Shown one piece after another: positions 1-36,702 of a stretch of DNA of 36,702 bases. The DNA comes from Deltaproteobacteria bacterium (GTDB taxonomy: Bacteria > Desulfobacterota > GWC2-55-46 > DRQE01). Each line of letters opens with the position of its first letter. Positions within the stretch are counted from its first letter, which is position 1. Below the pieces are notes generated by a model that saw nothing but the letters and a program-made list of their open reading frames with translations, was not told the DNA's origin and searched no databases. Position numbers and translations under genes: made by a program. The stretch is from the NCBI GenBank assembly GCA_024278765.1, contig JAJRSM010000001.1:1-36702 (forward strand), written 5' to 3'.

Positions 1-360
1 TATTGATGGACTTTGCCGTGCGGCGAGCACCTCACTGCGTGATAGCTACATTCAACAGATAGCTTCTTGCCATGCGCTGGTATGGTTTTTATTGATGGAC
101 TTTGCCGTGCGGCGAGCACCTCACTGCGTGAGGGCAACCCACATGCGTGGGGGCAAAGCGGCTTCGCCGCAAAAACATAACCCTTTTAATGAATTTGCTG
201 TACGCAGTACCCACATGCGTGGGGGCAACTCACATGCGTGGGGGCAAAATTCAGTAGGTAGTTTTCGTGCCATGCGCTGGTATGGTTTTTATTGATGGAC
301 TTTGCCCGTGCGGCGAGCACCACATGCGTGGGGGCAAAAGCGGCTTCGCCGCAAGACCTA
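1..360. repeat. Mosaic of short hairpin modules (locus A)
   Basis: No gene is visible here. The stretch is built from recurring short palindromes joined by a GGCAA/GGCAAA linker. The modules are CTCACTGCGTGAG, CCCACATGCGTGGG and GCGGCTTCGCCGC, each with arms of about 5 bp and a 3-4 nt loop, plus a GTACGCAGTAC-type module. A longer unit starting CCATGCGCTGG and ending CGAGCACC occurs at about 71-120 and 270-322, with a truncated copy at 1-31. The arms differ between modules but stay complementary. The same modules recur at 11516-11940. Short open frames across this stretch are repeat artefacts. Confidence 0.75.
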
Positions 361-370
361 ACCACAACTT

Positions 371-459
371 TGTCATGCTGAATTTAGTTCAGCATCTGTA
401 TTTGCTTTGATCTACTATGTGGTAATAAATACAGACCCTGGATCAAGTTCAGGATGACA
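371..459. repeat. 89-bp element with imperfect terminal inverted repeats
   Basis: The left end begins TGTCATGCTGAA and the right end finishes TTCAGGATGACA. The two ends are imperfect inverted repeats of about 28 bp around an AT-rich centre. The left arm is itself a small hairpin (GCTGAA...TTCAGC). A related half-unit (GATGCTGAA...TTCAGCAT) lies at about 14229-14250. It resembles dispersed REP-like or MITE-like elements of bacterial intergenic regions; this is inferred from its architecture alone. Confidence 0.6.
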
Positions 460-515
460 GGTTTTGTGGTGTATGGTAGACGGACAGCTTCCTGCACTCA
501 CTGAGTAGAGGCTAA

Positions 516-644
516 TCAATTTACATCGCCTTCACGTAATTGCTCAATCATCAAACTATAAGACGGCCTTTTGAGTTCGCTTACTGAGATATACGCAAAG
601 CCTTCTGCAACCTCTTCCTTTATGTAAGGTTTACATACACTCAC
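516..644 (-). CDS. Possible 42-aa small ORF or gene remnant downstream of nadE
   Basis: An open frame on the minus strand could start with GTG at 644 and end with TGA at 516. It encodes 42 residues, including KPYIKEEVAEGFAYI and ending MIEQLREGDVN. The composition looks protein-like, but there is no recognisable Shine-Dalgarno sequence and the frame is closed by a stop just upstream of the GTG. It lies just downstream of nadE on the same strand. It may be a decayed C-terminal fragment of an unknown gene, or chance. Confidence 0.2.
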   Translation of the reverse strand: MSVCKPYIKEEVAEGFAYISVSELKRPSYSLMIEQLREGDVN

Positions 645-669
645 AGATATTCAAAACATCCAACCGCAC

Positions 670-2496
670 CTACCTATGGAGATAACCGTTCGTGATCGGC
701 ATACGTCTATCTTTACCAAAGGCCCTGGTAGTTATCTTTATCCCGGGCGGTGATTGACGCCTCTTGTACTCACTTCTATCGACCATCGTAATTATTCTTT
801 TTACGACAGCTCTGTCAAAGCCCATAGCGACGATTTCGGAGACGCATTGATTATCCTCGACATATGCCTTAAGTATCGGGTCAAGTATCTCGTAAGGAGG
901 CAATGTATCCTGATCACACTGGTCAGGCCTGAGTTCTGCCGTCGGCGGCTTTGTTATTATCCTCTCAGGTATCAACGCACTTCCGGCCTTTATATTTATA
1001 TACTCCGAGAGCCTATATACAAGTAGCTTAGGTACGTCTTTTATAACGGCAAAGCCGCCTGCCATATCTCCGTAAAGCGTTGCGTACCCGACAGCCATCT
1101 CGCTCTTATTTCCGGTCGTAAGGACCAGCCACCCGAACTTATTACTAAGTGCCATAATAAGATTACCGCGCGTCCTGGCCTGAAGATTTTCTTCAGCAAC
1201 GCCGGATTCCGTACCCTTAAAATCCCGATCCAAACTCTGCAAATAACTATTAAAGGTCGGTGTTATAGAGATATCTCTATAATCTATACCAAGGTTTTTT
1301 GCGATTAGTTCAGCATCAACGCGCGAATCCTTAGAAGAATAACGCGACGGCATAAATACCCCTGTGACGTTCTCAGCACCCAGTGCCTTTGCTGCGATAA
1401 CAGCCACTATGGCCGAGTCTATCCCGCCTGAAAGTCCGATCACACAACGCTTAAAGCCACTCTTTTTTGCGTAATCTCGGGTGCCAAGGACCAAGGCACT
1501 CAGAGTATCCTCTAGCTCCAGCTCTGACTCTAGCCCCTGCGAATTATTCACTTCTTTAAAAGACCTACCCTCTGGCAAGACCTCGCCAGCGGCAAGCTTC
1601 ATGCCACGAGCTCGCTCTGGTATAGCTACCTTGTCTTTTTTTCTGTCTTCTTTAGAAAGCCTTATTAGGCGAACTTTATTAAGAACACCGCTACGAGCAA
1701 GGCCCGTTAGCAAAAGCTCTCTCTCCTTTTTGTCAGCGCGCCTTGTCTTCTTTAAACCCGTCGCATCCAGATCAACGACAAAGAGGTCCTCGTCAAAGGC
1801 CTTGCCACGAGCAAGCACTAGGGCATGCTCGTCCACCACCATGCCTTGGCCGTCAAAGACCAACTCGTCTTGGCCTCCGACAAGATTATTATAAATAATA
1901 GCAACCTTGTTTTCGCGCACCCTCTGCCCTATTAACTCCTCTCTACGCAGGAGCTTACCAGAGTCAAATGGAGATGCATTTAGATTAACTATAACGTGTG
2001 CACCGCAAAGCCTCTGCAACCTGGCCGGCCCATCTGCAAACCACAGATCTTCACAAATACCAACACCTATTTTTAGACCATCCAAAGAGAAACTCATAGG
2101 AAGATTGCCAGCCTTAAAGTAACGTTGCTCATCAAAGACCCCGTAGTTAGGAAGATGTATCTTATGACAAACACCAGCTATAGTTCCTTTATGCAGGATC
2201 GCCGCGCTGTTGTAAAGCTCACCGTCTCGCCCCCTGTCCACAAAGCCTACCAGGGCGGTAATCCCCTTGACTTTACGACTAATGTCCTCAATTGCCTTCA
2301 TATTATCCGTTATAAAACGCGACTTTAGAAGTAAGTCCTCTGGAGGATAACCAGTAATTGCCAACTCTGGAAAGACCACAAGGTCGCAGTCCATACGAGA
2401 TGCCTTATCTATAAAAGAAAGTATTTTTCTTGAATTCTTGCTTATAGCACCCACCGTCGGGTTTATCTGGGCCAAGGCCACTCTTAATCTACTCAT
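670..2496 (-). CDS. nadE: Glutamine-hydrolysing NAD+ synthetase
   Basis: This cytoplasmic enzyme converts nicotinic acid adenine dinucleotide to NAD+ using glutamine as ammonia donor and ATP. The 608-residue product has the two-domain layout of glutamine-dependent NadE. The N-terminal nitrilase-type glutaminase (about 1-270) has Glu44 in VFPELAITGY, Lys112 in HKIHLPNYG and Cys148 in GVGICEDLW, a plausible Glu-Lys-Cys triad. The C-terminal synthetase has the ATP-pyrophosphatase P-loop SGGIDS at 356-361 and the LTTGNKSEMAVGY segment. The ATG at 2496 gives the expected N-terminus (MSRLRVALAQINPTVG). It appears monocistronic. The length is somewhat above the family norm because of a charged linker (about 280-330) between the domains. 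Confidence 0.95.
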   Translation of the reverse strand: MSRLRVALAQINPTVGAISKNSRKILSFIDKASRMDCDLVVFPELAITGYPPEDLLLKSRFITDNMKAIEDISRKVKGITALVGFVDRGRDGELYNSAAILHKGTIAGVCHKIHLPNYGVFDEQRYFKAGNLPMSFSLDGLKIGVGICEDLWFADGPARLQRLCGAHVIVNLNASPFDSGKLLRREELIGQRVRENKVAIIYNNLVGGQDELVFDGQGMVVDEHALVLARGKAFDEDLFVVDLDATGLKKTRRADKKERELLLTGLARSGVLNKVRLIRLSKEDRKKDKVAIPERARGMKLAAGEVLPEGRSFKEVNNSQGLESELELEDTLSALVLGTRDYAKKSGFKRCVIGLSGGIDSAIVAVIAAKALGAENVTGVFMPSRYSSKDSRVDAELIAKNLGIDYRDISITPTFNSYLQSLDRDFKGTESGVAEENLQARTRGNLIMALSNKFGWLVLTTGNKSEMAVGYATLYGDMAGGFAVIKDVPKLLVYRLSEYINIKAGSALIPERIITKPPTAELRPDQCDQDTLPPYEILDPILKAYVEDNQCVSEIVAMGFDRAVVKRIITMVDRSEYKRRQSPPGIKITTRAFGKDRRMPITNGYLHR

Positions 2497-2922
2497 GTGA
2501 AAAATTTAACAAAGACAAGGGAATATGTAAAGGGAATTAAAATTATCAAAATATCTATTGACTACCTCACAGAAACTGTTACAATTATTCTTCGTGCTGA
2601 GTTGGATTTATTATAGCGTAAACCACCACAGCAGGAGAGGATTGACAAACCATAAACAACGCTGGAATCAAACACTCCACATGGTTCTTACCTCTCAGAC
2701 AGATGCGCCGCAAGAGAAATATCTCTAGTAGACTCTGCGCAGTCTTAAGCCAAACATACCGCCAGATTACAACTTTGAATATCTTTGCAAAGACAACTTC
2801 GCCCCCGCAAGAGAGCGGTATTGTATTCTTTGTTATTTTTAAGTAGTCGACCCGCCAAGATGCGGCACATCAAGAAGATTAGCACCCTACAAGTGGTATA
2901 CCCCACTATAAGGAACTTCACT
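2497..2922. other. Intergenic region between nadE and the response regulator
   Basis: I see no gene in this gap. It must hold the divergent promoters of nadE (-) and the response regulator (+). The best plus-strand candidate is TTGACT at 2558-2563 and TACAAT at 2580-2585, 16 nt apart, which would leave an untranslated leader of more than 300 nt. An open frame extends upstream of the response regulator to 2785, but its N-terminal 46 codons do not look like part of a receiver domain. Confidence 0.4.
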
Positions 2923-3324
2923 ATGGCAGAAGAAAAATATATATTAATTGTCGATGATGAGCCAACACTGCTTGAATTTCTCGATATATATTTATCCGAG
3001 GAAGGCTACACGGTAGAGCGTGCCTCTAATGGCTTGGAAGCGATAAAGATGACAGAGGTACATGACTATGACGCTATCATAACCGATGTCATGATGCCTG
3101 TTATGGACGGCATAGAGTTCTATAAAAAACTATCTGAGATATCACCGAAGTTCACTGAAAGGGTTATATTTATAAGCGGCTATATCTGTACAGACAAGGC
3201 ATCATTTATCAAGAATACCGGACGCAAACTACTGCCAAAACCATTCCAGATGACTGAGATAAACGCTGCACTCGACAACATTCACAAAACAGAATCACAG
3301 ACAATAGAAAATGCCTGCTGCTAG
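2923..3324 (+). CDS. Single-domain response regulator (CheY-like receiver)
   Basis: The 133-residue protein is essentially a receiver domain only. It starts KYILIVDDEP (the acidic pair), has the phospho-acceptor aspartate in IITDVMMPVMDG, a Ser in the FISG segment and the conserved lysine in LPKPF. No output domain follows, so it probably acts by protein-protein contact or as a phosphorelay intermediate. The ATG at 2923 is preceded by AAGGA (2910-2914) at good spacing and begins right before the receiver, so it is preferred to the in-frame start at 2785. No histidine kinase is adjacent, so its partner is unknown. Confidence 0.85.
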   Translation: MAEEKYILIVDDEPTLLEFLDIYLSEEGYTVERASNGLEAIKMTEVHDYDAIITDVMMPVMDGIEFYKKLSEISPKFTERVIFISGYICTDKASFIKNTGRKLLPKPFQMTEINAALDNIHKTESQTIENACC

Positions 3325-3479
3325 AGATCTAAAACTCATACCTTGACAAATAAAGTTTAACAGGAAATTTTAAGTCATTATTGCTTGCGCCTGTAAGAGC
3401 TCGTTATCGCTTTACCAAGACCTACGACTCAGAGCTACCCCCGCCCCTCTAAACTCAGTAGCTGTAAGCCATAATACGC

Positions 3480-4763
3480 TTAGAGTCCTTTGAGGCTTTT
3501 ATCTATTGCCGCTAGAGTACTATCGATATCTACCTTTGAATGGGCAAGCCCCATAAAAGCCGCCTCATACTGAGATGGCGGCAGGAAGATACCATTCTTA
3601 AGCATACGGCCAAAGTAGGTAGAGAACTTTTCAAAGTCACAGGCTGCCGCGCCTTTATAGTCCTTTACAGGCTTCTCGCTAAAGAAGAGCGTAAACATAC
3701 TACCGACATTGGTTAGCTGACAAGGCGCACCCCTGTCTTGGATTATCTCGACAATACCCTGGCATAACTTGGCGGTACTGGCAAAGAGCTTTTCATATAC
3801 TCCGTCTTTCTTCAAAATTTTCAGGGTCTCGATCCCGGCTGTCATCGCCAGAGGATTACCAGAAAGCGTCCCTGCCTGATAGACCGGCCCGGAAGGCGAG
3901 AGCATCTGCATTATCTTGCGCTTTCCGCCAAAGGCCCCGACAGGAAGCCCGCCGCCTATGACCTTACCAAGGCAGGTCAGATCAGGGTTGACCTTATAGT
4001 AGTTCTGAGCCCCACCGTAACAAAGCCTAAAGCCGCTCATAACCTCATCCATTATCAGCAGAGCACCGTATTGCTTGGTAAGAACTCGTAACCCCTCAAG
4101 AAAGCCGGTCTTAGGAGGTACTACCCCCATATTACCGGGCAGCCCCTCTACGATTACGCAGGCTACCCCTTCCGGGTCTTTCTCAAAGATCTTCCTGACC
4201 GAGGCCAGATTATTATAGGCCGCTGTGACCGTAAGCTTTGCAATATCTGCCGGTACGCCAGGGCTATCGGGGACGCCAAATGTAGCAGCACCGCTACCGG
4301 CCTTTACAAGAAGCCCGTCGGAGTGCCCGTGATAACAGCCCTCAAACTTTATGACCTTATCGCGCTTAGTATAAGCGCGTGCAAGACGTATGGCACTCAT
4401 CGTCGCCTCTGTCCCGGAACTCACAAAGCGTACCATCTTCATTGAAGGAAAAGCATCTATGACAAGCTCTGCAAGCTCTACCTCAAGCTCGGTCGGTGCG
4501 CCGTAGCTTGTCCCACGCTCGATTGCTTTTTTAAGTGCTGCCGTAACCCTGGGCTCTGCGTGCCCGAGTATCATAGGGCCCCAAGAGCCTATATAATCTA
4601 TATAAGAATTACCGTCAACATCGAATATCTTTGAGCCCTTTGCCTTATCTATAAAGACAGGTTTACCACCGACCGCCTTAAAGGCCCTGACCGGGCTATT
4701 GACACCACCGGGGATAACCTCTTCGGCCTTTTTCATTATTTTAGCTGATTTTGTCGTAACCAT
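3480..4763 (-). CDS. hemL: Glutamate-1-semialdehyde 2,1-aminomutase
   Basis: This PLP enzyme isomerises glutamate-1-semialdehyde to 5-aminolevulinate in the C5 route of tetrapyrrole synthesis. The 427-residue length is typical. The N-terminus has [14 protein letters not shown], the aminotransferase fold shows [17 protein letters not shown], and the PLP Schiff-base lysine is Lys267 in [17 protein letters not shown], with [11 protein letters not shown] just before it. The ATG at 4763 fits the family start. It stands alone on the minus strand. Haem supply is relevant here because the window also encodes a pentahaem and a monohaem cytochrome, but no regulatory link is visible. Confidence 0.96.
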
Positions 4764-4900
4764 TACACCAACCCACCTCTCAGTTAAGGTTAAAAAGATG
4801 ACAAATACCCTTTATTATCACACATATACTACCCCATACTCATAAACCTGTCAATCCACAACTTTCAAAAAGTCTTACCCATGCCGTGCTTTCTCAGTAA

Positions 4901-4951
4901 TGTAACCATCATGTAATCCCTGTGTAACATTCGTGATAACGGCGTAACATT
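4901..4951 (+). promoter_or_regulatory. Pho-box-like direct repeats upstream of the psiE-like gene
   Basis: TGTAAC or a close variant recurs in 11-bp phase: TGTAAC at 4901, TGTAAT at 4912, TGTAAC at 4923, TGATAA at 4934 and a shifted GTAACAT near 4944. PhoB-type boxes are 7-bp direct repeats separated by 4 bp, the same 11-bp period. Together with the downstream PsiE/porin/Pst genes this supports a PhoB-type operator. A matching site sits upstream of pstS. No phoB or phoR gene is in the window. Confidence 0.65.
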
Positions 4952-4971
4952 AATTGCCTATCCTTAGATAC

Positions 4972-5445
4972 ATGAAGACAACAACAAAAATAAAAAAGAT
5001 GAACAACGCAATAACCGAAGTATTTGAGGCATTATCCAGGGTCATACTAAGCCTGCTTCTGGGAGTCCTTTTGATAGCCCTGTTATGGGCGACAATAGAA
5101 ACCTTCTTAGAGCTTCGCGCACAGTTCGACCACGGCGTCCACGAGATGCTCAAGGTCGCAATGGTAAACTCTCTCGGCATCCTTGCCATCCTTGAGGTCT
5201 TTAAGACGGGCCTGGCCTATTTTGCCAGCGGCAGGGTAAAGGTTACCTATATTATAGATACCGTGATCGTAGTGATACTGACCGAACTGATAATGTTCTG
5301 GTTCAAGGACGTAGGATACGAAAAAATACTGCTGGCGATAACACTGATCCTGTCGCTGATAGTAGCAAGGATACTAACGATCCGCTTCTCCCCCGGCAGA
5401 AAAAAGTCAGAGCAGACCGGGGTTGCCTCTTTCAAGGCGGCGTAA
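4972..5445 (+). CDS. PsiE-family phosphate-starvation-inducible membrane protein
   Basis: The product of about 157 residues has four predicted transmembrane segments (around VILSLLLGVLLIALLW, MVNSLGILAILEVF, VIVVILTELIMFWF and ILLAITLILSLIVARIL) and resembles the PsiE family; the biochemical role of that family is unknown. The start is uncertain. A TTG at 4954 is only a few bases from the Pho-box-like repeats and would probably precede the transcript start. ATG at 4972 or ATG at 4999 (MNNAITEVFEALSRV) are better, though neither has a clear Shine-Dalgarno sequence. Its place upstream of a phosphate porin and the Pst operon, behind phased repeats, supports phosphate-starvation control. Confidence 0.75.
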   Translation: MKTTTKIKKMNNAITEVFEALSRVILSLLLGVLLIALLWATIETFLELRAQFDHGVHEMLKVAMVNSLGILAILEVFKTGLAYFASGRVKVTYIIDTVIVVILTELIMFWFKDVGYEKILLAITLILSLIVARILTIRFSPGRKKSEQTGVASFKAA

Positions 5446-5849
5446 GCCGGAAGAGACAGAAAACAACAGGATAACAAAGGAGATGGAAGAGATGATGAAA
5501 GACGCCAGTGAAGTTGCGGTAACCGGCCTTGAACTAAGCTAAAGATGCCCGCATTACTCAATAAAGAACGAAAGACCCGGGGCCTGCAGGGTCGCCACAA
5601 GCAAACTAGAGCCGGATATGATAAGAGAGACCTATTTTTGCAAGACAAATGAATACAAAAGCTGCCTCATCTATACCGGTCATAAACTCTGCATCTTCAA
5701 GAAGCAGAGAGCTGTCTGAGACAAGCAGGGTAATGCAAAACCATACAGGTATAAAACACTAGCGGGCTCGTAAACCGTCCATTACGGCAGAGAGACAATC
5801 CCGGGCAACTATAAATAAAAAATAAACCACCAACTAAAGGAGAGAATAA
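5446..5849 (+). other. Intergenic region between the psiE-like gene and the porin
   Basis: No convincing gene is seen. A 19-codon frame at 5483-5542 (ATG GAA GAG ATG ATG ... TAA) follows an AAAGGAG sequence, but the spacing to the first ATG is too short; the ATGs at 5492 and 5495 fit better. It is too short to judge and could be a translated leader. A short GACCC/GGGTC inverted repeat at 5574-5593 lacks a T-run. No Pho-box-like repeat is evident, so the porin may be transcribed from the psiE-like promoter or from an unrecognised one. Confidence 0.35.
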
Positions 5850-7058
5850 ATGAAAAGGTTTAAAGGGCTTAAAGGTAAGCTGATCATGACGCTGATAGCG
5901 GCGTGCAGCATGGCGGCAATCGCCATACCAGCGGCTGAGGCGGGCATCACCGTCTATCAGGATGGAGATAAGTACGTAAAGCTTGGCGGCAGGATTCAGC
6001 TGCAATACCACAGCCAGGACCCCGACTCGGGCTCGACCACGGACGACCTTAAGTTCCGCAGACTTCGCCCGTACATAGAGGGCAGCCTGTACAAGGACTG
6101 GATGGGCAAGTTCCAATGGGATATGGGAGGAGCCACAGGAGATAACGAGATCGCTATAAAAGACGCCTACATGCAGTACAATGGCTTTAAGAATATGAAG
6201 ATAACGCTCGGTAACGCAAACTTTCAATTCGCCCGGGAGTTCTTGACCTCAAGCAAGTATCAGAACCTTGTCGAGAGAACATTCGTCGGAGACCATAACT
6301 ACGGAACGCCGGACAGGAACCTCGGAGTGCACGTAACAGGAAGCCTCGCTGATAAGAAGCTCACATACGGCATCTCGGCGGCATCGGCAAGCATTGACCC
6401 GGACGACGACAAGCTCGACTTCGACACCCCTGTGAACGACGCCTCCGACTTTAACGAAGGCCGCATGGTAGGAGCGCGCCTGGACTACCATCCGTTTGGC
6501 TTTCTAAAGATGTCGCAGGGCGACTTCAGCAGATACCTCAAGGCAACGATAGGGGTCGCAGCATTCAGTTGGCAGAACGACGATGACAACAACACCTATA
6601 CTGCCGCCGCGACCGGCCTTGATAAGGGCGCAGGAGATGCAAGCGATACAAAGCAGGACAAGGCCGATATCGACTCGGTAACAGGCTTTGAGATAAGCGG
6701 CGCGATACGCGGGCGCGGGGCATCAATCGACGCTCAGTACAACCGCTTCAACGTAGATGCGGTGGACAGCACATACTCGCGCGGTATCTTTAAGAACGGT
6801 AATACAACCCTGACTAACTGGGCCATCGAGGGCGGTTATATGATAATACCGGATAAACTCGAGATCGCGGCGGGATACCAGAGCCAGGATGCCGACAGCT
6901 ACGCCACCGAATGGACAAGAAACTCGGTCGGCATTAACTACTTCTTTCAAAAGCACGACCTGAAGGCCCAGGTAACATACCGCATGGGCAAAGACCTGGA
7001 CGGCATAAAGGGCAACGATGAAAATGAAGTATTCGTTCAAGCCCAGTACGTCTTTTAA
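5850..7058 (+). CDS. Phosphate-selective porin (OprO/OprP family)
   Basis: An outer-membrane beta-barrel of 402 residues. A Sec signal peptide is visible (MKRFKGLKGKL then a hydrophobic stretch ending IPAAEA), with cleavage probably before GITVYQDG. The mature start (KYVKLGGRIQLQYHSQDPDSG) and segments such as LKFRRLRPYIEGSLYKDW and FQWDMGG match the phosphate-selective porin O/P family. The protein ends in alternating beta-strand residues and a terminal Phe (QAQYVF), as expected for BAM recognition. AAAGGAGAG precedes the ATG. It lies between psiE-like and pstS, so it probably brings phosphate or polyphosphate across the outer membrane to PstS. Substrate preference cannot be decided from sequence alone. 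Confidence 0.88.
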   Translation: MKRFKGLKGKLIMTLIAACSMAAIAIPAAEAGITVYQDGDKYVKLGGRIQLQYHSQDPDSGSTTDDLKFRRLRPYIEGSLYKDWMGKFQWDMGGATGDNEIAIKDAYMQYNGFKNMKITLGNANFQFAREFLTSSKYQNLVERTFVGDHNYGTPDRNLGVHVTGSLADKKLTYGISAASASIDPDDDKLDFDTPVNDASDFNEGRMVGARLDYHPFGFLKMSQGDFSRYLKATIGVAAFSWQNDDDNNTYTAAATGLDKGAGDASDTKQDKADIDSVTGFEISGAIRGRGASIDAQYNRFNVDAVDSTYSRGIFKNGNTTLTNWAIEGGYMIIPDKLEIAAGYQSQDADSYATEWTRNSVGINYFFQKHDLKAQVTYRMGKDLDGIKGNDENEVFVQAQYVF

Positions 7059-7113
7059 GAGAACTTCAAGCTACGGGCAGCGGATAAAAGGACTTAATCG
7101 CATCTCCACTACC

Positions 7114-7156
7114 CCGTAACATAAATGTAACATAGCTATATTACACTTACGCTAAC
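7114..7156 (+). promoter_or_regulatory. Pho-box-like repeats upstream of pstS
   Basis: Two clear repeats in 11-bp phase are seen, GTAACATAAAT from 7116 and GTAACATAGCT from 7127, followed by weaker TATATTA and TTACGCTAAC segments. The arrangement matches the site upstream of the psiE-like gene and the spacing of PhoB boxes. It sits 26-68 bp before the pstS start codon, consistent with control of pstSCAB-phoU by phosphate limitation. Confidence 0.65.
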
Positions 7157-7181
7157 CTGACAAAAGGAGAAAAAGAAAGTA

Positions 7182-8204
7182 ATGGATAAAAATAACCTGA
7201 AGAGCTTTAAAGCTCTGAGTTTTTTACTTGCTATCATAGCCATGACGTTAGTCGGCGGAACAGGCATTGCAGAGGCCGGAAGAAAGATCGTCAAGATAGA
7301 CGGCTCTTCGACCGTATTCCCCGTAACCGAGGCAGTAGCCGAGGAGTTTCAGACGGCTCATCGCGGTACGATGGTGACAATAGGAGTATCGGGCACAGGC
7401 GGCGGCTTTAAGAAGTTTTGCCGTGGCGATATCGATATAACCAATGCCTCACGTCCTATAAAGCCAACAGAGATTGCGCAGTGCAAAAAAGGTAATGTTC
7501 AGTACATAGAACTCCCCATCGCCTACGACGGTCTGGCAATCATAGTAAATAAGAGCAACGATTGGATAGACAGCATAACGGTAAAAGAGCTTAAGAAGAT
7601 CTGGGAGCCCGCTGCGCAGAGAAAGATCCTAAAGTGGAACCAGATACGCCCTAACTGGCCGGATAAAGCCATACACCTCTTTGCCCCGGGCGTTAGCTCA
7701 GGTACATTCGACTACTTTACAAAGGCGATAAACGGCGAAGAAGGCGCAAGCCGTGGCGACTTTACGGCAAGCGAGGACGACAACGTCCTGGTGCAAGGCA
7801 TCTCATCGGACAAAGGCGGCATGGGTTTCTTCGGACTGGCCTACTATGAACACAACAGCGACAAACTCAAACTCATCCCGGTAGATGATGAAATAGATAG
7901 TAACGGCAAGGGACCTATCGCACCAACCGTAGCATCAGTCAATGACGGAACGTACCAGCCGCTCTCAAGGCCTATCTTTATCTACGTAGACAAAGCAAAG
8001 GTAGAGGCAAGGCCGGAACTTGCTAACTTCATACAGTTCTTCCTTGATAACACGGCAGCACTCTCTGAAGAGGTCGGCTATATACCTCTGCCAGCGGCGA
8101 TACATACGCTGACAGTAGAAAGATTCAAGGCCAGAATTGAGGGTACGGTATATGAAGGTGCAAAGCAAGACGCAAGCGTTGAAGACCTTATGAGGCTCAA
8201 ATAA
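7182..8204 (+). CDS. pstS: Phosphate ABC transporter substrate-binding protein
   Basis: Periplasmic high-affinity phosphate-binding protein, 340 residues. It has a Sec signal peptide (hydrophobic about 12-30, cleaved near GIAEAG), then [18 protein letters not shown], a phosphate-binding loop typical of PstS, and [27 protein letters not shown], another ligand-binding segment. The [13 protein letters not shown] loop is also characteristic. The ATG at 7182 follows AAAAGGAGAAA. It is the first gene of pstS-pstC-pstA-pstB-phoU and follows the Pho-box-like repeats. No lipobox is seen, so it is probably soluble in the periplasm. Confidence 0.95.
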
Positions 8205-8241
8205 GGCCGCTTAGATAATAACAGGACATACCCATATACCA

Positions 8242-9144
8242 ATGATAGCTGCAAGCAAAAGAAGAAAGAAACAAAGAATGACCGAGGGCGCAATACAGAC
8301 GATACTATTCCTCTGTGCCGCCCTCTCGGTCATTACGACCATTGGCATCGTCGGGGTTCTACTATTCGAGACCTGGGGATTTTTCCAGGAGGTCTCTATC
8401 ATAGATTTCCTCACCGACACGCAGTGGACCCCGCTCTTTGTCGATAAGCACTTTGGCATAATGAGCCTGCTTGCGGGTACCTGCCTGATAGCCCTTATCG
8501 CTATGTGCGTGGCACTACCGCTTGGCATCATGAGTGCTATCTACCTTAACGAATACGCCCCGTCAAGGGTACGGGAGACGATAAAACCTATAATAGAAGT
8601 CCTCGCAGGTATTCCAACGGTCGTCTACGGCTACTTCGCGCTGCTCTTCGTAACCCCGCTATTGCAAAGTTTCATACCGAATCTCTCTGGCTTTAACGCA
8701 CTGGCACCGGGCATTGTTATGGGGATAATGATCCTACCGATGGTATCTTCTCTTAGCGAAGACGCTATGCACTCGGTCCCTGACTCACTTAAAGAAGGCG
8801 CGTACGCGCTCGGTGCGACTCGCTTTCAGGTCGCTACAAGTGTTGTAGTCCCTGCGGCCCTGTCGGGTATAATGAGTGCCGCTGTCCTTGCCGTCTCCCG
8901 CGCGATAGGCGAGACGATGATCGTATCAATCGCAGCAGGACAACAGCCAAGACTTACGATGAATCCGCTAGTACCGCTTGAGACCATTACGGCCTTTATC
9001 GTCCAGGTCTCGCTCGGCGATACACCGACCGGCACAATCGAGTACAAGACTATCTTCGCGGCCGGCATGACGCTCTTTATCTTTACTCTCGTACTGAACC
9101 TCTTTAGCCAGTGGCTGAAAGAACGTTATAGGGAGGAGTATTGA
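8242..9144 (+). CDS. pstC: Phosphate ABC transporter permease PstC
   Basis: Inner-membrane permease subunit of 300 residues with about six transmembrane segments. The segment [21 protein letters not shown] is typical of PstC, and the EAA-type loop that contacts the ATPase is seen at [22 protein letters not shown]. It pairs with PstA to form the phosphate channel. The stop overlaps the pstA start by 4 bp (ATGA), which suggests translational coupling. The start at 8242 lacks a strong Shine-Dalgarno sequence; an internal ATG at 8278 ([11 protein letters not shown]) is an alternative that would remove a basic N-terminal tail. Confidence 0.94.
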
Positions 9145-10001
9145 TGACCAGACTTGAGCGTAACAAACTGGCGGATAAACTCTTTAAGGTCGTCGCCATT
9201 TGCGCAACGGCAGTGGCTCTGGTATTTCTAGCGGCCCTCGTCATAGACCTCATCTACGACGGAGCAGGCCGTATTGACTGGTCCTTTATAACGAGCTTCC
9301 CTTCCAGGAGACCAGCACGCGCCGGAATAATCGCTGCGATTGCAGGAACCTTCTGGCTAATGGGACTTACCGCGCTCTTTGCCTTTCCAATCGGCGTGGG
9401 TGCCGGAATATACCTTGAAGAATACGCAAAGAAAAATACATTCACAAAGATCATCGAGGTAAATATAGCAAATCTGGCAGGAGTGCCATCTATAATCTAC
9501 GGCCTGCTCGGCCTTGGCATATTCGTCAGGACCTTCCGGCTGGACCAGAGCCTCTTAACAGGTGCGCTCACGCTTACGCTCTTGATCCTACCCATTATTA
9601 TCATAACCACGCGCGAGGCCCTGCGTGCCGTACCGTCCGGGCTGCGCCAAGCCTCATACGCGCTGGGTGCTAGCCAGTGGCAGACGACCTATTCTCAAGT
9701 ATTACCTGTAGCAATGCCCGGCATCCTCACCGGTACGATCCTCGCACTCTCTCGTGCCATTGGCGAGACAGCACCGCTGGTCGCAATAGGCGCACTAACA
9801 TACATTGCATTCTTGCCAGAGAGCGTTATGGATCCGTTCACGGCCCTACCTATTCAGATATTTAACTGGGTATCACGCCCGCAAAAAGGCTTTGCAATTA
9901 ACGCAGCTGCGGCTATAATAGTACTCCTTTGCATAACTCTTGTACTCAATAGCATCGCGATATATCTGCGACACAGATTCAAGAAAAGGATGAGATGGTA
10001 G
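9141..10001 (+). CDS. pstA: Phosphate ABC transporter permease PstA
   Basis: Second inner-membrane permease subunit, 286 residues and about six transmembrane helices. [19 protein letters not shown] and the EAA-like loop [22 protein letters not shown] are typical of PstA, as is [19 protein letters not shown]. The start overlaps the end of pstC (ATGA) and follows GGGAGGAG. The last codons overlap pstB by 7 bp. The tight overlaps indicate co-translation and fixed stoichiometry of the transporter. Confidence 0.95.
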
Positions 10002-10759
10002 AAAACAAAACAGTATTCAATATAGAAGAACTCAAGGCATGGTACGGAACAAAACAAGTCCTTAAAGGAATCAGCCTAAAGGTCCAGGCCAATAAGGTCA
10101 CAGCCCTGATCGGCCCTTCGGGCTGCGGAAAATCAACCTTCCTCAGATGCCTGAACCGCATGAACGACTTTATCAGAGACTTTCGCCACGAAGGCTCAAT
10201 ACTACTTAACGACCAAGACCTGTATTCATCTGATATCGATCCGATGGATATACGCCGCCAAGTCGGCATGGTCTTTCAGCGTCCCAATCCCTTTCCAAAA
10301 TCCATCTTCGACAACATCGCATACGGGCTGAGGATCTACGGAGAGAAAAACAAAACCGTACTTGCTGGCATCGTTGAAGAGAGCCTTAAAAAAGCAGCAC
10401 TCTGGAAAGAAGTTAAGGACAACCTCAAACAAAACGCCCTGACCTTATCAGGAGGCCAGCAGCAACGGCTCTGCATAGCGCGCGCAATCGCAATCAACCC
10501 TGAGGTTATACTCTTTGACGAGCCCTGCTCGTCCCTCGACCCGATAGCAACAACCAAGATCGAAGAGCTTATAGAAGAGCTGAAAGACGACTACTCAGTC
10601 GTCATCGTCACTCATAACATGCAGCAGGCCGCACGCTGCTCAGACTATACAGGCTTCTTCATGCTCGGTGATCTAATCGAGTTTGACGACACAAAGAAGA
10701 TATTTACGACACCTTCGAATAAACTGACAGAAGACTATATTACGGGAAGATTCGGCTAG
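9995..10759 (+). CDS. pstB: Phosphate ABC transporter ATPase PstB
   Basis: Cytoplasmic ATPase of the Pst importer, 254 residues, the usual length. Walker A is GPSGCGKS at 40-47, the Q-loop lies in [17 protein letters not shown], the signature is [16 protein letters not shown] from 151, Walker B is VILFDEP from 171, and the switch His is in VIVTHNM. The NPFPKSI segment after the Q-loop is diagnostic of PstB among ABC ATPases. It overlaps pstA by 7 bp, and an AAAGGATGAG ribosome-binding region lies inside pstA. Confidence 0.97.
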
Positions 10760-10774
10760 GGGTATTCACTCTAA

Positions 10775-10790
10775 GAGCGAGCATTCGCTC
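10775..10790 (+). other. Small hairpin between pstB and phoU
   Basis: GAGCGA-GCAT-TCGCTC forms a perfect 6-bp stem with a 4-nt loop in the 87-nt gap between pstB and phoU. There is no following T-run, so it does not look like a full terminator. It could be a processing or stability element that makes phoU expression differ from the transporter genes. Confidence 0.35.
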
Positions 10791-10846
10791 GTAAAGCATA
10801 CGCTCAAAGAGCAAACTGTCTAGACCGAAAAAGGGAGATTATATAA

Positions 10847-11515
10847 ATGGTAGTAAGAGCCTCATATCATAAAGAACTAAACACGCTCGAAGACGATGTC
10901 GTTCGCATGGGAAAAATGGCAGGGGACGCCGTAAAGGCCTCTGTTATCGCACTGCAAGAACGCGACCTGACGACCTCTAAAAAAATCATAAAAGACGATA
11001 AAAAGATAAATACCCTACGCTATGACATTGAAGAGCGTTGTCTCTTGCTGATAGCAACGCAGCAACCAATGGCCAGAGACCTGCGCACTATCGCAGCGCT
11101 CCTTAGCATCATCACAGACCTGGAACGCATCGGAGACCACGCCGAAGGTAACGCAAGGATCAGCCTGCTTATCGGCGATAAACCACTGATAAAACAAACC
11201 GTCGGCCTAAGTAAGATGGCCGCTCAGGGCATCTCAATGCTAGAACGTTGCCTCGTCGCCTTTAAAGAACGCGATAAAGAAACCGCAAAGATCATCTGTG
11301 ATGAGGACGATATAGTAGACGACCTATACGATAAAGACTATAGAGAAATCCTTGACATAATGATAAACGACACTTCGCTTATTCAGGAAGGCACCTACAT
11401 GACCTGGGCCGGCCATAACCTGGAGCGCGTCGCCGACCGGGTAACCAATATAGCAGAACGAGTCGTCTTTATGGTTACAGGCAAGATGGAAGAACTAAAC
11501 GTCTCAAAGTACTAG
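10847..11515 (+). CDS. phoU: Phosphate transport regulator PhoU
   Basis: The 222-residue protein has two PhoU repeats, each a three-helix bundle. The motifs LERIGDHAEGNARI (first repeat) and HNLERVADRVTNIAERVVFM (second repeat) carry the conserved acidic and Asn residues used for metal binding. PhoU links the Pst transporter to the PhoR kinase and keeps the Pho regulon off when phosphate is plentiful. The ATG at 10847 follows AGGGAGA. It is the last gene of the pst operon. phoR and phoB are not in the window. Confidence 0.95.
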   Translation: MVVRASYHKELNTLEDDVVRMGKMAGDAVKASVIALQERDLTTSKKIIKDDKKINTLRYDIEERCLLLIATQQPMARDLRTIAALLSIITDLERIGDHAEGNARISLLIGDKPLIKQTVGLSKMAAQGISMLERCLVAFKERDKETAKIICDEDDIVDDLYDKDYREILDIMINDTSLIQEGTYMTWAGHNLERVADRVTNIAERVVFMVTGKMEELNVSKY

Positions 11516-11940
11516 GCAACTGCGTTGAGCAACTCACTGCGTGAGGGCTAAAGCCCCTTCGGGGCAAAGACAGACCTTTATCGATGGGGGGGCTGTGCGT
11601 TATATAAGATAATATTAATGAATATGCTGTACGCAGTACCCCTGCGGTGGGGCACTCACTGCGTGAGGGCAACTGCGGTGGGGCAAAGTCCATCAGAAAG
11701 TTCCTTACTGTTCGTAGTAATAAATCATCTTTATGAATTTGCTGTGCGGCAAGTACCCTGCGGTGGGGCACTCACTGCGGGTGAGCTAAAGCCCCATGCG
11801 GGGTGGCAAAGCGGCTTCGCCGCAAAAAACAGACCTTTATCGATGGGGGCTGTGCGTTGTATAAGATAATATTAATGAATTTGCTGTACGCAGTACCCAC
11901 ATGCGTGGGGGCAAAGCGGCTTCGCCGCAATATAAACCAT
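11516..11940. repeat. Mosaic of short hairpin modules (locus B)
   Basis: No gene. The same module types as at 1-360 are present: CTCACTGCGTGAG, GCGGCTTCGCCGC, GCCCCTTCGGGGC, CCCTGCGGTGGGG and CCCACATGCGTGGG, joined by GGCAA or GGCTAAA linkers. A longer unit beginning CAGACCTTTATCGATGGGGG and running to ATATTAATGAAT occurs twice (about 11570-11625 and 11830-11881). TGCTGTACGCAGTACCC also recurs here and at locus A. Arms vary between modules but remain self-complementary. Open frames in this stretch are repeat artefacts. Confidence 0.75.
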
Positions 11941-11945
11941 TAGAA

Positions 11946-11997
11946 TGTCATAGCGCGGAGCAAAGAGGCAAAGCCTCATAGCGACAAAGCAATCTAG
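11946..11997 (+). repeat. Dispersed repeat of the GTCATTGCGAG...GAAGCAATCT type
   Basis: The unit begins TGTCATAGCG and ends GACAAAGCAATCTAG, with an internal GAGGC-AAA-GCCTC hairpin. Relatives in this window lie at 14171-14215 (reverse), 14484-14516 (forward) and 18964-19020 (reverse). All have a degenerate GTCATTGCGAG start and a GAAGCAATCT end around a variable hairpin, and all are intergenic. Confidence 0.55.
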
Positions 11998-12003
11998 TTT
12001 TTC

Positions 12004-12038
12004 AAAAGGCCTCTTCTATGAAGAGGCCTTTTTTTATT
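12004..12038 (+). terminator. Strong intrinsic terminator
   Basis: AAAAGGCCTCTT-CTATG-AAGAGGCCTTTTTTTATTT: the core stem is AGGCCTCTT/AAGAGGCCT, followed by a run of seven T. It is the first good rho-independent terminator after phoU, about 490 bp downstream, so the hairpin mosaic at 11516-11940 may be transcribed as the tail of the pst operon. The A-run on the other side means it could also work on the minus strand. Confidence 0.8.
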
Positions 12039-12045
12039 TCTTTTA

Positions 12046-12126
12046 CGTAGGGCAGCCCTTTAGGGTTGCGTCTTTTCAATACAACCTTAAAATACAAATA
12101 CTGCAAGGCTAAAGCCTTGCCCTACG
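12046..12126. repeat. Miniature inverted-repeat element, copy 1
   Basis: The ends are CGTAGGGCA and TGCCCTACG, a perfect inverted repeat. Just inside each end is a smaller hairpin, AGCCCTTTAGGGTT on the left and AAGGCTAAAGCCTT on the right, around an AT-rich centre. A second copy of the same design lies at 14366-14444. The two copies bracket the KAP NTPase cassette and the CDGSH gene. No transposase is encoded, so a MITE-like or REP-like element is inferred. Confidence 0.65.
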
Positions 12127-12209
12127 TTTAAAAACCCTTGTATAGGGAATTTTTTTGTGCGTAAAAGCCCGCAACTCATCAAATCTTGCAAAAATGTAAA
12201 CACTGGCTA

Positions 12210-12238
12210 TTGACAATGCAGAGGGGCGTACCTATATT
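12210..12238 (+). promoter_or_regulatory. Consensus sigma-70-type promoter of the KAP NTPase gene
   Basis: TTGACA at 12210-12215 and TATATT at 12233-12238 are separated by exactly 17 nt, near-perfect for the housekeeping sigma factor. The start codon lies 55 bp downstream of the -10 box, and AGGAG precedes it. This suggests constitutive expression of the accessory gene. The gap between the repeat element and this promoter holds nothing else recognisable. Confidence 0.7.
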
Positions 12239-12293
12239 ATTTAAATAAAGTTAAAATCAATAAACCACCAACCTGATTAACAGGAGCCATACA

Positions 12294-12650
12294 ATGAAAA
12301 TAAAACCTTCCAAACTTAATATTCCAAAGGACGACCCTTTTGCAGAAGATATATTAGAAAGAAAAGAAAGTGCTGAGATTCTCACACAATTCATATCTAC
12401 TATTAAAGAACCCTATGTACTAGCGATTGATTCAGCATGGGGAACAGGCAAGACTACTTTTATCCAGATGTGGTCGCAATTATTAAAAAATAATGGCTAT
12501 CCCTGTATCTATATCAATGCATGGGAAAACGACTTTAGTGACGACCCTTTAGTATCTCTTATAGGTGAAATAGATGCAGGCATTAAAGATATCAAACCAG
12601 AGAAAAGTCTTAAAACAAAGGCAAAAAAGAGCTTTGCAAAAGTTAAATAA
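12294..12650 (+). CDS. N-terminal part of the split KAP NTPase (Walker A)
   Basis: 118 residues from an ATG with an AGGAG ribosome-binding site. It carries the P-loop (SAWGTGKTTF) and the INAWENDFSDDPLVSLIGEI segment typical of KAP NTPases, then a lysine-rich stretch ending at TAA. Alone it has no Walker B and should be inactive as an NTPase. Confidence 0.6.
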   Translation: MKIKPSKLNIPKDDPFAEDILERKESAEILTQFISTIKEPYVLAIDSAWGTGKTTFIQMWSQLLKNNGYPCIYINAWENDFSDDPLVSLIGEIDAGIKDIKPEKSLKTKAKKSFAKVK

Positions 12651-12821
12651 ATTGGCTCTCAACTATTAAAAAAATCTATTCCAAATATAATAAAAGTTGC
12701 CACCTCAGATATTATCGATATTGACAAGGCATGCGCAGCCGCTATAGCAGAAACAGCAGCAAATGATGCCATTAACAAATACTCTTCTGATAAAACTAAG
12801 ATCAAAGAGTTCAAAGACAGC

Positions 12822-13691
12822 TTGAGCAAGTTTGTTGAAGATATCTCACCTCCAGATAATGAAGGCAACACAAAACCATTAATACTATTCATTGACGAGC
12901 TAGACAGATGTCGCCCAAACTTTGCTATTGAATTACTAGAAAAGGCAAAACACTTCTTCAACATAGATAATATTATCTTTATATTGGCAATAGACAAAGA
13001 ACAGCTTGGACACTCGATAAGATCAATGTATGGAGTTGGGATGAATGTAGACGGCTATCTACGCAGATTTATAAACCTTGACTATAACCTACCCGAACCA
13101 TCAACTGATGCCTTTTGCAATGCACTATTTGACAAACTGGAACTTACTAATCATTTCACAGGACAAACAGGTGTGGATAAGCACAAAGAACTTCTTTCGA
13201 CACTAAAAAAACTATTTAAGGCTTTCAATTTTAGTCTCAGAGACCAAGAACAATGTTCATCTCGGCTCAGCATTGTACTTAAAACTACACCACAAAACCA
13301 TCATATGCACCCTGCCTTCCTTGCGACCCTGATAACATTAAAAATATCTAACCAAACTTTATACACAAACTATATTAAAGGATATTCAGCCATGAATGAA
13401 ATTATTACTTATATAGGGAACACCCCTGAAGGCAAAACTTTATTAAATAGCCATTGTGGAAATATCTTAGAAGCATACTTCGCCTATGCACAATGTGACA
13501 GAGTTGAAAAACGTGAGCTTATAAATAAGTATGAGATAACGTCAAAAGATGATAGTACTTCTGAAGATGAAAAACACAAGGCGCATACTATATGTAAAAT
13601 ATCGCAACACCTTGACTTTGAGTACGACTATAACATTCTTGAATACCTTACAAAAAAAATAGAAATTGCCGAAGACTTCACACAAAAATAA
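12822..13691 (+). CDS. C-terminal part of the split KAP NTPase (Walker B)
   Basis: In the same frame as the N-terminal part. The earliest plausible restart after the TAA is TTG at 12822, without a clear Shine-Dalgarno sequence; the next in-frame ATG is near 13026, beyond Walker B. The 289 residues carry Walker B (ILFIDELDRC) and the KAP C-terminal region, then a variable tail without recognised domains. Independent translation is doubtful. Confidence 0.45.
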   Translation: MSKFVEDISPPDNEGNTKPLILFIDELDRCRPNFAIELLEKAKHFFNIDNIIFILAIDKEQLGHSIRSMYGVGMNVDGYLRRFINLDYNLPEPSTDAFCNALFDKLELTNHFTGQTGVDKHKELLSTLKKLFKAFNFSLRDQEQCSSRLSIVLKTTPQNHHMHPAFLATLITLKISNQTLYTNYIKGYSAMNEIITYIGNTPEGKTLLNSHCGNILEAYFAYAQCDRVEKRELINKYEITSKDDSTSEDEKHKAHTICKISQHLDFEYDYNILEYLTKKIEIAEDFTQK

Positions 13692-13705
13692 AACCAAGCA
13701 ACAAT

Positions 13706-13736
13706 AAAAAGCCCCCTTCAATGAAGGGGGCTTTTG
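13706..13736. terminator. Bidirectional intrinsic terminator
   Basis: AAAAAGCCCCCTTC-AAT-GAAGGGGGCTTTTG: a GC-rich stem of about 8 bp with T-rich flanks on both strands. It closes the KAP gene on the plus strand 15 bp after its stop and also lies 22 bp beyond the CDGSH gene stop on the minus strand, so it probably serves both converging genes. Confidence 0.8.
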
Positions 13737-13757
13737 TAATTTCTATTTTATTATTTT

Positions 13758-13997
13758 TTATCCTAACTTCGAATGCTCGCCGTCGCAGTACGGTGGGCGT
13801 TTTGTGTGTCTGCACATACACATCGGGACGGTTTTTTTCTTATCCAAGGTGAATTTAAGCGGAGTAAACTCCGTGCCCTTATGCGAGCCATCGCAAAAAG
13901 GCTGTTTCTCTGATCTGCCGCAGGCACACCAATAATAATCCCCGGCCTCCAACTCCATTATCATCGCATTCTTTGCTGCTACCGTTGGTTCACTCAT
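13758..13997 (-). CDS. Two-motif CDGSH-type iron-sulfur protein
   Basis: A 79-residue protein with two CDGSH motifs (mitoNEET/MiNT class): Cys24, Cys26, Cys35 and His39 ([18 protein letters not shown]), and Cys60, Cys62, Cys71 and His75 ([17 protein letters not shown]). Each three-Cys, one-His set can bind a redox-active, acid-labile [2Fe-2S] cluster, so one chain could carry two clusters. There is no signal peptide or membrane anchor, so it is predicted cytoplasmic. Function in bacteria is not settled; electron transfer or cluster donation is assumed for the family. AGGAGG precedes the ATG. It stands alone between repeat regions and converges on the KAP gene. Confidence 0.9.
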
Positions 13998-14618
13998 TTA
14001 AAACCCCCTCCTTTGATTACAATCAAAATATAGTTAGACAAAAGTCAGCCTCGCCGACCATAGAAAGTCTGATTATAGCGGAGTTAAGAGAAACCGCAAA
14101 TGACCTTATTAAATCCTCCTCAGTTCCCTGCCGTAATGATGCCCCGTCTCAAAGATAGAAAAGACAAAACCAGATTGCTTTGCTACGGAGCTAAGCTCCT
14201 CCGCTCGCAATGACAATAATAAAAACAGATGCTGAAACAAGTTCAGCATGAAAGATTGGATATTTTTTTATTAAACGGTGTTTCGGTGCGTCCCCGCCCC
14301 GACTACCTGCGGTAGAGCATAGCGACTGCGTCGCAAGTACCAGGCATTAAATTACACTATCTTTTATAGGGCAACCCTTTAGGGTTGCGTCTTTATAAAA
14401 CAACTTATACAATACAAAAAATAAGGCTCAAACCTTGCCCTACGTTTCTTAATACCTTCTCGGCCAGAATGCATTCGCCGATCAGTCCTTGCGAGGACAA
14501 AGGACGAAGCAATCTCGCCTTTATAAATCCCCCTCTATCCCCCCGTCTGAGACGGCCACATGCTTTTCCAAAGGGGGAAGTAGAAACAAACTACTCAACT
14601 ATTTCGAAAGCACGTCAT
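13998..14618. other. Repeat-rich intergenic region downstream of glyQ
   Basis: No gene is supported in these 621 bp. The stretch holds two dispersed repeats of the GAAGCAATCT type (14171-14215 and 14484-14516), a half-copy of the element seen at 371-459 (about 14229-14250), copy 2 of the miniature inverted-repeat element, and a CCCCCT...AGGGGG inverted segment near 14528-14580. glyS, which commonly follows glyQ, is absent here. Confidence 0.6.
14366..14444. repeat. Miniature inverted-repeat element, copy 2
   Basis: Begins TATAGGGCAACCC and ends TTGCCCTACG. It shares the outer inverted repeat, the CCCTTTAGGGTTGCGTCTTT segment and the AAGGCT...CCTTGCCCTACG right end with copy 1 at 12046-12126, and lies in the same orientation. 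The spacer between the hairpins has diverged, so the copies are not a very recent duplication. Confidence 0.65.
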
Positions 14619-15494
14619 TTATCCTGTCTTATTAAGCAGCGGAAAACCAAGATCTTCCCTGACCTTCAGGTAACCTTTGGCGCAGCCCTTCGCAAGGTTT
14701 CTAACACGTCCGATAAAACGGGCTCGCTCAGTCACACTTATAGCCCCTCTGGCATCCAGAAGATTAAATGTATGCGAAGACTTCAGGCAATAATCATAGG
14801 CCGGCAGGACCAAGCCCTTATCGATCAGCCTTAGCGATTCCTTCTCGTATATATCAAATAAGGTAAAGAGCATCTTTGGATCGGACTCATCAAAGTTATA
14901 GCTGGAGAACTCGACCTCGCTGCGGTGATGGACGTCCCCGTAAGTTTTATCGTCACTCCACTTAAGATCATAGACGCTGTCTACTCCTTGCAGATACATA
15001 GAGATACGCTCTAGCCCGTAAGTAATTTCGCCGGCCACGGGCTTTATCTCAATGCCACCTGCCTGCTGAAAATAAGTAAACTGGGTAATCTCCATACCGT
15101 TTAGCCAGACCTCCCAGCCAAGCCCCCACGCGCCTAAGGTCGGGCTCTCCCAGTCGTCCTCGACAAAGCGAATGTCATGGGCGAGCGGATCTATGCCCAA
15201 AACCTTGAGGCTCTCCAGATAGAGATCCTGAATATTGTCGGGCGAGGGCTTCATAATGACCTGGAACTGATAATAATGCTGAAGCCTGTTGGGGTTCTTA
15301 CCATACCTGCCATCGGTCGGGCGGCGCGAAGGTTCGACATAGGCCGCCTTCCACGGCTCCGGGCCAAGGACTCGCAGAAAGGTCGCCGGATGGAATGTCC
15401 CCGCGCCCATCTCCATATCATAGGGCTGCTGCAAGAGGCATCCCTTATCAGCCCAAAACTTTTGTAGATTTAAAATAACATCCTGAAAATTCAT
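14619..15494 (-). CDS. glyQ: Glycyl-tRNA synthetase alpha subunit
   Basis: Catalytic alpha chain of the bacterial alpha2beta2 glycyl-tRNA synthetase, 291 residues. The start [19 protein letters not shown] is characteristic, followed by the class II motifs in [35 protein letters not shown], and [16 protein letters not shown] (motif 3 region). The ATG at 15494 is preceded by CAGGAGA; an in-frame start 30 bp upstream would add non-family residues. It follows recO on the minus strand. The partner glyS is not downstream as usual, so the beta subunit must be encoded elsewhere. The start region is part of a tandem duplication at 15484-15678. Confidence 0.95.
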
Positions 15495-15678
15495 ATAGTC
15501 TCCTGTATCTAAGCCAAATGGCAAACAGTCGTATTATAAAACATCTGCACAGTATTTAAAGGCCGTTGCAGCTATAAAGCCGTTTCGGCCTCATGAAAAT
15601 TCATATAGTTTCCTGTATTCAAGTCAAATGGCAAACTGTCGTATTATAAAGTACCCTGCATAGTATTTAAAAGGCCGT
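15484..15678 (-). repeat. Tandem duplication of the recO-glyQ junction
   Basis: Two diverged copies of about 83 bp lie 110 bp apart (15484-15566 and 15594-15678). Each contains, on the minus strand, a recO-end-like ACGGCCTTT(T)AA, a TTTATAATACGAC segment with a good -10 (TATAAT), the GTTTGCCATTTG segment, a ribosome-binding site, and ATGAATTTTCA, the first codons of glyQ. The glyQ-proximal copy starts the real gene; the other opens a 10-codon frame. Confidence 0.8.
15572..15604 (-). CDS. Possible 10-aa leader peptide upstream of glyQ
   Basis: The recO-side duplicate retains a ribosome-binding site (CAGGAAACT) and an ATG, and reads MNFHEAETAL then TAG. The first three residues match glyQ. The following sequence can pair GGCCG with CGGCC. 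It may be only a duplication relic, or it may be translated and affect glyQ expression. No glycine codons are present, so classical attenuation by glycine is not suggested. Confidence 0.25.
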   Translation of the reverse strand: MNFHEAETAL

Positions 15679-16500
15679 AACGGCCCCCTTCATCTTATCC
15701 ATAAACTTCCTACTCTTTAGTTCCTTACCTATCTGATGCCTAATAAAGCTCGACATAACACGGTCGCCCTCGCGCGTAAAGTCACGGCCTGGAGTTAGCC
15801 TCATAAGCTTATCCATCGTAAGCTTCGAGGCCGTTGATAAAAACTTTGCCGTCCCTGCTGATACGGGTAGCGCACTGTTAAAACCCGGCACACAGACACC
15901 GCAGACGACCCCGCCCTTGTCCGAATCAAAGTAAAGACGAGAGCTCGCAGTTCCTCCGTCCTGACCTATCTCGTCACGACATATTACACAGCCATCAAGA
16001 TGCGGAAGATAGCCCAGGGCTGCCAGCAACTTGACCTCAAAGAACCTTAACAAGACCTCTCGATCATCGGAGCCACTGCTTTCTTTGACCTTGCTACCGG
16101 TAACCTCACCCAGCTTATCAAAAATTCTTAAAAAACCTACTATTATCGCAAAGACCAATGGATTGCTCTCGCCCTCTTCGGTCATCTCTCCTGCCAATTC
16201 AATGATGTAACAGGCAGAGGCGTAGCTCTCGATATCGGTCTTTACCACTACAAAGCCATCGATCAGGCTCGCGTCATCTATGCGAAGCAGATCGCTCTTG
16301 CCGTTATAAAAGAGCGTCAGCCTTGAGTAACAGAGCGGGTCAATATTACATACAAATCTACGTTTACTCCTGCGTGCGCCCTTTGCAATCGCGCTCTGCT
16401 TACCGCTATCCCTAGAATAAAAAGTAATTATCCTATCGGAATCTCCGTAGTCAATTGTTTTAAGAATTACGCCGTCGCTCTTAAAGCTACCTCTTTTCAT
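15667..16500 (-). CDS. recO: DNA repair protein RecO
   Basis: Recombination mediator of the RecFOR pathway that helps load RecA on SSB-coated DNA. The 277-residue chain has the N-terminal OB-fold (SDGVILKTIDYGDSDRIITFYS, then AKGARRSKRRF), a helical middle, and a C-terminal zinc site with Cys171, Cys174, Cys200 and Cys203 (CVIC and CGVC). The region LLRFFEVKLLAALGYLPHLDGC is typical of the family. Its ATG overlaps the mgtE stop by 4 bp, so the two are probably co-translated. glyQ lies downstream, matching the recO-glyQ order seen in many bacteria. Confidence 0.92.
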   Translation of the reverse strand: MKRGSFKSDGVILKTIDYGDSDRIITFYSRDSGKQSAIAKGARRSKRRFVCNIDPLCYSRLTLFYNGKSDLLRIDDASLIDGFVVVKTDIESYASACYIIELAGEMTEEGESNPLVFAIIVGFLRIFDKLGEVTGSKVKESSGSDDREVLLRFFEVKLLAALGYLPHLDGCVICRDEIGQDGGTASSRLYFDSDKGGVVCGVCVPGFNSALPVSAGTAKFLSTASKLTMDKLMRLTPGRDFTREGDRVMSSFIRHQIGKELKSRKFMDKMKGAVTAF

Positions 16501-17864
16501 AACAAACCTGCCTTAAGAAAGACCGTGGCCAATCCGAGAAAAGTAAAAAAGCCGCCTATATCCGTACAAGCCGTAACAAAGACGCTAGAGGATAGTGCAG
16601 GGTCAACACCGAGCCACTTTAAAAGTAAGGGGATAAAAGACCCACAGACACCTGCTATAACTAGGTTAGCCGTCATAGCCAGAAAGAGCAAAAACCCTAT
16701 CATCAGGCTTGCGCCAAAGAGGTAAGATATAAATGCCGCAAGCACGCCTACGAGCAGGCCGTTGCTTAACCCGACCAAGGCCTCTTTGGCAAGCAGCCTT
16801 CTGGTATGCTCAAGATGGTTCATCTCACCCAGGGCCAGGCCTCGCACCATAACGGTGATGGCCTGAGTAGCGGCGTTTCCGCCAAGCCCGGCGACGACCG
16901 GCATAAAGACGGCGAGTATAACCATAGTCTCAATAGTACCTTGAAAGATCTTTACCACACTTGCCGAGGCAAAGGCCGTCAGGACATTTATGAGAAGCCA
17001 CGGAGCACGTAATTTAAAAGAGCGAAGCGCAGAGTCCATTGACCGTTCTTCGACATTAAGTGACGCAACACGAAAGAAATCCTCAAAGATCTCATCTTCT
17101 ATAACATCAACGACATCATCGATGGTAATCCGCCCAACAACACGATCATCAAGATCGACAACCGGCATACTCAGAAGATCGTAACGACGAAACATCTTTG
17201 CGACCTCTTCCTGATCAACATCGACTGTAACGCGCGTAGCCTCTATATCGGTGATATCCTTTATCACAGTATCCGCATCTGCCAGTATCAGCCTATCCAA
17301 CGGAACCGTCCCAACGAGCCGCCCTTCAACATCAACGGCAAAGACACTGGTAAAGTGATCGACCTCTTTACCCTTCTCCCTGATATCAATGAGGGTATTA
17401 CTAACGGTAGCATCGGCTGAGACTGCGATAAGTTCTGCCTGCATCTTTCCGCCTGCCGTATCGTCCGGATACTTCAGTAGCTCTCTGATGGCCTCGCTCT
17501 CTTCAAAGTCCATGCCAGCAAGGACCTTTCGAGCATCGTCCGCGTCCATCTCTCCGACAAGATCGGCGACGTCATCTGTCTCCATGCCCTCGACGAGTTC
17601 GCCAAGCTCTACGTGAGAAACAGAATCAACGAGCAGTTCGCGCAACTCCCCTTCCATCTCCAGCAGAGTCTCCGCGCTGACCTCATTTGGCAGAAGCCTG
17701 AAAATCTCTAGAATCTCTGAGTCGTCGATCTTCAGACCATCGAGGGCCGTAGCAATATCGGTTGGATGTAGCTCTTCCAGTAGACGTGCGACAGCATTAA
17801 GATCTCCACTCTCGCAGAGTTCAGTTAGCTCGTCATACGGTATGTTAATATGCTCTGAGGCCAT
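16497..17864 (-). CDS. mgtE: MgtE-family magnesium transporter
   Basis: Inner-membrane Mg2+ channel of 455 residues. An acidic N-domain made of helical repeats (about 1-130, with DDVADLVGEMDADDARKVLAGM) is followed by two CBS domains (TVSNTLIDIREKG... and ...DRVVGRITIDDVVDVIEDE), a connecting helix and five transmembrane segments. The conserved pore aspartate lies in the last-helix motif TACTDIGGFFTFLGLA. Cytoplasmic Mg2+ binding by the acidic and CBS domains is known to close the family's pore. The start at 17864 gives a normal N-terminus. It overlaps recO by 4 bp and seems to be first in mgtE-recO-glyQ. Confidence 0.95.
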   Translation of the reverse strand: MASEHINIPYDELTELCESGDLNAVARLLEELHPTDIATALDGLKIDDSEILEIFRLLPNEVSAETLLEMEGELRELLVDSVSHVELGELVEGMETDDVADLVGEMDADDARKVLAGMDFEESEAIRELLKYPDDTAGGKMQAELIAVSADATVSNTLIDIREKGKEVDHFTSVFAVDVEGRLVGTVPLDRLILADADTVIKDITDIEATRVTVDVDQEEVAKMFRRYDLLSMPVVDLDDRVVGRITIDDVVDVIEDEIFEDFFRVASLNVEERSMDSALRSFKLRAPWLLINVLTAFASASVVKIFQGTIETMVILAVFMPVVAGLGGNAATQAITVMVRGLALGEMNHLEHTRRLLAKEALVGLSNGLLVGVLAAFISYLFGASLMIGFLLFLAMTANLVIAGVCGSFIPLLLKWLGVDPALSSSVFVTACTDIGGFFTFLGLATVFLKAGLL

Positions 17865-18027
17865 AAGGACACCACGGGTAAAGAAGATACAGGTATACCA
17901 ATCAGTTTTAGTCTAGAAGTTATCTTTTTATTAGTAACACAGAAAAAAGACAAGTCAATATAATATGGCGATGATTATAGCAAATAAGCTGTCTTTAGGC
18001 AGATTACAGGAAAGCCCTCACAGATAC

Positions 18028-18071
18028 TAAAAAACCGTCCAAGGCGGTACTGGACCAACTCGGACGGTTAT
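18028..18071 (-). terminator. Intrinsic terminator after the universal stress protein gene
   Basis: On the minus strand AACCGTCC...GGACGGTT forms an 8-bp stem (18062-18069 with 18033-18040), followed by TTTTTTAG. The loop can pair further (TGGTCC...). It lies 12 bp beyond the usp stop codon. Confidence 0.75.
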
Positions 18072-18080
18072 TGATAAAGA

Positions 18081-18917
18081 CTATCTTTCGATAAAGAACG
18101 GACCTTCTACGGCCCTGATCATATGCTCGGTAGTGCTACCAAGGACGATCTTAAGTATTCCGCCGTGACTTGACCCGCCCATAAATACCAGGTCATGGCC
18201 GTTATCCTTACAAAAGTTCTCGATTAATGCGGGCGCGTCATTACCGGTAAGGCGCTTGAACTCGACCTTAACGCCGTAGGGCTCAAGGTAATGCTCTGCC
18301 TCGGAGAGCAGTGTATCCCCCTCAATACCTTCTGCAACAGTAACAACGGTTAGGGGAAGCCCGGTGGCCTTTACAAACTCTGCGGCCGACTGCATGGCCT
18401 TTGACGAATTACTGCGTGCGTCATAACAAAGAAGCGGTCTGGTCGGGACCTTAAAGGTCTTCGGTGCAATAAAGACGGGTTCCTCGGATTTACGTACTAC
18501 ACCCTCGGCGACAGACCCCATCAGGCCGTGCTCAAACTTTGCATTTATCCCGGCTCTGCCCATAACGACCAGATCAGCAAGCCTTGCCTTCTCGCATATC
18601 TCGCTTGATACGATCCCGTAAGCACGCACAATGTCGGCCTTCAGACCAGCCTTGCCGGCCTCTTCCTTAAAGTCATCCAGAAAGCCCTGACCGTTATCCT
18701 CTAAGACCTTCTTTATCTCCGAAGAAAAATTATTAAAAGGCTCAAATCCCAGAGAGCCCGACAAATCGTGGATCAAGGGGCCTTCAAGAGCAACCAAATC
18801 AACGACATGTACGCCGGTAAGTCTTGCGCCAAAGCCCTTTGCCATCCAGAAGGCAAACTCGGCAGCACTCCTTGCATTCTCCGAACCATCAACTGCGACT
18901 AATATATTTTTTATCAA
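18081..18917 (-). CDS. Universal stress protein with two tandem Usp domains
   Basis: The 278-residue protein is a fusion of two UspA domains. Domain 1 (about 1-150) begins IKNILVAVDGSENARSAAEF and has the nucleotide-loop segment VVMGRAGINAKFEHGLMGSVAEGVV. Domain 2 begins RPLLCYDARSNSSKAMQSAAEF and ends FMGGSSHGGILKIVLGSTTEHMIRA. The glycine-rich G-x2-G-x(8-10)-G-S loops suggest ATP binding in both halves, though spacing departs slightly from consensus. It is cytoplasmic. It lies downstream of the Clp-type unfoldase on the same strand, after a 135-bp gap holding a dispersed repeat, and is part of a stress cluster with dnaK. Confidence 0.9.
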   Translation of the reverse strand: MIKNILVAVDGSENARSAAEFAFWMAKGFGARLTGVHVVDLVALEGPLIHDLSGSLGFEPFNNFSSEIKKVLEDNGQGFLDDFKEEAGKAGLKADIVRAYGIVSSEICEKARLADLVVMGRAGINAKFEHGLMGSVAEGVVRKSEEPVFIAPKTFKVPTRPLLCYDARSNSSKAMQSAAEFVKATGLPLTVVTVAEGIEGDTLLSEAEHYLEPYGVKVEFKRLTGNDAPALIENFCKDNGHDLVFMGGSSHGGILKIVLGSTTEHMIRAVEGPFFIER

Positions 18918-18963
18918 GACTCCTCCTTAAACTATTTTTATAATTTATTACAACAGACAGACA

Positions 18964-19020
18964 AGATTGCTTCGTAGCAGACCACGTCGCTATGCTCGTG
19001 GCTTCGACTCCTTACAATAA
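18964..19020 (-). repeat. Dispersed GAAGCAATCT-type repeat, reverse orientation
   Basis: In the gap between the clp-like gene and usp. It begins AGATTGCTTCGTAGCAG and ends CTTACAATAA, with an internal CCACG...CGTGG hairpin. It is the same family as at 11946-11997. Confidence 0.5.
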
Positions 19021-19052
19021 CAACTTGACTAAAGACAAATCACCTAACCCAA

Positions 19053-21323
19053 CTATGTCGTCGCCAGTGTTCCGGCCTCTACGCATATCTCTCCTTCACA
19101 AAGATCAACGGTAAAGAGTTCACCTTCCTTCCATTTAAGGGTTACCGGCACCTTGATCTCGTCATCCAAGGCACGCTTTAAGAACCTTGCCCCGTACTTA
19201 GGACTATACCCCTTCTCAACCAGGAAGGTCATCGCAGCCTCGGTTATAACCAGATCCTTACCCTGGCCCTGCATATTCTTCCTTATGGTATTAAGATAAA
19301 GCTCTGCAATCGCTGCAACCTCTTTTTCGGTCAGCGGAGTAAAGACGATTATATCATCGATACGGTTTATGAACTCAGGGCTGAAGGAATCTTCGACCTT
19401 CTTCATTATGTTATCCTTAAGCTCTGCCGTCTTCTGCCCATCCGGCATAAAGCCCAGAGGTTTTACATATTTCTTAAATTCATCGGCACCGAGGTTGCTT
19501 GTCATGATAATCACGGCATCACTGAAGTAGACGCGTTTGCCACGCCCGTCCGAGAGCCAGCCCTCGTCAAAGACCTGCAAAAAGAGATTAAGCACATTCG
19601 GATGCGCCTTCTCCATCTCATCTAGCAACAAGACCGAATAAGGATTATCTTTTATCTGATTGGTAAGCACCCCCCCTCGCTCAGAGCCGACTATCCCCCG
19701 AGGCATTCCAATAAGCTTATCTATACCAACACCACCGTCTTTATACTCGCTCATATCTACACGGATCATCTTTTTTTCATCGCCAAAGAGCTGCTCGGCA
19801 AGAGCCTTTGCAAGCTCGGTCTTACCGACTCCGGTAGGGCCGAGAAAGAGCAAGACGCCATCTGGTTTAGAAAAATTCTCTTTAAGCGGGCCTTTGTTAA
19901 GCCTGAGCCGCTTTGCCAGAGCATCTATAGCCTCGCGCTGACCAACGAGTCTTTTGCCAAGCTCTTCTTCAATATCTTGGAAACGCTCGGTCGTATCTCT
20001 GAAGATCATATCCCTGGGAATCTTTGTCTCCTGGCTTATAACCTCAATAACATCACGCCCTTCTACCTCACGCTCCGGAGTATGGATCTCTACCTTCACG
20101 CACGCCGTATCCAGCCATCCAATGACTTTATCGGGCAGCTTCAGACTCCTGACATAACGCTGGCTCATCTCTAGGGCCGTCTCTATGGCATCATCACTGA
20201 GCTTGACCGAGTAATTGCCCTCTAGCCTTTTTCTAAGGCCGTAGAGGATATTTCTAGTATCATCAAGGGTCGGCTCTTCGACGATTACGGTACGAAACCT
20301 CCTTGCAAGGGCCTCGTCATCAGCGATATGCTGCTTATACTCCGATAAGGTCGTCGCCCCTACTATCTGGAGCTCTCCTCTTGCCAGATGCGACTTAAAG
20401 ATATTGGCGGCATCCGATGGCACTCCCATCGCACTGCCAGCGCCGATTAATGTATGCGCCTCATCGATAAAGAAGATAATATTCTGCTTCTCCTTTACTT
20501 CCTTTATTATCTTCTCTATCCTGTCCTCAAACATGCCGCGAAAGATCGTTCCGGCAACGATAGAGTTCATCTGTAGATTTACGACCTGCTTACCTCTGAG
20601 CCTCTTAGGGACCTTCTCGGGCTCAAGCTCAATGGTACGGGCCAGCCCCTCGGCTACAGCCGTCTTACCAACGCCCGGCTCGCCAAGCAACATAACCGAA
20701 TTGCTACGCTCAACATGGCAGAGAATCTCCATAACCTGCTGGATCTCTTTATCCCTACCTATAATAGGAGGGATCTTGTCGAAGCGGGCAAGCTTATTGA
20801 GATTTACGGCAAAGTGCTTAAGATTTGGAGGCAGCTCGTATTTTTTCTTAATCTCTTCGTCCATTTCTTCCTTTGTCCTCACCCTAGCAGTTACCCTTCT
20901 CATTACATAGTCGGCATCAAGGCCGAAGCTACGAAATATTCTTGAAGGTAGACTATGATTCTCTTGGAATATTGCCATAAAGAGGTCGGTAGAATCGACT
21001 TCATCCCTACCCCACCTCTTCGCTTCTGCGCGCGCTAACTTAAATAAATTTTTAGTGGAAGACGGTATCTTTAGATCAACTCCGATATACTGACGGGAGA
21101 CAGTGAGGTGCTCGTCTAGAAAATTAAGGACCTGGTTTGTATCAAGGTTAAGGTCCTGCATCGTATCGCCAAAAAACTTTTCTTCGACACTGGCAAAACC
21201 CAGGAAAATATGCTCAACACCTAAGTAATAGTGCTGACGCTCCGTACTTTCTTCAATAGCGCAGTCCAGCACCTGCTCAGCAGATGCGGTTAGCCCTTTT
21301 CTTAACTCCTCGATCTCGCTCAT
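19053..21323 (-). CDS. ClpA/ClpC-type AAA+ unfoldase with atypical pore loop
   Basis: A 756-residue HSP100 protein: an N-terminal Clp-N-like helical domain (about 1-145), a first AAA+ domain with Walker A GEPGVGKT (214-221) and Walker B IIFFIDEAH (282-290), and a second with Walker A GPTGVGKT (495-502) and Walker B VLLLDE (564-569). No long ClpB-type coiled-coil middle domain is present, so it is closer to ClpA/ClpC. After TSNLGADEF the LGF at 623-625 aligns with the VGF/IGL loop by which ClpC/ClpA bind ClpP. Pore loop 1 reads IFRG, keeping an aromatic. Pore loop 2 reads GIVG instead of the usual GYVG, so the substrate-gripping Tyr is Ile. clpP and clpS are not adjacent. It sits between a DnaJ-like gene and a usp gene. 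Confidence 0.88.
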   Translation of the reverse strand: MSEIEELRKGLTASAEQVLDCAIEESTERQHYYLGVEHIFLGFASVEEKFFGDTMQDLNLDTNQVLNFLDEHLTVSRQYIGVDLKIPSSTKNLFKLARAEAKRWGRDEVDSTDLFMAIFQENHSLPSRIFRSFGLDADYVMRRVTARVRTKEEMDEEIKKKYELPPNLKHFAVNLNKLARFDKIPPIIGRDKEIQQVMEILCHVERSNSVMLLGEPGVGKTAVAEGLARTIELEPEKVPKRLRGKQVVNLQMNSIVAGTIFRGMFEDRIEKIIKEVKEKQNIIFFIDEAHTLIGAGSAMGVPSDAANIFKSHLARGELQIVGATTLSEYKQHIADDEALARRFRTVIVEEPTLDDTRNILYGLRKRLEGNYSVKLSDDAIETALEMSQRYVRSLKLPDKVIGWLDTACVKVEIHTPEREVEGRDVIEVISQETKIPRDMIFRDTTERFQDIEEELGKRLVGQREAIDALAKRLRLNKGPLKENFSKPDGVLLFLGPTGVGKTELAKALAEQLFGDEKKMIRVDMSEYKDGGVGIDKLIGMPRGIVGSERGGVLTNQIKDNPYSVLLLDEMEKAHPNVLNLFLQVFDEGWLSDGRGKRVYFSDAVIIMTSNLGADEFKKYVKPLGFMPDGQKTAELKDNIMKKVEDSFSPEFINRIDDIIVFTPLTEKEVAAIAELYLNTIRKNMQGQGKDLVITEAAMTFLVEKGYSPKYGARFLKRALDDEIKVPVTLKWKEGELFTVDLCEGEICVEAGTLATT

Positions 21324-21417
21324 ATACCAGCCTCTCTCAGGGGCAGACGCCCAAGACGATCAGGGGCAAAACAACTACAATAACGACATTAACCAATACT
21401 TTCCCTATACTTAGACT

Positions 21418-22428
21418 TTACCACAATTTACACCTGGGTTCATAGGGATTTATTCTATCTAGTTCTTCAAGCAAACGTTTTGTCTCATCGTCTACCTTAC
21501 TGGGCACAACAACCTTGATCTCCAAATACTGATTGCCCCTGCCGTGGCCCGTGCCATGCACCTTTGGTGCGCCCTTACCCTTTATGCGCAGCTTAGTGCC
21601 ACTCTGCGTACATGGGGCGATCTTTATCTTCGTATTTACCCCGTCTATCGTCGGCACCTCGATGGTCGCTCCCAGTATAGCCTCTTTTATCGTTATCGGC
21701 ACCTCAAGGTAGATATCATTTACAGATCGCTTAAAGTATTTATGCTTCTTAAGATGGACCTTTATATAAAGGTCTCCGGCCGGTCCACCGTTACGCCCCG
21801 CCCCGCCCCTGCCGATAACCCTGACACGATCACCATCACCGGTACCTGCCGGTATCTTCACCTTAATACGCTCGGTCCCCATACCGCTTTTAAGTGTTAA
21901 CTCGACCTCTGTACCATTAAGCGCGTGATGGAAATCTATATTTACGAGATGCTCATTATCCTTGCCCCTTGAAGGCGGCTGAGGCCCCGGCCCTTGCCCG
22001 CTCATACGCCCGAAGATATCACCGAAGATATCATCCATACCGCCAGAGGCGTACTCGGAGTAATCAAAGCCGCCACCCTGAGGACCACCCTGAGGACCAC
22101 CCTGAGGACCGCCCTGAGGACCGCCCTGAGGACCGCCCTGCGGGCCACCCGCGCCAGGAGGGCCGCAGGGACCTCCATGACCACCGTGGCCAGGACCACC
22201 ACCTGCAAAGGGGTTATTACCTCCCATATCATAATTGCGGCGTTTGTCCTGATCACTCAGAACGTCGTAAGCCTCATTGACATTTTTAAAGTGGGCCTCG
22301 GCCCTTTCATTGTTGGGATTAATATCTGGATGGTACTTCTTGGCAAGTTTTCGGTAAGCCTTTTTTATCTCACTGGCTGATGCGCCCCGCTCAACACCAA
22401 GTATCTCGTAAAAGTCTTTTTTAGCCAT
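21418..22428 (-). CDS. DnaJ-like Hsp40 co-chaperone without zinc finger (CbpA type)
   Basis: The 336-residue protein has an N-terminal J domain (about 1-68) with the HPD motif at 33-35, which stimulates DnaK ATPase. A Gly/Pro/Gln linker follows, then directly the DnaJ C-terminal peptide-binding domains ([21 protein letters not shown] onward). No CxxCxGxG zinc repeats are present, so it is class B/CbpA-like rather than classical DnaJ. The linker contains six tandem GGPQ units. It lies 93 bp downstream of dnaK on the same strand, so DnaK is its likely partner. The ribosome-binding site is weak (GCGGAATAT). grpE is not in the window. Confidence 0.9.
22073..22150 (-). repeat. 12-bp tandem repeat inside the DnaJ-like gene
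   Basis: About six near-identical copies of a 12-bp unit (plus strand CCCTGAGGACCA or CCCTGAGGACCG) encode GGPQ repeats in the glycine-rich linker. Only third positions vary. Being a multiple of 3 bp, copy-number changes would keep the frame and alter linker length. Confidence 0.85.
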
Positions 22429-22454
22429 TATATTCCGCTACCGCGCTAAGTAGT

Positions 22455-22487
22455 GCGCGGCATACGGCAGAGTGCCGTATGCCGCGC
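22455..22487 (-). other. Perfect 15-bp hairpin between dnaK and the DnaJ-like gene
   Basis: GCGCGGCATACGGCA pairs exactly with TGCCGTATGCCGCGC around a GAG loop. It lies between the dnaK stop and the DnaJ-like start. There is no adjacent T-run, so it is not a standard terminator. A transcript-stabilising or processing hairpin that sets the DnaK to DnaJ ratio is plausible. Confidence 0.75.
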
Positions 22488-22521
22488 CTAGTACTTGTGC
22501 GTCTTATTTTATTTTATACTA

Positions 22522-24495
22522 TTAGATTCCGGCAGGATCTCCGCTGCCATTGCCTTCTTCCTTCTTAGCTTCTTCTGGCTTAGCGTCTTCCTCTACCACC
22601 TCGGCATCAACTACCTCGACATCCTCAGTAGCACCAGTCTCTGCACCGGCCTCATTAGCCGCACCTTGAGCCTCGGCAGCTGCCGCCTCGCTGCTCTGTT
22701 TATATAGAGTCTCTGCGACCTTATGAGAGGCCGTAGTAAGGGCTTCAGTGGCCTTTTTAAGCTCTTCCATATCATCGGAAGCAAGGACCTTCTTTGCCTC
22801 TTCTATGGCGTCCTCTACGGCCTTTGCCTCATCCTCAGGTATCTTATCCTTATTGTCATCGATTGTCTTACGCGTAGAGTATACTAGTGAATCAAGCCTG
22901 TTACGCTCCTCGATAAGTTCTTTTTTCTTTTTATCATCTTCCTCATGGCCCTCTGCGTCCTTGACCATACCCTCGACCTCATCCTTACTAAGCCCACTTG
23001 AGGCTGTAATCGTAATCTTCTGCTCCGTATTTGTAGCCTTATCCTTTGCCGATACATTCAGTATTCCGTTTGCATCGATATCAAAGGTAACCTCTACCTG
23101 AGGTACACCTCTAGGGGCAGCTGGGATGCCTTCCAGATGAAACCTGCCGAGTGTACGGTTATCAGCGGCCATGCTACGCTCGCCCTGGATAATATGTATC
23201 TCAACCTGCGTCTGGTTATCAGCAGCAGTTGTAAAGGTCTCCTGCTTCTTAGAAGGAATAGTCGTATTCCTAGGGATAAGGGCTGTCATAACGCTGCCCA
23301 TAGTCTCTAAACCGAGCGAGAGCGGAGTAACATCCAAAAGCACGACATCACTTACGTCGCCAGCAAGAACTCCGGCCTGAATGGCAGCACCGACGGCTAC
23401 GACCTCGTCAGGGTTAACACCTTTATGCGGCTCTTGACCAAATAGCTCGGTTACGAGCTGCTGGATGGCAGGGACTCTTGTCATACCACCGACCATAACA
23501 ACCTGATCGATATCAGATGGCTTAAGACCGGCATCGGCCATTGCCTGCTCACACGGCTTACGGCTTCTGGTTACGAGATCAAGGGTTAACTGATCAAGCT
23601 TTGCACGTGATAGTCTCAAGGCCATGTGCTTCGGGCCACTTGAATCGGCTGAGATAAATGGCAGATTGATCTCGGTCTCCATTGTCGTAGAGAGCTCGAT
23701 CTTTGCCTTCTCTGCTGCTTCCTTAAGCCTCTGTAGAGCCATGTTATCATTGGCGAGATCAACTCCCTGATCCTTCTTAAATTCTTCAATTAACCACTCG
23801 ATTATACGCTGGTCAAAGTTGTCTCCGCCAAGATGCGTATCGCCGTTTGTGGCCTTTACCTCAAAGACACCCTCGCCGACTTCAAGGATAGATACGTCAA
23901 ATGTACCGCCACCAAAGTCATAGACAACGATCATCTCATCGCCCTTTTTATCCAGCCCGTATGCAAGGCTCGATGCCGTTGGCTCGTTTATGATCCTCTT
24001 CACATCAAGGCCTGCAATCTTACCGGCATCTTTAGTAGCCTGACGCTGAGCGTCATTAAAGTAAGCAGGCACGGTAATAACGGCCTCTGTTACTGTCTCA
24101 CCAAGATAGGCCTCAGCTGCCCTCTTAAGTTTCTGCAGGATTGTAGCAGAGACCTCCGGGGGTAGAAAATCCTTACCCATATTCTTGGACCTTACAACAG
24201 CCCTGCCCTTGCTATCCGCCTCGACATGATAAGGCACCATCTTCATCTCTTCATTTACCTCATCGAACTTACGTCCCATGAACCTCTTTATCGAGAAGAC
24301 CGTATCCTCAGGGTTTGTAACGGCCTGGCGCTTTGCCACCTGACCGGCAATTATTTCCTTTTCCTTTGTAAAGGCCACGACCGAAGGTGTGGTGCGATTA
24401 CCCTCTTCATTTACTATAACCTTTGGCTCGCCGCCCTCCATAACTGCTACGACCGAGTTCGTAGTCCCAAGATCAATTCCTATTATCTTACCCAT
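22522..24495 (-). CDS. dnaK: Chaperone DnaK (Hsp70)
   Basis: ATP-dependent chaperone, 657 residues. The nucleotide-binding domain starts [21 protein letters not shown] and has [34 protein letters not shown] and [17 protein letters not shown]. The [13 protein letters not shown] segment precedes the substrate-binding domain, and a helical lid follows, ending in a Glu/Ala-rich disordered tail. The start at 24495 (MGKIIG) is preceded by GGAGG. It heads a minus-strand chaperone group with the DnaJ-like gene and the Clp-type unfoldase. Confidence 0.98.
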
Positions 24496-24628
24496 CTCTT
24501 AAGTACCTCCACCTTTATTGTACGACCGTGGCCTTAATGCACGACGTATCTGTAATTTTATAATATATAAGTTACTAAAAACTATGCTAAATCTCACAGG
24601 TTCACTGCCCGCTTGCCTCTATAAAGCT

Positions 24629-24657
24629 AATATAGGTACGGTACTGTGCGGTGTCAA
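24629..24657 (-). promoter_or_regulatory. Candidate dnaK promoter
   Basis: On the minus strand TTGACA (24657-24652) and TATATT (24634-24629) are 17 nt apart. The -35 box is preceded by CCCTCCCC, and the -10 is preceded by ACC. The core matches housekeeping sigma; a CTTGA core is shared with sigma-32 promoters, so heat-shock control cannot be excluded. No CIRCE element (TTAGCACTC-N9-GAGTGCTAA) is seen. It would give an untranslated leader of about 130 nt. Confidence 0.6.
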
Positions 24658-24669
24658 GGGGAGGGAGGC

Positions 24670-24690
24670 CGAAAAAAGGCTCTTTTTTCG
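24670..24690 (-). other. Perfect AT-rich palindrome upstream of the dnaK promoter
   Basis: CGAAAAAAG-GCT-CTTTTTTCG, a perfect 9-bp inverted repeat lying about 13 bp upstream of the dnaK -35 box. It could be a regulator-binding site or part of a second terminator for the act operon. Confidence 0.4.
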
Positions 24691-24712
24691 AGTTTTTCAT
24701 GAATTTTCTTCT

Positions 24713-24748
24713 TAAATAAAAGAGGCGAGCCTTAGGCTCGCCTCTTGA
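24713..24748 (-). terminator. Intrinsic terminator of the act operon
   Basis: AAGAGGCGAGCC-TTA-GGCTCGCCTCTT is a perfect 12-bp stem with a 3-nt loop. On the minus strand it is followed by TTTATTTAAG. It lies about 80 bp beyond the actF stop and upstream of the dnaK promoter. Confidence 0.85.
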
Positions 24749-24824
24749 AGACAAATACATGAATTTTCTAAGATATTAAAACCTTATCACACCCGCCCGT
24801 AGGGCAACCAACAACCTACCCTAG

Positions 24825-26012
24825 TTAATGTCCACTCGATGGCGGCATAACAGTCTTAAAGGTAACACCCGGGAAGATGCGCCTGAAGAGTGCAATAGAT
24901 AGTATCGTCGCAGCACCCACGGCTAGGGTCGTTGTAATCCCTATGCCGCCGCCCAGAAGCGGAGTCTCACCAAAGGCCGAGTTAACCATAAGATACCGGT
25001 TTACCCATAGCCCTATACAGACCAAAGCAGCTACCGCGCCAAGTGCGCTCGTTGAGGTCATCATACGCCTGAAGACCAAGGCTAAAAATGGTAGAACAAA
25101 TAACGTAAGCATCATAAAGATAAAGATCGGCAGATACTCGCCGGTCATCTGCCTCATTACAGGCTCAGACCTATGCGGAACATTCGTATACCACATAACG
25201 ATATACTGCGACCAGAACATATATATCCAGAGTAGCGCAAAACTTATCATGGTTTTAGAGATACCCTCTTTATTTACACCTTCGACGTCCACACCTGGCT
25301 TCCTCTTAATAAAGAAGAATGACATCAGAAAGAGAAACGCACCGCCAGCAAAGGCATTTCCAACCCAGTAAAATGGCGCGAAGATAGTACTCTCCCAGTG
25401 CGACCAGATCATCATACCGAAGTCCCAGGCAAGGTTCGTATTTACAATAACAAATGTTATTCCTACAAGTGCTGCGAAGACATTTACAGCCTTCTCCATG
25501 CCTCGCGTAACACCGGGGGTATCAGAGCCGAGATCTGCATGAGACGCAGCCATTGCACGTTCTTCTTTACGCCCAAGCCTAAAGTATATATAGGCTACAA
25601 CATAGAATAGGATACTCGTAATTACTATTCGCCAGTAGAAAAAGGTCTTATTGAGCCAAGGGCTCATCGGAGCACCGTGCCCGCCGCCGTGCCCTGCGTC
25701 TGCCACCGGATGCGCCCAGTAAAAGAGATGATCAACACCACCGATACCAACGGCCAGAAAGAGAATAATCGCAACAGGTATAAAAGATAAGGTGATAATC
25801 TCGCCAAGGCGCATATAGTTCCTGCCCCACCTAGACTTTGAGACGCGGAACATAACAGAGAATATTATTCCGCCCTGCGTTATGCCAAGGAAGAAGATAA
25901 GATTAACCGAGAGCATCGACCAGTGAATACGAGGCTCGCCCGTGGTAAATACGGTCGCAACAAAGGTTATAACCCCTAAAATAATCAGACCTATTAATAT
26001 TCCGTAGCGCAT
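24825..26012 (-). CDS. actF: ACIII membrane subunit ActF (NrfD-like)
   Basis: Integral membrane subunit of alternative complex III, 395 residues with about ten transmembrane helices (first RYGILIGLIILGVITFVATVF, last LAVGAATILSIALF). It is a shorter paralogue of ActC and belongs to the NrfD-like family. The segment SVNLIFFLGITQGGIIFSVMFRV resembles the quinol-site helices of the family. A His/Gly-rich loop (ADAGHGGGHGAP) lies between helices. It is the last gene of the operon, 39 bp after actE and before a strong terminator. Smaller accessory subunits seen in some ACIII operons are not present after it. Confidence 0.85.
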   Translation of the reverse strand: MRYGILIGLIILGVITFVATVFTTGEPRIHWSMLSVNLIFFLGITQGGIIFSVMFRVSKSRWGRNYMRLGEIITLSFIPVAIILFLAVGIGGVDHLFYWAHPVADAGHGGGHGAPMSPWLNKTFFYWRIVITSILFYVVAYIYFRLGRKEERAMAASHADLGSDTPGVTRGMEKAVNVFAALVGITFVIVNTNLAWDFGMMIWSHWESTIFAPFYWVGNAFAGGAFLFLMSFFFIKRKPGVDVEGVNKEGISKTMISFALLWIYMFWSQYIVMWYTNVPHRSEPVMRQMTGEYLPIFIFMMLTLFVLPFLALVFRRMMTSTSALGAVAALVCIGLWVNRYLMVNSAFGETPLLGGGIGITTTLAVGAATILSIALFRRIFPGVTFKTVMPPSSGH

Positions 26013-26051
26013 AGAGACTCTTCCTATTTATTGTGTACTCGTCCGAGACGG

Positions 26052-26579
26052 TTACTTCGTGGCTGTTGCTTCGCCAAATACGTGCTTTATATAATTAACA
26101 ATATGCCAACTGTCGACCTGCTCCATTGAATCGCCGTAAGGAGGCATTATAAACATTCCACCATTTACAATTGTATAGAAGATGTCGCCGTCAGGCTTAT
26201 CCTGCGTATAAGATGCAGTTAGGTCGGTCGGCGGGATAAACTTCTTACCAACCGGGCCGTCTCCCTTACCACCTGCGCCGTGACAAGTCGCGCAGTAGGT
26301 ATCGTACTTAACCTTGCCACGCTCCAGCGATGCCTTGGTCGCCTCTACCGGATTTGCAATCGTCTGCGCTGCCCCTCTGTCTGCTGCGTAGGTTAACCTG
26401 CCGCCAAAAGGCACAGTCCCCTCGGGGGTCGCTAGTGCCTTGCTTTCCTGAGCCTGTTCTGATTTTTGTTCAAACATATCCCAAGACCACGGCATGGCAC
26501 TGACCGAGACAGGAACTGCCACAAGGGTAAGAAGCAAGGCCAAGAAAAGCGGCTTATATATGAAAGTCTTACCAGCCAT
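26052..26579 (-). CDS. actE: ACIII monohaem cytochrome c subunit ActE
   Basis: Periplasmic c-type cytochrome of about 175 residues, with one haem site CATCH at 96-100 and a likely Met ligand in GGMFIMPPYGDSM. The ATG at 26579 begins MAGKTFIYKPLFLALLLTLV, a clean signal peptide or anchor, with GGGGAGG upstream; an upstream in-frame ATG at 26645 would add 22 basic residues and bury the signal, so it is rejected. No lipobox cysteine is seen, unlike some ActE proteins. It overlaps actD by 11 bp. Its role is electron exit from the complex to a soluble carrier or oxidase. Confidence 0.87.
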   Translation of the reverse strand: MAGKTFIYKPLFLALLLTLVAVPVSVSAMPWSWDMFEQKSEQAQESKALATPEGTVPFGGRLTYAADRGAAQTIANPVEATKASLERGKVKYDTYCATCHGAGGKGDGPVGKKFIPPTDLTASYTQDKPDGDIFYTIVNGGMFIMPPYGDSMEQVDSWHIVNYIKHVFGEATATK

Positions 26580-27081
26580 CGACTGTTTTGACCTCCCCTG
26601 CACCGGATTCCTTAAGAACCTTCTCGACATGCTTAAATTTTTCATCGCTCACGTCCTCTATTACTAAGCCGAAACCGTCCTGAGTCCATATCTCAGGAAT
26701 ATCTATCTTCTTCTTAATGGGCAATGTATTGCTCAAAATCATAAAACCAATAAAGGTAAATAGAACTCCGAATAGGATAAAAAACACATACGCCAACAGT
26801 ATCGTCGGCGTAGCCGAGAAGAGCGGACGTCCGCCTCTTGGCAAAACATAAAGTGCCGATGTACCCAGAGAGAAAACAACGGCAATGATAATTCCATTGA
26901 TAGCGCCAAAGCCTGTAAAAAACTTCAGATAATTGGTACGCCTGCCAAATTCCGCCTCCAATTCATGATCAAGCGGGATGGCCGAATGCACCTCTACGCC
27001 GTAACCCGCGCCCTTAAGGGTGCGCGCCGCCGCTATGATGTGATCTGCGTAATAGAACATTCCAAGCACTGTATTTGACAT
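26569..27081 (-). CDS. actD: ACIII membrane subunit ActD (DUF3341)
   Basis: The 170-residue protein has a soluble N-terminal part (MFYYADHIIAAARTLKGAGY, EVHSAIPLDHE), two transmembrane helices (GAINGIIIAVVFSLGTSALYV and ILLAYVFFILFGVLFTFIGF) and a short C-terminal domain (VIEDVSDEKFKHVEKVLKES). This is the DUF3341/ActD layout. It has no cofactor motifs and is probably structural, contacting the ActC and ActF helices. It starts one base after the actC stop, showing coupling. Confidence 0.88.
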   Translation of the reverse strand: MSNTVLGMFYYADHIIAAARTLKGAGYGVEVHSAIPLDHELEAEFGRRTNYLKFFTGFGAINGIIIAVVFSLGTSALYVLPRGGRPLFSATPTILLAYVFFILFGVLFTFIGFMILSNTLPIKKKIDIPEIWTQDGFGLVIEDVSDEKFKHVEKVLKESGAGEVKTVDGW

Positions 27082-27082
27082 A

Positions 27083-28417
27083 TTAATGCCCCTCTTTCTT
27101 CATGGGTACGCCTTGATCCTCTTTAACTTCAAAGAAGGAAAGAACAGGGAATATCTTAATAGAGATCATAAAGAGCGTTATAAAGAACGTCACCGCCCCC
27201 ACCGATATCAGGATCTCGACCAGGGTCGGGAAGTACTCATGCCACATCCATGGCAGGAACTTCCTGGAGAGCGCATTAGGTACGATCAAGAACCTCTCAA
27301 GCCACATACCTATCATAATAAAGATGCAGGCAATCATCACGACCGCCGGTTTTGTCCTTATTCGCTTGAATATATAGATAAGCGGCAGCACCGAGTTAGT
27401 GAACAACATAAAGAAGAAGAGATATCCATGAGGCCAACTGAGTATCTTATATCTTAGCGACTCATTCTCTACAGATATATTCGCGTACAGCCCTGTTAAG
27501 ATCTCCATCGCCGTCAGATAGGTCCAGACAAAACAGAGCAAAAGGATTACCTTACCCATGCTGTCGTAATGATACTCGGTTATATATTTCTTAAAGGGAG
27601 GGTATCCCCATCTCAGTATCGTAAGCATGATGGTAACGCCGGCAAAACCTGAGAGCAATGCGCCCGTAACAAAGTAAGGGGCAAAGACCGTCTTTGAGTA
27701 ACCCGGCACGACCGAGAGCGCAAAGTCCCAGGAGACTATACTATGGACGGATACGACCAGAGGCATAATAAACGAGGCGAAGAGCATAGTAGCTCTACCA
27801 TGAATAAACCACTGGGTGTCAGTCCCCTTCCAGTTAAAGCTCAAGAGCGTGTACAGCTCCTTTCTCCATCCCGTCGTGTTGTGCTTAAGTACGGCAAAGT
27901 CAGGGATCATTCCGAAGAAGAGGAAGATAACACTACTGGTAAAATAAGTACCGATGGCAAAGACATCAAACATGATCGGGCTCTGAAAGTTCGTCCAGAT
28001 CATCCTGGTCGACGGGTACGGCATCGTCCAGTAGAGGTTCCAGGGTCTGCCCATATGAATAAAGATAAACAAGGTGACGATGATAAGACCAAATAACGTC
28101 ATCGTCTCGGCGCCTCGTGCGATAGATCTTCGCCACGGCGTCTTGGTAATATAAAGCATCGCAGAGATCAGAGTACCTGCGTGAGCAACACCAACCCAGA
28201 AGATAAAGTTAACGAGATATAGTCCCCAGAGGTTTGGAACATTCAGCCCTGTTACGCCCTGACCTACCATAACCTGAATACCCCACGGAATCCAGAAACA
28301 GACCAAAGAGGCAGCGGCAAATAGGGCTACAACAGCGTAGTACCTCCAGCCGGTCTTTGTCATAAAGCCGATCAGATCTTTATTAATATCGCTATAAGCT
28401 ATCTTAGTCTCACTCAT
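27083..28417 (-). CDS. actC: ACIII membrane subunit ActC (NrfD-like)
   Basis: Integral membrane subunit with about ten transmembrane helices, 444 residues, in the NrfD/PsrC family. It is the likely site of menaquinol oxidation. The segments LYLVNFIFWVGVAHAGTLISAMLY and IWTNFQSPIMFDVFAIGTYFTSS resemble ActC, and SFIMPLVVSVHSIVSWDFAL, with its His, is well conserved in the family. It begins 2 bp after the actB2 stop. It donates electrons to the iron-sulfur chain of ActB2. Confidence 0.9.
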   Translation of the reverse strand: MSETKIAYSDINKDLIGFMTKTGWRYYAVVALFAAASLVCFWIPWGIQVMVGQGVTGLNVPNLWGLYLVNFIFWVGVAHAGTLISAMLYITKTPWRRSIARGAETMTLFGLIIVTLFIFIHMGRPWNLYWTMPYPSTRMIWTNFQSPIMFDVFAIGTYFTSSVIFLFFGMIPDFAVLKHNTTGWRKELYTLLSFNWKGTDTQWFIHGRATMLFASFIMPLVVSVHSIVSWDFALSVVPGYSKTVFAPYFVTGALLSGFAGVTIMLTILRWGYPPFKKYITEYHYDSMGKVILLLCFVWTYLTAMEILTGLYANISVENESLRYKILSWPHGYLFFFMLFTNSVLPLIYIFKRIRTKPAVVMIACIFIMIGMWLERFLIVPNALSRKFLPWMWHEYFPTLVEILISVGAVTFFITLFMISIKIFPVLSFFEVKEDQGVPMKKEGH

Positions 28418-28419
28418 TA

Positions 28420-29352
28420 TTAATGACCACCGTCTTGAGTCTTCTTACCGTGAGTATCTTTTATAGCGTGGGCCGTATCAGCCGTGCTGCCGTGCTCGGC
28501 AATGGTATTATGGGCCGCAGCCATGCCTGTTTCGTGTCCAGCGCTTGCGTGCAAAGGCTCCTGGACCCTTCTAAGATATATTACGGAAGGCCTTGTGTTA
28601 AGGTCTCCGAGTAGATTATAACGCCTTTTGCTCTTGGCAAGTATCGAGACCCTGCTCTTTGGATCATTAAGGTCGCCAAAGCTTATCGCCCCGGTTGGAC
28701 ATGACTGGCCGCAGGCAGGACTTACTTCGCCGTCCTTTACCCTTCTGCGCCCGTCATCCTTTGCCGTGTCCTTAGCACCCCTTATTCGCTGAATGCAGAA
28801 AGAACACTTCTCCATAATACCCATCTCTCTGATGGTGACCTCGGGGCTTAACTGCTGCTCCAGAGGGGTATCCCATTTATAGGTATACCAGTTGAAACGC
28901 CGCACATCATACGGACAATACGTCGCACATGTATAAGTACCGACACACCTGTTATAGACCTGCACATTCAAGCCGTCCTGATTGTGATAAGTAGCGTAAA
29001 CAGGACAACCAAGCTCGCAAGGAGCACTGTCGCAGTGCTGGCACATTACAGGCAGAAACCTTACCTTTACGTCAGGGTACTCACCCTCGACGTAACGCTC
29101 AAGCCTTAACCATCCCATATGACGCCCTATACCAACCTCGGATTTGCCAACAACCGGCAGGTTGTTCTCAGCGTAGCATGCAGTCGTACAAGAACCACAA
29201 CCATTACAACGGTCCAGATCTATAACCATCGTCCAATGATAATCAAACTTCTCGTAGTAGCCGGGTACGCGGTAAGCAGCCAGCTGATCCTTAATCCTCT
29301 CAGGTATAGTCTTGCGATCAGCCGGATCGATATATTTGGTTTTTTTACTCAC
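28420..29352 (-). CDS. ACIII iron-sulfur subunit (ActB2 as a separate gene)
   Basis: The 310-residue protein has four ferredoxin-type cysteine groups: DRCNGCGSCTTAC near 48, CQHCDSAPCELGCP near 104, NRCVGTYTCATYCPYD at 135, and EKCSFC with ACGQSCP later. In the third group the second cysteine is replaced by Thr139 (C136-T139-C142-C146), which predicts a [3Fe-4S] cluster beside three [4Fe-4S] clusters, as reported for ACIII. No signal peptide is present, so it probably crosses as a partner of the Tat-targeted ActB1. The C-terminal tail of about 40 residues is rich in His, Ala and Gly. In well-studied ACIII this domain is fused to ActB1; here it is separate. Confidence 0.88.
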   Translation of the reverse strand: MSKKTKYIDPADRKTIPERIKDQLAAYRVPGYYEKFDYHWTMVIDLDRCNGCGSCTTACYAENNLPVVGKSEVGIGRHMGWLRLERYVEGEYPDVKVRFLPVMCQHCDSAPCELGCPVYATYHNQDGLNVQVYNRCVGTYTCATYCPYDVRRFNWYTYKWDTPLEQQLSPEVTIREMGIMEKCSFCIQRIRGAKDTAKDDGRRRVKDGEVSPACGQSCPTGAISFGDLNDPKSRVSILAKSKRRYNLLGDLNTRPSVIYLRRVQEPLHASAGHETGMAAAHNTIAEHGSTADTAHAIKDTHGKKTQDGGH

Positions 29353-31641
29353 CTAAACATCCTCCTTGCCGATCTTCGCAAATTCTGCGGGACTAATAAT
29401 CTTTGTATAATCTCTACCGTACTCGAAGTTATTGGCCGCGGCCCTTACAAGAGAATCATCGCTTCCCTTCTTGGCACGTCCCTTACGACTAAGGCTTGCA
29501 CGCGTAGAGTTAAGGGCTAATTCGCCGCTCTTTTTATCTTCTATAAAAGGCAGGATCTCAAGCGGATTAGCACCTCTGTCTTTTGCGATACGTCCGTACT
29601 GAGTATGGCCCTGCCCGATAGGAATAGCTATGGTATCAGGCCTTATAGCAGCATATATATGGGCCGGCAGTTCAATACTGCCGCTTGGTGTACTTACCGA
29701 GACGGTATCGCCTTCTTTGATCTTAAGCTTTTCGGCAGTCTTCGGGTTTATCTCTACCCAACTGCCCCAGACTACAGCCGTCATGGTATCAGGGAACTCC
29801 TGCAACCAAGGGCTGTTTGCCCCCCTGCCGTCATACATACCAGTAGACGGATATACTAAAAGATTTAACGGATAGCTGGACTTATCACCCTCGAACTTAG
29901 CTGCGGCCTTTGGCAGATAATTCTTTACAGAGGCTACCGATACATTTCTAGTTCTGGTGCGAGGCGTGCTCTTAGGCCACCAACCGCCGTTCTCCAGCAA
30001 CCTATTCCAAAAGTCAGTAAAGGTCAGGGCCGAGTTGGCCATTGCCTTATTACTATTATAAAGTTTCTTCCAAGATTTTTTCAGGTACTTATTAAAGGTC
30101 CCATGGTCAAACTTGTCTGCGAGCTTTCCACCTTGGGCCTTTGCTAGCGCTATATAAATATCACCCCTGCTTTTTGTCTTAAATACCGGTGCTACGGCTG
30201 GCTGCATAATCGTCGCCACGCCCATACCAACGCCGGGCTCAGTAAAGTCATCGCCCCAGTCTTCATAGAAAGTATTGGTCGGCAGTATAATATCTGACAT
30301 TGCCGAGCTCTCATCAATAAAGGTCGCAAAGCTAACCACAAAAGATACTTCCCTTATCGCCTGCATTATCTTTGACGACTTAGGTATGGTAAATACAGGG
30401 TTTGTATTGTCTATAATAAGGGCCTTAGCATTGCCGGCCAAGGATGCGTCTATAAATCTTGTCATCTTCTGATTTTTAAGGATTGCGCGCTTACCGGCCT
30501 TAAGAAGCCTCTCAGGGTTAATTAGGACTCCGCCCTTACGCCCGATATTGCCTGCCAGATGGTTAAGGATATTTACAGCAACCTGACCTGAGATGCCATC
30601 CTTATAGCTCGACAGTGCGTCTCCGCCGATTACAAGGCTTGGCGTGGTCTTTGCCAGATCATAGGCGATCTTACTGATAGTCTCTGCGGCAACGTCAGTT
30701 GCCTTACTTGCGCTCGCAAGCTTATAAGGGGCTAAAAGCGTCTTCCATGCCCCTGCATTAGAGCCGCGATAATAACCCTTGGCAAGGATCTCTCTTGCTA
30801 TGGCCAAGGCTAGAATCGCCTCACTTCCGGGCCTTGCCGGAACCCACTTATCGGCATTCGCACCGGTCAGCGACATACGTGGCTCGACCTGAACAAGCAC
30901 TCCTCGCTTGCTCTTCTTACCACCGCCTTGGCGCATCTGCCCGTAACCATGACTAAGCCCTACGGGAGATAACCAGGTAGATGCAAAATCAGCACCAAAA
31001 CTCAGGAGATACTTGGTGTTTTCAATATCGTAGAAAGGCACGTCCTCAGTACCAACCGTGACGCCACCTGCATATTTCAGGTTTTTATTCTGGAAAAGAT
31101 CATATTCGATATGGTTCTTTGAGCCGTAGGCACTCATAAACTCTTCGGCGAGCTTGCCGAGATGGCCGCGCTCGCTGCTGGAGACAAGCCAGAGCTTATC
31201 CGCATTGCCATCATCACTGAGCCCTTTCAGCTTACCGGCTACGGTCTTTAAGGCCTCATCCCAGCTTATCGGGGTGTACCTGCCGCTGCCTCGGTCACCG
31301 CTCCTTTTCATAGGGCCGACAATCCTATCTGGGTTATAAAGGGCCTGCAAACCCGACTGGCCTCTTGCGCAGAGCCCGCCCTTATTAACAGGGTGCAGAG
31401 GGTTTCCCTCGACCTTCTTGGCACGCCCTTCAAGCACCTTAACTAGGATTCCACAGCCCGCCCCGCACTGGCGACATACACTGGCATACCACGTAGCCAC
31501 GCCCGGAATCATATCCTTCGGGGGAATAAGATAAGGGATCAGCTTTGCTCCGGGTGGACTGGCGATCTTAGCTGCCGCAAGCCCTGCACCTGTGCCAACA
31601 ACTCCGGCCCCTATATATTTTAGAAAATCTCTACGTTTCAT
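29353..31641 (-). CDS. ACIII molybdopterin-oxidoreductase-like subunit (ActB1)
   Basis: The 762-residue protein belongs to the complex iron-sulfur molybdoenzyme family. The N-terminus MKRRDFLKYIGAGVVGTGAG is a Tat signal, so it folds in the cytoplasm and is exported. A C-x2-C-x3-C-x27-C set (Cys56, 59, 63, 91; CRQCGAGC ... GGLCARG) keeps the classic [4Fe-4S] ligands. No Cys, SeCys or Asp in a molybdenum-ligand context is evident after it, in line with the metal-free ActB1 of ACIII. The C-terminal domain (NPKTAEKLKIKEGDTVSVST) is the usual beta-barrel. Its stop is adjacent to the actB2 start. The other act genes make a polysulfide- or nitrate-reductase role unlikely. Confidence 0.87.
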   Translation of the reverse strand: MKRRDFLKYIGAGVVGTGAGLAAAKIASPPGAKLIPYLIPPKDMIPGVATWYASVCRQCGAGCGILVKVLEGRAKKVEGNPLHPVNKGGLCARGQSGLQALYNPDRIVGPMKRSGDRGSGRYTPISWDEALKTVAGKLKGLSDDGNADKLWLVSSSERGHLGKLAEEFMSAYGSKNHIEYDLFQNKNLKYAGGVTVGTEDVPFYDIENTKYLLSFGADFASTWLSPVGLSHGYGQMRQGGGKKSKRGVLVQVEPRMSLTGANADKWVPARPGSEAILALAIAREILAKGYYRGSNAGAWKTLLAPYKLASASKATDVAAETISKIAYDLAKTTPSLVIGGDALSSYKDGISGQVAVNILNHLAGNIGRKGGVLINPERLLKAGKRAILKNQKMTRFIDASLAGNAKALIIDNTNPVFTIPKSSKIMQAIREVSFVVSFATFIDESSAMSDIILPTNTFYEDWGDDFTEPGVGMGVATIMQPAVAPVFKTKSRGDIYIALAKAQGGKLADKFDHGTFNKYLKKSWKKLYNSNKAMANSALTFTDFWNRLLENGGWWPKSTPRTRTRNVSVASVKNYLPKAAAKFEGDKSSYPLNLLVYPSTGMYDGRGANSPWLQEFPDTMTAVVWGSWVEINPKTAEKLKIKEGDTVSVSTPSGSIELPAHIYAAIRPDTIAIPIGQGHTQYGRIAKDRGANPLEILPFIEDKKSGELALNSTRASLSRKGRAKKGSDDSLVRAAANNFEYGRDYTKIISPAEFAKIGKEDV

Positions 31642-31692
31642 TAGCGGTCTCTATAATAGTTCTCAATTAAAATCTCTATAAATATCTTCGCC

Positions 31693-32214
31693 CTATATAT
31701 GGCAGGTCCAGCAATCTCTTCCGTTCTCAACCTTCTTCTCCATATGGCAAGACAGACACCATCCCATCTTAAGCGAAGAGACCCTTGAGACCCTTGGCAT
31801 CGAGGCTACATCGCCGTGACACTCGGTGCACTGCAGGCCGGCCTTTATATGCCTCTTATGCGGATAGACAACGTGGTCAGGCAAGTTATGGACCTTTACC
31901 CATGGAATTGGCTCTTTATCGTCCCAGTACTTCTTAAGCTTCTTGATCTCTGGTGAGTCGGTCTTAATGACATTATGGCAACCCATGCATTTTCTGACAT
32001 TAGGCACACCCGAGTGCCTTGAACGCTCGGCGTAAATATGACAGTACTGACACGGAATACCGTTATCTCCGGCATGGATAACATGGCTGAACTCTATTGG
32101 TTGGACAGGAGTCCTTCCTGTTAGATAGGTATCACCCAGCTTATAACCGATCAAAACGGTTACGACCAAGACTATAAAACATATGATTAGAGTTCTTATT
32201 CTCATCTCACCCAC
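31693..32214 (-). CDS. actA: ACIII pentahaem cytochrome c subunit ActA
   Basis: The 173-residue protein has one N-terminal transmembrane anchor (RIRTLIICFIVLVVTVLIGY) and five CxxCH haem sites at 55-59, 76-80, 129-133, 153-157 and 168-172. Five haems matches ActA of characterised ACIII. The chain ends right after the fifth site and is compact for the family. Other His residues (FSHVIHAGD, HNLPDHVVYPHKRHIKAG) can serve as distal ligands. It heads the act operon and would form the periplasmic electron wire with ActE. Confidence 0.9.
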   Translation of the reverse strand: MGEMRIRTLIICFIVLVVTVLIGYKLGDTYLTGRTPVQPIEFSHVIHAGDNGIPCQYCHIYAERSRHSGVPNVRKCMGCHNVIKTDSPEIKKLKKYWDDKEPIPWVKVHNLPDHVVYPHKRHIKAGLQCTECHGDVASMPRVSRVSSLKMGWCLSCHMEKKVENGRDCWTCHI

Positions 32215-32854
32215 AAAGGTTTCAAAAGCGAAAAAGACCGCACCCTGCGCTCATAAAGACAAAGGGTTATGGTTTGTTTTCGTAAATTATAATTGTGTCT
32301 GGCAACTATGAAAATCGGTAAGTGCCCGCCACCGTCGCTTGCTGCAAGTCTTTCAAATTAACTTTGGTTGTTAAGTCTATTCTATTTGCCCTTATTAAGT
32401 CAACACCTTAACTGCGATAATCCGTCGTGGCGGCTGGCTATAAAAGGCCTGGCAAAGACAAAAGACATCTAATAAAACCCCTTGCTCACCTGAACAATTC
32501 TCTGACTTTCTGCCAAACAGAACTTAACTTAAAAAAACTTCCAATAGAACCGATAAAACTGCAACACTGCTTAGAAGCGGTACATCTGTGAAAAAATATG
32601 AAAGGTATAATAGGTATTAGTAGTGCTTAAAATAATTAGGTCGGATATTATAACAATTACGATTTCTTGTCAAGCACAGTTTTAAGGTTTTTTAATTAAA
32701 CTCTAATGTAGAAACAATCGACAAATACTATATTAAACTCAAAGGGAGCAAGACCGGATAAAATCACTTCCATGCTTTAAAAAATCCATAATTAGGTATA
32801 TACTTAGATAATCACCTGAAATCAAGACCGTCACCGACGGAAGGACACTGTCTA
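32215..32854. other. 640-bp intergenic region between actA and uppP
   Basis: No gene is seen on either strand. It holds the act operon promoter (separate entry) and must hold the uppP promoter. The untranslated leader of actA would be over 400 nt from that promoter, which leaves room for post-transcriptional control, but I see no recognised riboswitch. The part nearest uppP is AT-rich. Confidence 0.45.
32645..32673 (-). promoter_or_regulatory. Candidate act operon promoter
   Basis: On the minus strand TTGACA (32673-32668) is followed after 17 nt by TAATAT (32650-32645); TATAAT overlaps it at 15-nt spacing. This is a strong housekeeping-type promoter pointing towards actA, about 430 bp upstream of its start codon. 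Confidence 0.6.
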
Positions 32855-33703
32855 TTGGAGCTTACCCAGGCCGTAATACTTGCGCTTATCCAGGGCATCA
32901 CTGAATTCCTACCGATCTCATCGAGCGGTCATCTAATACTTGTCCCTCTGCTTACGGATTGGCAGGATCAGGGTCTGGCCTTTGATATAATCCTCAACAC
33001 AGCGACATGGCTTGCCATAGTCATCTACCTCAGACGTGATATAGCAGCACTGGCCTCGGGGTTTTTCTCTTCCATTATCAGTAAAAGTTCAATGACCGAG
33101 AAAGGCCGCGCACAGGCCCGCCTTGCCTGGATGGTGCTGGTAGCGACCATCCCGGTGGCTATCGCAGGCCTGCTTTGTCGCGAATTCATATCGCTTAAGC
33201 TTCGCACCTTTGAGGTGATTGCCATCAGCAGCATCATATGGGGGATAGCCCTCTGGGTCGGGGACCGCAAAGCAAGTGGCGCAAAAGGGGCGCGGCTTAA
33301 AGACCTCTACAGCATCGGATGGAGCAGTGCTATTATCATAGGACTTGCCCAAGCAATAGCACTCGTGCCGGGCACCAGCCGCTCGGGCATCACCATAGCC
33401 GCAGCCCTACTCATCGGCATGACGCGTGGCAGTGCGGCGCGTTTTTCTTTCCTGCTGGCCGTTATAGTCGGCGCCCTTGCGGGGGCTAAAGAGACCATAG
33501 ATATAATCAAGGTCGGTAGCGAAACTCCGGCGGCTCCTTTGATAGTTGGTTTTGTAGTGGCTTTCATCGCGGCCTACCTCGTGATACACTTCTTTCTAAA
33601 GTTGCTTGATGGCTCGCAGAAAAATAAGACCAGTTCCTCGATGACTCCGTTTGTTCTCTACCGGGTCGGCCTTGGTATAGTACTACTTATAATTTCAAGA
33701 TAA
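32855..33703 (+). CDS. uppP: Undecaprenyl-diphosphatase
   Basis: Integral membrane phosphatase that recycles undecaprenyl pyrophosphate to the monophosphate carrier for peptidoglycan and O-antigen synthesis. The 282 residues form about eight transmembrane segments. The catalytic motifs are seen: QGITEFLPISSSGHL (Glu-rich, near residue 14) and VPGTSRSGITIAAALL (PGxSRSxxT, near 171). The start is TTG at 32855 with GGAAGGA upstream; no better ATG gives the family N-terminus MELTQAVILALIQG. Bacitracin tolerance is a known effect of overproducing the family. It is followed by the malic enzyme gene after 79 bp. Confidence 0.93.
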   Translation: MELTQAVILALIQGITEFLPISSSGHLILVPLLTDWQDQGLAFDIILNTATWLAIVIYLRRDIAALASGFFSSIISKSSMTEKGRAQARLAWMVLVATIPVAIAGLLCREFISLKLRTFEVIAISSIIWGIALWVGDRKASGAKGARLKDLYSIGWSSAIIIGLAQAIALVPGTSRSGITIAAALLIGMTRGSAARFSFLLAVIVGALAGAKETIDIIKVGSETPAAPLIVGFVVAFIAAYLVIHFFLKLLDGSQKNKTSSSMTPFVLYRVGLGIVLLIISR

Positions 33704-33782
33704 TTCCGTCTAATGACGATTACAATACTATAATAAACACACAACAAACATTAACCTCAACCTCAACAGAAGGAGCCCATTA

Positions 33783-35219
33783 ATGCTCTCAACAAGTCCC
33801 AGCTACAGCTTTACAATACGCATCAAAGCAACTAACAAACCCGGTATGGTCGGCCTTATAACCTCGACCATCGGCGAGATGGGCGGTGATATCGGAGCCG
33901 TCGATATCGTATCCTCGGAAAAAGACGGTGTCATCAGAGACTACACCCTTAACTCAAACGGCGTCAAGCACGCCGAAAGAATAGGGGACGCCCTGGGTGA
34001 GCTCGACGGCATTGAGGTCAAACATATCTCAGATAGGACCTTCCTGGTGCATCTGGGCGGAAAGATCAGTATAGAGAATAAAATTCCGCTCAACACACGC
34101 GCCGACCTGTCGATGGCATATACCCCGGGGGTAGCCAGAATCTGCGAAGAGATCGCAAAAAACAAAGAAACCGCCTATAAACTTACAATAAAGAGAAACA
34201 CCATCGCCATCGTAACCGACGGTTCTGCAGTCCTAGGGCTTGGCAACCTCGGCCCAGAGGCGGCACTGCCGGTTATGGAGGGCAAGGCCATGTTATTTAA
34301 GAGCTTTGGCAATGTAAATGCCTTCCCTATATGCCTAAATACAAACGACCCGCAAGAGATCATTGAGACGGTAGAGAGGATCTCACCTGTCTTCGGAGGC
34401 ATAAATCTAGAGGACATATCATCTCCTCGTTGTTTTGAGATCGAACGGGCCCTAACCAAAAGCCTCGATATTCCGGTATTTCACGACGACCAGCACGGGA
34501 CATCGGTCGTCGTGCTTGCGGGGATCATCAATGCACTAAAGGTAATTGATAAAAAAATAGAAGACGTAAAGATAGTTATCTGCGGCATGGGAGCTGCGGG
34601 CATAGCATGCACAAAACTGCTTAGCAGCGCAGGGGCAAAGAACATACTGGGGCTCGACTCCACGGGGATTGTATCAAAGGGACGCTTAAAAAAACTGAAT
34701 ACAGAGAAACAATCCATCCTTGAGATAACAAACCCGGGTAACGAAGACGGAACAATCAGCGACGCTATGAAAGGAGCGGATATCTTTATAGGGGTCTCTT
34801 CCCCTGACGTACTCACCCTTGACATGGTCAAAACAATGAACGAGGACGCTATCGTCTTTGCGCTCTCCAACCCTGACCCTGAGATATCCCCGGAGATCGC
34901 CGCTCCACACGTAAGGATAATGGCAACGGGACGCTCTGACTACCCCAACCAGATCAATAACGTCCTCTGCTTCCCGGGGCTCTTCAGAGGGCTTCTAGAC
35001 AGTAACGCGCGACTAATCAACAAAGAGATGCAACTGGCGGCTTCCAATGCCATCGCCACTACAATCGCCGATGACCAGTTATCAGAGGACTATATAATAC
35101 CAAGCGTATTTGACGAGCGGGTCTCCAAACGAGTTGCAAAGGCCGTTATGGCTGTAGCAGCCGAGACGAGTGCCGCCAGAAGGACACCAAAGAAAAGGCA
35201 GACACTTAACCCCAAATAA
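33783..35219 (+). CDS. NAD(P)-dependent malic enzyme with N-terminal ACT domain
   Basis: Oxidatively decarboxylates malate to pyruvate. Residues about 1-80 form an ACT-like regulatory domain (FTIRIKATNKPGMVGLITSTIGEMGG), suggesting allosteric control by a small molecule. The malic enzyme part has Tyr113 (AYTPGVARIC) and Lys168 (VMEGKAMLFK) as catalytic residues, metal ligands in NLEDIS and FHDDQHGTS, and a nucleotide loop GMGAAG (268-273). It lacks the C-terminal phosphotransacetylase-like domain of the MaeB class. AAGGAG precedes the ATG. Preference for NAD or NADP cannot be read with certainty; an acidic D293 (ILGLDSTG) at the end of the second strand favours NAD. It may supply pyruvate and reducing power. 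Confidence 0.92.
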   Translation: MLSTSPSYSFTIRIKATNKPGMVGLITSTIGEMGGDIGAVDIVSSEKDGVIRDYTLNSNGVKHAERIGDALGELDGIEVKHISDRTFLVHLGGKISIENKIPLNTRADLSMAYTPGVARICEEIAKNKETAYKLTIKRNTIAIVTDGSAVLGLGNLGPEAALPVMEGKAMLFKSFGNVNAFPICLNTNDPQEIIETVERISPVFGGINLEDISSPRCFEIERALTKSLDIPVFHDDQHGTSVVVLAGIINALKVIDKKIEDVKIVICGMGAAGIACTKLLSSAGAKNILGLDSTGIVSKGRLKKLNTEKQSILEITNPGNEDGTISDAMKGADIFIGVSSPDVLTLDMVKTMNEDAIVFALSNPDPEISPEIAAPHVRIMATGRSDYPNQINNVLCFPGLFRGLLDSNARLINKEMQLAASNAIATTIADDQLSEDYIIPSVFDERVSKRVAKAVMAVAAETSAARRTPKKRQTLNPK

Positions 35220-35272
35220 CTACAACAAAAGAACGCTGCGCAAAAGCTACAAGGAGTTGGCAAACCATAGCC

Positions 35273-36445
35273 ATGAACTATAAAGGTTATTTAAAGATAG
35301 TCTTTGTCTTAGCTATCGCGGCTACTGTGCTCACGGCCTGTGCACCGACGGTGCGGATCTCAAAGCTCAAACCGGCTAGAGTAAGCACCGCCGCCCACCT
35401 CAACAAGATAACCGTCCTTACCTTTGACGGCAAAAAAGGCCGCAAAATATCGCACAGATTAAAAAAGATGCTCGAAGATATTTATGTAGGTGGCGAACCG
35501 TACTTCTCAGTCGTTAGTGAAGATACCTTCTACGACCGCGCAAGCGGCAAGCAATGCAAAACGTGCCTGGACGAGAAAAACTTATTAACTCTGGCAAAGG
35601 CAACTGGCGCGGACGCAGTCCTTGCCGGCAGCGTAACCGAGAACTCATGTACGGCAGAACTATTTGAAAAAAAAGAGACTAGATGTATCGAAGAAACCAT
35701 CTTTAAAAAAGGCGCAGAACCTGAGTGCACCAGATGGCGAGAGTTCTACAGGCCGTGCGTAAAAAGCACGGCAAGCTACGAATTCCAAGTAAGACTCGTT
35801 GAGATCAAGACCGGACACTACATCTATACCGATTCCTTTCAGAGCAAATGGCAGAGCACCACATGCCGAGACAACATGGAACCACAATCATACTACGGAG
35901 GACTGAGGTCAAGGTCATACAGGTCAACCCTTATAGAACTTGCCGGTGCGCCACGCCGCCCCCTGCGGTGCAGGTCCGAATTGGAGGAAGAGTTGCTTAA
36001 CAATGCCTTCAACACTGCTTATTCAAAGGCAGAGCAAGAGATACCGCACAACATTGCCCCGTACTATGAATCGATCAGGATATCCCTTATGACCTCAACT
36101 AAAGGCATAAAAGATACCAAAGCCAAAGCACTCCTGTCTAACGGAGTAAAACTTGCCAGAAATCACAACCTCACCACGGCATGCAACCTATGGAAGGAGG
36201 CTAAAGCTATAACCACTGAGTCATCATCACTCACATATAACCTGGGGGTCTGTGCTGAGTTTAAAAATAAATTGGAGCTTGCCGAAGAGCTATATAAAAA
36301 AGCCACCGTCCAACACGGCGAGGTAAGCGATACTATATCGCAGGCCCTTAACAGAATCACAAAGAACAAAAAAGAAATGGGTCTTGTAAAAGATCAGTTA
36401 ATTGAACAAGAAAAAAGTCGCCAACGCAAAGAACCCGCACAATGA
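35273..36445 (+). CDS. Cysteine-rich lipoprotein of unknown function with TPR-like C-terminus
   Basis: The 390-residue protein begins with a lipoprotein signal (FVLAIAATVLTAC, lipobox LTAC, Cys23), so it should be anchored to a membrane. The N-terminal part (ITVLTFDGKKGRKISHRLKKML, then LAKATGADAVLAGSVTE) resembles the fold of CsgG/PelC-type and FlgT-like lipoproteins, where a small domain is asked for a paralogue search by name and level. The middle is rich in Cys (QCKTC, SCTAEL, TRCIEE, PECTRW, RPCVKS, TTCRDN, LRCRSE). The C-terminus (ACNLWKEAKAI...YNLGVCAEFKNKLELAEELYKKA) looks like one or two TPR-like helix pairs. The role is unknown. AAGGAGTTGG precedes the ATG. It follows the malic enzyme by 53 bp but has no obvious functional link. 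Confidence 0.7.
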   Translation: MNYKGYLKIVFVLAIAATVLTACAPTVRISKLKPARVSTAAHLNKITVLTFDGKKGRKISHRLKKMLEDIYVGGEPYFSVVSEDTFYDRASGKQCKTCLDEKNLLTLAKATGADAVLAGSVTENSCTAELFEKKETRCIEETIFKKGAEPECTRWREFYRPCVKSTASYEFQVRLVEIKTGHYIYTDSFQSKWQSTTCRDNMEPQSYYGGLRSRSYRSTLIELAGAPRRPLRCRSELEEELLNNAFNTAYSKAEQEIPHNIAPYYESIRISLMTSTKGIKDTKAKALLSNGVKLARNHNLTTACNLWKEAKAITTESSSLTYNLGVCAEFKNKLELAEELYKKATVQHGEVSDTISQALNRITKNKKEMGLVKDQLIEQEKSRQRKEPAQ

Positions 36446-36562
36446 AAACTACGCTCGACTAAAAACATATCAAAAAACCACAAAAACACTCTTAACGGCA
36501 GAGTAAATACGACACACACGATAGGAATGTAAAAACAAAAAAATCAACTATCACCCCCCCTC

Positions 36563-36702
36563 TGGACTTCCCCCGCTTTAGTAGACACATTTGATGGTAC
36601 AATTGCAAACAAACGGAGGTGTGTCTATGTCCAATCAGAGGTATACAGAAGAGTTTAAGCAAGAGGCGGTAAAACAGGTGACAGAGCGCGGTCATTCTGT
36701 CA
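36563..36702 (+). mobile_element. Left end of an IS3-family insertion sequence (truncated by the window)
   Basis: A putative left terminal repeat begins TGGACTTCCCCCGCTTTAG and continues into GTAGACACATTTG. This resembles IS3-family ends (TG start, GTAGACA-like motif). A transposase orfA begins 64 bp inside. The right end, orfB and any target duplication lie outside the window. The exact boundary at 36563 is inferred from the TG start and from the change from AT-rich intergenic sequence. Confidence 0.7.
36627..36702 (+). CDS. IS3-family transposase OrfA, N-terminal fragment
   Basis: The ATG at 36627, with ACGGAGG upstream, opens a frame reading MSNQRYTEEFKQEAVKQV and on to the window end (25 codons). 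This is the start of the helix-turn-helix OrfA protein (HTH_Tnp_1) of IS3/IS911-like elements. Completeness cannot be judged. Confidence 0.85.
   Translation, partial: MSNQRYTEEFKQEAVKQVTERGHSV

What the first reader, a model, noticed from the sequence alone, without database searches (positions are those of the whole stretch)
12294..13691. KAP-family NTPase split by a single in-frame TAA between Walker A and Walker B
Walker A (codons 47-54) and Walker B (near codon 197) lie in one frame, separated only by the TAA at 12648-12650. The gene has a near-consensus promoter, a ribosome-binding site and a terminator of its own, is AT-rich, and sits in a repeat-rich accessory slot. PifA of plasmid F, a phage-exclusion factor, is described as a KAP NTPase, so this could be a defence gene that is newly inactivated, kept as two chains, or read through. 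The rest of the reading frame shows no further damage, which argues for very recent loss or for a functional split.
Basis: partly seen in the sequence, partly recalled or inferred. Interest (0 to 1): 0.6.

Follow-up and report, generated by a model that had tools for sequence, protein, structure and literature searches.

The report
Phage-defence ATPase gene with premature stop
An uncultured bacterium carries a horizontally acquired single-gene phage-defence candidate (a KAP-family ATPase, PADLOC type PDC-S20) that is intact except for one premature stop codon; it is most likely a very recently inactivated copy, an ordinary fate for this gene family, and not a working split or read-through gene.

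Summary
Window 12294-13691 is one 465-codon frame broken only by TAA at 12648-12650, between Walker A (codons 47-54) and Walker B (codons 196-202). Both halves match Pfam KAP_NTPase. Read through, the protein matches PADLOC's phage-defence candidate PDC-S20 over its whole length (507 bits, profile positions 1-463 of 464), as well as intact homologues do.

All 90 intact relatives aligned have a sense residue at codon 119, a variable position in a helical linker. The frame after the stop shows no other decay: 44 of 44 columns conserved in at least 80% of relatives are unchanged. The second half has no usable start (first in-frame TTG at codon 177, first ATG at 245, past Walker B). TAA is a normal stop here, and none of 40 tRNAs reads it. 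These facts weigh against a functional split or read-through. They favour a very recent nonsense mutation, or an assembly or strain-level artefact that only reads could exclude.

The gene is accessory: sister genomes keep pstB-phoU/glyQ-recO without it, its G+C is 35% against 47% for the window, and phage relatives lie near repressors or integrases. KAP genes are already reported to become pseudogenes often. New copy of a known kind; interest is low.

The parts
12210..12238 (+). promoter-like site TTGACA-17-TATATT
   Evidence: 11 of 12 consensus; consensus match only
12294..12647 (+). N-terminal piece of the KAP NTPase, codons 1-118, with Walker A (12432-12455)
   Evidence: Pfam KAP_NTPase 9.8e-13; PDC-S20 profile positions 1-116
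12648..12650 (+). premature in-frame TAA at codon 119, in the helical linker between beta-2 and the Walker B strand
   Evidence: all 90 intact relatives have a sense residue in this column; model helix 104-125
12651..13691 (+). C-terminal piece of the KAP NTPase (codons 120-465 and stop) with Walker B (12879-12899); no start codon of its own before codon 177
   Evidence: Pfam 1e-24; PDC-S20 profile 114-463, 334.5 bits; start scan
13707..13735 (+). intrinsic terminator, 13-bp stem, can serve both strands
   Evidence: inverted repeat I6
13758..13997 (-). CDGSH iron-sulphur protein gene, second gene in the same accessory stretch
   Evidence: Pfam zf-CDGSH 2.5e-18; no match at the same place in sister genomes
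12040..12136 (.). copy of a dispersed repeat with inverted ends, upstream of the gene
   Evidence: 37 matches in the genome
14361..14447 (.). second copy of that repeat, downstream of the CDGSH gene
   Evidence: 84% identical to the first
10847..11515 (+). phoU, left conserved neighbour of the insertion
   Evidence: Pfam PhoU; synteny in sister genomes
14619..15524 (-). glyQ, right conserved neighbour of the insertion
   Evidence: Pfam tRNA-synt_2e; synteny in sister genomes

Best explanation
A nonsense allele of a single-gene, PDC-S20-type KAP P-loop NTPase, acquired horizontally into the phoU-glyQ gap and lost very recently. The intact protein would be an ASCE/KAP ATPase of about 465 residues without an obvious transmembrane insertion: an N-terminal ATPase core with an inserted helical linker, and a helical C-terminal half. 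By analogy with PifA, Tmn, QatA and phage-borne relatives, it probably senses phage infection or excludes superinfecting phage in an ATP-dependent way. In this genome translation stops after codon 118, leaving a piece with Walker A but no Walker B strand and no C-terminal half, which should be inactive. Shown here: family, domain layout, the single lesion, conservation elsewhere, accessory location, missing restart. Inferred: the defence role of the intact protein, inactivity of the 118-residue piece, recency.
For: Family: PDLC04959 PDC-S20 507 bits over 1-463 of 464; intact homologues score the same (517.7 for G155; 499.9 and 517.6 for L005 and L006). The nearest intact homologue is 48% identical end to end and in frame through the site. 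Nonsense is specific to this copy: of 41 matches in 395 genomes of the phylum only this one has a stop, and 0 of 80 viral relatives show one in the aligned part. No other decay: 0 deviations at 34 columns conserved in at least 90%, and 0 at 44 conserved in at least 80%, before or after the stop. A random substitution makes a stop here with probability 0.048, so no further stop means fewer than about 61 neutral substitutions (4.4% of sites) at 95%, and about 20 if one mutation in ten is a frameshifting indel (my estimate). No restart site. Accessory: G005 has a 55-bp phoU-glyQ gap, and G007 and G001 have gaps without KAP or CDGSH. A published statement that KAP genes often become pseudogenes recently (PMC3995785).
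Against: Gene, promoter and terminator are all otherwise intact, which is also what an assembly error or a maintained read-through gene would show. Reads and sister strains are unavailable. Defence activity of PDC-S20 is a computational candidacy; no paper naming PDC-S20 was found in the library.
Confidence: 0.78

Rival explanations
1. Assembly or consensus error, or a minority strain allele, in a draft metagenome-type assembly: the gene is really intact in most cells.
For: Draft of 123 contigs, no reads available; the rest of the frame is perfect; no other species of the same genus was among the relatives sampled for comparison.
Against: No frameshift or homopolymer indel is involved, only one codon; consensus substitution errors are rare in short-read assemblies (general knowledge; the sequencing method of this assembly is not known to me).
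Confidence: 0.13
2. The stop is read through (basal, or induced by a phage suppressor tRNA), so that small amounts of a full-length defence ATPase are made, perhaps only on infection.
For: Frame after the stop fully conserved; gene retains promoter, ribosome-binding site and terminator.
Against: TAA followed by A is not a known read-through context (general knowledge); TAA ends 9 of 18 checked window genes; none of 40 tRNAs reads TAA; no relative has a stop there.
Confidence: 0.04
3. Functional split: Walker A and Walker B halves are made as two chains that reassemble.
For: The break falls in a variable helical linker (helix 104-125, then low confidence 126-160), between Walker A and Walker B, where KAP proteins tolerate insertions (general knowledge).
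Against: No ATG/GTG/TTG in frame until TTG at codon 177, first ATG at codon 245, beyond Walker B; no good ribosome-binding site at TTG 12822. No relative made as two chains was found; the one broken KAP seen (G205) is interrupted by what look like transposase remnants.
Confidence: 0.04

Closest known systems
PADLOC PDC-S20 (PDLC04959), single-gene phage-defence candidate of the KAP group
   Same: Full-length match, 1-463 of 464, same size and motifs; stands alone
   Different: Carries a premature stop at codon 119; defence activity of members not tested here
KAP_NTPase domain, Pfam PF07693
   Same: Both halves over the curated cut-off of 20 bits
   Different: Split by the stop; the predicted model shows no obvious transmembrane insertion, although many KAP proteins have one
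PifA of plasmid F
   Same: KAP ATPase region matches, 85.8 bits
   Different: PifA profile is 720 positions, only 25-350 match; not PifA itself
QatA of the Qat defence system
   Same: P-loop region matches, about 58-61 bits
   Different: Far below the NCBIfam cut-off of 600; the neighbours are phoU, CDGSH and glyQ genes, not a Qat operon
Tmn, a KAP defence ATPase with two transmembrane segments (PMC11846954)
   Same: KAP family with reported anti-phage activity
   Different: Not compared by sequence here; the predicted model of this protein shows no obvious transmembrane insertion
RdrA of RADAR
   Same: Best solved-structure matches of the model, E 7.6e-05
   Different: TM-score only about 0.3, 13% identity; a shared ATPase fold, not membership

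Membership tests
PDC-S20 (PADLOC PDLC04959) | profile match over the full length | tested here: met
   2e-152, 1-463 of 464 when the stop is read as a residue
PDC-S20 (PADLOC PDLC04959) | one intact open reading frame | tested here: not met
   TAA at codon 119; so this copy is a disrupted member
PDC-S20 (PADLOC PDLC04959) | anti-phage activity | not testable with these tools
   needs phage challenge
KAP P-loop NTPases (PF07693) | profile over the curated cut-off | tested here: met
   48.4 and 87.8 bits for the halves, 140.7 joined, cut-off 20
KAP P-loop NTPases (PF07693) | Walker A lysine and Walker B Asp-Glu | tested here: met
   K53, D201, E202 invariant in 91 of 91 aligned
QatA | NCBIfam NF041923 score of at least 600 | tested here: not met
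   61.5 bits
PifA | full-length match to the 720-position profile | tested here: not met
   only profile positions 25-350
recoded or read-through gene | stop conserved among relatives, or a tRNA for it | tested here: not met
   90 of 90 relatives have a sense residue; no TAA-reading anticodon in 40 tRNAs

The most novel reading that the evidence does not exclude
The stop is a regulatory device: a defence ATPase kept silent by TAA and made only when a phage (for example through its own suppressor tRNA or disturbed termination) causes read-through, so that the stop acts as an infection sensor.
Probability: 0.02. Interest if true: 0.8.

Novelty: new member of a known kind. Interest (0 to 1): 0.18.

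Why it matters
It documents a very recent inactivation of a single-gene KAP defence candidate whose frame is otherwise perfectly kept, which fits the reported rapid gain and loss of KAP genes under phage pressure. For annotation it shows a PDC-S20 copy that gene callers will report as two fragments. If the stop were shown to be suppressible on infection it would be much more important, but nothing found here points that way.

Tried and rejected
Functional split: rejected for lack of a start for the second half and lack of split relatives. Recoding of TAA: rejected by window stop usage and the tRNA set; the 40th tRNA, not called by ARAGORN, reads as an Ala-type CGC anticodon in the Rfam alignment. 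Flanking repeats as a special mobile element carrying the gene: weakened, since the repeat has 37 matches genome-wide. Search for the same gene in the same family, order or class: none over threshold except a weak 18.6-bit match in one same-order genome, so no close pair for dN/dS or for dating the loss. The viral scan with the single protein found nothing; the scan with the alignment gave 80 loci. Papers naming PDC-S20: none. The original KAP family paper is not held. A first regular expression for Walker A in the viral set was too strict and was replaced.

Full report
Observation. Window 12294-13691 on the + strand reads as ATG, 118 codons, TAA at 12648-12650, 346 codons, TAA. Shuffling the same bases gives on average 33.6 stops in this frame (minimum 19 in 2000), so an otherwise clean frame of 465 codons is not chance. 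Both halves match Pfam KAP_NTPase on their own (9.8e-13 and 1e-24), and a six-frame search of the genome gives a single joined match of 140.7 bits with one TAA inside.

Family. With the stop read as a residue, the protein matches PADLOC's single-gene phage-defence candidate PDC-S20 (PDLC04959) from position 1 to 463 of 464 with 507 bits; PifA (85.8 bits) and QatA (58 bits) match the ATPase part only, and QatA falls far below the NCBIfam cut-off. 'Phage defence candidate' (PDC) is PADLOC's name for genes proposed as defence genes (as used in PMC11514479); no paper naming PDC-S20 was found. Intact homologues of the same group score 500-518 bits. The nearest, in another family of the same phylum, is 48% identical over the whole length and runs through the site without a stop. 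Invariant residues include K53 of Walker A and D201/E202 of Walker B (91 of 91 aligned). A model (mean pLDDT 73) puts codon 119 near the end of a helix (104-125) followed by a poorly predicted linker (126-160) before the Walker B strand at 196-201. Solved structures nearest to the model are RdrA of the RADAR defence system (E 7.6e-05, TM about 0.3), which shows a shared ATPase fold only.

Is the break a pseudogene, a split or a read-through? Codon 119 is aligned to a sense residue in all 90 intact relatives, of variable, mostly polar kind. No relative has a stop: 1 of 41 matches in 395 genomes of the phylum has one, namely this gene, and none of 80 viral relatives does in its aligned part (two of the 80 looked shortened or frame-shifted and were left out of the conservation test). 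The window protein departs from none of the 44 columns conserved in at least 80% of relatives, before or after the stop. So there has been no measurable decay since the stop arose, or there is no stop in reality. About 4.8% of all single substitutions in this frame would create a stop; the absence of a second one bounds the neutral change since loss at about 4% of sites (95%), and nearer 1.6% if frameshifting indels make up a tenth of mutations (my assumption).

A split gene needs a start for the second half. In frame after the stop there is no ATG, GTG or TTG until TTG at 12822 (codon 177), without a good ribosome-binding site, and no ATG until 13026 (codon 245), which is past Walker B. Read-through or recoding is not supported either: 9 of 18 checked window genes end in TAA, and none of the 40 tRNAs of the genome has an anticodon that reads TAA (39 by ARAGORN; the weak 40th has CGC in the Rfam alignment).

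Origin and setting. In the same family of genomes the order pstB-phoU facing glyQ-recO is conserved: the gap is 55 bp in G005, 634 bp of repeat-like sequence in G007, and 1043 bp with an unrelated reading frame in G001; none holds the KAP gene or the CDGSH gene that share the 3.1-kb gap in the window. No genome of the same family, order or class that was searched has a PDC-S20 match at threshold. The gene has 35% G+C between neighbours of about 49-50%. It is therefore an acquired gene in a variable slot. The ~97-bp repeats on both sides have 37 matches in the genome and need not have brought it. Relatives on phages sit singly beside an S24 repressor (Helicobacter prophage), between a CI repressor and an integrase (Vibrio furnissii element), and near the integrase of a Vibrio anguillarum phage, where phages often keep superinfection and defence genes (general knowledge). 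A Campylobacter prophage study reports the same kind of placement, proposes superinfection immunity, and states that KAP genes appear to be frequently subject to recent pseudogene formation (PMC3995785). Tmn is another KAP ATPase with anti-phage activity (PMC11846954).

Conclusion. The most likely reading is a very recent nonsense mutation in an acquired KAP ATPase defence candidate. The main rival is an assembly or strain-level artefact, which cannot be tested without reads. A split or regulated read-through is possible but unsupported. The finding is real, and ordinary for this gene family.

Noticed in passing
L029 (G205:C146:1000-6000), minus strand, locus 321-2900: Another KAP gene of the same phylum is broken between Walker A and Walker B by about 600 bases that look, by eye, like remnants of a transposase; a second example of KAP gene disruption.
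   Followed up: partly
window 11520-11930: Interleaved repeats of 25-54 nt (units starting CTGCGGTGGGGCACTCACTGCG and CTGTGCGTTATATAAGATAATATTAATGAAT) fill the space after phoU.
   Followed up: no
window 12040-12136 and 14361-14447: Dispersed element with inverted ends (CGTAGGGCA ... TGCCCTACG), 37 full or partial matches in the genome; looks like a MITE or REP-type repeat.
   Followed up: partly
L049 1795-2838 (G001) and L048 1944-2578 (G007): The phoU-glyQ gap holds different material in each genus: an unrelated reading frame (looks by eye like a secreted beta-propeller protein) in one, ATTTTATA-rich repeats in the other. A variable slot.
   Followed up: partly
window 26055-32214: Cluster of ActD, NrfD-like, 4Fe-4S, molybdopterin oxidoreductase and cytochrome c genes, probably an alternative complex III type module; the ActD and cytochrome frames overlap by about 77 bases.
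   Followed up: no
window 24825-26012 and 35273-36445: Two long reading frames (395 and 390 aa) without any Pfam match.
   Followed up: no
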